From positions 1 to 48,879 of the forward strand of contig JAUZPB010000021.1 of assembly GCA_030706145.1 (NCBI GenBank): a stretch of DNA of 48,879 nucleotides, written 5' to 3'. The position numbers and the translations under genes are program-made. The notes beneath the pieces were generated by a model. That model was given only the letters and a program-made list of their open reading frames with translations, had not been told where the DNA came from and searched no databases. Shown in pieces: positions 1 through 48,879 of this stretch. Numbering within the stretch: the stretch's first letter is position 1; each line of letters begins with the position of its first letter. The stretch is from Bacteroidota bacterium (GTDB lineage: Bacteria; Bacteroidota; Ignavibacteria; Ignavibacteriales; SURF-24).

Positions 1-855
1 AACAAGCTAAAATGGAAAGTGCTCGTCTCAGGTGTAAAGAATAATCTTAATTCAATCTTTTTTATAAATGATTCTACAGGCTTTAGTTGTGGTTCTGAAG
101 GGACTTTGTTATCTACAACTAATGGCGGAGTAGAATGGAAAAAGATTCCTTCACCATCAGAAAGCGAGCTAGTTAGTATCTATTTTAATAAACCAGAGAG
201 CGGGTTTTTAATAGATGAGTATTCAGTATTTAGGACTAGAGACCATGGTAAAAGCTGGGAAAAAGTAAAAGTAGATTGTGGTGGGAAAAAATTGTATAAA
301 GTTAAATTTATAGATAAATTAAATGGTTTCATAATTGGATCGAATGGACTAATATTAAAGACAATTGATGGAGGAGATTCCTGGCGTCAAATTGAAAGTG
401 GGACCAATAATCTTCTATGTGATATTGTTATGGACTCCAATAATGGGTACTGCGTAGGCTGGAGTGGTGAAATTATCAAGACCACAGATGCAGGAGAGCA
501 CTGGAAGAGGTTATCCCCTTTGACTACTAACTATCTTAGACGAATAAAATTTGCCGACAGGGAAAATGGATTTATTATTGGAGGAGGAGGTGAAATATTC
601 AAGACGACGGATGCAGGTGCGAACTGGGCTAAAGTAGAAAACAGCACTAGTTTCGGCCTTTATGATATGGAATATATTGATGAAAAGCTTTGTCTAATAG
701 TCGGCGGACAAGGTAAGGCTTTGCTCTCAACCGACAGAGGAAACAGTTGGAATGCTACGGAGACAAATAATTTTGCAAGGCTAAATGAGATTTTTGTTAC
801 TCCTCAAAATACTTTATTTGCAGTTGGTGCAAATGGAACTATAGTAAAATTATAG
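1..855 (+). CDS. YCF48/BNR-type beta-propeller protein, 5' end outside window
   Basis: The reading frame is open from base 1, so the true start lies upstream and at least 284 residues are visible. Seven repeats of about 40 residues are seen, each with a hydrophobic strand, a G-F/Y turn and an ending such as KTTDAGEHWKRL or STDRGNSWNAT. This is the signature of YCF48-like (photosystem II assembly factor-like) and BNR-type propellers. In non-photosynthetic Bacteroidota-type bacteria such propellers are usually secreted or surface proteins of unknown role, so no photosynthetic function is implied. No catalytic residues are visible. The missing N-terminus probably holds a signal peptide, which I cannot see. 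murA follows after 33 bases on the same strand. Confidence 0.75.
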   Translation, partial: NKLKWKVLVSGVKNNLNSIFFINDSTGFSCGSEGTLLSTTNGGVEWKKIPSPSESELVSIYFNKPESGFLIDEYSVFRTRDHGKSWEKVKVDCGGKKLYKVKFIDKLNGFIIGSNGLILKTIDGGDSWRQIESGTNNLLCDIVMDSNNGYCVGWSGEIIKTTDAGEHWKRLSPLTTNYLRRIKFADRENGFIIGGGGEIFKTTDAGANWAKVENSTSFGLYDMEYIDEKLCLIVGGQGKALLSTDRGNSWNATETNNFARLNEIFVTPQNTLFAVGANGTIVKL

Positions 856-888
856 CTATTGTATGAATAACAAAAAAAAGGAATAGAA

Positions 889-2157
889 TTGGATAAGTTT
901 GTAATAACAGGAGGAAATCCCTTAAAGGGAAACGTGCAGGTAAGTGGAGCAAAGAATGCCGCCCTGGCAATTATGCCTGCTACACTACTAAATTCAGGGG
1001 AAAACATTTTATATAATACTCCTGAAGTAAATGATGTCTATACGATGACAAAATTACTAAATAACCTTGGAGTTGAGAGTGAATTCAGCGATTTTGTATT
1101 AAAGCTGAATACATCGAATATAACAAGTCAGACGGCTCCATATGAACACGTAAAGAAAATGCGTGCATCTGTCTATGTTTTAGGTCCATTATTATCACGT
1201 TTTGGGTATGCAAAGGTTTCTCTTCCAGGTGGGTGTGCCTGGGGGCCGCGTCCTATTAACCTGCATCTGGAAGGAATGAAAAAGCTTGGAGCTGAAATCG
1301 AGCTGGATGAAGGTTATATAATTGCAAAGGCTAAGAAGCTGCACGGAACAAGAATTCACTTTGATGTTTCATCTGTAGGTGCAACAGGTAATGTTCTTAT
1401 GGCTGCCACGCTGGCCAAAGGGACTACAGTAATTTCCAATGCAGCAGTTGAGCCTGAAATTACTCTCTTAGCAGAGTACCTTATAAAAATGGGTGCTAAA
1501 ATTAATGGATTAAATACATCTGTCCTTGAGATTGAAGGAGTAGATGAACTTCGCAGTGAAAACGTTACAAATATTCCAGATAGAATAGAAGCCGGTACAT
1601 TGCTGATTGCCGCTGCAATGACATATGGTAAGATCACACTTGAGAATGTTGAGCCAAAACACATAGATGCTGTGCTTGGAAAGCTTGAAGATAGTGGTGT
1701 TAAGCTTATTGTTCAGGATAAATCTATAGAAGTCAGCTTTGAAAATGGCAACTTTATTAAGCCAGTTGATGTACAAACATCTATATATCCTGGATTTCCA
1801 ACAGATATGCAGGCTCAGTGGACTGCATATATGTGTCTTGCAGAAGGAACCTCAATGGTAACAGATACTATTTATCTTGACAGGTTTAAGCATGTACCTG
1901 AATTAAATAGATTGGGTGCTGATATTGAGACCAGAGAAAACAGTGTAATAATTAAAGGTGTAAAAAAGCTAAAAGGTGCAAAGGTCATGTCTACTGACCT
2001 TCGGGCAAGCGCATCGTTAGTCCTTGCCGGACTAGCAGCTCACGGCACTACAGAAGTGCTAAGGATCTATCATTTAGATCGTGGCTATCAGAGGATCGAA
2101 GAAAAACTAATTAACTTAGGAGCACAGATAGAAAGAGTTGCAGGTGCCGAATTTTAA
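889..2157 (+). CDS. murA: UDP-N-acetylglucosamine 1-carboxyvinyltransferase
   Basis: First committed step of peptidoglycan synthesis in the cytoplasm: transfer of enolpyruvate from PEP to UDP-GlcNAc. The 422-residue length is normal for MurA. The N-terminus reads GGNPLKGNVQVSGAKNAAL with the conserved Lys22-Asn23. The PGGCAWGPRPINLH loop places the PEP-reactive cysteine at Cys116, so this is the Cys-type enzyme normally sensitive to fosfomycin, not the Asp variant. The start is TTG: the conserved N-terminus begins right there, the next Met is residue 29, and AGGA at 879-882 sits 6 bases upstream. The stop overlaps the start of the next gene by about 20 bases, suggesting coupled translation. 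Confidence 0.97.
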   Translation: MDKFVITGGNPLKGNVQVSGAKNAALAIMPATLLNSGENILYNTPEVNDVYTMTKLLNNLGVESEFSDFVLKLNTSNITSQTAPYEHVKKMRASVYVLGPLLSRFGYAKVSLPGGCAWGPRPINLHLEGMKKLGAEIELDEGYIIAKAKKLHGTRIHFDVSSVGATGNVLMAATLAKGTTVISNAAVEPEITLLAEYLIKMGAKINGLNTSVLEIEGVDELRSENVTNIPDRIEAGTLLIAAAMTYGKITLENVEPKHIDAVLGKLEDSGVKLIVQDKSIEVSFENGNFIKPVDVQTSIYPGFPTDMQAQWTAYMCLAEGTSMVTDTIYLDRFKHVPELNRLGADIETRENSVIIKGVKKLKGAKVMSTDLRASASLVLAGLAAHGTTEVLRIYHLDRGYQRIEEKLINLGAQIERVAGAEF

Positions 2158-4411
2158 CATCCGGGATTTACTTAGGTTTAAGCCGAAATGGGATTTTTTT
2201 ATTACAGCACTGATCTTGCTTTTTGCTGTAGATATTATCTTATTGAATTTTCCATTAACCAATATCCTGGGGTATGAGTATTCTGCATCAAATGCAATAA
2301 TAATAACGCTCCTTAGTGGTTTTTATGCAATACATCTTTTAAAAAAAGATATCTTCCTTCTGGGAAAGGAAGATATCTTAAGTTTTTTAGGGCAGATCCT
2401 TCGGGCAAATATTTATTTTCAAGTTTTGCCATTTTTGCTCTCTTTTGTAGCTGCAATTTTTGTCCGTAATTGCTCATTCCTGCATGGTATTTTGTTTTAT
2501 ATAGTTCTGACGCTGCCGGCTTCTATAATTGGTACCTCATTGGCTTTAGCAGCATATTTTTTGATCCCCAAATTCCCGAGAATTGTATTTTCTGTTTTGT
2601 TTTTGATAATACTATTCTCACCAATCTTTGAGATATATTTTAATCCTCAAATTTACTTCTTCAATTCAATCATAGGATATTATCCTGGAACCATTTATGA
2701 TGAATCTCTTAGTGTCAGTTTTAAGCTAGTTATTTATAGGTTATTGAATCTCTTGTTTTTTTGCTCAATTGGTCTTTGGGCTCTAAGGTCTATTTCATCT
2801 CGAAAACAGTTCTCATTAAGAAATGTTCTCCTTTTTGCAGGAGTAATTGTTGTAGTATCGGGAATTTTTGTTTCATTGGAAAGTCCTTTAGGTTATGCAA
2901 CGACTGAGTCGAGAATGAAATCTGAGCTTTCAGGGAATTTGGAGACTGATCACTTTTCGATATATTTTGACAAGAAGATTGGAAGGACTTATGTTGAAAA
3001 TCTTGCTTTACTTCATGAATACTACTACCAGGAAGTAGTCCATTATTTAAATGCAGAGCCCAAAGGAAAGATCACTTCTTTTTTATTTCTAAATTCAGCA
3101 CAAAAGAAAGAATTGCTTGGTTCAGCTGAGGCTGATGTTGCAATGCCCTGGAAATATCAGATCTTCATTAATTTTGATAATTATGACGAAACACTAAAGC
3201 ATGAGATTGCACATTGTGTATCGGCAAGTTTTGGTGTGACTCCATTTAGAATATCTTCAGGCTTCAATCCTGCACTCCTGGAGGGGATTGCAACTGCTGC
3301 TGATAACAGGTATAACTATAATACAATTGATTATATGGCATCATTAGCCTACAATAATGGATATCGTTTCCCAATCGAGACCCTCTTTCAAAGCTTGAAC
3401 TTTTTCGGTCAAACTTCATCTTTATCTTATATTTATGCCGGTTCATTTATTAAGTTCCTTATTGAAAGATATGGTATCGAAAGATTTAAGAGAATTTATC
3501 GGGGGGAAGCTTATGCTTCAGTATACGATAAGTCATTAAGTGATCTGGGAAGAGAATATTATTATTACATCGGAGGGCAAAACCTAGCCCTAAACAGAAA
3601 AGATGAAGCAAATTTCTACTATGGCAGACCAACTATTTTTAAGAAGGTCTGTGCAAGATATATGGCAAAGAAAGTTGAAGATGGCTGGCAATTGTACAAT
3701 AGTGGAGATTACAATAAGTCAAAAGAATTGTTTGAATACCTTCTGAATTATTCTGATTCCTACCAGCCTCTTTTAGGGTATATCTATAGTTTAAGAAAGT
3801 TAAACGACGCCGCTATGGCATTGGCCATATTAAATCAGCGCAAAGAGAATTTTAGAAACTCATCTTATTATTACAATCTGGAATTGTTAGAAGGTGATCT
3901 CTCGGTTACAAATAAGGAATTTCAATCAGCTGGTGATATCTACAGGCAACTGATAACGCAGAGTCCTTCAATAGAATACCACTGTCTTTCTTCTTTAAGG
4001 GAAAGAATTGTTAATGATACTTCTTTAATTTCGCGTTATATTAACGGTAGTGAATATGACAAGTATTCTCTTTTGAAAAAATTGAATTCAGATTCTGTTT
4101 TTACAGCCTCTATTCCAGCTATGATCAATCTATCTGAAAAGCTTAATGAGAACTATCAGGATTTTGTTAATTTTATTAAGAACCGGCTTTCTGCGTATAG
4201 TTTAACCAGCAGTTATGCAGCGCTCAAAATGTCAAAATATGCCTTAAAGAAGAGGGATTTTGAAAATGCTCGCATTTTTGCTTTGACAGCCTTGAATTTT
4301 CAGCAAAATAAGGATTTTACTGAAATGCTAAATGAGAACCTGAAGCAAGTAAATTGGTTTCTTTATTCATCAGATGTAATACGCCTTAATTTCAAATGGA
4401 ATAGCTACTAA
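2138..4411 (+). CDS. Polytopic membrane protein with HEIAH (peptidase MA-like) domain and C-terminal helical repeats
   Basis: A 757-residue protein of unknown specific function. About seven hydrophobic segments fill residues 17-247. A soluble domain follows with HEIAH (His355, Glu356, His359) and LLEGIATAAD, where Glu382 is 23 residues after the second His. That spacing fits a gluzincin zinc metallopeptidase resembling the peptidase MA-like families. Residues from about 500 on look like TPR-type helical repeats (for example DGWQLYNSGDYNKSKELFEYLL). The catalytic domain probably lies on the periplasmic side, but topology is inferred. The start is TTG at 2138 or GTG at 2144; both lie inside the end of murA, so co-expression with a cell-wall gene is likely. 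I do not know its substrate. Confidence 0.8.
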   Translation: MQVPNFNIRDLLRFKPKWDFFITALILLFAVDIILLNFPLTNILGYEYSASNAIIITLLSGFYAIHLLKKDIFLLGKEDILSFLGQILRANIYFQVLPFLLSFVAAIFVRNCSFLHGILFYIVLTLPASIIGTSLALAAYFLIPKFPRIVFSVLFLIILFSPIFEIYFNPQIYFFNSIIGYYPGTIYDESLSVSFKLVIYRLLNLLFFCSIGLWALRSISSRKQFSLRNVLLFAGVIVVVSGIFVSLESPLGYATTESRMKSELSGNLETDHFSIYFDKKIGRTYVENLALLHEYYYQEVVHYLNAEPKGKITSFLFLNSAQKKELLGSAEADVAMPWKYQIFINFDNYDETLKHEIAHCVSASFGVTPFRISSGFNPALLEGIATAADNRYNYNTIDYMASLAYNNGYRFPIETLFQSLNFFGQTSSLSYIYAGSFIKFLIERYGIERFKRIYRGEAYASVYDKSLSDLGREYYYYIGGQNLALNRKDEANFYYGRPTIFKKVCARYMAKKVEDGWQLYNSGDYNKSKELFEYLLNYSDSYQPLLGYIYSLRKLNDAAMALAILNQRKENFRNSSYYYNLELLEGDLSVTNKEFQSAGDIYRQLITQSPSIEYHCLSSLRERIVNDTSLISRYINGSEYDKYSLLKKLNSDSVFTASIPAMINLSEKLNENYQDFVNFIKNRLSAYSLTSSYAALKMSKYALKKRDFENARIFALTALNFQQNKDFTEMLNENLKQVNWFLYSSDVIRLNFKWNSY

Positions 4412-4522
4412 TTTTGTCATATTTGTTTTATCTTAGAATATCTTTTATTGAATAATTCCCGGGCAATTTTTTAGTCCAGGAAAACGTTATTTTATTATCA
4501 TTATATACTTTAGGGATTTTTA

Positions 4523-5968
4523 TTGGATTTTGAAAAAAGTTTTACAGAAATAGACTTCAAAGAGCATTTGTTTTCAAATAAAGTTTTTCAAATAGCTTCG
4601 CAAGTAGCGGAGAAGACAAATGTAAAGTTGTTTTTAATTGGTGGTTTTGTTCGCGATATAGTTTTAGACAGAGAGAGGGATGATGCAGATTTTCTGGTAA
4701 TTGGAAATGGGCCGGAATTTGCCTCAGCTTTAGCAAAAGAACTAGATGTAAAGAGTATATCTATTTTCAGGAATTTTGGGACAGCTCATTTTAAGTATGA
4801 AAATATGGATCTGGAGTTTGTTGGAGCCAGGAAGGAATCTTACAAACGTAATAGCAGGAAACCTATTGTAGAGGATGGCAGTTTTGAAGATGATATCAGC
4901 AGAAGGGATTTTACTATAAATACGCTTGCTGTATCTGTAAACAAAGAGGATTTTGGGAGACTTATTGATACCTATAATGGGATAGAAGATATAAAGAATA
5001 AGATTATCCGAACTCCTGTTGATCCGCTAATTACATTTGATGATGATCCTTTAAGGATAATGCGGGCTATAAGGTTTGCCTCACAGCTTAATTTTAATCT
5101 GGATGATAAAATAAAGAAAGCTGCTGAAGAGCTAAGGGATAGATTGGGGATAATATCTAAAGAAAGGATTACAGATGAATTCTTGAAAATACTTTCTTCT
5201 GCAAAACCCTCTGTTGGCTTAAGGCTACTTCAAGAAACAGGTGTAATGCAAACAATTCTACCGGAGGTTGCAAATCTTTCGGGAGTTGAACAGAGAAAAG
5301 ATTTTCACCATAAAGATGTATTCATTCATACCTGTATGGTGGTTGATAATATTTCGGAAAACACAGATAAAATCTGGCTAAGATTTGCAGCTCTTATGCA
5401 CGATATTGCAAAACCACAGACAAAGAGATTTATTGAAGGAATAGGCTGGACATTTCACGGACACGAAGAGATTGGGGCAAGAATGATGGATGAGATATTC
5501 GAAAGGATGAGATTGCCATTGACAAATCTGGAATATGTCAAAAAGATGATAAGGCTTCATTTAAGGCCGATTGCCCTTGTAGATGAAGAGGTAACAGACA
5601 GTGCAATAAGAAGACTTATAGTTGCAGCCGGAGAAGATCTGGAGGATCTTATTACGCTGTGCAGAGCAGATATTACGAGTAAAAACATACAAAAAGTCTC
5701 CAAGTATCTGGCTAATTACGAAAAAGTAATGGCAAAAGTCAGGGAAGTTGAAGAAAAAGATAGATTAAGAGCTTTTCAGTCACCTGTTAGAGGTGAAGAC
5801 ATAATGAAGATTTGCAATATCCCTCCCTCAAAAAAAGTTGGAGAGATCAAAAAAGCAATAGAAGATGCCATTTTAGATGGGAAGATTGGCAATAACTACG
5901 AAGAGGCATATGATTATTTGTTAAAGATAAAAGATGAATTTGTGAAAAGTCAAAATGTTACTAATTAA
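4523..5968 (+). CDS. cca: CCA tRNA nucleotidyltransferase / poly(A) polymerase family with HD domain
   Basis: Adds or repairs the 3' CCA end of tRNAs. The class II nucleotidyltransferase head is clear: GGFVRD at residues 40-45, metal-binding DDADF (Asp54, Asp56), then RRDFTINTLAV and DPLRIMRAIRFASQL. A C-terminal HD domain carries LMHDIAKP and a HLRP segment. At 481 residues it matches the long HD-containing bacterial form. Sequence alone cannot separate a full CCA-adding enzyme from an A-adding enzyme or poly(A) polymerase. The tRNA-Pro in this window lacks an encoded CCA, so such an activity is needed. The start is TTG with AGGG at 4512-4515; no ATG precedes the catalytic motif. Confidence 0.9.
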   Translation: MDFEKSFTEIDFKEHLFSNKVFQIASQVAEKTNVKLFLIGGFVRDIVLDRERDDADFLVIGNGPEFASALAKELDVKSISIFRNFGTAHFKYENMDLEFVGARKESYKRNSRKPIVEDGSFEDDISRRDFTINTLAVSVNKEDFGRLIDTYNGIEDIKNKIIRTPVDPLITFDDDPLRIMRAIRFASQLNFNLDDKIKKAAEELRDRLGIISKERITDEFLKILSSAKPSVGLRLLQETGVMQTILPEVANLSGVEQRKDFHHKDVFIHTCMVVDNISENTDKIWLRFAALMHDIAKPQTKRFIEGIGWTFHGHEEIGARMMDEIFERMRLPLTNLEYVKKMIRLHLRPIALVDEEVTDSAIRRLIVAAGEDLEDLITLCRADITSKNIQKVSKYLANYEKVMAKVREVEEKDRLRAFQSPVRGEDIMKICNIPPSKKVGEIKKAIEDAILDGKIGNNYEEAYDYLLKIKDEFVKSQNVTN

Positions 5969-6280
5969 GCTATTAACCATTTGACAAATAGTCACGGAAT
6001 TTTCTCTGATCCATTTCATTAGGCTATGTTAATAAATAATATTTGAAAAATTATTAAACCCGCAGCATAAAAAAGTTATCTAAATATAAATTACCTGTAT
6101 AATACCTTAAAAATAATACTGTTTTCTGGAATTTTTTTGACCAAAGCAAAAATCTGCATTATTTGGGAAAAATTTTAATTTGTCTTGTAACTTTTCCACA
6201 AAGCGATACGTCAAAAGTTTTAGAAAATCAAAATAATAAGTGATTTTATAATTTTGATTATATATCTAAAGGAGAAAAGA
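5969..6280. other. AT-rich intergenic region before the MacAB-like efflux locus
   Basis: 312 bases with no credible gene on either strand. It holds a candidate promoter (listed separately) and ends in a strong ribosome-binding site, AAAGGAG at 6268-6274, six bases before the ATG at 6281. I saw no clear terminator hairpin for cca. Confidence 0.6.
6137..6165 (+). promoter_or_regulatory. Candidate promoter for the TolC/MacA/MacB-like operon
   Basis: TTGACC at 6137-6142, a 17-base spacer and TATTTG at 6160-6165 lie about 115 bases before the tolC-like start. The -35 is good and the -10 is weak by the sigma-70 consensus. Assigned on pattern and position only. Confidence 0.35.
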
Positions 6281-7627
6281 ATGCGTTGTTATTTAACACT
6301 TGCTGTCTTATTGGCATTGTCATTAAATGCATGGGCACAAAAAACTATTACACTGGATCAGGCAATTAAGACTGCTTTACAGAAAAATACTACTTTACAA
6401 AAAACTGAATATTCGGTTGTTTCTAATCAAGCAACACTGAAGAGCTCTTATGGTGGACTGCTGCCTAACCTAAGTGTAGGTGGTGGATGGCAGTGGGCAA
6501 GGATTTCAGGAAAAGGGGGATCGTATATTAATAATGGTATACTTTCCGTAATTCCATCCTCAAGCGATAGCCGTTCATTTAACCTTGGAGCTGAATTGAG
6601 CTGGACACTTTTTGATGGACTTGCAAGTTTTTCAAAGGTATCTCAAAGCCGGAATGATCTGGAAGCTGCAAGACAGTCTCTGGCAAGAGTCAGACAGGAT
6701 ATTGTTTTTAACACTACATCTACATATTATGATGTATTAAATGCAAAACAGCTTGTAAAGGTTAGAGAAGATGATTTGGAATATAATCAGAAGAACCTGG
6801 AAATAATTACAGAAAGAAATAAGCTGGGTGCAGTAACTTTAGCAGACGTTTATGCACAACAGGTAAATGTAGGTAATGCTGAACTCGCACTTATTCAGGC
6901 GAAAAATAGTTATGAAACTCTAAAGAGCCAGTTTTTGAATTATCTTGGGTTGGATGTTTTAGAAGAGATAGACTTGAACGATACTATTGAAAATGATACC
7001 TTGAAGATAATAGATGCTCAAAAGCTATTAAATGAGTCAAGTAATTTAAGTCAGCTTGTAAGTCAAGCTTTTGTAAACCGTGCAGATTATAAGAGTGCAC
7101 AATACCAGTTGCAAAGTGCAAACAATGGAATTGATATAGCAAAAAGCGCATATCTTCCTAATTTAAGTTTTTCAAATTCTTATAGTACGAAAGCTGATGC
7201 AATAGATAACCTAAATGATAGCCGTACATACCAGGCAGGGTTGAATCTTAATATCCCGATTTTCACAGGGTGGTCGACCGAAAGAAATGTTGAAGTTGCA
7301 AAGGTAAATGCTCAGACACAAGAAGTAGTCTTGACAGAGATGGAAAGACAAATAAAAATGGATATAAAGAAGACATATCTTGATTTTCAGGCAGCACAGA
7401 AGCAGCTGGAAGTAAGCAGTAAAAACGTTCAGTCGGCTCAGCAGAACCGTCAGATAGAGCAAGAAAAATACAATCTTGGTTCAGGAACACTGGTTAATTT
7501 GCTCTTAGCAACTTCAAACTATACACAAGCATTATCAAGTTATATAAACACCAAGTTCCAGTTTTATAAAATGAGATCACAGCTTGAGTATTACTTAGGA
7601 ATTCTTGATTACAACAAATTTGAATAA
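6281..7627 (+). CDS. TolC-family outer-membrane efflux channel (MacAB-type locus)
   Basis: Outer-membrane and periplasmic exit duct of a tripartite exporter. The start at 6281 (448 residues) is preferred over an upstream in-frame ATG at 6254 because it follows AAAGGAG and begins with a signal peptide, MRCYLTLAVLLALSLNAWAQ. The mature part shows the TolC two-fold repeat: LDQAIKTALQKN near the N-terminus, long heptad-rich helices, and a second copy starting around QLVSQAFVNRADYKSAQYQL. The ending EYYLGILDYNKF is typical. It is followed after 19 bases by an adaptor gene and then ATPase and permeases, so it is very likely the channel for that system. Substrate unknown. Confidence 0.9.
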   Translation: MRCYLTLAVLLALSLNAWAQKTITLDQAIKTALQKNTTLQKTEYSVVSNQATLKSSYGGLLPNLSVGGGWQWARISGKGGSYINNGILSVIPSSSDSRSFNLGAELSWTLFDGLASFSKVSQSRNDLEAARQSLARVRQDIVFNTTSTYYDVLNAKQLVKVREDDLEYNQKNLEIITERNKLGAVTLADVYAQQVNVGNAELALIQAKNSYETLKSQFLNYLGLDVLEEIDLNDTIENDTLKIIDAQKLLNESSNLSQLVSQAFVNRADYKSAQYQLQSANNGIDIAKSAYLPNLSFSNSYSTKADAIDNLNDSRTYQAGLNLNIPIFTGWSTERNVEVAKVNAQTQEVVLTEMERQIKMDIKKTYLDFQAAQKQLEVSSKNVQSAQQNRQIEQEKYNLGSGTLVNLLLATSNYTQALSSYINTKFQFYKMRSQLEYYLGILDYNKFE

Positions 7628-7646
7628 ATAGCAGGGAGAATCACCA

Positions 7647-8954
7647 ATGGCAAATGGAAACAAAAAGAAAACAAAGAAGAAAATATTCATTTTCACCGGA
7701 GCTGGACTTGTACTAGCAATACTGGGCCTGCTGGTAGTCTTCAGTGGCAATAAAGAACAAATAACATCTGTACAAACTGAGACTGTTCAGAGGCGCAATA
7801 TCACACAAAAAGTGTCGGCAACCGGAAAGATTAATCCGGAATATAAGGTTGTTATTACTCCTGAAGTAACAGGTGAAATTGTTGAACTCCCTGTAAAGGA
7901 AGGAGATGTAGTAAAAAAAGGACAGCTTCTTATAAAGATTAAACCTGATAGTTATATAGCAGCCAGGGATCGTGCTGAAGCAAATCTTGAATCAGTAAAG
8001 GCTGGTTTAGCAAGAAGTAAAGCCGTTTTAGATAAGGTTAAATCCGAATATGAAAGAGCTCAAGGCTTATATAATAAGAAGCTTACCAGCGATGCTGAAT
8101 TAGAACAGGCAAAATCAAATTACTTGTCAAGTAAAAGTGACTATGAGAGCCAGGTTGCAACAGTACAGCAGTTCAAAGCAGCCTTAAAAGAAGCAAATGA
8201 AAGTCTGTACAAAACCACAATTTATTCTCCAATGAATGGAACTATAAGCCAGTTAAATGTTGAGCTTGGTGAGAGGGTATTAGGAAGCGGATTCAGTCAG
8301 GGTACAAACATTATGACAGTTGCTGATCTATCACAGATGGAGGCAGATGTTGAAGTCGATGAAAATGATGTTGTGTTAATTTCAGTTGGTGACACAGCAA
8401 AAATTGAAGTAGATGCTTTTCCAAATAGAGAGTTCAAAGGTGTTGTTTACCAAATAGGGAACAGTGCAAAAACTACAGCCGAGGGAACACAGCAGGAAGT
8501 AGTAAACTTTGAGATAAAAATCAGGATCAGCGATCCAGAAAAAGCAATAAGACCGGGTATGTCATGTAATGCAGATATTTTGACAGAGACAAGAAACAAT
8601 GTACTTTCTGTTCCAATACAGAGTGTTACAGCAAGAGGCAATATGCAGCAAGCTCCAGCAGGAGGTAAAGAAGGTGGTGAGGAAGGCGTAACTCAGGTAA
8701 AGAATGAAGTAAAAAAAGATAAAAAGCCAAAAGAAGTCGTTTTTCTTGCAGAGAATAATAAGGCAAAAATGAAAGAGGTCAAGACAGGTATTAGTGATGA
8801 TAATTATATTGAAGTAATAAGCGGGTTAGGCGAAGGTGCAAAGGTTATTAGTGGTCCATATCGCGCAATTTCAAGAGAGCTTAATGATAATGCAAATATC
8901 AGGCTTGATAGCGGTAAAAAAGGGACAAAAGAAAACGACAAACAGGATAAGTAA
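7647..8954 (+). CDS. MacA/HlyD-type periplasmic adaptor (membrane fusion protein)
   Basis: Links the inner-membrane transporter to the TolC channel. The 435-residue protein starts with a Lys-rich tail and a single membrane anchor (IFIFTGAGLVLAILGLLVVF). A lipoyl-like half motif follows (GEIVELPVKEGDVVKKGQLL), then a coiled-coil hairpin at about residues 105-185, the second lipoyl half (YSPMNGTISQLNVELGERV) and a beta-barrel/membrane-proximal region. A charged insert near residues 333-368, rich in Gly, Glu and Lys, is unusual and probably flexible. It starts at ATG 7647 after AGGGAG in the short gap behind tolC. The ATPase gene follows after 12 bases. Confidence 0.9.
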   Translation: MANGNKKKTKKKIFIFTGAGLVLAILGLLVVFSGNKEQITSVQTETVQRRNITQKVSATGKINPEYKVVITPEVTGEIVELPVKEGDVVKKGQLLIKIKPDSYIAARDRAEANLESVKAGLARSKAVLDKVKSEYERAQGLYNKKLTSDAELEQAKSNYLSSKSDYESQVATVQQFKAALKEANESLYKTTIYSPMNGTISQLNVELGERVLGSGFSQGTNIMTVADLSQMEADVEVDENDVVLISVGDTAKIEVDAFPNREFKGVVYQIGNSAKTTAEGTQQEVVNFEIKIRISDPEKAIRPGMSCNADILTETRNNVLSVPIQSVTARGNMQQAPAGGKEGGEEGVTQVKNEVKKDKKPKEVVFLAENNKAKMKEVKTGISDDNYIEVISGLGEGAKVISGPYRAISRELNDNANIRLDSGKKGTKENDKQDK

Positions 8955-8966
8955 TACGGAAAAAAC

Positions 8967-9695
8967 ATGAATATAATTAACATAGAACACATAGCAAAAA
9001 TTTATCAGGTAGGAACTGAAGAAGTACATGCTTTAAGGGATGTATCAATCAGGATAAATAAAAATGAATACGTTGCAATAATGGGTCCCTCGGGCTCAGG
9101 AAAATCTACACTGATGAATATGTTAGGATGCCTGGATACACCTACCAGTGGCAAGTATGAGTTCAAGGGAATAAGTGTTAGTCAGATGAGTGATAATGAT
9201 TTGGCAAAGGTCAGGAACAAGGAAATTGGCTTTGTTTTTCAGACGTTTAACCTTCTTCCCAGATCTGATGCGCTGCATAATGTTGAACTTCCTTTGATCT
9301 ATGCAGGCGTCCCATCGGCAGAAAGAAAGGAAAGAGCAAAAGAAGCATTGCTAAATGTTGGACTTGGTGATAGGATTCATCACAAGCCAAATGAATTGTC
9401 AGGTGGGCAGAGACAAAGAGTAGCTATAGCACGCGCTTTAGTTACTAAACCTGCAATAATTTTGGCAGATGAACCTACTGGGAACCTGGATTCAAAAACA
9501 GGTGAAGATATTATGACCCTTTTTAATGATATCTATACGCAGGGTAATACGATAATTCTGGTAACTCACGAGGAATATATAGCTGAGCACGCTGCAAGGA
9601 TAGTCAGAATAAAAGACGGTCTGGTAGAAAGAGATGAGACGGTAGAAAACAGGTACATTCCAAATGGGAAAAAAATATTCACAAGCCAAAGTTAA
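8967..9695 (+). CDS. ABC transporter ATP-binding protein, MacB/LolD type
   Basis: Cytoplasmic ATPase that powers the adjacent FtsX-type permeases. All ABC motifs are present in 242 residues: Walker [11 protein letters not shown]-loop VFQTFNLLP, signature [15 protein letters not shown], Walker [13 protein letters not shown] and the switch His in VTHEE. In the classical MacB this domain is fused to the permease; here it is a separate protein, as in LolD or FtsE. It is the only ATPase gene in the locus, while four permease genes follow, so it probably serves more than one permease pair. Its stop codon falls inside a 12-bp tandem repeat. Confidence 0.95.
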
Positions 9696-9726
9696 AACAA
9701 AAGTTAAAACAAAAGTTAAAACAAAA
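9691..9726 (+). repeat. Three perfect 12-bp tandem repeats between ATPase and permease genes
   Basis: The unit GTTAAAACAAAA occurs three times in a row (9691-9702, 9703-9714, 9715-9726). The ATPase stop TAA is in the first copy, and the last A of the third copy is the A of the next gene's ATG. The unit length is a multiple of three, and every copy carries an in-frame TAA for the upstream gene. No Shine-Dalgarno sequence is visible before the permease start. Confidence 0.95.
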
Positions 9727-10961
9727 TGAAGAACTTTTTATTTGAATTAAAAGAGGGCTTAGCTATATCTTTCATGGCTATTAAGGCGAACAAGATACGT
9801 TCTGCCTTAACAGCCATAGGAATATTCATCGGTGTTACTTCCGTTGTACTAATGTCGACTGCTATTAAAGGAATTAACAACTCTTTTCAAAATGGTATTA
9901 GTGCTCTTGGAGCTGATAACCTTTACATAGATAAGTGGAAATGGTTTAATGATGAGGAATGGTGGAAGACCAGGAACCGTAAAAATATAGATATGGATGA
10001 ATATGAAAAGTACAGGGAACTTGCGAAACTTCCAGCTGCAATTGCTCCAACTGTATGGACGAATCAGAATGTTAAGAATGGAGGAAAGAGTATTGATGGT
10101 ACATTGCTGACAGGTACAACGAACGAATATTTGGCTACTACAAATTTTACTTTTAATGAAGGCCGATTCTTTAACGAGGTCGAAAGCAAAGGCAACAGAA
10201 ATGTATGCGTAATAGGAAGTGATGTTGCCAAGAATTTGTTTGGAGGAAGCAGTGCTCTTGAACAGTTTATTAAAATTAAGGGCATAAAGTTCAAGGTTGT
10301 TGGTGTTTTGTCCGAGCAGGGTAGCTTTATGCTCGGAAGTTTCAATCCGGATAAACAGGTTTATTTGCCAATAGGGAATATTTTTAAGTATTTCCAATCT
10401 CAGAACTTCAGAAGTGTAACCATAACTGTAAGGGTAAGCAACACAGCTATGATTGAGCAGACAAAAGAAGAAGCTCAGGGAATAATGAGGAAAATAAGGG
10501 GATTAAACTATAATCAGGAAGATGATTTCTCAATAAATCAGCAGGAAGGTTTTACAAAGCTATATGATCAGACCGTTGGAGTAATACAGATTGTTGGATT
10601 ATTTATTACTGGATTGTCCTTATTTGTAGGTGCAATAGGGATAATGAATATAATGTTTGTTTCTGTGAAGGAAAGGACGAAGGAAATTGGAATAAGGAAG
10701 GCAATTGGAGCAAAGAAAAGGACCATTTTAAGTCAGTTTATTTCAGAAGCAATAATAATCTGTATGATAGGCGGGCTTGTAGGTTTGATTGGGGCAGTAA
10801 TATTAAGCAAGGTTATAAATCAATTTTTACCAACTTCTTTTCAATTTCAGGCAGTAATTCTGGCAATAGTAATTTCTTTAATAACCGGAGTGGTTTCTGG
10901 ATTTGCACCCGCTTATTCGGCGGCAAAAATGGATCCGGTAGAAGCATTGAGGTATGAGTGA
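9726..10961 (+). CDS. MacB-like FtsX-domain permease, type A, first pair
   Basis: Inner-membrane permease of the MacB/FtsX (ABC3) class without its own ATPase. The 411 residues comprise an N-terminal helix (ALTAIGIFIGVTSVVLMST), a large periplasmic MacB core of about 240 residues, and three C-terminal helices with the hallmark GIMNIMFVSVKERTKEIGI. It ends with PVEALRYE. It resembles the gene at 12444 much more than the one at 10961: both share a WFxDExW...RNRK segment after the first helix and a 26-base identical stretch (10641-10666 and 13365-13390). It likely pairs with the next permease as a heterodimer. The start lies directly at the end of the 12-bp repeats. Confidence 0.93.
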   Translation: MKNFLFELKEGLAISFMAIKANKIRSALTAIGIFIGVTSVVLMSTAIKGINNSFQNGISALGADNLYIDKWKWFNDEEWWKTRNRKNIDMDEYEKYRELAKLPAAIAPTVWTNQNVKNGGKSIDGTLLTGTTNEYLATTNFTFNEGRFFNEVESKGNRNVCVIGSDVAKNLFGGSSALEQFIKIKGIKFKVVGVLSEQGSFMLGSFNPDKQVYLPIGNIFKYFQSQNFRSVTITVRVSNTAMIEQTKEEAQGIMRKIRGLNYNQEDDFSINQQEGFTKLYDQTVGVIQIVGLFITGLSLFVGAIGIMNIMFVSVKERTKEIGIRKAIGAKKRTILSQFISEAIIICMIGGLVGLIGAVILSKVINQFLPTSFQFQAVILAIVISLITGVVSGFAPAYSAAKMDPVEALRYE

Positions 10962-12193
10962 TGAGAAGTCTTGAGATCATTAAAATAGCATTAAACGCAC
11001 TGCGTTCAAATAAATTAAGATCAGCTTTGACTATTTTAGGAATAATTGTTGGAATATTCTCAATTATTTCAATAAGTACGATAATTTCAATGCTTCAGGG
11101 AAGCATTGAAGAAGGGACCTCTCAATTAGGGCAGAATACATTTCAGATACAAAAGTGGCCTGTAATGATGGAAGGTGGTCCTGGAGCCCGCGACAAGTAC
11201 AGGAACAGAAAAGATATTACACTTGATGATTATTATAGACTAAAAGAGCGTTTGAATGTTGCCAAATATGTTGGAGCAGAGCAGTGGACATTCGGTAAAA
11301 CTGTAAAATACTCTAACATTGAGACCAATCCGAATATTCAGATGTGTGGTATTACTCCTGATGCTCAGCCAAACAACAAATGGATAATTGAAGATGGACG
11401 AGCCATTAATAATTCTGATATTGAGCATTATAGCAGGGTATGTGTACTTGGTAAAGATGTTGTAAATAAGCTCTTCAAGTTTATTAATCCTGTTGGGCAA
11501 AAAGTAAGAGCCGATGGCAAATTGCTAGAGATCATTGGTGTATATGAATCCCAGGGAGAGCTTTTTGGCCAGAGCCGTGATAATTTTGTTGTAATGCCTA
11601 TTACAACTTATCAGAACTTCTATGGAAAAACAAATAATAGTATTAATATTACTGTTATGTCTGAGAGTAAAGAAGCTTATGATGCAACGATCGAATCGGC
11701 TATTGGTCATATGCGTACAATTAGAAAAGTCCCAGTTGGCCAGGAAAATGATTTTGAGATATTTTCAAATGAAACAATACTAACTACTATTAATGGAATT
11801 AAGCAGGGGGCTGAAATTGGGGCTATGGTAATTGCAGCAATAGCATTGCTTGCTGCAGGCATTGGAATTATGAATATTATGCTTGTAAGTGTTACTGAAA
11901 GGACACGTGAGATAGGAGTTAGAAAGGCAATTGGAGCCCAAAGAAATAATATACTCTTTCAGTTTTTAATTGAAGCAATAGTCTTGTGTCTTCTTGGCGG
12001 CATAATAGGGATTTTGCTGGGAGTTGGCGTTGGAAATTTAGCTGGTTCGATGCTGAATGCAACACCTAAGATTCCAATGGGATCGGTGCTTACGGGTATT
12101 ATTGTATGTATTGCAGTAGGAGTAACCTTTGGGACATATCCTGCATATAAGGCTGCAAACCTTGATCCAATAGAAGCTCTCAGGTATGAGTAA
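10961..12193 (+). CDS. MacB-like FtsX-domain permease, type B, first pair
   Basis: Second permease of the pair, same fold: N-terminal helix, periplasmic core and three C-terminal helices with GIMNIMLVSVTERTREIGV, ending DPIEALRYE. I prefer ATG 10961 (410 residues), which shares one base with the upstream TGA stop; GTG at 10958 is the in-frame alternative. The tight junction indicates translational coupling with the type A partner. It resembles the gene at 13749: both have KY.NRKD after a Gly-rich turn and share 23 identical bases at 11870-11892 and 14685-14707. A terminator hairpin follows the stop. Confidence 0.93.
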   Translation: MRSLEIIKIALNALRSNKLRSALTILGIIVGIFSIISISTIISMLQGSIEEGTSQLGQNTFQIQKWPVMMEGGPGARDKYRNRKDITLDDYYRLKERLNVAKYVGAEQWTFGKTVKYSNIETNPNIQMCGITPDAQPNNKWIIEDGRAINNSDIEHYSRVCVLGKDVVNKLFKFINPVGQKVRADGKLLEIIGVYESQGELFGQSRDNFVVMPITTYQNFYGKTNNSINITVMSESKEAYDATIESAIGHMRTIRKVPVGQENDFEIFSNETILTTINGIKQGAEIGAMVIAAIALLAAGIGIMNIMLVSVTERTREIGVRKAIGAQRNNILFQFLIEAIVLCLLGGIIGILLGVGVGNLAGSMLNATPKIPMGSVLTGIIVCIAVGVTFGTYPAYKAANLDPIEALRYE

Positions 12194-12227
12194 AAATAGT
12201 TCTTGAGAATGTGTTTTTCTTAAAGAG

Positions 12228-12260
12228 AGCCTCTCGTTTTTATTCTGGGAGGCTTTTTTT
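12228..12260 (+). terminator. Rho-independent terminator after the first permease pair
   Basis: AGCCTCTC (12228-12235) pairs with GGGAGGCT (12247-12254), with one G-T pair and an 11-base loop, followed by a run of T. It separates the tolC-macA-macB-permease operon from the second permease pair. Confidence 0.85.
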
Positions 12261-12350
12261 ATTTAGGAATTTTGCTTCTTTTGCTATATTCATGAGATGA
12301 CAAATTTTTAAATAATTCTTTCCTTTAATAATAATATTCCTTTAATTTAT

Positions 12351-12380
12351 TTGACAAAATAAATTTGTTGTACTTATTTT
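12351..12380 (+). promoter_or_regulatory. Candidate promoter for the second permease pair
   Basis: TTGACA (12351-12356) is a perfect -35. TATTTT at 12375-12380 (18-base spacer) or TTATTT one base earlier (17 bases) could be the -10. It lies between the terminator and the permease gene at 12444, so the second pair may be transcribed separately. Confidence 0.4.
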
Positions 12381-12443
12381 TTACCAAAAATGCATTTCTT
12401 AGTAATGCATTTTATCCAAATAAAAACAAACACTTACAGGCAT

Positions 12444-13685
12444 ATGATCAAACACTTTTTTCTTGAAGTCAAAGAAGGCTTATTTATATCCTTCAGAGCC
12501 ATAAGAGCAAACAAAATGCGCTCAATACTAACAACATTAGGTATTGTGATCGGCATATTTGCTGTTACAATAATGTCTACAGCAATAACAGGTTTGAGGA
12601 ATGCTTTTATCAAATCGATTGCTTCAATTGGCTCAGACGTGTTTTTTGTTGAAAAATGGAGTTGGTTTAGTGATGAAGACTGGCATGTAATGAGAAACCG
12701 AAAGTATATTACATGGGAACAGTACGAAAAATTAAGGACAGCCTTAGACAAAGATGTTGATGCGGTTGTCCCAAGCCTTAGCGGGCATGGGGCACAGGTT
12801 AAAAACAGAGACAAATCTACTGAAGCTTCTATGATAATTGGAACAACAGCTGACTATGTAAAGACAACTGGAACATTTCCTGCCTATGGGCGCTTCATGA
12901 CGGATTTTGAAGTTAAAGCTAGCCACAACATCTGTGTAGTTGGACAAGATATAGTTGATAACTTGTTTCCAAATGAGGATCCAATAAATAAGTATATAAA
13001 GGTTAATGGAAATACGCTAAGGATTGTAGGAGTGCTGGAAAAGCAGGGCAGCGGCTTTATGGGTAGTATGAGTCTGGACGGGCAGATAATAATGCCGCTT
13101 GAGCTATTTAAGAAGATAATAGGACCGCGGCGAGACTCCTTTAGAATAAATATTAAAGTAAAAGATGTAAAGGAGATGGCCGTTATAAAAGAAGAGATCA
13201 GAGATATTATGCGTTCAATTCGAAAAGTCCCTTATGGGAAACCTGATGATTTTGGAATTAACCAGCAAGAAGCTTTAACGAAGATGTACGATAGTATAGT
13301 AGGTGTTGTTGCTATCGCGGGTCTGGTAATTACAGCCTTGTCGCTGTTTGTCGGAGCAATTGGCATAATGAATATAATGTTTGTTTCTGTAAAGGAAAGG
13401 ACAAAGGAAATTGGAATTAGGAAGGCAATAGGAGCAAAAACATGGTCGATCCTTCTACAATTTCTGGCCGAAGCAGCTATAATTTGTATGATTGGAGGCG
13501 CAATTGGAGTAATAATTGCTTATCCAGTCAGTTTAATTATTAATCAGTTTTTCCCTACATCAATGCCGATAGGGATAGTTGTAATTGCATTTTTAATATC
13601 CGCAGTTGTAGGAGTAATATCTGGCTTTTTACCAGCTTTTAAGGCCTCAAAGATGGATCCAGTAGAAGCCTTAAGGTATGAATAA
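12444..13685 (+). CDS. MacB-like FtsX-domain permease, type A, second pair
   Basis: A 413-residue paralogue of the permease at 9726, with the same N-terminal helix, MacB-type periplasmic core and C-terminal helices (GIMNIMFVSVKERTKEIGI) and the same PVEALRYE ending. An in-frame ATG exists at 12390, but alignment with the paralogue (MIKHFFLEVKEGL against MKNFLFELKEGL) supports ATG 12444. The ribosome-binding site is poor (AGG three bases upstream). No ATPase is encoded with this pair, so it presumably uses the ATPase at 8967 or one elsewhere. Confidence 0.9.
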   Translation: MIKHFFLEVKEGLFISFRAIRANKMRSILTTLGIVIGIFAVTIMSTAITGLRNAFIKSIASIGSDVFFVEKWSWFSDEDWHVMRNRKYITWEQYEKLRTALDKDVDAVVPSLSGHGAQVKNRDKSTEASMIIGTTADYVKTTGTFPAYGRFMTDFEVKASHNICVVGQDIVDNLFPNEDPINKYIKVNGNTLRIVGVLEKQGSGFMGSMSLDGQIIMPLELFKKIIGPRRDSFRINIKVKDVKEMAVIKEEIRDIMRSIRKVPYGKPDDFGINQQEALTKMYDSIVGVVAIAGLVITALSLFVGAIGIMNIMFVSVKERTKEIGIRKAIGAKTWSILLQFLAEAAIICMIGGAIGVIIAYPVSLIINQFFPTSMPIGIVVIAFLISAVVGVISGFLPAFKASKMDPVEALRYE

Positions 13686-13748
13686 CTCTTGTTGTTCTTG
13701 GTTTAATAATTTTCGAAATATAAAATCATATAAAAATATCGGTTTAGT

Positions 13749-15008
13749 ATGAGTACAAAAGAAAGGTTTCAGATAGTACAGATCTATGAAAGCATGATAA
13801 TGGCCTTAAACTCATTAAGAGCAAATAAAACAAGGTCATTTCTGACACTTTTTGGGATTGCCATCGGGTTGTTTTCAATTATAATAGTAATGACAGCAAT
13901 TTCGGCAATTCAGGGGACGATAGAGGGAGCTTTCAATGATATTGGGACGAATAGTATTATTGTACAGAAATATCCTGCAATAATGACTGGAGGGCATAAT
14001 GCCTGGCGCAAATATCACAATCGCAAAGACCTGACAATTGAGCAGGGGGAAAGGCTTCGCGAAATGACGACCTTACCGGTTTCTATCGGAATTTATTTGG
14101 GAGATGGTGGTAAAATAGTCAAATTCGGAGGAGAATCGACAAATCCAAATGTATATGTAGAAGGTACAAATCTCGATGGGTTTAATTCAGCAAATTATGT
14201 AATAGATGATGGCAGAGGGTTTACGAATCAGGACATGGAATATTCAAGAAATGTGTGCATTATTGGCAATGATATTTTGAAAAAGCTATTTAAGTTTGTC
14301 GACCCGATTGGCCAGGAAATAACTATTGACAACATGCAGCTTAAGGTAGTAGGCCGTTTCAAGGAAAAGGGCCAGGTTTTCGGTCAAAGTCAGGATAATT
14401 TTGTTATAGTTCCATTAACGGTTTATAAAAAATATTACGGGGACGACCATAGGTCAGCAGATTACAAGATACAGGCGCCTAGTCAAAAGCTTTGGGATGC
14501 TACAACTGACCAGGTAATTGGTGCATTAAGAACTATACGCAAGGTAACCCCAGGTGAAGAAAATGATTTTGAAATAGTGTCAAATGACCAGTTAATTGCT
14601 CAGTTCAATGACATAACTAAGTATTTTAAGGTTGGAGCCTTTGTAATTGCATTTATTGCTTTGATTGCCGCTGGTATAGGTATAATGAATATTATGCTTG
14701 TAAGTGTAACGGAAAGGACCCGCGAGATCGGGATCAGGAAAGCAATTGGTGCCAGAAAGACAACAATCCGTTTGCAATTCCTTGTAGAAGCAATTGTACT
14801 TAGTCTAGTAGGTGGATTGATTGGGATTTCAATAGGTGTTCTTGGAGGAAATGTCATTGCAGTTATGCTAAAGGCCTCTGTTGTATTACCAGTCTTTTGG
14901 ATAGGAATTGGAATGGGTGTTACTACGGCTGTAGGGCTTATATTTGGTGTGTATCCTGCAGTAAAAGCTTCAAATCTTGATCCAATTGAAGCTCTAAGAT
15001 ATGAGTAA
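13749..15008 (+). CDS. MacB-like FtsX-domain permease, type B, second pair
   Basis: A 419-residue paralogue of the permease at 10961. It has a longer N-terminal tail (MSTKERFQIVQIYESMI) before the first helix, the MacB-type periplasmic core, and GIMNIMLVSVTERTREIGI with DPIEALRYE at the end. It sits 63 bases after the type A gene, a looser junction than in the first pair. Its end faces the ABC-2 efflux operon on the other strand. A hairpin at 15041-15072 lies between them, but its T-run favours the minus strand. Confidence 0.92.
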   Translation: MSTKERFQIVQIYESMIMALNSLRANKTRSFLTLFGIAIGLFSIIIVMTAISAIQGTIEGAFNDIGTNSIIVQKYPAIMTGGHNAWRKYHNRKDLTIEQGERLREMTTLPVSIGIYLGDGGKIVKFGGESTNPNVYVEGTNLDGFNSANYVIDDGRGFTNQDMEYSRNVCIIGNDILKKLFKFVDPIGQEITIDNMQLKVVGRFKEKGQVFGQSQDNFVIVPLTVYKKYYGDDHRSADYKIQAPSQKLWDATTDQVIGALRTIRKVTPGEENDFEIVSNDQLIAQFNDITKYFKVGAFVIAFIALIAAGIGIMNIMLVSVTERTREIGIRKAIGARKTTIRLQFLVEAIVLSLVGGLIGISIGVLGGNVIAVMLKASVVLPVFWIGIGMGVTTAVGLIFGVYPAVKASNLDPIEALRYE

Positions 15009-15033
15009 AATTCAAGGTGAAAATATTTTAGAT

Positions 15034-15072
15034 AAAAAAACAGGAAGCTATGTACCATCTCATAGCTTCCTG
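15034..15072 (-). terminator. Terminator of the ABC-2 efflux operon
   Basis: A perfect 12-bp stem: CAGGAAGCTATG (15041-15052) against CATAGCTTCCTG (15061-15072), loop of 8. Seven A at 15034-15040 become seven T on the minus strand right after the stem, so it ends minus-strand transcription. The plus side has no T-run after the stem. Confidence 0.88.
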
Positions 15073-15143
15073 CGGTCTTGTGAATTGCAGAGGTATGATG
15101 CCGCATGCCTCTACATTAAGAAATAATATCTCTAATTAGGCAA

Positions 15144-16367
15144 TTATACTCCTGAGGTCTCCAGATTTTCAACCCCAAAACCATCCTCTTTTTTTCTCTT
15201 TGCATCTTCTTTATTGACAAGGATTTTCATCCTGATTTTGGCCAGTACCAACCCAAGGCAGCACAGGATAACCAGTTGGTATAGTTCAGGAAGAATGTCG
15301 ATCCATCCAGCACCCATTTGTGTAATTCTGTTAAATGCATTTAAATATGGGGTACTTGGTATAACGTAAGATAAATATCTAATCGGAAGAGGCATTGTTT
15401 GTCGTGGCCATGGATATCCTGAAATAAGGAAGAACGGATATGATGTAAAAGCAAACAGCTGCAACGAAACAATTTTGCGCTTGAAAAAAGAGGAGACAAA
15501 AATTCCCATATAGATCACAGAAATAAGAAAAAGAGCCGTAAGAAGAACAACCGCACTTACGCTACCTCTAAAACTTATTTTGAATATAGAGAAGTGGAGC
15601 GTATAGAATAAAACAGCATAGGATGAGAACAATATGAAATAGAAAAGTCCTTTCCCAGTAATAGTTGCCCAGATACTTTTATTTGATGTTGCATAAAGTT
15701 CATGAAGAGTATTAAACTCTCTTTCTTTTGCGACACTTTCGGCTAATCCAATTAGTAAAGTTTGCTGAAGTATCAGAACAAGTAAACCAGGGATAAGGAA
15801 GTCCCCATAGCCTTCAACTGGGTTAAATAAGGATTTCACCTCACAATTCAGGGGTTCGATCAGTTCTTTTGCTTGTTCAAAGCTATAGCCCTGTGTCTGG
15901 AAATATTTTAATCTAACGCCAGCACTTATAGTGCCAGTTACTTCATTTACAGCTTTGTTTATATCATTTGATATAAGGAACCTTGTAGTATTCAGATAGA
16001 CTTTAAGGTCTGTCCCTTTACCGGATTTTAAATTATTTTCAAAGTTCTTTGGAATGAAGACTATACCATGTGACTTAAAGCTATTAACCCTGTCGATAGC
16101 TGAATTCAGGTCAGGAAGGACTTCATTTATATTTATTAGCTGATGTGCATCCAGGTTTCTTATCAACTGCTGAGATAAAGAAGATTTATCCATATCAACA
16201 ACAGCAACTGGCACATCCTGCTCAGACTTATGAAAATATGCACTGCCATAGAAGCAGGCATAAAAAATTGGGGAGAGAAGTATTATTACAATTAAGTCTT
16301 TATCTTTTATTATAAAATTGATCTCTCTTTGTAAGACAGAAAACAGCCCACTAACCCTTCTTCTCAT
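15144..16367 (-). CDS. ABC-2 type permease, second in operon
   Basis: Inner-membrane permease of the ABC-2 class (YhhJ/YbhS/YbhR-like), 407 residues. One N-terminal helix (DLIVIILLSPIFYACFYGSAYF) precedes a long periplasmic domain of about 140 residues containing VAVVDMDKSSLSQQLIRNL, then five C-terminal helices and a conserved GYPWP/PSTPYLNAFNRI-like segment. It starts at ATG 16367, overlapping the upstream permease stop by four bases (ATGA), with GGAG seven bases upstream. It likely forms a heterodimer with its neighbour. No ATP-binding domain is present in it or in the operon. Confidence 0.9.
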   Translation of the reverse strand: MRRRVSGLFSVLQREINFIIKDKDLIVIILLSPIFYACFYGSAYFHKSEQDVPVAVVDMDKSSLSQQLIRNLDAHQLININEVLPDLNSAIDRVNSFKSHGIVFIPKNFENNLKSGKGTDLKVYLNTTRFLISNDINKAVNEVTGTISAGVRLKYFQTQGYSFEQAKELIEPLNCEVKSLFNPVEGYGDFLIPGLLVLILQQTLLIGLAESVAKEREFNTLHELYATSNKSIWATITGKGLFYFILFSSYAVLFYTLHFSIFKISFRGSVSAVVLLTALFLISVIYMGIFVSSFFKRKIVSLQLFAFTSYPFFLISGYPWPRQTMPLPIRYLSYVIPSTPYLNAFNRITQMGAGWIDILPELYQLVILCCLGLVLAKIRMKILVNKEDAKRKKEDGFGVENLETSGV

Positions 16368-17578
16368 ATTGTAACTCCTTCTTCCTTAATCTCCTTTTTG
16401 TAAAATTTATTCATCTGATATTTTAGGACAACCAGAGTAAAAATAAACGAAAGCACAAAGAAGGTTGATAAAATGGTTATTTCGGAAGATGCATATCTTA
16501 ATGGGGCTTTCATTTGATAAATTTTCAAAAAAGCCGTCAAAAAATGAGTAAAGGGAATGATCTGAGTAAAAACATTTTGTGCCACGGGCATACTCCAAAG
16601 CGGAAAGGTAAAACCACTGAAAATAAAAGCCGGCGTATTAACAAACAGTGCCATTTCAGTTGCAAAGAGCTGCTCATGGAAAAAACTTGAGATCAGCATG
16701 GCGGGGAAAAATGCCGCAAAAATAAACAGAACACTAATTAATATTGTCTCAGATATAGAACCATTTATCTCTATGGAGAATAATGGAAATATTATCCCCA
16801 TTACACCTAAGAGAGTTGCCAAATGGATTGCTAAATGAGGAATTGACTTACCTACAAGAATTGTAAGGACATTGTTTTTTGATAGTTCTAATAATTCTCC
16901 AAAGGTATTATGTGTAAATTCCGAGCTAATGACCAGGACTCCTGCCACCATTATTATCATCTGCAACAAAGCCCCAATTAAGCCTGGCAGCAGGTATGAT
17001 ACATAATTATAGTTAGGATTATACATAGGATGAGTTTCAAGCCTAATCGGATTTACAAATGTCATAGCCTTAGCATCATTCATTCCTGCAGTCTTAAATT
17101 TCTTAAGTAAAATGCCGGCTGAAATTGTCTTTACTAAAGTCATTCCGTCTTTATAGATCAGGTTTCCTACAATAAGATTAGACGTATTCTTAAAAAGCAT
17201 GACTGTAGATTTTTTCCCCGTTTTGAGGTCTGCTTCCATTCCTTTAGGAATATAAAATGCTCCTTGGGCATTTCCATTCATGAATTCATGCTTAATTTCA
17301 TCCATAGAGTTTGTATACTTATAAACATGCATTGAACTGGTTGCATCAAGCCCGCGAACAAGCATTCTTGAAATTTCACTATTATCAGCATCAAAAACTA
17401 TTACAGGTAAGTCCCTAACAACACCTTTAATATAAATCAAAGCTAACAATATGAAGAGAATGATAGGAAGAAAGATTGTTAAAGAATAAAGTGTCTTTCT
17501 TTCTCCGATTCTATGTACTTCTCTCCATGCAATTTTCAGCAGGGGAGAGTTAAAACTTTTTGTATTTGTTTGCATCAT
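16364..17578 (-). CDS. ABC-2 type permease, first in operon
   Basis: A 404-residue ABC-2 permease with the same layout as its neighbour: N-terminal helix (LYSLTIFLPIILFILLALIY), periplasmic domain starting LPVIVFDADNSEISRMLVRGL, then C-terminal helices with LISSFFHEQLFATEMALF and FSGFTFPLWSMP. It may start at ATG 17578 or 17575. It lies 24 bases after the adaptor gene. In the related E. coli YbhGFSR system a double ATPase (YbhF) stands between adaptor and permeases; here nothing is there. Confidence 0.9.
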   Translation of the reverse strand: MMQTNTKSFNSPLLKIAWREVHRIGERKTLYSLTIFLPIILFILLALIYIKGVVRDLPVIVFDADNSEISRMLVRGLDATSSMHVYKYTNSMDEIKHEFMNGNAQGAFYIPKGMEADLKTGKKSTVMLFKNTSNLIVGNLIYKDGMTLVKTISAGILLKKFKTAGMNDAKAMTFVNPIRLETHPMYNPNYNYVSYLLPGLIGALLQMIIMVAGVLVISSEFTHNTFGELLELSKNNVLTILVGKSIPHLAIHLATLLGVMGIIFPLFSIEINGSISETILISVLFIFAAFFPAMLISSFFHEQLFATEMALFVNTPAFIFSGFTFPLWSMPVAQNVFTQIIPFTHFLTAFLKIYQMKAPLRYASSEITILSTFFVLSFIFTLVVLKYQMNKFYKKEIKEEGVTI

Positions 17579-17602
17579 TTCTATCGCTGTAATAAACTAA
17601 AA

Positions 17603-18583
17603 TTATAATGAAAGATTAACAGTCATACCCGCTCTTAAACCAGCGATGTAATTTTTACTGCGGAGATGAATTTCGAAAGTCTTTAAGTCAAAATCACCTT
17701 TCTGATTTGTAGCTTTCCATGTAGCAAATTCAGCCATAGGAGCAATGTAAGTTACTTCAAAAGGGAAAGTTTCATTGCCAAGGGCAGGAATGCGGCCCAT
17801 AAACTGAGCTCCCTTTCTAATTTTTGAAAGCTGATCTTCTCTAACCTGGAGGACGACCCAGTTGTCTTTAGGATTAATTAGGCTAAATAGCGGGTATCCG
17901 CTTGCGATTATTTCTCCCGGATCAGTAATCTTTTTGCTAACTTCACCATCGATAGGGCTAATTAAATTAAGTTCCTGGTGGTAAGCCAAGGCTTCATTGT
18001 ATGTGTTTTGAGCCTGATAAAACAGAGCTTCAGCACCCTCAATTTCTTCGACCCTTGCTCCTTTATTTACGAGGTTGAGTTTAGCTTTTGCAGCATCCAT
18101 TTGTTCTTTAGCTGCCTTAAACTGGAATTCAACTTGATCTTTTTCCTGAGTCGAGATAACCTGATCCTTATACAAGGACTGGATTCTTTTCCAGGTTTTT
18201 TCAGCAAGGTCATACTGAGCTTGAGCTTGCCTGTAGAGTTTTTCAGTAGCTTCTTTTTCTTCGGGACGGGCACCATTATGAGCCATTTGCATTTTTGATT
18301 TAGCGGCTTCCATTACTCCACGGGCCTGCTCAAGCTTTGCGTCCATTTCTTTGCTTTCTAAACGTGCTAAAATTTGTCCTTTATGAACAATATCTCCTTC
18401 ACCAACAAATACTGTATCAATTCTGCCTGGTATTTTAGAAGCTACATCGACAGTTGAAGTTTCAACAACGCCAGTCATTATTGTTTCTTCAGTATTAACT
18501 CCTTTTGAAACAAGAACACTTCCCCCGATAAGAGCTATGCAGACGGGGATGGCTAATATTATATTTGTTTTAGATAATTTCAT
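17603..18583 (-). CDS. HlyD-family periplasmic adaptor (YbhG/EmrA-like)
   Basis: The 326-residue adaptor joins the ABC-2 permeases to the TolC channel. It has an N-terminal membrane anchor (IILAIPVCIALIGGSVLVSKG), a first lipoyl half (GRIDTVFVGEGDIVHKGQILARLE), and a long coiled-coil hairpin at about residues 80-200 with two related turns (NGARPEEKEATE and KGARVEEIEGAE). A second lipoyl half follows (SPIDGEVSKKITDPGEIIASG), then a short beta-barrel. It starts three bases after the tolC-like gene, whose end contains its GGAG ribosome-binding site, so the two are translated together. Confidence 0.92.
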   Translation of the reverse strand: MKLSKTNIILAIPVCIALIGGSVLVSKGVNTEETIMTGVVETSTVDVASKIPGRIDTVFVGEGDIVHKGQILARLESKEMDAKLEQARGVMEAAKSKMQMAHNGARPEEKEATEKLYRQAQAQYDLAEKTWKRIQSLYKDQVISTQEKDQVEFQFKAAKEQMDAAKAKLNLVNKGARVEEIEGAEALFYQAQNTYNEALAYHQELNLISPIDGEVSKKITDPGEIIASGYPLFSLINPKDNWVVLQVREDQLSKIRKGAQFMGRIPALGNETFPFEVTYIAPMAEFATWKATNQKGDFDLKTFEIHLRSKNYIAGLRAGMTVNLSL

Positions 18584-18586
18584 TTT

Positions 18587-20065
18587 TTATTTCTCCTTAT
18601 GCCAGATTCTTAAAATATCTTGTGGATTTCCAGTTGCTACAAACAGGTCTGTTAATGATTTATAGTATTCATAAAGTGAATTAAGACTCTCGATTTGATT
18701 TCTTTCGAGAGAAAGCTGGGCATCAATTACTTCCAAAGATGTACCCATTCCAGAGATGAATCTCTTTTCGTTGAGTCTTAAACTTTCTTTTGCCAAATCT
18801 ATTGTTTTACCAAGCTTTTCATATCTTGTCCTGGCATTTACCACATCGCGATACGATTTATTTACCCATAATCCGATCTTTCTTTTAGCATCTGCCTCTA
18901 CATATTGAACTTCGCGTTCAATATGAACGGCATTTTGAAGTTTTGCATAATCTTTCATTCCGTTGAACAGATTAAATTTAACCTGGACACCGACAGCCCA
19001 TCTAGGTTCAAGGCTTGAAAGATATTCTGGATACATTTCATATTTACCAAAAGCTGCAATAGTGGGCAGAAAACCTGCTCTTTCGGCAACATATTTGCTG
19101 TTAGCAGCTTCCTTCTTCATCTCGATCAACCTTAGTATCGGCTGATTTTGATTTGCAAGGTTAAGGAATGTATTAAGTGAGTCAGAAATGCCCGAGTAGA
19201 TCAAAGTATCGGAAACATTAATTTGAGAATCTTCAGGTATCCCAAGAGTATTTTTTAGTGCAATTTCTGCTAATTCAAGCTTATTTAAGTCATCTGAAAG
19301 ATTTCTTTCGGCGTCAGCAACTGCCACTTCAGCTCTTAAGAGGTGATAATTTGCAATAAGACCTTCATTATAGAGTTTTTGAGCGTCATTTTTATGTTTA
19401 TTGATTCCTTCTAGAACATCTTTTCTGGTCTTAACAACATTTTGCATAAGTACAGTGGAAAGATAATTGTTGACAGCTTCCTGCAATACCTCATTTCTTG
19501 TCTTCTGGAGTTCAATTTCAGAAGATTGTCTTTCCTCAGAAGCAAAATCTTTAGCAGCCATGAGTTTTCCACCAAGAAATATAGGTTGGATGCCAACGAT
19601 TGTAGCTGTTCTGTAGTTCTGTTTTTTAAATGTCTCAACAAATGGAGGTATAAGTTGATTTAGCTGAGACATAGCAGCTTGAGTATATAGATCCTTTTGA
19701 GCTTGAGAGTAGGGAGCTTTGCCTTGAAGCACATTTCCCATGCTAGCTAGCTCAGCCTGAGTTTTACCCTGCAGAGTAATCATTACGTCTCTAATAGGGC
19801 TAAGGTCAATATTCATATTTTCATTTAAATGAGTATAACTGCCTTCAATACCAATTGAAGGCATAAAATTACCCCATGCCTCCATATCCTGATATTTTTT
19901 CTGATATGTACGTTCTTCAAATTGTTTGATCTTCTCGTTATTTCTAAGAGCTAATTCTACGGCATTTTCAAGTGTTAAAACTTGAGAAAACAAATTAATA
20001 GGAATTGCTAAAATTCCTAAGAGTGATAAAAACACGAGCTTCTTCGTTTTGCTATTTTTGTGCAT
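18587..20065 (-). CDS. TolC-family outer-membrane efflux channel (TetR-controlled operon)
   Basis: The 492-residue outer-membrane channel is the first gene of the efflux operon. A Lys-rich start and signal peptide (FLSLLGILAIPINLFSQ) are followed by LENAVELALRNNEKIKQFEERTYQKK, coiled-coil helices and a second repeat near PILRLIEMKKEAANSKYVAERAG. It ends with YYKSLTDLFVATGNPQDIL. It differs clearly in sequence from the TolC at 6281, so each efflux locus has its own channel. A TetR-type operator lies 21 bases upstream of the ATG, and the tetR gene ends 53 bases before it. Confidence 0.92.
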   Translation of the reverse strand: MHKNSKTKKLVFLSLLGILAIPINLFSQVLTLENAVELALRNNEKIKQFEERTYQKKYQDMEAWGNFMPSIGIEGSYTHLNENMNIDLSPIRDVMITLQGKTQAELASMGNVLQGKAPYSQAQKDLYTQAAMSQLNQLIPPFVETFKKQNYRTATIVGIQPIFLGGKLMAAKDFASEERQSSEIELQKTRNEVLQEAVNNYLSTVLMQNVVKTRKDVLEGINKHKNDAQKLYNEGLIANYHLLRAEVAVADAERNLSDDLNKLELAEIALKNTLGIPEDSQINVSDTLIYSGISDSLNTFLNLANQNQPILRLIEMKKEAANSKYVAERAGFLPTIAAFGKYEMYPEYLSSLEPRWAVGVQVKFNLFNGMKDYAKLQNAVHIEREVQYVEADAKRKIGLWVNKSYRDVVNARTRYEKLGKTIDLAKESLRLNEKRFISGMGTSLEVIDAQLSLERNQIESLNSLYEYYKSLTDLFVATGNPQDILRIWHKEK

Positions 20066-20086
20066 CTAGTTATCCATATTGTATAA

Positions 20087-20100
20087 TGAATCAATATTCA
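20087..20100. promoter_or_regulatory. Probable TetR operator upstream of the tolC-hlyD-ABC2 operon
   Basis: TGAATCAATATTCA is an inverted repeat (TGAAT-N4-ATTCA), identical to the copy upstream of tetR. A -35-like TTGAAT overlaps it, with a weak TATGGA 17 bases on; a TATACA follows the palindrome directly. Binding here would block transcription of the operon. Confidence 0.8.
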
Positions 20101-20118
20101 AAAAATGTGTAAAAATTT

Positions 20119-20706
20119 TTAATTTAATAGACCTTTTTTGCAAAAATACTTGACATTTTGTCTTATATGGTGCAGTGAAACACTATCCGGGTTATTAGCC
20201 CATTGGTGTAATAAAAGTCGCATTCCGCCAAAGATGAAAGAGCGGATCATTTTGACGTCGATTTTTGTGTTAAAAACTCCGTTACTAATGCCTTCATTAA
20301 CAATAGCTTCACCAAGGTCGAGGAATTTTTCATAATATAGTGTGAACTTCTCAGGTGACTTTTGAAGCAGGTAGTTTTGCTCGTTAACGAAAACTATAGC
20401 AAGTGCCGGATCTTGAATAAATGTGTCAAAAAGAAGGTCAATCATCATATCAAACTTCTCAACTGCATCAATATCTTTACTTTCGGCAATTTCCTTCAAT
20501 TCAAGGAAAAGCTTATCCCAGAGTTTGGCAAAAATCGTAAGCAATATCATTTCTTTGTTTTCGTAATATACATAAACGCTGCCTGTAGCAACACCGGCTA
20601 GTTCGGCAATCTTATGTATTTTAGCGTTATGGTAGCCGCTTTCTGCAAATATTTTAATGGCTGCCTCAAGGATGTCTTGTTCCTTGTTTCCTTCTTTTGT
20701 TCTCAT
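20119..20706 (-). CDS. TetR/AcrR-family transcriptional repressor
   Basis: The 195-residue regulator has an N-terminal TetR helix-turn-helix: ILEAAIKIFAESGYHNAKIHKIAELAGVATG then SVYVYYENKEMIL, at about residues 11-60. The all-helical C-terminal ligand domain matches the TetR_C_6-like pattern often attached to efflux and fatty-acid regulators. It is the first gene of the minus-strand efflux locus. A consensus promoter and a palindromic operator precede it, and the same palindrome recurs before tolC, so it most likely represses itself and the exporter until a ligand (probably an export substrate) binds. The ligand cannot be deduced. Confidence 0.93.
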   Translation of the reverse strand: MRTKEGNKEQDILEAAIKIFAESGYHNAKIHKIAELAGVATGSVYVYYENKEMILLTIFAKLWDKLFLELKEIAESKDIDAVEKFDMMIDLLFDTFIQDPALAIVFVNEQNYLLQKSPEKFTLYYEKFLDLGEAIVNEGISNGVFNTKIDVKMIRSFIFGGMRLLLHQWANNPDSVSLHHIRQNVKYFCKKGLLN

Positions 20707-20722
20707 GAGGAAAACCCTTTAT

Positions 20723-20736
20723 TGAATCAATATTCA
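20723..20736. promoter_or_regulatory. Probable TetR autoregulatory operator
   Basis: TGAATCAATATTCA, the same 14-bp palindrome as at 20087-20100; here it extends to 16 bp (TTGAATCAATATTCAA). It abuts the -10 of the tetR promoter and covers the expected transcription start. Confidence 0.82.
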
Positions 20737-20765
20737 AAAATAAATATTCCAAGTACATTTGTCAA
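20737..20765 (-). promoter_or_regulatory. tetR promoter
   Basis: On the minus strand TTGACA (20760-20765) is followed by a 17-base spacer and TATTTT (20737-20742). This is the best sigma-70-like promoter seen in the window. The operator lies immediately downstream. Confidence 0.7.
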
Positions 20766-20789
20766 GAAAAATTTCATTCTATGAACTGG

Positions 20790-20821
20790 AAAAAGGAGAA
20801 GAAATGAAAAATTTCTTCTCC
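20790..20821 (-). terminator. Terminator of the alcohol dehydrogenase gene
   Basis: A perfect 11-bp stem, GGAGAAGAAAT (20795-20805) against ATTTCTTCTCC (20811-20821), with a 5-base loop. Five A at 20790-20794 give a T-run on the minus strand after the stem. It insulates the dehydrogenase from the tetR promoter just downstream. Confidence 0.8.
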
Positions 20822-20882
20822 AAAAAATTGATATTTCTCATTCCCGATAATTCGGATATGATGAGAATAAAGTGGGGAGAGG

Positions 20883-22172
20883 TTAGTAGTTCTTTACTAA
20901 AGATTTTCCATTTCCGGCTTCAGCGAAAGCATAGGGCTTTTCTCTTTGAAGAATCTGTCTTTCAACAGGAAGAATCTCGACTTTAATCCATCCAGGCTCT
21001 CTTTGGTCAAAAGATTTGTAAGCATTAAGAGCCGAGCTAATTGGGCCAACGTGAGAGAGGATTTTCTGTGGATTGATGACTTTGCTTTGAACCATTTCTA
21101 TTAACATAGGAATGTACTTTCTATGATTACAATTACCGGACCTGATGACTATATTTTTACTCATTGCCATTCCGAAAGGCAAGAATTGGAATGTCTGTGG
21201 ATAGACACCAATTACAGATAAAGTTCCGGCTTTTGCAACTGATTCTATTGCCCAGAGAAGAACCTGGGAAGGAGCATTACCCGGCATCCAATATTTTCCG
21301 TCAGGATTGATTTTGGGCGCGACGATATCGCTTTCTCTACGAAATTGTTTCTCAAGTTTTCGTGATTTCTTGAAGGCCAGACCACTTTCCGGATGGACTG
21401 CATCTACTCCAACGGCGTCAATTACTCTGTCAACACCAATTCCACCAGTAAGGTCCTGAATTGTAGAGACCGGGTCTTCTTCCTCGAAATTTATGATTTC
21501 GGCTCCAAGCATTTTTGCCAACTCAAGCCTGGAGTTTACTTTATCAATTGCAAGGACTCTTCCAGCTCCCATTAGAAATGAGCTGGCAATGGCAAAAAGA
21601 CCAACAGGGCCGCATCCGAAGACGGCAACTGAATCGCCTTTTTTTATTTCTGCCATCTCGGCGCCGAAATATCCAGTTGGGAAAATATCTGATAAAAGTA
21701 TTGCCTGGTCATCTAAGATCTCATCGGGCAGTTTAACAAGTCCAATATTTGCATAAGGGACTCTTGCATATTCGGCCTGAAGTCCATTAAAAGCCCCATT
21801 CATAATTGGGCCACCAAAAAACGCTGTCCCTGCGTTTTTGCCTGCAGGATTTGCATTATCACACTGTGAGAAATATCCAGCCCTGCAATAAGAACAATAT
21901 CCACAAGCTATTGTAGAAGGAATGACAACACGGTCTCCAGGTTTTAGGTTTCTAACCTCTTTACCAACTTCTTCAACTATTCCAATACCCTCATGCCCCA
22001 TAATTGTACCAGGTTTCATTCCCGGCATTGATCCACGAACCATATGGAGATCTGTTCCGCATATTGCGCTAGATGTAATTTTGACAATTGCATCTTGTGC
22101 CTCTTTGATCTTGGGTTCTTTCACCTCATCCAATCTTATATCACCAATTCCATGAAAAACAATTGCTTTCAT
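20883..22172 (-). CDS. Zinc-dependent alcohol dehydrogenase (formaldehyde-dehydrogenase-like)
   Basis: A 429-residue medium-chain dehydrogenase. Catalytic zinc ligands are likely Cys38 (AICGTDLH) and His60-Glu61 (GHEGIG). The structural zinc site is intact: Cys90, 93, 96 and 104. The NAD(P) loop is VFGCGPVGLFAI, followed by an acidic AIDK, favouring NAD. An insertion around HPESGLAFKKSRKL and the length place it near the long formaldehyde-dehydrogenase-like subgroup. Cofactor and substrate are not certain. The C-terminus extends about 20 residues beyond the usual core. Strong Shine-Dalgarno AAGGAGG precedes the ATG. It is not part of the tetR efflux operon because a terminator separates them. 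Confidence 0.88.
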   Translation of the reverse strand: MKAIVFHGIGDIRLDEVKEPKIKEAQDAIVKITSSAICGTDLHMVRGSMPGMKPGTIMGHEGIGIVEEVGKEVRNLKPGDRVVIPSTIACGYCSYCRAGYFSQCDNANPAGKNAGTAFFGGPIMNGAFNGLQAEYARVPYANIGLVKLPDEILDDQAILLSDIFPTGYFGAEMAEIKKGDSVAVFGCGPVGLFAIASSFLMGAGRVLAIDKVNSRLELAKMLGAEIINFEEEDPVSTIQDLTGGIGVDRVIDAVGVDAVHPESGLAFKKSRKLEKQFRRESDIVAPKINPDGKYWMPGNAPSQVLLWAIESVAKAGTLSVIGVYPQTFQFLPFGMAMSKNIVIRSGNCNHRKYIPMLIEMVQSKVINPQKILSHVGPISSALNAYKSFDQREPGWIKVEILPVERQILQREKPYAFAEAGNGKSLVKNY

Positions 22173-22551
22173 CTTACCTCCTTATTCCTTGATTAGAATT
22201 CTTTAAAAAATAAGGACAGAATATTGATGAATTTCAAGGTAATTACATTATTAAGTGATCAGTAAAAAAAGAAAAGGGTGCAAAATAAATAAGGGTTTTT
22301 GATCATAACCCAGAGCAGGCAAGTATCAGAAACACTTATTTTTGAAATAAAGCAAAATAATCCATAAAAGCCGGTGTAATTAGTGTCGTAAAAATTGTAT
22401 TTTTGTCACTTATAAACAGCTGCTTACAGGAACATATTTTTGTGCTGTTTTGTATTAAGTCCCAAAATATGGATTGAAAACTATATTACTTTTAATGTAT
22501 TTCTTTCATATACTTACTATTTAATAATTAAACAAACATTTTGGTTAACCT
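22173..22551. other. Intergenic region between divergent genes
   Basis: 379 AT-rich bases without a credible gene. Next to the dehydrogenase it holds a strong ribosome-binding site and a weak minus-strand promoter candidate (TTGAAA at 22232-22237, TTATTT at 22208-22213, spacer 18). A short GGGTT/AACCC hairpin at 22293-22311 has no T-run. I see nothing else definite. Confidence 0.5.
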
Positions 22552-23196
22552 ATGCTTGAAATGTTATCTTCATTTATTAAGAAACTAAGCAACAAAGTTG
22601 GTTTTACAATTTTCTTAGTAATCTATTGTGTCTCTTTTTATCTTTATTTTTTTAGCGACTATCCATTCAGTATAAAGAACATACTACCATATAGTACAGT
22701 GAACAATGTATCCGGAAGTCATTTTTTCTATTCTCCGGAGACTGCCTACGAAGCATTCAATAAGACAGGAATTCCCGATCTGCAATTTTTTAATTCAGGG
22801 GCGGATATTTACAATACATTGTTAAATTTTGGCTTTGATGGTAGAAGAGCATACGAACATATCTTACTTGCTGATATAATTTATCCGGTAATTTATGGGA
22901 TTTTCTATTCTATACTTCTTACACTCATATTGAAAAAAGCTTTTCCCAGTAATAGTTTTATTTGGGGATTTAATATACTTCCCTTAGTAGCAACATTTTT
23001 TGATTATGTTGAGAATGCTGCTATTATACAGATGATCATTGCTTTCCCAGGGAAGTTAAGAAATATTGGTTCTATACCTGGAATCTTTACATTTTTGAAG
23101 CATCTGTTTTTAGTTGCATCCGAACTAGCAATTGTTACTGGACTAATCATGATCGTTTTTAATAAAATAAAAAGTAAAAGTCCTGCAGAGGCATAA
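22552..23196 (+). CDS. Conserved-looking membrane protein of unknown function
   Basis: 214 residues with about four hydrophobic helices: residues 17-35, 104-126, 134-150 and 180-204. An extracytoplasmic loop of about 65 residues follows the first helix. Small motifs that look family-like are FGFDGRRAYEH, LLADIIYPVIYGI and TFFDYVENAAI, with acidic residues inside or next to helices. I do not recognise a named family. The start is ATG 22552 without a Shine-Dalgarno sequence. It stands alone between the dehydrogenase (divergent) and the thioredoxin-fold gene 100 bases downstream. Confidence 0.75.
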   Translation: MLEMLSSFIKKLSNKVGFTIFLVIYCVSFYLYFFSDYPFSIKNILPYSTVNNVSGSHFFYSPETAYEAFNKTGIPDLQFFNSGADIYNTLLNFGFDGRRAYEHILLADIIYPVIYGIFYSILLTLILKKAFPSNSFIWGFNILPLVATFFDYVENAAIIQMIIAFPGKLRNIGSIPGIFTFLKHLFLVASELAIVTGLIMIVFNKIKSKSPAEA

Positions 23197-23296
23197 AGAA
23201 AATTATTCCCCCAAATAAAGGTAGAGTAGTTACTAATTATATTTATCTGCAATTATTCTACCAGTTTCATAAACTTCAAAATAAAGGGACTCAGGT

Positions 23297-24493
23297 ATGA
23301 AACGCTTAGTAGTTTTATTAGTTGCCGCATTGATTTCAAGTGCTGACATTTTTGCGCTAAATGATACTACAGTAACAGGTATCAGATTTGAACATGGGAC
23401 ATGGTCAGAAATTACAGCCAAGGCAAAGCTTGAAAATAAAATGATATTTTTGGATGCTTTTGCTTCCTGGTGTGGCCCTTGCAAATGGATGGCAAAGAAT
23501 ATTTTCCCAAATGATACTGTTGGCGAATTTTACAACCAAAATTTTGTTTGTGCTAAGATTGATATGGAAAAAGGGGAGGGTATTAACATAGCCAAGAAGT
23601 TTGGGGTAAAAGCATATCCAACTTTCTTATACATTAGTCCGGATGGAGAGATGCTAATGCATAGGACATGCGGTTCAACCAGTGCAGATGAATTCTTAAA
23701 AAATGGGAAAAATGCGCTCAATCCCGATAGTCAGATGGTAAGTTTTAAGAAAAGGTTCGAAAGCAATATTTCTGACCCAAAAGAAGTATATAAATATCTT
23801 GGGATGCTTCAGGATGCATGCATGGACAATAAAAATGAAGTATCAGCCTATTTAAAAACACAGAAAGAAAAAGATCTTATTTCGCCTGAAAACTGGAAGA
23901 TAATGCTTGCATTTTTGAGTGATCCATCCACAAAGGAGTTTAAGTATATTCTTTTACACAGGGGTGATTTCGAAAAAGCATATACTAAGGAAGTTGTAAA
24001 CAATAAAATTGCCGAGGTCTATGGAACTGGTCTAGTCGAATCACTCAAGAAGGATGATAAAAAAAGCTATGAAAGCATGAAAAAAGAAATAAGAAGAAAT
24101 GCTCTGCCAGATGGGGAAAAGATAATATTGAATGCTGAATTAAAAAAATTCCAGAAAGCAAAGGATTGGAAGAATTATTCAAAGACAGCAGAACTTCTTA
24201 TTGAAAAGTACAGTAAAGATGATGCCACGTTATTAAATAAAATATCATGGACAATATATGAAAATGTTAATGATAAGGCAGTCTTATTAAAAGCTGCAGA
24301 TTGGGCGAAAAAAGCTACTGAGATAAATAATATATATTCTTTTACTGATACTTACGCTTCTGTATTATATAAATTAGGGAAAAAAGCAGAGGCAAGAGAA
24401 ACAGCTTTGAAGGCCATTGAGCTGGCAAAAAAGGAAAATGCTGATTTTAAGGAAACTGAGCTTTTACTTGAAAAAATAGATAAGATGAATTAA
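23297..24493 (+). CDS. Exported thioredoxin-fold protein with C-terminal helical repeats
   Basis: A signal peptide (MKRLVVLLVAALISSADIFA) directs the 398-residue protein to the periplasm or beyond. Residues 35-140 form a thioredoxin-like domain with the redox motif WCGPC (Cys59, Cys62), the cis-proline segment KAYPTFLYI and MHRTCG. The remaining 250 residues are helical, and TPR-like repeats appear at the end (TDTYASVLYKLGKKAEARETALKAIELAKK). It probably acts as a thiol-disulfide reductase or isomerase on exported proteins; the substrate is unknown. A bidirectional terminator follows. Confidence 0.88.
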   Translation: MKRLVVLLVAALISSADIFALNDTTVTGIRFEHGTWSEITAKAKLENKMIFLDAFASWCGPCKWMAKNIFPNDTVGEFYNQNFVCAKIDMEKGEGINIAKKFGVKAYPTFLYISPDGEMLMHRTCGSTSADEFLKNGKNALNPDSQMVSFKKRFESNISDPKEVYKYLGMLQDACMDNKNEVSAYLKTQKEKDLISPENWKIMLAFLSDPSTKEFKYILLHRGDFEKAYTKEVVNNKIAEVYGTGLVESLKKDDKKSYESMKKEIRRNALPDGEKIILNAELKKFQKAKDWKNYSKTAELLIEKYSKDDATLLNKISWTIYENVNDKAVLLKAADWAKKATEINNIYSFTDTYASVLYKLGKKAEARETALKAIELAKKENADFKETELLLEKIDKMN

Positions 24494-24506
24494 AACACGA
24501 ATTTAG

Positions 24507-24539
24507 AAAAAAGGCTTCCAAAAGTGGAAGCCTTTTTTT
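24507..24539. terminator. Bidirectional terminator between convergent genes
   Basis: AAGGCTTCCA (24511-24520) pairs with TGGAAGCCTT (24525-24534) around the loop AAAG. A T-run follows on the plus strand, and a run of A precedes it, giving T on the minus strand. It ends both the thioredoxin-fold gene and nagB. Confidence 0.9.
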
Positions 24540-24558
24540 ATGTCTCAAATTGAGCGCA

Positions 24559-25371
24559 TTAATCGAGTAAAGATTCAGGATTAAGATGAGCAGCTTCAAT
24601 ATCCTTAAAATAGTTAACCGTCCCAACTTTTAGTTCTGCTGTAGCAGCATCGTCACAGACTATCATGCCTTTAGGATGTAACTGAAGGGCACTGACAGTC
24701 CACATATGATTAACTCCTTCTTCAACAACTTTAGCCAAAGCTCTTGCTTTATTGTGTCCATTAATTAAGATCATGACCTCATGAGCATCCAGGACAGTTT
24801 TTACACCAACTGTCAAAGCAGTCTTAGGAACTTTGTTTATATCGTTATCGAAAAATCTGGAATTAGCTATCATAGTATCCATTGTCAGAGTTTTAATTCT
24901 GGTAAGTGAGCCTAAAGAAGAGCCAGGTTCATTAAAAGCTATATGTCCATCAGGTCCTATACCCCCGACAAACAAATTGATACCGCCCATATCCTTTATC
25001 TTTTTTTCATAATCTTCGCATTCCTTTTCAAGGTCTGCAGCATTGCCATTAAGTATATTTACATTTTCTTTCTTTATATCAATATGTCCGAAGAAATTAT
25101 TCCACATAAATGAATGATAACTTTCCGGATGGTCTTCTGGAATACCTACATATTCATCCATATTGAAAGTAACAACGTTCTTGAATGAAACAATGCCTTT
25201 TTTATACAGGTTTATCAACTCTTTATACATACCGATAGGAGAAGAACCTGTTGGCAAACCCAGTATTAATGGTTTCTTTTCTGTGGGTTTTGCATCCAAG
25301 ATAGTTTTTGCCACATAGTAGGCAGCCCACTGAGATACTTTCTCATAATTTGGTTGAATGATTAACCTCAT
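24559..25371 (-). CDS. nagB: Glucosamine-6-phosphate deaminase
   Basis: Converts glucosamine-6-phosphate to fructose-6-phosphate and ammonia in amino-sugar catabolism. The 270 residues match the family length. Seen motifs: [15 protein letters not shown] near the N-terminus, the active-site [19 protein letters not shown], and [18 protein letters not shown] chose ATG 25371 because GGAGG stands six bases before it and the protein then begins [17 protein letters not shown], as in homologues; an in-frame start at 25395 would add eight residues without a ribosome site. The partner nagA lies at 30163 on the other strand, so the pathway genes are near but not in one operon. Confidence 0.96.
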
Positions 25372-25495
25372 AATTAACCTCCGTTTAGTTGACAAGAAAA
25401 TAATTTACTGGTGTTTTAATATAAAGAATTAAGAGAAAAAATTCTTTATTAATGAAGAATTAAATTGTGAAATCTACAGGTAGACCGCATAAAAC

Positions 25496-27133
25496 CTAAT
25501 CAGTCTGAAATTCACATCCCTCAGGAATCTCTGGGGGAACCAGAATAACATCTTCCTTTTGCATAATCACTTTACCAGGCTCCATACCTTTCTTTTTAAT
25601 TACGTATTTTTTCAGTGTATAGGCGACAGGAGCCATCTTTGAAGTTTTAGCTTTACTATGATAAGCAGCTAATGAAGCTGCTTTTTTAATTATTGGTTTG
25701 GGAATAGCTTCTTTTGTATTTTCAACCCTTAAGACAACGTGAGAGCCGGGTACGCCTCTTGCATGAAACCAAAAATCATTTTGTTTTGCAAATTTTACTG
25801 TTAAGAGATCGTTGTTCTGGCTGTCTTTGCCTACAAAGACGTGATACTTATTTTCGACGATGTAATGCTTAAAATTATATTCTCTTTCATATTTCTGACT
25901 ATTTGAGGGGGTTTCATCACTTAAATTTAATTTTTTCATTATTTCAATATACTCATCAAGTTTTGTTGCTGATTCGAATTTATTTTTTACCATTAAAAGG
26001 TTATTGTATCTTACAGATATATTATCAAAAAGATCTTTTAGAGATATTCTGCTTTGTTTTTCATCTTTAGCTTTTTCAAAATATGCATCGATATTTTTCT
26101 TGGTCTCAAAGGTTTCATTAAGAGGAATCTTAACTGGCTGATCTGTCATGTAATCATCAACTGTAATATCTTTCATCCCTTTATATAAAAGATGAATATT
26201 TGCAAGAAGAAGGTTTCCATAGTGGCGGTATAGTTCTTCCTTTGAAGGACTATCAAGCTTAAATTTGATCTGATTTAGTTTTTGAGCAAGCTTATTTATT
26301 TGAGGCTCAAGATATTTTGTAATTCTGCTCCTTAATTGTATAAGTTTTTCGTATCTGTACTTGGAAATAAGATATTCATTTAGCGCGTTAAGGTATGTCT
26401 CAAAATTTCTGTTATCCTGGCGATCGAATATCCTAAAAGTAGAAGGAGCAAAAACGACCTTGTTTATTTGCTTTTCATAAAAGACAGAAATGTCAGTGGT
26501 GTGAATTTCATTAATAACTTTAGATAAGATAGAAATATATTCTTCAGGATCAGTATTGTCTTTTGTTCTTGCGCTGACCTCAGAAAGGATTTCTTTAGAA
26601 ATAAACGGGAATCTATTTTTGATCTCCTTTGCGAGATTATCTGATCCAACAAGATCACTCAGGTAAGGTTCATGCAGAAAAGGGGAAAATAGCTTTTCAT
26701 TAATTGTAGATAGTGTTCTTTTTTCTGTCTCTTCAGTAATTTTCTTAAAAGGGACTAAGTCTCTCATGTTTTCAGTAAGAACTACATTTGAATCTTTACC
26801 GTGAATCAAGAAAAAAAGTGTAAACTTGGCAAAGTTAAATTTGATTATCCTATCGTCAGTAGCTATTTCAACATTTATTAGTTTTGAAGGAAGAAATTCC
26901 TGAAAGAAACCTATAGAGTTTTTTTTTGCACGATGGAATTCTTTTTTTAACAAAATATAAGGCTCATTTTGGCTGGCTGAGACAATAAGGTTGAATACAT
27001 TTTCTTCTACAGAGGTAAAGCAAAGATTCAATTTGTCTTTTTCCTGTGAGAAAGCTTCTTTAAGAGTGGAGCCAGGCAAAAAGCTATTTAACTCCAGGAC
27101 CATTCTATTCAAATAAAAATAATTCTTATACAT
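25496..27133 (-). CDS. rqcH: NFACT-family ribosome quality-control protein (RqcH-like)
   Basis: RqcH binds stalled 50S subunits with peptidyl-tRNA and recruits tRNA-Ala to add C-terminal alanine tails that mark the nascent chain for decay. The 545 residues show an N-terminal NFACT-N domain with the Asp94-Arg95 pair (TDDRII) that matches the residues needed for tailing in RqcH. A central coiled-coil region covers about 265-420, followed by the NFACT-R (DUF814) domain with FWFHARGVPGSHVVLR and SLAAYHSKAKTSKMAPVAYT. The older name is fibronectin-binding protein A. Start ATG 27133 follows AAAGGAAT. The intact DR pair argues for an active factor. Confidence 0.88.
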   Translation of the reverse strand: MYKNYFYLNRMVLELNSFLPGSTLKEAFSQEKDKLNLCFTSVEENVFNLIVSASQNEPYILLKKEFHRAKKNSIGFFQEFLPSKLINVEIATDDRIIKFNFAKFTLFFLIHGKDSNVVLTENMRDLVPFKKITEETEKRTLSTINEKLFSPFLHEPYLSDLVGSDNLAKEIKNRFPFISKEILSEVSARTKDNTDPEEYISILSKVINEIHTTDISVFYEKQINKVVFAPSTFRIFDRQDNRNFETYLNALNEYLISKYRYEKLIQLRSRITKYLEPQINKLAQKLNQIKFKLDSPSKEELYRHYGNLLLANIHLLYKGMKDITVDDYMTDQPVKIPLNETFETKKNIDAYFEKAKDEKQSRISLKDLFDNISVRYNNLLMVKNKFESATKLDEYIEIMKKLNLSDETPSNSQKYEREYNFKHYIVENKYHVFVGKDSQNNDLLTVKFAKQNDFWFHARGVPGSHVVLRVENTKEAIPKPIIKKAASLAAYHSKAKTSKMAPVAYTLKKYVIKKKGMEPGKVIMQKEDVILVPPEIPEGCEFQTD

Positions 27134-27366
27134 ATTCCTTTAGTAATTTCTTGTACAGTAAGAAATAAAGCAAAAAGCGTTTTGAGCTTCAATTCCTCAG
27201 GGAGATAATTCTTGTTATTAAAAAACCGATTTAATATATTTGCGCAATATTTGACACATAATAATTTAGCAATATCTGGAAAAATAACCATCCGAACTAA
27301 GTTGGTATTATATCAGGCATATTGTTCTCCAAAGAACTCAAAAAATAAATTATAGGAGCAATAGCT

Positions 27367-28632
27367 TTGGGAATAACTACAAATATACGAAAAATCGGTT
27401 CCGGTTTTAAGCCTTCTTTTTGGATTGCAAACATAATGGAGCTTTTTGAGAGAATAGCTTATTATGGGCAGGCAACAATATTAAGCATATTTCTAAGGGA
27501 TCACCTGAAGTTCAATGAGGTAGAAACCGGGCAACTCTCTTCAATATTTGGCGGTTTAATATATTTTCTTCCCATATTTGCCGGTGCGTTAGCCGACAGA
27601 TTTGGCTTTAGGAAGGCTTTTTCATTTGCCTTTTTTGTTCTGGCTCTTGGATATTTTATGATAGGAGCCACAGGAATGGCTGCGTTTTCCGGAATATTCT
27701 CCTCATCCCATTTGTTCTGGGTTCTTATTGTAATACTTGTATTTACGGCTATTGGCGGATCCTTTATTAAGCCAAGTGTTTTAGGTACCGTAGCGCTTTC
27801 ATCTTCAGCTGAGACCAAATCGATAGGTTATGCAATCTATTATTGGCTTGTTAATATTGGTGGTGCTTTAGGACCACTAATTGCTTTCTTTGTCAGGCGG
27901 CAAATGGGAATACAAGCTGTTTATATAGTTTCTGCAGTAAGCTGTTTTCTTATGTTTTTGAATACAATATTTTTCTATAAAGAACCAGTTTCAAATATTG
28001 ATAGGAGTCAGGTTAGCATTTCAATGGTCTTTAAGAACCTGCTCAGAGTATTGGTGAACTTCCGTTTTATGATCTTCCTTCTTATTTTTTCACTATATTG
28101 GTTAATGTTCTGGCAGATATTTGTTATTATACCATTTTTTATAACAGATTACATTTCGAAAGATGCTCCTTTTGAGATCATACAATCGGTAGGATCATGG
28201 GGTATAATACTATTTCAATTGATAGTGAACTGGTTTACGAAAAGACTTTCACCTATTACAGCAATTATTACTGGTTTTTCAGTCTCAGCCTTATGCTGGT
28301 TTATTATAATGATGAACCCAACAATTCCAATAATCATAGCAGGATTGTTTGTCATGTCACTTGGAGAGATGACGCAAGCTCCAAGATACTATGAATACAT
28401 AGCAGACCTTGCTCCAGAGGGGCAGGCGGCATTGTTTCAGGGATATGCTTTTCTTCCTGTTGCAATAGGGTGGACATTAGGAGGAACATTGGGCGGATGG
28501 TTATATAAGGTATTTGCTACAGATTCCAAACAGCCACAGATGATATTTTTAGTCTTGTTTGGTGTTGGTCTTGCGGCCGCAGTATTGATGTTCATCTATA
28601 ATCTAACAATAAGGTCGAAAAAGAGAGTCTGA
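27367..28632 (+). CDS. POT-like major facilitator superfamily transporter
   Basis: A 421-residue inner-membrane carrier with about 12 helices. The first helix carries ELFERIAYYGQATIL (Glu25, Glu28, Arg29), close to the ExxERFxYYG signature of proton-coupled peptide (POT/PTR) transporters, and the loop after helix 2 reads GALADRFGFRK, the MFS motif A. Peptides are the likely cargo, but the POT PTR2 signature is not fully recognisable, so other small solutes are possible. Start is TTG, eight bases after AGGAG (27354-27358). The first ATG further on is codon 24 and would remove residues before the conserved helix. Confidence 0.85.
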   Translation: MGITTNIRKIGSGFKPSFWIANIMELFERIAYYGQATILSIFLRDHLKFNEVETGQLSSIFGGLIYFLPIFAGALADRFGFRKAFSFAFFVLALGYFMIGATGMAAFSGIFSSSHLFWVLIVILVFTAIGGSFIKPSVLGTVALSSSAETKSIGYAIYYWLVNIGGALGPLIAFFVRRQMGIQAVYIVSAVSCFLMFLNTIFFYKEPVSNIDRSQVSISMVFKNLLRVLVNFRFMIFLLIFSLYWLMFWQIFVIIPFFITDYISKDAPFEIIQSVGSWGIILFQLIVNWFTKRLSPITAIITGFSVSALCWFIIMMNPTIPIIIAGLFVMSLGEMTQAPRYYEYIADLAPEGQAALFQGYAFLPVAIGWTLGGTLGGWLYKVFATDSKQPQMIFLVLFGVGLAAAVLMFIYNLTIRSKKRV

Positions 28633-28723
28633 AAAGGATCATTTTACTGAATAACGATGTTAATTTTGCTCAAAAACAATTGCTTTATTGTTAAAAAGAA
28701 AAGCATTTTATATTTTTACGTTG

Positions 28724-29482
28724 ATGAAAAAAATACTTGAAAAAAAGCTAACCCGTAATATAATAATTGCTATAAGTGCATTTGCATTTTTAATAATTAT
28801 CTTTAATTTGATAATAATGCCTTGGTACGTATCTGGAAGTGAGGTGGCAGTTCCTAAAATTGTAGGAATGAATGAATCAGATGCGAAAAGGCTGCTTCTT
28901 GAAAATGATCTAGAGCCGGTAAATGGTGGTGAGAGATACGATGAACGGTTTCCCCGTGGTACAGTCATTTTTCAAAAACCCCCTGCTGGAGCCCTAGTTA
29001 AGGAAAATAGAAGAATATTTTTATTTATCAGTAGCGGTGTACCTCTAGTTAAGGTTCCTTCTCTAAAGGGTAAATATTACCGTGATGCACAGCTGACTCT
29101 GGAGAGAATGGAATTGGCCATTGGTGATACGCATATGGTACAATCGCAGGCACCTAAGGGTATTATCATTGATCAGCAGTACTATGAAGGGACAGAGATC
29201 AAAAAGGGATCAAAGGTTAACATAACTTTAAGTGCTGGCGAGAACGTAGGCATCAGGGTTCCGGATCTGCTAGGAAAGTCACTTTCTGAAGCTGAAAAAA
29301 TATTAAAAGACATGAAACTTGCTCCTGGAAAGATAAATTATCAACCTTCTTTCTCTTTACTTCCCAATACTGTCATCGATCAATATCCTAGTAAAGATGG
29401 TATTATTCAGGAAGGTGGAACAGTGGACTTATTTGTGACAAAAAATGTTACGACACCAAATGAGACAGACGGAGAACAATGA
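28724..29482 (+). CDS. Membrane-anchored protein with three PASTA domains
   Basis: A single N-terminal membrane helix (IIIAISAFAFLIIIFNLIIM) is followed by three PASTA repeats of about 65 residues: VAVPKIVGMNESDAKRLL..., VKVPSLKGKYYRDAQLTL... and IRVPDLLGKSLSEAEKIL.... PASTA modules bind peptidoglycan fragments or act as spacers in PASTA kinases and penicillin-binding proteins. Here there is no kinase or transpeptidase domain, so the protein is a stand-alone PASTA protein of unknown role, probably periplasmic. Start ATG 28724 is favoured; an in-frame TTG at 28688 would add 12 residues. The stop overlaps rpe by four bases. Confidence 0.88.
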   Translation: MKKILEKKLTRNIIIAISAFAFLIIIFNLIIMPWYVSGSEVAVPKIVGMNESDAKRLLLENDLEPVNGGERYDERFPRGTVIFQKPPAGALVKENRRIFLFISSGVPLVKVPSLKGKYYRDAQLTLERMELAIGDTHMVQSQAPKGIIIDQQYYEGTEIKKGSKVNITLSAGENVGIRVPDLLGKSLSEAEKILKDMKLAPGKINYQPSFSLLPNTVIDQYPSKDGIIQEGGTVDLFVTKNVTTPNETDGEQ

Positions 29483-30144
29483 AATATATAGCCCCATCGA
29501 TCCTAACTGCAGATTTTGCTAATCTACTTCCACAAATAAGATCGGTAGAAATCGGAGGAGCCGATTGGTTGCATTGTGACATAATGGATGGACATTTTGT
29601 ACCCAATATTTCTTTCGGTCCTCCTATAGTAAAATCTGTTAAGAAATCAACCGAGCTTCCTTTAGATTGCCATCTTATGATCGAAAATCCGGACTTTTTT
29701 ATTGAAGATTTTGTAAAGTCCGGTGCAAATATAATAACTGTCCATCAGGAAGCTGTTATTCATTTAAACAGGACAGTTCACCTTATAAAAGAAATGGGTG
29801 TAAAGGCCGGTGTTTCCATAAATCCTTCTACTCCAGTTACTTTTCTCCGGGAAATCTTAGAATATGTTGATATGGTACTTATTATGTCAGTTAACCCTGG
29901 TTTTGGGGGGCAGAGATTTCTGGATTCATCAATAAGGAAAATCAATGAATTAGCTGACTTAAGAGATAAACTTAATCTCCAATTTCTTATTGAAGTAGAT
30001 GGCGGAATAGGCAAAGAAAATATCAAGAAAATTTCAGAAGCTGGATGCGATGTATTTGTCGTCGGTTCAGCTATCTTTAATAAAGAAAACATCTCAGCAG
30101 CAACTGCTGAGCTGAAAAACATTATAAATTCAACGTATGTTTAA
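29479..30144 (+). CDS. rpe: Ribulose-phosphate 3-epimerase
   Basis: Interconverts ribulose-5-phosphate and xylulose-5-phosphate in the pentose phosphate pathway. The 221-residue TIM barrel has all family landmarks: APSILTADFANL, WLHCDIMDGHFVPNISFG (metal His and Asp), LDCHLMIENP, LIMSVNPGFGGQ and IEVDGGI. It starts at an ATGA overlap with the PASTA gene, so translation is coupled. nagA follows after 18 bases in the same direction. Confidence 0.97.
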   Translation: MKYIAPSILTADFANLLPQIRSVEIGGADWLHCDIMDGHFVPNISFGPPIVKSVKKSTELPLDCHLMIENPDFFIEDFVKSGANIITVHQEAVIHLNRTVHLIKEMGVKAGVSINPSTPVTFLREILEYVDMVLIMSVNPGFGGQRFLDSSIRKINELADLRDKLNLQFLIEVDGGIGKENIKKISEAGCDVFVVGSAIFNKENISAATAELKNIINSTYV

Positions 30145-30162
30145 AAACTTATAGGGTATTAA

Positions 30163-31341
30163 ATGAGTTTAGTTCTTATTGGTGGAAAAATTGTTACCCC
30201 TTTCAGAATTATAGAAAAAGGTACAATTGTAATTGAAGGTGGTAAGATCTATGAGCTGGGTAAATCAACAGATGTAAAAATACCGAATCACAGTGAAGTT
30301 ATAGATATCAGTGACAGATTGATTGCTCCTGGGTTTGTTGATTTGTTAGTCCATGGTGGACTCGGATATGGTTTTACAGATGGTACTTATGAAGGGTTTG
30401 AAAAGATAAGTAATTACTTTCTTGAGCATGGTTCTACTACTATGCTAGCTTCTTTATATGCAAAACCTGAAGAAGAGGTCCTAAATAATATTAGAAATCT
30501 TGCTGATTATATCTTCAGTAATCCAGAATCAAATATTAAAGGCATTCATATGGAAGGCCCTTACCTTAATAAGGAATTTAAGGGAGCTATGAATGAAGAA
30601 TTCCTTTGGACACCGACAATTGAGTCATGGAAAAAAATGTGGGGTGCTTCAAGAGGTTTAATAAAGCTTATGACTATTGCTCCGGAATTGCCAGGAGCAA
30701 TTGAGGTAATGAGGGCTGCAGCTAACGACGGAGTAGTTCTTTCTATTGGTCATTCAATGGCCAGCTATCCAGAGATAGAACTTGCAATTGACAATGGTGC
30801 TGCGCATGTTACTCACATGTTCAATGCTATGAAACCATTGCATCACCGTCAACCTGGAGTTGCCCTCGGTGCTCTTTTAAGAGATGAACTTAAGATAGAA
30901 TTAATTGCAGATACATATCATGTTCACCCTGCAGTAATGGAATTTTTGCTGAAGGTTAAAAAGGCAAGTGGTATAATTCTGATAACCGATTCAATTAAGC
31001 CTGGTGGAATGCACGAAGGCGAAGAATTTGAGTTTGCTAGTCAGAAGGTAAGAATGAAGGGAGGAAAAGCAATGCTTGATAATGGAACCATTGCTGGAAG
31101 CTCTCTTACACTTAACAAGGCCGTAAAAAATATGATTGAGCATGCTGGTGCAAAGGTAACAGAAGCAATTAGAATGGCTTCTTTAAATGGCGCAAAGGTA
31201 TTGAACATAGAAAACTCAAAAGGAATTCTGGCTGCTGGAAAGGATGCTGATCTGGTTGTTTTGGATGAAGATTTTGAAGTGGATATGACAATTCTGAAAG
31301 GTAAGATAAGATATCAGAAAGAGAATTCAGTAGTAAAATAA
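30163..31341 (+). CDS. nagA: N-acetylglucosamine-6-phosphate deacetylase
   Basis: Removes the acetyl group from GlcNAc-6-phosphate, feeding NagB. The 392-residue amidohydrolase barrel shows PGFVDLLVHGGLGYGFTDG, the metal-binding Glu in HMEGPYLNKEFKGAM, His in SIGHSMASY and THMFNAMKPLHHRQPG, and the catalytic Asp in ILITDSIKPGG. The product is glucosamine-6-phosphate, for catabolism or wall-sugar recycling. It follows rpe closely and ends at a strong terminator. Confidence 0.96.
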   Translation: MSLVLIGGKIVTPFRIIEKGTIVIEGGKIYELGKSTDVKIPNHSEVIDISDRLIAPGFVDLLVHGGLGYGFTDGTYEGFEKISNYFLEHGSTTMLASLYAKPEEEVLNNIRNLADYIFSNPESNIKGIHMEGPYLNKEFKGAMNEEFLWTPTIESWKKMWGASRGLIKLMTIAPELPGAIEVMRAAANDGVVLSIGHSMASYPEIELAIDNGAAHVTHMFNAMKPLHHRQPGVALGALLRDELKIELIADTYHVHPAVMEFLLKVKKASGIILITDSIKPGGMHEGEEFEFASQKVRMKGGKAMLDNGTIAGSSLTLNKAVKNMIEHAGAKVTEAIRMASLNGAKVLNIENSKGILAAGKDADLVVLDEDFEVDMTILKGKIRYQKENSVVK

Positions 31342-31347
31342 TTAAAT

Positions 31348-31377
31348 AAAAGAAGTGACTTCGTGTCACTTCTTTTA
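31348..31377 (+). terminator. Terminator after the PASTA-rpe-nagA operon
   Basis: A perfect 12-bp stem, AAAAGAAGTGAC (31348-31359) and GTCACTTCTTTT (31365-31376), with loop TTCGT. Its own T-rich arm serves as the T-run. Confidence 0.88.
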
Positions 31378-31398
31378 TATTAATATAAACCTTATTAT

Positions 31399-32274
31399 TT
31401 GGATACTAGCCAAGAAATATCAAAGGAGCACAAAATAAAAGATAATATGTTATATTATTCCCATCCACTAATTATGGGTATTTTAAATATTACGCCAGAC
31501 TCATTTTCAGATGGGGGTAAGTTTTTTAATACTAAAGCTGCACTAAATCATGCTGAAGAGATGATAAAAGCAGGGGCAGATATTATAGACATAGGCGGGG
31601 AATCAACAAGACCCGGTTCTGAGTCTGTTTCAGAAAATGAAGAGCTTGACAGGGTAATCCCTGTTGTTGATGGCATACTTGAGAAATATCCTGATGCCGT
31701 AATTTCGATAGATACTACAAAAAGGGCTGTTGCTCTTGAAGCCTTAAAACGGGGGGCAGCAATAATAAACGATATTAGCGGATTGACATTTGAACCGGAA
31801 ATAGCAGAAGTAGTAGCTCAGTTTGATGCAAATTTGGTAATAATGCATATAAAAGGGACACCAAAAGATATGCAGCTAAAACCAGATTATTCTGATGTTG
31901 TTTTGGAGGTATATGAATTTCTTGAAAAGCAGTCCAATTTTGCAAAAGCAAAAGGGGTCAAAAAAATAATTATTGATCCAGGCATTGGTTTTGGGAAAAA
32001 AGTTTCGCATAATTATGAGCTCTTAAAGAATCTAAATGTATTTAAATTGTTCGGATATCCAGTATTGATCGGGCTATCAAGGAAATCCTTTCTCGGAAAA
32101 TCTCTAAATCTTGAGGTCAATGAGAGGGACACAGCCACAGTAATTGCAGAAACGTTGGCCTTGAAAAATGGTGCTGATATTATCAGGACGCACAATGTGA
32201 AAAATGCTTTTGAATCGAGGCAAATCCATTTAAATTTTATGAATCCTCAAAGTTCAGAGAAAAATAATGTTTGA
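31399..32274 (+). CDS. folP: Dihydropteroate synthase
   Basis: Joins p-aminobenzoate to 6-hydroxymethyl-dihydropterin pyrophosphate in folate synthesis; the sulfonamide target. Seen motifs: MGILNITPDSFSDGGKF, DIGGESTRPGSESVS, ISIDTTKRAVA, IINDISG, IIDPGIGFGK and LIGLSRKSFLG. The start is unclear: TTG 31399 gives 291 residues, while ATG 31447 would remove 16 residues that lie before the conserved core; neither has a good ribosome site at the right distance. Its last eight bases overlap cdaA. Confidence 0.95.
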   Translation: MDTSQEISKEHKIKDNMLYYSHPLIMGILNITPDSFSDGGKFFNTKAALNHAEEMIKAGADIIDIGGESTRPGSESVSENEELDRVIPVVDGILEKYPDAVISIDTTKRAVALEALKRGAAIINDISGLTFEPEIAEVVAQFDANLVIMHIKGTPKDMQLKPDYSDVVLEVYEFLEKQSNFAKAKGVKKIIIDPGIGFGKKVSHNYELLKNLNVFKLFGYPVLIGLSRKSFLGKSLNLEVNERDTATVIAETLALKNGADIIRTHNVKNAFESRQIHLNFMNPQSSEKNNV

Positions 32275-33085
32275 GATCTTTAAAATAGGCTTCCTGCCGG
32301 TTACATTTCTAGATCTAATAGACATAGCAATAGTATCTTTCATAATATATAAAGTATATAATGTTATAAAAGGTACAATTGCTGCACAAATCTTTATTGG
32401 GTTGATAATTGTACTTCTCTTATCTATTACAGCACAAGCTGCCAATTTAAAGGCTCTGGGATATTTGTTAAAGCTTGTATCCGATACATGGGTAATTGCT
32501 TTTATAGTTTTATTTCAGCCTGAGATTCGCCGTCTTTTGCTGATAATAGGCAGGAACCCGTTTATAAGGATATTTATAAAAAATGATGAAAAGACAATTG
32601 CGCATGTTTTAACAGATGCGTCATTTGAGCTTTCACAGCTTCAGCACGGCGCACTTATAGTAATTATTAAGTCTTCAGGTATAAGAACATTTGTTGAAAC
32701 CGGAGAAGTAATAAATGCAAAAATAAACAAGAATCTTCTAGAATCAATCTTCTATCCCAGATCACCACTACATGATGGAGCCGTAATAATAAAGGGCGAT
32801 ATTATTGAGGCAGCAAGGTGCACGCTTCCACTTTCATCTGTAACTTCAGTCGATGGGCATTCTTTAGGAATGAGGCACCGGGCAGGGTTAGGCATTACAG
32901 AGCAGGCAGATGTACTTAGCATTATTGTCTCTGAGGAGACCGGTAGCATTTCAGTAGCTCAGGACGGCAAATTAAAAAGAGGTCTTTCTAAAGAAGCACT
33001 TCGTCAAACCTTATCAGAAGCACTGAGACTTCAAAAAGAAAGGGGATCAAAAGGTCTTTTTGAACATTCCTTAAGAGATAGATAA
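32267..33085 (+). CDS. cdaA: Diadenylate cyclase (membrane-bound DisA_N protein)
   Basis: Makes the second messenger c-di-AMP from two ATP at the inner membrane. The 272 residues comprise three N-terminal helices (first about 100 residues) and a DAC domain with the catalytic SPLHDGAVII (DGA) and MRHRAGLGITEQADVLSIIVSEETG (RHR). The length matches CdaA/DacA. It overlaps folP by eight bases. I recall this folP-cdaA neighbourhood from Bacteroidota genomes, but have not verified it. No c-di-AMP phosphodiesterase (GdpP or PgpH) is in the window. Confidence 0.94.
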   Translation: MFEIFKIGFLPVTFLDLIDIAIVSFIIYKVYNVIKGTIAAQIFIGLIIVLLLSITAQAANLKALGYLLKLVSDTWVIAFIVLFQPEIRRLLLIIGRNPFIRIFIKNDEKTIAHVLTDASFELSQLQHGALIVIIKSSGIRTFVETGEVINAKINKNLLESIFYPRSPLHDGAVIIKGDIIEAARCTLPLSSVTSVDGHSLGMRHRAGLGITEQADVLSIIVSEETGSISVAQDGKLKRGLSKEALRQTLSEALRLQKERGSKGLFEHSLRDR

Positions 33086-33178
33086 TTCCTTCATTTACTA
33101 AAACTGAATCTTTTCGTATTATATAAAATGGTGCAGATTTTTAACTAATTCCTGGATCAATCCTTATGGAATACTTCT

Positions 33179-33631
33179 ATGGCAAAAAAGTATAAAATCA
33201 AGGGCTTAAAGATTAATCTAAGGTTTGAAGAAGCAGCTGTAATAATAAATAAGTACAGATATAATATAGTATTGAAAAAAGCCAGCCAGTATATGGATGA
33301 TCCCTCTACAGAACATCTTCATGATCTAAGAATTGCAATCAGAAGACTTAGGTACTCATTGGAAAATTTCAAGATATGTTATTCAAGAAATGAATTTCTG
33401 ATCATTATTGAGTATACGAAATATTTGCAAGACGTAATTGGTGAAGTCAGGGACATGGATGTTCTTCCAGAGAAAATAAAGAATTTAGCAGAAGAAGCAA
33501 AGATTTCAATTCCAGAGGAACTATACTTTGTGATCGATTCAAAAAAAAGCAAAGGCCGTGAAAAAATAAAAGAAGAGTTAATTAAATTTCTTAAGAATAG
33601 AACTATAAGTAATTTTTTCTTAGCAGATTAA
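33179..33631 (+). CDS. Short CHAD-domain protein
   Basis: A 150-residue helical protein with the CHAD hallmark EHLHDLRIAIRRLRYSLENF at about residues 41-60 and a second basic helical pair (YLQDVIGEVRDMDVLP). CHAD domains bind inorganic polyphosphate through clustered His, Arg and Lys. Usual domains span about 200-300 residues with two similar four-helix halves; here probably one half is complete. There is no CYTH domain. It lies 12 bases before the UPF0173 gene and probably shares its transcript. A role in polyphosphate binding is inferred from the family. Confidence 0.8.
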   Translation: MAKKYKIKGLKINLRFEEAAVIINKYRYNIVLKKASQYMDDPSTEHLHDLRIAIRRLRYSLENFKICYSRNEFLIIIEYTKYLQDVIGEVRDMDVLPEKIKNLAEEAKISIPEELYFVIDSKKSKGREKIKEELIKFLKNRTISNFFLAD

Positions 33632-33642
33632 AGGAGAGAGAT

Positions 33643-34320
33643 ATGAAATTAAAGTATTTATCACATTCTGCATTTCAGATTACAACAGAGGGCGGCAAGG
33701 TAATACTAATCGATCCATTTCTAGATGAAAACCCTAATTCACCAGTCAAGTCGGCAGATGTTAGACCGGATTACATAATTTTATCACATGCACATGGTGA
33801 TCATCTTGGAGATGCATTTAAAATTGCAAAAAGAACAGACCCGCTATTTATTTGTGTAAATGAACTTGCTAACTATGTTATTTCAAAAGGATTTAGAGCC
33901 CATAATATGCATATTGGCGGAGGCTTTAATTTCGATTTTGGTCGCCTGAAATTTACAATAGCTCATCATGGATCAAGCACCCCTGATAATCAATATTGTG
34001 GAGAGCCGGCGGGAATACTTTTGTTTATAGAAGGTAAAACAATATACCACACAGGCGATACTGGACTATTTTACGATATGAAGCTAATAGGAGAGATGAA
34101 TAAGATTGATTATATGCTATTGCCTATAGGTGATAATTATACTATGGGTATAACAGATGCCGTTAAAGCGGTTGAATTGGCAAATCCAAGGATTGCAATA
34201 CCAATACACTACAATACATTCCCCGTAATTGAAACGGATCCCAAGGAGTTCAAAAGGCAAATGGCAGAAAAGCACAAGGAATGTATTATTATGGAATTTG
34301 GACAGGAGCTTGATATTTAA
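33643..34320 (+). CDS. UPF0173-type metal-dependent hydrolase (metallo-beta-lactamase fold)
   Basis: A 225-residue metallo-beta-lactamase-fold protein. Metal ligands appear in SHAHGDHLGDA, in AHHGSSTPDN and in HTGDTGLFYDM; the final His lies in IPIHYNTFP. Sequence and length match the UPF0173 family (YtkL-like), whose substrate is not established. The start is ATG 33643, nine bases after AAAGGAG. Confidence 0.9.
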   Translation: MKLKYLSHSAFQITTEGGKVILIDPFLDENPNSPVKSADVRPDYIILSHAHGDHLGDAFKIAKRTDPLFICVNELANYVISKGFRAHNMHIGGGFNFDFGRLKFTIAHHGSSTPDNQYCGEPAGILLFIEGKTIYHTGDTGLFYDMKLIGEMNKIDYMLLPIGDNYTMGITDAVKAVELANPRIAIPIHYNTFPVIETDPKEFKRQMAEKHKECIIMEFGQELDI

Positions 34321-34487
34321 TTATTAGACTACTTACAATAGCTGCCTTTTTACATAAAATTTCATATCTTTGGGTTTATTATAAGAATTATCTTTATTTT
34401 TATACCGATTATTTGGCTGGATAAACAAAGGTATCCTAAAGTATTTTAATTGCACGTTTTTTAAGTTTTTCTATAACAGACTTTTTC

Positions 34488-35282
34488 ATGGCAAAAATAA
34501 TATCCATAGCTAATCAGAAAGGCGGGGTTGGTAAGACAACCACTGCAATTAATCTTTCGGCTTCAATTGCCGCAGCTGAGAACAGGACTCTTCTGATCGA
34601 TATTGATCCTCAGGCAAATTCAACTTCAGGACTGGGATACAGCGGAGAAAATAAATCGGTCTACGAGGTTTTAGTTGGCACTGAAACTATACAGGACTGT
34701 ATTATAAGCACATATATGCCCTTTCTGGATCTTCTGCCTTCTACGATCAACCTTGTAGGAGCTGAGGTCGAGCTTGTAAATGTAGATGTAAGGGAATTTG
34801 TTCTGAAAAAGGCAATTCAGGCAGTTCATGACAAATATGACTATATTTTCATCGACTGTCCGCCTTCTCTTAACATGCTGACTCTGAATTCGCTTACGGC
34901 ATCAAATTCAGTCCTTATACCTGTTCAGTGCGAGTATTTTGCCTTAGAGGGCTTAGGACAGCTGCTGAATACGATAAACATTGTAAAGAAGCATTTCAAT
35001 GAATCTCTGTCTATTGAAGGAGTAGTTCTTACAATGTTTGATACGCGCCTGAGGCTTTCGCACCAGGTGGCAGATGAGGTAAGAAAGTATTTCGGCAATA
35101 AAGTCTTTGAGACCATGATCCAGAGGAACGTTAGGCTCTCTGAAGCTCCGAGTCACGCAAAGCCTGTTATACTTTACGATGCAATTTCAGTCGGTGCGCA
35201 GAACTATATAGGTCTGGCCAGCGAACTGATGAAAAGAAACCTTGTAGAATCAACACAAAAAGATAATTCAAATGAGCAATAA
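34488..35282 (+). CDS. parA: Chromosome partitioning ATPase ParA/Soj
   Basis: ParA binds DNA as an ATP dimer and moves ParB-parS complexes to separate chromosome origins. The 264 residues contain the deviant Walker [15 protein letters not shown], Walker A' [16 protein letters not shown], Walker [15 protein letters not shown] and [15 protein letters not shown], all standard for chromosomal Soj. There is no N-terminal HTH, unlike plasmid ParA. The base composition is distinctly richer in GC than upstream genes. It overlaps parB by 11 bases. Confidence 0.97.
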
Positions 35283-36243
35283 GTTTAAACCGGGTCTGGG
35301 CCGAGGCCTTGAGGCCCTGATATCTCCTGGACTCAGGAACAATTCAAACGGGAATAATGAAGCACTTGCAGTGCAGTCAAAGGAAATAAAATCTGATGAC
35401 GGGCAGGCAGTAGACATTATTGCCAAAATTCCAACCGGAAGCATTACTCCAAATCCCTATCAGCCCAGAACAGTATTTGATCCTGAAGCTATTGACGAGC
35501 TGAAGAAATCCATACTTGCAAACGGTCTTATACAGCCAATTACAGTAAGACGCTCTCAGCAGGACCATCAGTATGAACTGATCTCAGGTGAAAGAAGGCT
35601 GAGGGCATGCAGGGAAATAGGCTACAAGGAAATACCGGCCTATATTATAAAGGTTGAGACAAAAGAAGCAATGCTTGCTCTTGCCCTGATTGAAAACATT
35701 CAGAGAGAGAAGCTGAATGCAATAGAAGTAGCTCAGGCATATAAAAGGCTTATGGATGAATGCAGCCTTTCTCAGGAAGAGATTGCCTCGCAGGTTGGAA
35801 AAGACAGAACAACCATAACAAATTCAATAAGGCTTCTTAAGCTTCCAAAAGAGGTGCAGGAAGCGATAATAAAGGAAGAGATTTCAGCCGGTCATGCAAG
35901 AGCCATTATAAACCTTCCGGATGAGGAAATGCAGCTCGAAGTTCTTCAGAAGATAGTATCTGACAACCTTTCGGTAAGGAAAGTTGAAGGCCTGGTAAAA
36001 AAGATGCTTGAAGGAAAATCCGGAGAAACTTCGCAGAAAAAGTCTGCCTCTGTTTCCGGCAGCACGGTTCAGTCTCTTTCGATAAGGGATCTGGAGGACA
36101 AACTTAGAAGGATATTCGGCACTAAGGTCATCTGCAGGCAGAAAAATGACGGGACCGGAGATATAACAATAGAATTTTATTCAAATGACGAGCTTGACCG
36201 TCTATACGAGATGTTTGAGATAATTGGGAAAAACTACAATTAA
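35272..36243 (+). CDS. parB: Chromosome partitioning protein ParB
   Basis: A CTP-dependent DNA clamp that loads at parS and spreads. The 323 residues show the N-terminal [12 protein letters not shown], the [13 protein letters not shown] and LIQPITVRR segments, the CTP/arginine patch [27 protein letters not shown], the [29 protein letters not shown], and a C-terminal dimer region. I did not find a parS palindrome in the window. It overlaps the next gene by 20 bases. GC content reaches about 47-57 percent in several 60-base lines that I counted. Confidence 0.97.
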
Positions 36244-36823
36244 AATATTTGCAGCGCTGATATTTTTATCAGTTTCTATTTTTGCGCAGAGCACCGCCGC
36301 AAGTGCACAGGGCAGGGCTTCTTCAGGTGTCAGGAGGGATTCACTTAAAGAAGGGTTCTCCAGAGAAGGATTATCTAAGGCAGATTCCTCATCACTTCCT
36401 GCTGACAACAAGGTTTCTTCAGATACGGCATACTATGTAATGCATAAATCTCCATGGGGAGCGGTCCTTAGAAGTGCTGTTCTTCCCGGATGGGGACAGG
36501 TCTATAATCAGTCCTACTGGAAAGTGCCTGTTGTATGGGGCTTTATTGGGTTCTATACATACTACTGGATAGATCAGAACAAGAAATACAGAAATACAAT
36601 TAATGATTATACAGGCGGAAATAAATGGGGCTGGGCACCGGACATCTATGTTACAAGAAGAAACTTCTACAGGGATCAGAGGGATCTTTTTGCTATATAC
36701 ATAGGCATAGTATATGCCCTTAACATGCTGGATGCATATGTTGATGCTCATCTGTTTGATTTCAGTGTCGATGAAGACCCACGAACTGGAGCTTCAATGT
36801 TGCAGCTTAGGTATCATTTCTAA
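36224..36823 (+). CDS. DUF5683-like exported membrane protein
   Basis: A 199-residue protein with a signal peptide ([17 protein letters not shown]), a Ser-rich linker, then a conserved region MHKSPWGAVLRSAVLPGWGQVYNQSYWKVP with one or two hydrophobic stretches and DLFAIYIGIVYALNMLDAYVDAHLFDF. This resembles the DUF5683 family of Bacteroidota, which I recall as often following parAB; its function is unknown. The start is TTG 36224 inside parB, the only start that keeps the whole signal peptide. Composition remains elevated in GC like parAB. Confidence 0.82.
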   Translation: MGKTTIKIFAALIFLSVSIFAQSTAASAQGRASSGVRRDSLKEGFSREGLSKADSSSLPADNKVSSDTAYYVMHKSPWGAVLRSAVLPGWGQVYNQSYWKVPVVWGFIGFYTYYWIDQNKKYRNTINDYTGGNKWGWAPDIYVTRRNFYRDQRDLFAIYIGIVYALNMLDAYVDAHLFDFSVDEDPRTGASMLQLRYHF

Positions 36824-36910
36824 TAATATTTTACTTACTTTCAATTTAATTTAATCATTTCAGAAGATCTTTTTATATATTTCATTCGTCCAAATATAAA
36901 ACGATTCAAT

Positions 36911-36937
36911 TTCTTTTTAACAGATTCTTTTTAACAG
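36911..36937 (+). repeat. Short direct repeat upstream of the zinc-ribbon/Yip1 gene
   Basis: TTCTTTTTAACAG occurs at 36911-36923 and again at 36925-36937, with one A between. It lies 11 bases before the TTG start at 36948. Function unknown; may be slippage. Confidence 0.85.
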
Positions 36938-36947
36938 TCCGGAGCCT

Positions 36948-37661
36948 TTGTCAAAAATGAAGAATGTAATTACATGCAAGAACTGTAAAGCTGAAAATCC
37001 ATATTTTAGCTATATCTGCAATAATTGCCGGTCATATCTAAGGGAGAGGGTTGTTAACATTGATCTTTGGAAAACGTTGGGGACAATAATTGAATCACCT
37101 ACAAAGGCTTTTTCAAACATAATACATGCAGAGCACAAGAATTTTATTTCATTATTATATTTTCTCTTTGCTATAAAATTCTTCATAAACATTCTAATGA
37201 TAGATGATCCGGTATTTGGAAGCATAAAAGTTCTGAATAATGTATCGTTATTGTTTTTATTATCCCTTATAGTGCCAATTGTAGTTATTTGCGTTTTTGC
37301 CTTGCTACTTAAATTTGTAACTAAATTGTTAAAGGTACAGACAAGATTTAAGGATAATCTTTCAATTCTTATTTATAGCCTTGTTCCAAGTAGTATTGCT
37401 CTGGTTTTCTTTTTCCCGGTTGAACTTGTACTTTTTGGTTCGGCTTTATTTATATCAAATCCCTCACCATTTCTACTGAAACAAAATCCGGCTTATGTAA
37501 TGTCTGCACTCGAAGGGCTGATGGTCATTTGGTCTTTTGTACTTACTTTCTTTGCAATAAAATCTGCAACAAAGTCTGTAATATTCAGCCTGATTTCATC
37601 AATTCTTTTCCATGGTATAATGATTGGACTTTTACTAGTGCTGACAAAGATTTTTAGCTAA
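36948..37661 (+). CDS. Zinc-ribbon and Yip1-domain membrane protein
   Basis: The 237-residue protein begins with a four-cysteine zinc ribbon (CKNCKAENPYFSYICNNC, residues 10-27). After an amphipathic linker (IIESPTKAFSNI) come about five membrane helices in a Yip1-like arrangement. Yip1-type bacterial proteins have no settled function. The start may be TTG 36948 or ATG 36957, which would remove three residues. GGAG at 36941-36944 is too close to the first and somewhat far from the second. Confidence 0.8.
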   Translation: MSKMKNVITCKNCKAENPYFSYICNNCRSYLRERVVNIDLWKTLGTIIESPTKAFSNIIHAEHKNFISLLYFLFAIKFFINILMIDDPVFGSIKVLNNVSLLFLLSLIVPIVVICVFALLLKFVTKLLKVQTRFKDNLSILIYSLVPSSIALVFFFPVELVLFGSALFISNPSPFLLKQNPAYVMSALEGLMVIWSFVLTFFAIKSATKSVIFSLISSILFHGIMIGLLLVLTKIFS

Positions 37662-37799
37662 TAAGACAAAATCAATCCCTATACAAAGAAATTTCCTCTG
37701 AATTCTTTGTAATCTCTTTTGTTATCTTTATTTTAGATACAGTATTTCTTGAAATTAAAAGAAAATAAATATTTAATTTTCAATTAAAGAAAGATTTCT

Positions 37800-38969
37800 A
37801 TGAAAACTATATTTGAAAAGGAAAGAGAATTATTCCTTCCTACGTATAATCGTTATCCTCTGGAAATTAGTTATGGCGAAGGAGCCTATCTAATTGATAA
37901 AAAAGGAGATAGGTATCTTGACTTCTTTTCGGGTCTTGCTGTAAATGCTCTTGGATATGCCCATCCGAAAATTGTGCAAGCGGTATCAGAACAGATCACA
38001 AAGTTTGCACATCTATCGAACAACTATATTACAGATATTCAAATTGAATTTACAGAAAAGCTCTTAAAGAATGCCCATATGTCAAGGGCATTTCTTGCTA
38101 ATAGCGGGACTGAAGCAATTGAAGGTACGTTAAAACTAATTCGATTAAAGAAGGGGCCGGATAAGAAGATCTTCTCACTTACGAATTCATTTCATGGCAG
38201 GACTTATGGTGCAATGACTCTTACGGCAAGAGAAAAATACAAAAAGGGTTTTGAGCCATTACTACAGAATATTGGTCATATCGAGTTTAATAGTATAGAA
38301 GATCTGGAGAGTAAAATAAATGAAAATACTGCAGCAATAATATTTGAGTTAATTCAGGGAGAAGGCGGGATAAACGAAGTATCCAGTGAATTCATTTCAA
38401 AAGTTGCTGAACTTAGAGAAAAATATGGATTTCTTTTCATTGCAGATGCTATTCAAGATGGAGTCGGCAGAAGCGGAAAAGGATTTGTACATGAATATTA
38501 TAATATTACGCCGGATGTTCTTGTAGTTGCTAAGTCAATTGGAGGAGGATTACCTTTAGGTGCTTTCCTGACAACAGAAGAATTATGTAATGTTTTCCCT
38601 GTTGGGAAACATGGAACTACTTTTGGAGGTAATCCGGTTAGTTGTGCTGCCGGAAAAGTTGTACTAGAAGAAGTATTTGAGCATGGACTTATTGAACATG
38701 TTGCAGAACTTGGGGCTTATCTAAAAAACAATCTTCTCAAAATGAAAGATGAATTACCCGATCAAATAGTAGATGTTAGAGGCCGGGGATTCATACTGGG
38801 AGTTGAACTATCTTTTGATGCTTCTGAAGTTGTTAAAAAGATGAGGGCAAGAAAAGTACTGACAAATGCAACTAATCAGAAAGTTTTAAGATTACTGCCT
38901 CCATATATAATAACAAAAGAAGATGCGGATTTATTCCTTGGAGCATTAAAGGACTCATTAAAAAATTAA
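37800..38969 (+). CDS. Class III aminotransferase, acetylornithine aminotransferase-like
   Basis: A 389-residue PLP enzyme of fold type I: YLDFFSGLAVNALGYAHP, LANSGTEAIEGTLKLIR, NSFHGRTYGAMTLT, IIFELIQGEGG and the PLP lysine Lys245 in VVAKSIGGGLPLGA. The best match by eye is ArgD (acetylornithine or succinyldiaminopimelate aminotransferase). The usual DEVQTGxGRTG is changed to DAIQDGVGRSG: Asp216, which contacts the PLP ring nitrogen, is kept, but the following Glu is Ala217. No other arginine genes are nearby; nadB begins three bases after it, suggesting co-expression. Substrate therefore uncertain. Confidence 0.85.
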   Translation: MKTIFEKERELFLPTYNRYPLEISYGEGAYLIDKKGDRYLDFFSGLAVNALGYAHPKIVQAVSEQITKFAHLSNNYITDIQIEFTEKLLKNAHMSRAFLANSGTEAIEGTLKLIRLKKGPDKKIFSLTNSFHGRTYGAMTLTAREKYKKGFEPLLQNIGHIEFNSIEDLESKINENTAAIIFELIQGEGGINEVSSEFISKVAELREKYGFLFIADAIQDGVGRSGKGFVHEYYNITPDVLVVAKSIGGGLPLGAFLTTEELCNVFPVGKHGTTFGGNPVSCAAGKVVLEEVFEHGLIEHVAELGAYLKNNLLKMKDELPDQIVDVRGRGFILGVELSFDASEVVKKMRARKVLTNATNQKVLRLLPPYIITKEDADLFLGALKDSLKN

Positions 38970-38972
38970 CAA

Positions 38973-40598
38973 ATGAAATTAGAAACAGATGTATTAATAA
39001 TAGGCAGTGGAATTGCCGGGTTATATGCTGCTTTGAAAGTAGCAGATAATTTAAAAGTAATAATAGTAACAAAAAAAGATAAGGCTGAATCAAATACGAA
39101 TCTTGCGCAAGGTGGAATTGCCTCTGTGCTTGGTCAAAATGATTCATTCGATAAACATATTTCGGATACACTTATAGCCGGTGCAGGTTTATGTAAACGT
39201 GAGCCAGTTGAGATACTTGTTAAAGAAGGTCCTGAAAGAATTCATGATCTTATTAATCTTGGGACAAGGTTTACACTCAAGAATGGTCAGCTTGATCTTG
39301 CAAGAGAAGGTGGGCATTCGGTGCACAGGATCGTTCATGCTGCAGATCTGACAGGTCATGAAGTTGAAAGGGCTCTTTTAGAGTCTGTAAATTCGAAGGA
39401 AAATATAACGATACTTGAAGATCACTGTGCAATTGATCTTATTACTGAGCATAATGTATATCAATTAAAAGAAGCTGTAATAAATAACCGTCACTGCTGG
39501 GGTGCTTATGTCCTTGATGTAAGGGACAATACTGTTCAGACCGTAACGGCAAAAGCAACAATTTTAGCAACCGGAGGGCTTGGACAAGTATATCTTAATA
39601 CAACAAATCCGCTCATTGCAACAGGAGATGGTTTTGCTATGGCATATAGAGCCGGAGCAAAATTGGGTAATATGGAATTCATTCAATTTCATCCTACGGC
39701 TTTTTATTCGGGATCAATTAATTCTGGCGCTTCACATCCATCGTTTTTGATCTCAGAGGCTGTAAGAGGTTTTGGTGGAATCTTAAGGACAAAAGATCAT
39801 AATGAGTTTATGTCTAAATATGACAGCCGAAAAGAATTAGCACCCCGAGATATTGTGGCAAGAGCAATAGATAATGAGTTAAAGAAAAGGGGCGATGATT
39901 ATGTCTACCTTGATGTTACACATAAACCGGCGCAGGAAATAAAGGAGCATTTTCCTCATATATATGAAAGATGCTTGGAAAGTGGTATTGATATAACAAA
40001 AGAGTTTATTCCAGTTGTTCCTGCTGCACATTATGCTTGTGGTGGTGTTGTAGTTGATACAGTAGGCCATAGTTCTCTAGAAGGCTTGTATGCATGTGGT
40101 GAAGTTTCGATGACAGGCATTCATGGTGCTAACAGGCTTGCAAGCAATTCACTTTTAGAAGCATTGGTATTTGCATATAGGGCGGCTTTAGAGATAAATA
40201 GAAAAGTTACAACCTCAAAGTTTGACATTCCGCAAATTCCAACCTGGGATGAATCTGGAACTCTGTCAGCTGATGAAAAGGTTATGATCTCTCATAGCTT
40301 CAGAGAGGTAAAGCAGGTAATGTGGGATTATGTAGGTATAGTAAGAAGTAACCTAAGGCTTGAGAGAGCCTTTAACAGGATACATAATCTTTATCTTGAA
40401 ATTGAAGATATGTACAAAAAGACAAAAGTCTTTGAGGAAATTCTTGAATTAAGAAATCTGATCACCTGTTCTCATGCTATTATTAAATCTGCAATGATGA
40501 GAAAAGAAAGCAGGGGATTGCATTATACGCTTGATTATCTTAAGACAGATGAGTCTCAAGAACCGCATGATACAATAATTCAGAATAGAATACCATAG
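38973..40598 (+). CDS. nadB: L-aspartate oxidase
   Basis: FAD enzyme that oxidises aspartate to iminoaspartate, the first step of de novo NAD synthesis. The 541 residues show the dinucleotide fold DVLIIGSGIAGLYAAL, the NLAQGGIASVLG segment, AREGGHSVHRIVHAADLTG, ATGGLGQVYLNTTNP, FIQFHPTAFY, PAAHYACGGVVVD and GANRLASNSLLEALVF; the C-terminal helical domain is complete. The active-site signatures favour NadB over succinate dehydrogenase. It follows the aminotransferase by three bases. NadA and NadC are not in the window. Confidence 0.95.
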   Translation: MKLETDVLIIGSGIAGLYAALKVADNLKVIIVTKKDKAESNTNLAQGGIASVLGQNDSFDKHISDTLIAGAGLCKREPVEILVKEGPERIHDLINLGTRFTLKNGQLDLAREGGHSVHRIVHAADLTGHEVERALLESVNSKENITILEDHCAIDLITEHNVYQLKEAVINNRHCWGAYVLDVRDNTVQTVTAKATILATGGLGQVYLNTTNPLIATGDGFAMAYRAGAKLGNMEFIQFHPTAFYSGSINSGASHPSFLISEAVRGFGGILRTKDHNEFMSKYDSRKELAPRDIVARAIDNELKKRGDDYVYLDVTHKPAQEIKEHFPHIYERCLESGIDITKEFIPVVPAAHYACGGVVVDTVGHSSLEGLYACGEVSMTGIHGANRLASNSLLEALVFAYRAALEINRKVTTSKFDIPQIPTWDESGTLSADEKVMISHSFREVKQVMWDYVGIVRSNLRLERAFNRIHNLYLEIEDMYKKTKVFEEILELRNLITCSHAIIKSAMMRKESRGLHYTLDYLKTDESQEPHDTIIQNRIP

Positions 40599-40615
40599 TA
40601 ATATAAAATATTTAC

Positions 40616-40636
40616 AGCGGAGATTTTTTCTCCGCT
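40616..40636. terminator. Hairpin between convergent nadB and ppx/gppA genes
   Basis: AGCGGAGA (40616-40623) pairs with TCTCCGCT (40629-40636) around five T. There is no strong T-run after either side, so termination is probable but less certain than for other hairpins here. Confidence 0.6.
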
Positions 40637-40647
40637 ATAAATATAAA

Positions 40648-41565
40648 TCAGAGTTTGTCTAAGTAGTCAATTATTGACCCAAATCGAATTCCTCTTCCGC
40701 TTACTGCAATATCTTTTACATTAAGTATCTCCGAGATAAGAAAAAGAATTGCCGTTCCGGCAAGTATTATATCATCTCTGCCGTTAACTATTTCCTGATA
40801 TTTACTCTTTATTTCACTATGACTCATTTTTGAAAGGTGGGATACGAAATTACGTAATTCATCTTTATATAAAACGGAACCTTCAACTTTTTCTTCATCA
40901 TAAATAGTAAGTCCCTGTTTTATGCAGGATAGAGAAGTAGGTGTTCCTGCTACGGCAATAACAAGAGCGTCTGAAGGAAAACGGTTCGTTAATTCTGCGA
41001 AAACATTATTTATTCTATTAAATAACTCCTTCAGTTCTTTATTGTTTGGGGGATCATTCTTTAACAAATTTTCAGTAAGGTTGACAGCCCCAGCTTCAAA
41101 ACTCTTGCTATAGGTGATGGATTTGTCAGTCCCAAAAATGACTTCTGTACTGCCACCTCCAATATCAATTACAATATTATTTGCAGAATTAAAAGCTGAG
41201 ATTGAGCCTAAATATGAAAGCCTGGCTTCTTCGGTTCCACTAATAATCTCAACTTCAATTCCGAATCGATCTTTAATTTCATTTATTATGTCGTTGGAAT
41301 TTGAAGCTAATCTTAAAGCGCTTGTCCCTTTTGCAATAACTTTTTCACAGTTATAATTTTTTATTATGTCTGCATAGATTTCAATTACATCAAAAAGCCG
41401 GATTATACTATCTTTATTGATCTCCCCGCCCGGAATCAAGCCTTTTCCAATTCTAGGCATACGATATTCATTCAATAAAGGTTTAATTGTTTTATCATCT
41501 TTACTTATATTTGCAATTAGCATTAAAACGGTATTTGTACCGATGTCTATTGAGGCAATATTCAT
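40648..41565 (-). CDS. Ppx/GppA-family phosphatase
   Basis: A 305-residue member of the ASKHA fold: MNIASIDIGTNTVLMLIA (phosphate 1 loop), AKGTSALRLASN, ISGTEEARLSYLG, NIVIDIGGGSTEVIFG (phosphate 2 loop) and GRDDIILAGTAIL. These enzymes hydrolyse exopolyphosphate or pppGpp. At about 305 residues it is the short form without the C-terminal HD-like domain, so activity on long polyphosphate or pppGpp cannot be told from sequence. It stands alone on the minus strand, divergent from the gene at 41604. Confidence 0.93.
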   Translation of the reverse strand: MNIASIDIGTNTVLMLIANISKDDKTIKPLLNEYRMPRIGKGLIPGGEINKDSIIRLFDVIEIYADIIKNYNCEKVIAKGTSALRLASNSNDIINEIKDRFGIEVEIISGTEEARLSYLGSISAFNSANNIVIDIGGGSTEVIFGTDKSITYSKSFEAGAVNLTENLLKNDPPNNKELKELFNRINNVFAELTNRFPSDALVIAVAGTPTSLSCIKQGLTIYDEEKVEGSVLYKDELRNFVSHLSKMSHSEIKSKYQEIVNGRDDIILAGTAILFLISEILNVKDIAVSGRGIRFGSIIDYLDKL

Positions 41566-41603
41566 GATTTTTTTATATTTTTGGAAAAAAGGATATTCAA
41601 TTT

Positions 41604-42125
41604 ATGCAAAATATTAGTAAAGTTTCAAAAGTCTTTCTCTATTTATGTACATTAAGCGGGATACTATGGCTAGGTGGTTATTTATCGCGTTTACTTTTGA
41701 CATATCAACTTTTTGAACCTCGTGATTTTATATTAAAGCAATATGTGACTGAACAAAATTTGGGTGGGATACTCGTAACAATGAATAGTTCTGTCACATT
41801 TACAATGATATTTTATTTACTTTTTGTTATTTCGTTTATATTGTTTATTATTACTTCACGTATAAGTTTAAAAGAAGAGGGTTGGCTTTTTGTAACACTT
41901 TTAATTGTACTTATAACAATGCCGTTTGAGCTATATCTTATATCATTTGATTATAAAATAGTGACAAAGGTATTTTACAGTTCATTTGTTCCTGGTGAGA
42001 TATTAGGTTTATATATTAAACGTTTAAAAGTGCTTAGTAGTTTTTCTTTAATAGAAATATTCTCATATTGTGCAATAATTTTTCTGGTTGTATTTCAACC
42101 TCTTAAATTGAAAAAGCAAAAATGA
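41604..42125 (+). CDS. Small membrane protein of unknown function
   Basis: 173 residues with four predicted helices: about 11-29, 65-84, 93-112 and 146-166. No recognisable catalytic motif. It ends in a Lys-rich tail (LKLKKQK). The last four bases form an ATGA overlap with the next gene, which in turn overlaps aroQ in the same way, so the three are one translational unit. I do not recognise the family. Confidence 0.75.
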   Translation: MQNISKVSKVFLYLCTLSGILWLGGYLSRLLLTYQLFEPRDFILKQYVTEQNLGGILVTMNSSVTFTMIFYLLFVISFILFIITSRISLKEEGWLFVTLLIVLITMPFELYLISFDYKIVTKVFYSSFVPGEILGLYIKRLKVLSSFSLIEIFSYCAIIFLVVFQPLKLKKQK

Positions 42126-42394
42126 AAATAAACGAAAAAGAATTTGAAGATATACTTAAAGACCTAAAAGCGCTAGCCGCAGAGCTTGGTGCAACAGTAC
42201 GTTTCGAAAAAGGTGATTTCAAGGGAGGCTACTGTTTACTGAAAGATTCGAAGGTAATTGTAATTAATAAGATTGCGAATTTACAGCGTAAAGTTATGAT
42301 ACTTTCGGCAGCTTTGAAGGAATTGGGTATTGATCAGATTTACCTTACCCCAAAATTGCGTGAAATTATTGATGAGATGAACGAGGAGAAATGA
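42122..42394 (+). CDS. Small conserved-looking protein of unknown function
   Basis: A 90-residue soluble protein: a helix (EKEFEDILKDLKALAAELGA), a beta segment (TVRFEKGDFKGGYCLLKDSKVIVINK), then two helices (ANLQRKVMILSAALKELG and TPKLREIIDEMNEEK). It is a plausible compact alpha/beta fold, too short for an enzyme I can name. ATGA overlaps on both sides (with 41604 and aroQ) strongly support that it is translated. Confidence 0.78.
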   Translation: MKINEKEFEDILKDLKALAAELGATVRFEKGDFKGGYCLLKDSKVIVINKIANLQRKVMILSAALKELGIDQIYLTPKLREIIDEMNEEK

Positions 42395-42828
42395 AATTTA
42401 TTGTATTAAACGGTCCGAACCTTAATCTTCTTGGTTCGAGAGATAAAAACCATTATGGAGCTTTTTCATTAAGTGATATAGAATTGCTTTTAAAGAAAGA
42501 ATATCCTGATGATTACTTTGAGTTTTATCAATCCAATCATGAAGGAGAATTGATTGACCGTATTCAAAAGGCTGAAGCTTTTTTTGATGGTGTTATTATT
42601 AACCCAGGGGGCTATGCACATACATCAGTTGCAATTAAAGATGCTTTAACCGAGTCAAAGATACCAAAGATAGAGGTTCATTTATCAAACCTCTCCTCAA
42701 GAGAAAATTATAGACAGGTATGCCTTACAGCCTCTTCATGCAATGGTTATTTATCCGGCTTTAAGGCTGATGGATATCTGGCAGCAGTGTATTTGTTAAA
42801 GAGGATATTACGAGGTAAGGAAAGTTAA
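42391..42828 (+). CDS. aroQ: Type II 3-dehydroquinate dehydratase
   Basis: Third step of the shikimate pathway: dehydration of 3-dehydroquinate. The 145-residue length is typical of the type II enzyme. Motifs: VLNGPNLNLLGSRDKNHYGAFSL (active-site Arg and Tyr), FYQSNHEGELIDRI, VIINPGGYAHTSVAI, IEVHLSNLSSRENYR (catalytic His) and GYLSGFKADGYLAAVYLL. It starts at the ATGA overlap with the 90-residue gene. No other shikimate gene is in the window. Confidence 0.96.
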   Translation: MKFIVLNGPNLNLLGSRDKNHYGAFSLSDIELLLKKEYPDDYFEFYQSNHEGELIDRIQKAEAFFDGVIINPGGYAHTSVAIKDALTESKIPKIEVHLSNLSSRENYRQVCLTASSCNGYLSGFKADGYLAAVYLLKRILRGKES

Positions 42829-43044
42829 GAGAAAAATAACGAATTAGATTTAACGATGGAATTTGAATGAATACCGGCTTTTGTAAATTTTAGATTTCTA
42901 ATAAACATCAGCTTTTATATGCAGAATTATCAAATGATATTAGAAAATACTTTATGATTTTGCATGTAAATTGTTATAAAAGAAAACGTTCCTTGAATTT
43001 TGAATCTTAATTCTTTATTTTACCTCATGTTTTAAAAGGCAGAA

Positions 43045-43437
43045 ATGAAAGAACTAGGTATTAAGAAGTTATATTATTCAATAAGTGAAGTAAGTAAAAT
43101 TACAGGGTTGGAGCAGTATGTCCTCAGGTACTGGGAAAATGAGTTTGAAGAGCTGAAACCAGCAAAGAACAGAGCAGGCAACAGAATTTATACGAATAAA
43201 GATATTCAGGTGATACTGAAGATAAAAAAACTTCTGAAGGACGAGAAATATACTATTGAGGGGGCAAAAAAACTGATTAAAGAACCTGAAGAATTAAAGG
43301 CCAGAATCGTTCCAGTTGTTGAAGAAGAACCAGTTCCTGAGCAAAAGGAAAAAAATAGTTGGGAAAATGACCAATCTTTCAAAAAAGACCTTGAACAAAT
43401 CAAAAGCTTTTTGATATATTTACAATCTAAATTATAA
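43045..43437 (+). CDS. MerR-type DNA-binding regulator
   Basis: A 130-residue regulator with a winged-helix MerR head: YYSISEVSKITGLEQYVLRYWENEF, then PAKNRAGNRIYTNKDIQVILKIKKLL and YTIEGAKKLI. The rest is an acidic, Pro-rich linker and a short C-terminal helix. There is no metal-binding cysteine or drug-binding domain, unlike classical MerR. Such short MerR-like proteins occur in Bacteroidota with unknown targets. It ends 14 bases before the tRNA gene. Confidence 0.88.
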   Translation: MKELGIKKLYYSISEVSKITGLEQYVLRYWENEFEELKPAKNRAGNRIYTNKDIQVILKIKKLLKDEKYTIEGAKKLIKEPEELKARIVPVVEEEPVPEQKEKNSWENDQSFKKDLEQIKSFLIYLQSKL

Positions 43438-43451
43438 AGATTTATAATGAC

Positions 43452-43525
43452 CGGAACGTGGCGCAGCCCGGTAGCGTACCTGAATGGGGTTCAGGGGGTC
43501 GCGGGTTCAAATCCCGCCGTTCCGA
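43452..43525 (+). tRNA. tRNA-Pro (anticodon GGG)
   Basis: A full cloverleaf: acceptor CGGAACG/CGTTCCG, D-arm GCGC/GCGT, anticodon stem CCTGA/TCAGG with loop ATGGGGT (anticodon GGG, reads CCC and CCU), T-arm GCGGG/CCCGC with loop TTCAAAT. Discriminator A at 43525. The 3' CCA is not encoded; the next bases are CAA. Confidence 0.95.
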
Positions 43526-43532
43526 CAAATAC

Positions 43533-43565
43533 TAAGCCCTTATTTTACAAGGGCTTATTTAGTTT
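43533..43565 (+). terminator. Terminator of the tRNA-Pro gene
   Basis: TAAGCCCTT (43533-43541) pairs with AAGGGCTTA (43549-43557), loop of seven, then TTTAGTTTT. It starts eight bases after the tRNA. Confidence 0.85.
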
Positions 43566-43747
43566 TAAAGAGATATTCTATAATATATAAATGACTTGAA
43601 GTGACAAAATTTCTAGCAAGTATCATTTGTGATATTTTAAGCTTTTTCCCAAAACAAGCTTAGTCCAGATACCGTCTAATAATCATTCTATTTTCAAATC
43701 TCAATTAAGCTCTTCCGATATATTTCTTTCTTGTCCTGCAAGTAACA

Positions 43748-43794
43748 GAATAATGTTTTAGTGTGAATAATGTTTTAGTGTGAATAATGTTTTT
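43748..43794 (+). repeat. 17-bp tandem repeat, about 2.7 copies
   Basis: GAATAATGTTTTAGTGT occurs at 43748-43764 and 43765-43781, then a partial copy at 43782-43794 with a change at its last base. It lies 220 bases before the response regulator gene. Confidence 0.93.
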
Positions 43795-43858
43795 GATGAA
43801 TAAAACTTTTCGTTTGCCTTTTAAATCAGAATAATTTATGTTCAATAAAATTTAAGTC

Positions 43859-43903
43859 TTGACGAATAAACTTGTTGACGAATATACCATTTATGCTTAT
43901 GAA
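43859..43903 (+). promoter_or_regulatory. Two overlapping promoter candidates for the response regulator
   Basis: TTGACGAATA occurs twice with a 16-base period (43859-43868 and 43875-43884). The first TTGACG is 18 bases from TATACC (43883-43888); the second is 17 bases from TATGAA (43898-43903). Both read toward the gene at 44014. Confidence 0.4.
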
Positions 43904-44013
43904 ATATTTACTGCAAAAAATGAATAATTCCAGGCATAAAAGATAATATTGAATTACTGTAAAATATTTATGTATTTTAGCCATTCTTTAAACATCACAA
44001 AAATTGGTAGTAA

Positions 44014-44469
44014 ATGAGCTCTAAAGATAAAAATTCAGCAAAAGTATTGATTGTTGAGGACAACCCAGGTGATATTTTGCTAATTCAGGAAGTTCTTGGC
44101 GAAAGTGAAGGTCATTTTAATCTAAGTATAACTAAAGACGGTGCAGAAGCGATGGATTATTTGACAAATAAACGACAAGAATACCCCTTAAATCTTCCGG
44201 ATGCTGTTATTCTTGACCTAAATCTTCCAAAGAAGAATGGGCGGGAAATTCTTGCCAATATAAGGTCTGACGAAAAATTGAAGGAACTTCCAGTAATAAT
44301 CTTTACCTCGTCTGATGCTGAGGAAGATATTATGATATGTCAATATTTGAATGTAATTAAATATTACAAGAAACCTATCGATTTTGATGAATATGTGAAT
44401 ACTATCAAAGCAATTGAGAAGTCAATTGAAAATATCATTGAATCAAAAAATAATTCCATAATTCATTAA
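44014..44469 (+). CDS. Single-domain response regulator (Rcp1-like)
   Basis: A 151-residue stand-alone receiver domain without output domain. It has the acidic pair Glu15-Asp16 (LIVEDNPGD), phosphoacceptor Asp68 (AVILDLNLPKKNGREIL), Thr98 in IIFTSSD and the lysine before Pro in YYKKPID. The DNPGDILLIQEVL start and the insertion before the phospho-Asp match the Rcp1 group, known as partners of phytochrome-type or hybrid kinases. It probably shuttles phosphate or binds a target protein. No histidine kinase is in the window. Confidence 0.93.
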   Translation: MSSKDKNSAKVLIVEDNPGDILLIQEVLGESEGHFNLSITKDGAEAMDYLTNKRQEYPLNLPDAVILDLNLPKKNGREILANIRSDEKLKELPVIIFTSSDAEEDIMICQYLNVIKYYKKPIDFDEYVNTIKAIEKSIENIIESKNNSIIH

Positions 44470-44488
44470 TTCCAGAGCAATAAGTCTT

Positions 44489-45304
44489 ATGAAAAAGAAA
44501 ATTGTGCACTTGTTAATGATTGAGGACAGCTTTGGTGATGCAAGGCTGATCTATGAAATGTTAAGAGATTCATCAACAATTGATTTTAAGATTGAACAAG
44601 CCTTCAGGCTCCATAGCGGTATTGAAATGCTAAGGAACAAGGAGTTCGATATTGTACTACTTGATTTAGCTTTACCAGACAGCTTTGGACTTGATACTCT
44701 AAAGAGCATAATTGCTGAGGCCCGGGGGATTCCGATTGTTGTAATGACCTCAAATGATGATGAGGAACTCGGAATAAAGGCTGTACATTTAGGAGCGCAG
44801 GATTACATCATGAAACTCCAATACGACAGTTATTCACTGGTAAAAGCAATATGTTTTGCAATAGAACGCAAGCAGAATGAAGAGTTGCTGGCATATCAGA
44901 CAAAGTTACTGGACAAAGTTAATGAAAATGTAACTCTTTTGGAGACTATTATAGACAATACAAATACTTTGTTAGCTTGTTTAGATGAGAATTTTGACTT
45001 AATAAAAATAAACAGGGCATTTGCCAATCTGGGAAAGAGTACTCCTGAATTATTACAAGGTAAGAACTTCTTTAAGATCTTTCCAGGAATTATCACTGAA
45101 GAGCTATTAAGAAAAGTAGTTAAATCGGGTAATCCCTATGCCGATTGCTCTACTACTTTTGATTTTTGTGAAGATGCAGAAAGGAAGTACTGGGATTGGA
45201 GACTTGTTCCAATAAAGGACTCTACAGGAAAAACAATAAGATTGGTTCTTTCTCTGCAGGATGTTACAAATGGAATCAATGAGCATATCCCTATCGCAGA
45301 GTAA
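44489..45304 (+). CDS. Response regulator with C-terminal PAS domain
   Basis: A 271-residue protein: receiver domain at 1-125 with Asp59 (IVLLDLALPDSFGLDTL), Thr87 (VVMTSND) and Lys109 (DYIMKLQ), then a short coiled coil (about 126-155) and a PAS domain with LDENFDLIKINRAFANLGKSTPELLQGKNFF, ending LVLSLQDVTNGI. There is no kinase, GGDEF or DNA-binding output. It resembles the front half of a hybrid sensor kinase. It starts 19 bases after the single-domain regulator, so the two are likely co-expressed. Confidence 0.9.
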   Translation: MKKKIVHLLMIEDSFGDARLIYEMLRDSSTIDFKIEQAFRLHSGIEMLRNKEFDIVLLDLALPDSFGLDTLKSIIAEARGIPIVVMTSNDDEELGIKAVHLGAQDYIMKLQYDSYSLVKAICFAIERKQNEELLAYQTKLLDKVNENVTLLETIIDNTNTLLACLDENFDLIKINRAFANLGKSTPELLQGKNFFKIFPGIITEELLRKVVKSGNPYADCSTTFDFCEDAERKYWDWRLVPIKDSTGKTIRLVLSLQDVTNGINEHIPIAE

Positions 45305-45458
45305 TTTGTCTATTATCCGTCTGTAAGCTTGGAGTTATTATCCTTTCAATGAAAAACTTAGCATTTATGTGTGAAAGTTTTCCCCATACCTATTTCTTGC
45401 ATATACAATTCGATAGAAAAATTGAATTAAAAGTAGTATATTTTGATTCTAAAAATTT

Positions 45459-46985
45459 ATGGAAGAGAGCACATTGAATATAGACAAACCTAAGTCGTTT
45501 TGTGGGATTTTCGGTATATTCGGGACAGAAAATGCAGCTTATGCGACATACTATGGATTACATGCACTTCAGCATAGAGGGCAGGAAGCATCTGGAATTG
45601 TTACTGCTCAAAACTTACCGGATGGAAAAACAGTTTTTAACATTCATAAAGATCTGGGCCTTGTTTCAGAGGTCTTTCATAATCCTGCAATATTAAGAGA
45701 CAATTTACCAGGATATGCAGCTATAGGGCACAATCGCTATTCTACAACAGGGGCTTCTGAATCGATGAAGAACATTCAACCTTTTGTTGTAAATTATAGG
45801 ATGGGGCATTTAGGTGTAGCTCATAATGGAAATTTAACTAACGCACATATCTTAAGGGAAAGACTGGTTAACGAGGGATCAATTTTCCAGACTACCAGTG
45901 ACACAGAAGTTATACTTCACTTAATTGCCAAGAGTCGTCTAACAGATCAAATTAGCCAAATAAAAGAGGCATTACAAAAAATTGAAGGCGCATATTGCCT
46001 TGTAATCCTGACAGATGATAAACTAATTGCCGCGCGCGATCCATATGGATTCAGGCCTTTAGCCCTTGGGAAATTAAATGGTTCATTTGTTGTTGCATCT
46101 GAAACATGCGCTTTTGATATCAACAGTGCAGAATATATTAGAGATGTAAAACCTGGTGAAATAATTGTAATAGACAGGGAAGTGCTTGAGACAAAAGAAG
46201 TTAAATCATATTCTATCTTTGATGAACCTTCTTCAACAAAGCATTGCATTTTTGAATATATCTATTTTTCACGTCCTGACAGTAAAATATTCGGGCACAG
46301 CGTTGATAAGATCCGTAGAAAACTTGGAAAGGTGCTTGCAAAAAAACACCCTGTAAGAGATAAAGACGGCGAGAAGGTAATTGTAATAAGTGTCCCTGAC
46401 AGTTCTAATACTGCCGCACTCGGTTATACCAATCAACTCGAAAAAGATGGAATAAGAGCCAGATTTGAAATTGGTTTGATAAGAAGTCACTATATTGGAC
46501 GTACATTCATTCAGCCTGGACAGACAAAAAGGGAAGTTGGAGTAAAGATAAAATTCAATATAGTTAAAGGAGTTCTTGAAAACCGGACAATTGTACTTAT
46601 TGATGATTCAATTGTACGTGGTACAACGTCAAAATTGCTTGTTAACTTGCTTAAAGAGGCAAATCCAAAGGCAATACATATACGCATTTCTTCACCGCCA
46701 ATAATGCATCCATGTTACTATGGAATGGATTTCCCATCAAGAGAAGAATTGATAGCAAATAGATTTAATGGTGATATTGAAAAGGTTCGTGAGTATCTTG
46801 AAGTTGATAGCTTAGAATATCTTACGACTGATGAAATGCTTGAAGCGATGGTAGAGCAAGATCCTAAAGATTTCTGTACTGCTTGTTTTTCAGGAAATTA
46901 TCCTACTGTTATCAATAAGTCCTTTACAAAAGAAGTATATGAAGAAAAAGTAACAACTGAAAACGACGCTAATTTAACCATATGA
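45459..46985 (+). CDS. purF: Amidophosphoribosyltransferase
   Basis: First step of purine synthesis: PRPP and glutamine to phosphoribosylamine. The 508 residues have a short 14-residue leader before the catalytic Cys15 (CGIFGIFG), so removal of a propeptide is likely. Further motifs are GLHALQHRGQEASGI, IGHNRYSTTG, the PRPP loop IVLIDDSIVRGTTSK and AHNGNLTN. Cysteines in KHCIFEYIYFSRPDS, HPCYYGMD and FCTACFSGNYP match the iron-sulfur form of PurF. The end overlaps pgsA by four bases. Confidence 0.96.
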   Translation: MEESTLNIDKPKSFCGIFGIFGTENAAYATYYGLHALQHRGQEASGIVTAQNLPDGKTVFNIHKDLGLVSEVFHNPAILRDNLPGYAAIGHNRYSTTGASESMKNIQPFVVNYRMGHLGVAHNGNLTNAHILRERLVNEGSIFQTTSDTEVILHLIAKSRLTDQISQIKEALQKIEGAYCLVILTDDKLIAARDPYGFRPLALGKLNGSFVVASETCAFDINSAEYIRDVKPGEIIVIDREVLETKEVKSYSIFDEPSSTKHCIFEYIYFSRPDSKIFGHSVDKIRRKLGKVLAKKHPVRDKDGEKVIVISVPDSSNTAALGYTNQLEKDGIRARFEIGLIRSHYIGRTFIQPGQTKREVGVKIKFNIVKGVLENRTIVLIDDSIVRGTTSKLLVNLLKEANPKAIHIRISSPPIMHPCYYGMDFPSREELIANRFNGDIEKVREYLEVDSLEYLTTDEMLEAMVEQDPKDFCTACFSGNYPTVINKSFTKEVYEEKVTTENDANLTI

Positions 46986-47566
46986 GAAAAATTCAGGAGA
47001 TCTTTACACTATCCAATTTACTCAGCTTATTAAGATTGCTGCTAAGTATACCTATTTATATACTTCTAGGGAAGTTGCAAGAGTCTCCTGATTACAGGGC
47101 AAGCGTCATTATATTGTCTGTTATTGCTGCTGCAACAGATTTTTTTGATGGTTACTTTGCAAGAAAATTCAATCAAATTACAGAGATTGGGAAAATAATT
47201 GATCCTTTGGCAGATAAAGTATTAATTATTGTCATTGTTTGGCGATTATTCTGGATGAAATTAATTCCAGACTATTATTTCTATTCAGTGGCAAGCAGAG
47301 ATATATTGATATTTTTAGGTGGAATAGTAGTTTCGAAAAAGATAGGAAGAGTTTTGCCTTCGAATTTGTTAGGGAAAATTACTGTAACTTTTATATCTAT
47401 ATATCTTTTTTCTGTGATAATAGGGCTGGAAAATAGTTCAGCCTTCCTTTCTAAATTGTTATTGTATTTTAGTTTAGTTCTCGTCTTTGCATCTTTTATA
47501 GGATATGCAATAAGAGCAAAAGAATCTTTAGTATGGAATAAAAATGAATCTATTCAAGAACATTAA
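46982..47566 (+). CDS. pgsA: CDP-alcohol phosphatidyltransferase (PgsA-like)
   Basis: A 194-residue inner-membrane enzyme of phospholipid synthesis. The class signature DG-x2-AR-x8-G-x3-D-x3-D is complete (FDGYFARKF, then EIGKIIDPLADK). Several helices surround it. The best guess is CDP-diacylglycerol-glycerol-3-phosphate 3-phosphatidyltransferase; a phosphatidylserine synthase is possible but usually longer. It begins at an ATGA overlap with purF and ends inside ftsY by 23 bases. Confidence 0.87.
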   Translation: MRKIQEIFTLSNLLSLLRLLLSIPIYILLGKLQESPDYRASVIILSVIAAATDFFDGYFARKFNQITEIGKIIDPLADKVLIIVIVWRLFWMKLIPDYYFYSVASRDILIFLGGIVVSKKIGRVLPSNLLGKITVTFISIYLFSVIIGLENSSAFLSKLLLYFSLVLVFASFIGYAIRAKESLVWNKNESIQEH

Positions 47567-48494
47567 TTTTAACAAACTGAAAGATGGTCTTACAAAGACC
47601 AGGGATAAGCTTGTTACAAAAATAAATGAGACCATTACGGGCAAGGCTAAACTTGATGAGGAAATTCTTGAAGAAGTTGAAGAGATCCTGATAACAAGTG
47701 ATATCGGCTATGATACAGCTACAAGGATAATTGAGAACTCAAGGGTAAAGCTTAAAGCCGAGAAAGACAGAAGTAAACTAAATGTTACTGATGTAATAAA
47801 AAATGAGCTTATCTCGATCGTTGAATCGTATAATACTAATTCAGAGTTCAACAGATTAGATCAATATAAACCTTATGTTATATTAGTTGTGGGCGTAAAT
47901 GGAGCCGGTAAAACGACTACAATTGGAAAGCTAGCCCACAATTACAAGCAGGCAGGTTTGAGTGTAATAATAGGAAGTGCAGATACCTTCAGGGCAGCGG
48001 CAAATGAGCAACTGGAGGTATGGTCGAAGCGTGCTGGAGTGGAGATTGTTCAGCGCAGTATAGGCGCAGATCCTTCTGCTGTAGCTTTTGATACTGTATC
48101 TATTGCTAAGAAAAAGAATATAGATATTGTTATGATTGATACAGCTGGCAGATTGCATACTAAACAGAACCTGATGGAAGAACTTAAGAAGATCAAAAAA
48201 AGCATAAGTAAAGTTATTGACTATGCTCCGAATGAAACATTCCTTGTCATTGACGGCAACACGGGACAAAATGCACTGATACAGGCAGAGAAATTTAGTG
48301 ATGTTACTGACATAACAGGATTAATAGTAACAAAATTAGATGGTACTGCTAAGGGTGGAGTTGTCTTTCAAATATGCTCACAGCAAAAGGTTCCTATCAA
48401 GTATATTGGAGTAGGCGAGGGGATAGATGATCTGCAGACCTTTGATGCAAAGAGTTTTGTAGATGCTCTTTTTGATGTTAATGAAGTCGCATAA
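47544..48494 (+). CDS. ftsY: Signal recognition particle receptor FtsY
   Basis: SRP receptor GTPase that docks ribosome-nascent chains at the inner membrane. The 316 residues hold the NG domains with G1 VVGVNGAGKTTTIGKLA, the DTFRAAANEQLEVW insertion, DTAGRLHTKQNLMEEL, TKLDGTAKGGVVF and GVGEGIDDLQTFDAKSFV. The acidic N-terminal A domain of E. coli FtsY is absent; membrane contact would rest on the basic N-terminal helix. The start lies inside pgsA. Confidence 0.96.
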   Translation: MNLFKNINFNKLKDGLTKTRDKLVTKINETITGKAKLDEEILEEVEEILITSDIGYDTATRIIENSRVKLKAEKDRSKLNVTDVIKNELISIVESYNTNSEFNRLDQYKPYVILVVGVNGAGKTTTIGKLAHNYKQAGLSVIIGSADTFRAAANEQLEVWSKRAGVEIVQRSIGADPSAVAFDTVSIAKKKNIDIVMIDTAGRLHTKQNLMEELKKIKKSISKVIDYAPNETFLVIDGNTGQNALIQAEKFSDVTDITGLIVTKLDGTAKGGVVFQICSQQKVPIKYIGVGEGIDDLQTFDAKSFVDALFDVNEVA

Positions 48495-48543
48495 TTAATT
48501 ATATTTTATAGACTTACACGCAATTATCCCACAATAAATATAG

Positions 48544-48879
48544 TTGAAAAAGAAATTCCTTTTTATAATCAATCCAACAGCTGGGAATGGACGGAGTGCA
48601 AGGTCTATTCCCAAAATAAAAGGCGCCATAGATAATCTTCACGCTAAATCTCCTGAAATTAAAGGAGAAGTCATTACTACCCAATATAAGAATCACGCAA
48701 CAGAGCTTGTACGGGCTTATCAGAACAATTATGAGAGAATAATAGTAGTTGGTGGTGATGGCACATTAAATGAAGCCATAAACGGTCTAGATCCGGCTTC
48801 TGAAACGATAATGGGAGTAATTCCAGAAGGCTCTGGTAATGATTTTGCCAAAATGATCGGTATGAAGCAGGATATTGAT
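48544..48879 (+). CDS. Diacylglycerol kinase family lipid kinase, 3' end outside window
   Basis: An open frame runs from TTG 48544 to the last base: 112 residues. TTG follows a TAG stop directly, so no earlier start is possible. The N-terminal half of a DAGK catalytic domain is clear: FLFIINPTAGNGRSAR, VVGGDGTLNEAINGL (nucleotide loop) and IPEGSGNDFAKMIG, where most relatives have GTGNDFA. Such kinases phosphorylate diacylglycerol or sphingoid lipids. It lies 49 bases after ftsY and near pgsA, consistent with membrane-lipid work. Confidence 0.88.
   Translation, partial: MKKKFLFIINPTAGNGRSARSIPKIKGAIDNLHAKSPEIKGEVITTQYKNHATELVRAYQNNYERIIVVGGDGTLNEAINGLDPASETIMGVIPEGSGNDFAKMIGMKQDID

Follow-up and report, generated by a model that had tools for sequence, protein, structure and literature searches.

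An ATPase is what defines an ABC exporter, and permeases of the ABC-2 type contact it through a coupling helix between TM2 and TM3. The closest described relatives of the operon analyzed here are exporters of the YbhGFSR and YhiI-RbbA-YhhJ type, with which it shares a YbhG-like HlyD adaptor, two ABC2_membrane_3 permeases, a TolC-type partner and a TetR-type regulator. ABC-2-like proteins without an ATPase also exist, namely YhgE/Pip and EsaA/YueB. The operon lies in a 48,879-nucleotide stretch of an Ignavibacteria genome (assembly GCA_030706145.1, contig JAUZPB010000021.1; hereafter, the window), and it belongs to a widespread family in which the membrane half of an ABC exporter is under strong selection, the ATPase gene is missing and the ATPase docking site is relaxed or lost. 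On balance, we think it likely that this family is a conserved tripartite exporter of ABC-2 fold that no longer uses an ATPase, with export independent of ATP.

Organization of the operon

The open reading frame list and Pfam matches define a minus-strand unit, 20706–15144, with the order tetR-tolC-hlyD-ABC2-ABC2, in which the first permease gene is designated P2 and the second P1 (Table 1). It thus combines an outer-membrane factor, an adaptor and an inner-membrane transporter, the gene set of a tripartite efflux system, and Pfam detects the two ABC2_membrane_3 permeases and HlyD adaptor expected of a YbhGFSR-type exporter. The coordinates bear out the gene order and spacing of the original prediction: after a tetR-tolC interval of 53 bases, gaps of 3 (tolC-hlyD) and 24 bases (hlyD-P2) are followed by a 4-base overlap between P2 and P1. 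The predicted absence of an ATPase gene or domain likewise holds, with no ABC_tran domain found by Pfam inside 20706–15144. The regulator scored 124 bits against the FadR model NF053878, under the cut-off of 200.

Table 1 Features of the ATPase-less operon and its flanks in the window
Feature	Coordinates	Strand	Annotation
tetR	20119..20706	-	TetR/AcrR-family regulator with YsiA/FadR-like C-terminal domain; TetR_N, TetR_C_4
tolC	18587..20065	-	TolC-type outer-membrane channel; OEP 2.8e-42
hlyD	17603..18583	-	HlyD/YbhG/EmrA-type periplasmic adaptor; HlyD_D23; NF002939 159 bits, TIGR00998 111 bits
P2 (first permease gene)	16364..17578	-	ABC-2 permease; ABC2_membrane_3 PF12698 3.9e-42; P2-like clade SH-aLRT 97
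P1 (second permease gene)	15144..16367	-	ABC-2 permease with QQT in TM2; PF12698 1.9e-52
P1 coupling segment, residues 214-231	15675..15728	-	Where an ATPase would be expected to dock; little conserved among ATPase-less members
P1 TM2 motif Q201-Q202-T203	15759..15767	-	Conserved in the ATPase-less family
Promoter-like site 5' of tetR	20737..20765	-	10/12 match; placement only
Intrinsic terminator after P1	15040..15073	-	13 pairs, 6 G-C, then T-run

The operon had also been described as bounded by a promoter and a terminator, and here the two ends differ. The terminator is strong, and terminator-like sites are more numerous region-wide than expected (13 observed versus 3.9); the promoter-like site has a suitable position, but sites of its kind are no more frequent than in shuffled sequence (19 versus 20.2). 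Upstream of tetR, a further terminator-like hairpin (20821–20795) parts the operon from the preceding gene.

Convergent to the operon, a cluster at 6254–15008 encodes TolC, HlyD and a LolD/MacB-type ATPase; next come four permease genes of FtsX/MacB type, giving two permease pairs to one ATPase. The ATPase, at 8967, had been typed as MacB/LolD and regarded as no obvious partner for the ABC-2 pair, and its place in this tolC-hlyD-NBD-FtsX cluster agrees with that assessment; we rejected it as a likely partner since it has FtsX permeases of its own and such a neighbor is missing beside most related operons.

Distribution of the family

Our survey of homologous operons found no ATPase in those of the same family: a nucleotide-binding domain (NBD) is encoded on the same strand beside the permeases in 0/111 loci of the ATPase-less family (window included) versus 30/30 loci of a sister family with the arrangement hlyD-NBD-[tolC]-NBD-ABC2-ABC2. 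The 111 loci come from Ignavibacteria, Calditrichota, Zixibacteria, Fibrobacteres and Bacteroidota, about five of them being the same genome sampled twice, and neither count includes a sister-type permease pair at L078. That pair (7582–9994, genome G120) has an intact coupling motif, with no hlyD, tolC or NBD nearby. Among the 111 loci, tolC is present in 109 and hlyD in 110. Within the phylum (296 genomes), every one of the closest P1 relatives belongs to an operon without an ATPase, of either a two-permease or a one-permease form, and tetR-hlyD-NBD-(tolC)-NBD-ABC2-ABC2 operons hold the more distant relatives. Named GTDB genomes contributed another 80 loci, each an ATPase-less tolC-hlyD-ABC2-ABC2 operon to the extent that its contig could be read; the closest named relative, from an ‘Ignavibacteria bacterium’, has a permease 62% identical to that of the window, and related operons also occur in gut Bacteroidales.

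Annotated ATPase-less operons were also found in plasmid records, some of which are chromosomes despite the label, from Agrobacterium, Parabacteroides, Riemerella, Bacteroides, Haematobacter, Rhizobium, Persicobacter, Acinetobacter baumannii and Citrobacter; other plasmid relatives carry a YbhF-type ATPase. The A. baumannii operon, an ATPase-less tolC-hlyD-ABC2-ABC2 set between serC and gyrA (L249, 1168–6011), looks chromosomal, its first permease being 98.6–100% identical across four A. baumannii records. A mobile form of the family is carried by the Riemerella anatipestifer plasmid pRCAD0416RA-1 (L242, 3078–7038), where marR-tolC-hlyD and a single ABC-2 permease without an ATPase have tet(X), ere(D), lnu(I), blaOXA and aadS as neighbors.

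A conserved additional operon gene able to energize the pump was sought across the family loci and not found; among extra operon genes, tetR alone recurs widely. Six loci encode a conserved protein of 180–230 aa directly 3' of P1 (e.g., L048 6720–7301, L054 6783–7307 and L047 9268–9798).

Descent and selection

The ATPase-less state requires a single change in a tree built from 94 permeases, and SH-aLRT values are 97 for P1, 91 for P2 and 100 for the single-permease form. When Proteobacteria are added, the P1-like (95) and P2-like (97) groups persist, each spanning the phyla, and a single change again accounts for the ATPase label, while the branch that unites all ATPase-less permeases in the best tree falls from 88 in the first tree to 52. 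On these sequence relationships a single origin is the simplest reading, and is short of proven given the value of just 52 for the joining branch. Purifying selection is strong (median dN/dS 0.054–0.058). The original prediction had compared the operon with YbhGFSR, which is fair as a structural comparison; in descent, the window’s permeases belong to a group that does not include the ATPase-bearing relatives of YbhGFSR type.

The coupling segment and the permease fold

The ATPase-less family has a relaxed or deleted coupling helix. We ranked an 18-residue segment of the permeases (214–231) by variability among sliding windows, and in the sister family it lies at the 2nd and 8th percentiles, among the most conserved parts, versus the 71st percentile in ATPase-less operons near the window, the 88th–95th family-wide and the 64th in the single-permease form. 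The entropy of the same segment relative to the TM helices, compared at matched divergence (43–45% mean identity), gave ratios of 1.21 [1.10–1.27] for P1 near the window and 1.02 [0.92–1.11] for P2 of the same operons, versus 0.68 [0.60–0.74] and 0.44 [0.37–0.50] for two ATPase-served permeases, and the bootstrap intervals of the ATPase-less and ATPase-served permeases do not overlap. Some members have lost part or all of the segment: it is about 10–17 residues shorter in P1 of Agrobacterium, A. baumannii, Rhizobium, Haematobacter and Citrobacter and in P2 of L055 and L150, and one permease has no coupling helix at all in the Proteobacteria and in L150 (genome G070). The YbhGFSR-type coupling-helix motif (ExExGTxExLxxTP) is not conserved across the ATPase-less family, and in plasmid relatives that have an ATPase the segment is present with most of ExExGTxExL intact.

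The P1 of the window has a partly eroded copy of this motif, retaining E215, E217, T220, E223 and L224 and lacking its G, E and P, and its structural model places a short coupling helix at 221–227. Because these residues and the modeled helix are kept, and because E15 and E215 are conserved in both the ATPase-less and ATPase-bearing families, a docking surface may survive. The original prediction had named, as the finding that would count against it, homologous operons that regularly carry an ATPase deleted here, together with degraded permease coupling helices. The second half describes the family well, with the helix relaxed or gone family-wide and partly eroded in the window; the first half does not, and the scenario fails as worded, since close homologous operons never carry an ATPase.

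The predicted structure of P1 (pLDDT 90.8) comprises an elbow helix, six TM helices and an extracytoplasmic domain, and has the ABC-2/type V fold (ABCH-9C, Z 22.3; ABCA4, Z 21.2; ABCG1, Z 20.5). In the model of L150 P2, TM2 (185–211) and TM3 (221–246) are joined by a short loop with no coupling helix, and its match to ABCG1 (Z 24.2, rmsd 2.6, 233 aligned) confirms, at the level of the model, that the ABC-2 fold is intact despite the missing helix. Natural P2-P1 fusions occur at L061 (7041–9500, genome G014) and in Citrobacter werkmanii (L250, 3735–5996), from which we infer that P1 and P2 form a heterodimer.

Candidate ATPases elsewhere in the genome

We judge ATP-independent export to be the best-supported mechanism and a borrowed ATPase its main rival. 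The original prediction allowed that the permease pair either borrows an ATPase encoded elsewhere or works differently, and the data favor the latter (no in-operon NBD in the family versus one in every sister locus) and disfavor borrowing. Candidates for the lender are the YbhF-like pair in the second cluster of the host (C112) and a promiscuous subunit of DrrA type, by analogy with MsmX, the ATPase that several sugar importers share. The host genome does hold a canonical two-NBD cluster, tetR-hlyD-NBD-tolC-NBD-ABC2-ABC2 (L042), and shared ATPases are known for type I importers (PMC7658222). We searched the host for orphan ATPases through its 56 PF00005 matches with locus-by-locus inspection of context, and the orphan YbhF- or DrrA-like ATPase foreseen in the original prediction was not among the loci inspected, where each NBD of that type sits beside its own permease; the orphan NBDs were LptB, FtsE, an MlaF-like subunit, one unassigned NBD (L103) and a truncated LolD/DarD-type protein.

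Among other carriers of the family, there is a handful of DrrA-type NBDs with no evident permease beside them (e.g., L225 and L232), so that lending of an ATPase is conceivable in some of them. YbhF-type NBDs, however, are wholly absent from six carriers (G012, G112, G210, G002, G017 and G269), where the best match reaches 183–238 bits versus 284 or more elsewhere, and no one ATPase candidate common to all carriers was found. Borrowing is also difficult to square with a coupling segment that ranks with the least constrained stretches of the family’s permeases and is deleted in some members. The window’s own helix is eroded just in part, which leaves room for a borrowed ATPase, and we consider this explanation unlikely while taking it seriously.

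Proposed mechanism and remaining alternatives

TM2 is the best-conserved region of P1 (entropy 0.60 near the window). Its Q/H-Q-T motif (201–203) is near-universal in ATPase-less P1, the single-permease form having QQ and P2 having Q-M, and none of these patterns was seen among the ATPase-bearing relatives compared; Q202 is present in 98–99% of ATPase-less P1 and is an uncommon residue in ATPase-bearing relatives. TM2 lines the central cavity in ABCG-type exporters, and by this analogy the conserved polar site may bind a substrate or an ion. The permeases were inspected for a conserved buried acid or arginine of the kind that proton-coupled transporters use, and none was found. As candidates for proton coupling, we set aside the polar TM2 QQ, glutamine not being protonatable, and P2 His248/His345, which are conserved in just about 65%; there were no others.

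We propose that TolC-HlyD-(ABC-2)2 is a complete envelope-spanning exporter in which P1 and P2 would pair in the inner membrane as a heterodimer of ABC-2 (type V) fold, with HlyD and TolC as the duct and TetR as the regulator of expression, probably responding to a compound of hydrophobic or fatty-acid-like character. The family appears to be a distinct one that has dispensed with the ATPase, and because it encodes no NBD and the cytoplasmic segment that would receive the power stroke is relaxed or deleted across it, transport is most likely ATP-independent. It would be driven by an ion gradient or a substrate gradient, perhaps via the polar TM2 site; proton-motive force as the source is a guess. 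The FadR/YsiA-like TetR, and an ATPase-less hlyD-ABC2-ABC2 operon on the Agrobacterium plasmid pAtCFBP6626c that adjoins an oleate hydratase gene (L240, 4228–10349), hint at fatty-acid-like substrates, which we treat only as a lead. The broader form of the proposal is that an ABC-2 exporter fold gave rise, probably in a single early conversion, to an inner-membrane pump of a tripartite system that works independently of ATP, and this we hold as possible rather than probable.

It is improbable that the ABC-2 pair no longer transports and is instead a membrane scaffold or sensor for HlyD and TolC, in the manner of YhgE/Pip or EsaA/YueB. P1 does weakly resemble the YhgE/Pip N-terminal model, and no energy-coupling residue is evident; yet its score (TIGR03061, 28.2 bits) is far under the cut-off of 96.15, the near-constant company of tolC and hlyD supplies a tripartite duct that implies export, the member on the Riemerella plasmid is under MarR control and has resistance genes around it, and the most constrained region corresponds to the cavity-lining helix of ABCG-type exporters. 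That the operon is a normal ABC exporter deprived of its ATPase in this genome, through a deletion or a faulty assembly, is scarcely credible and was rejected: although the host assembly is in 345 contigs, the operon is intact in one contig from upstream hairpin to terminator, and none of the 111 loci has an in-operon ATPase.

Implications

Such a family would show that the ABC-2 fold can run on another energy source, or else would reveal a shared ATPase that serves exporters in trans. If the ATP-independent reading is true, these operons would join the RND, MFS and ATP-driven ABC systems as a further class by which tripartite pumps are energized, one that has spread through Bacteroidota and relatives and Proteobacteria. 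Such a class of efflux may go uncounted, since annotation says simply ‘ABC transporter permease’.

Comparison with known systems

No description of ATPase-less ABC-2 tripartite operons was found in the literature that could be searched. An operon in a triclosan-adaptation paper has an ATPase, and that paper also concerns a TriABC pump (PMC12838394). Bacteroides thetaiotaomicron BT3902-04, listed as ‘ABC transporter permeases, HlyD family secretion protein’ (PMC10434189), may be a family member, judging from the wording of its annotation.

Unlike YbhGFSR and YhiI-RbbA-YhhJ, the operon has no ATPase gene, places tolC first and does not conserve the coupling-helix motif, and its permeases form separate clades with QQT in TM2. 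With YhgE/Pip and EsaA/YueB it shares a PF12698-type membrane domain without an NBD, but those families are not known to have an HlyD/TolC operon. The ABCG, ABCA and ABCH (type V) exporters have the same transmembrane fold, with fused NBDs that are missing here, and differ from the present permeases in the extracytoplasmic domain of about 140 residues that the latter have between TM1 and TM2. EmrAB-TolC and MdtNOP are alike in having an ATPase-free inner-membrane pump, a TolC duct and an HlyD adaptor, the one here being related to EmrA and MdtN, whereas the inner-membrane pump of the operon described here has the ABC-2 fold.
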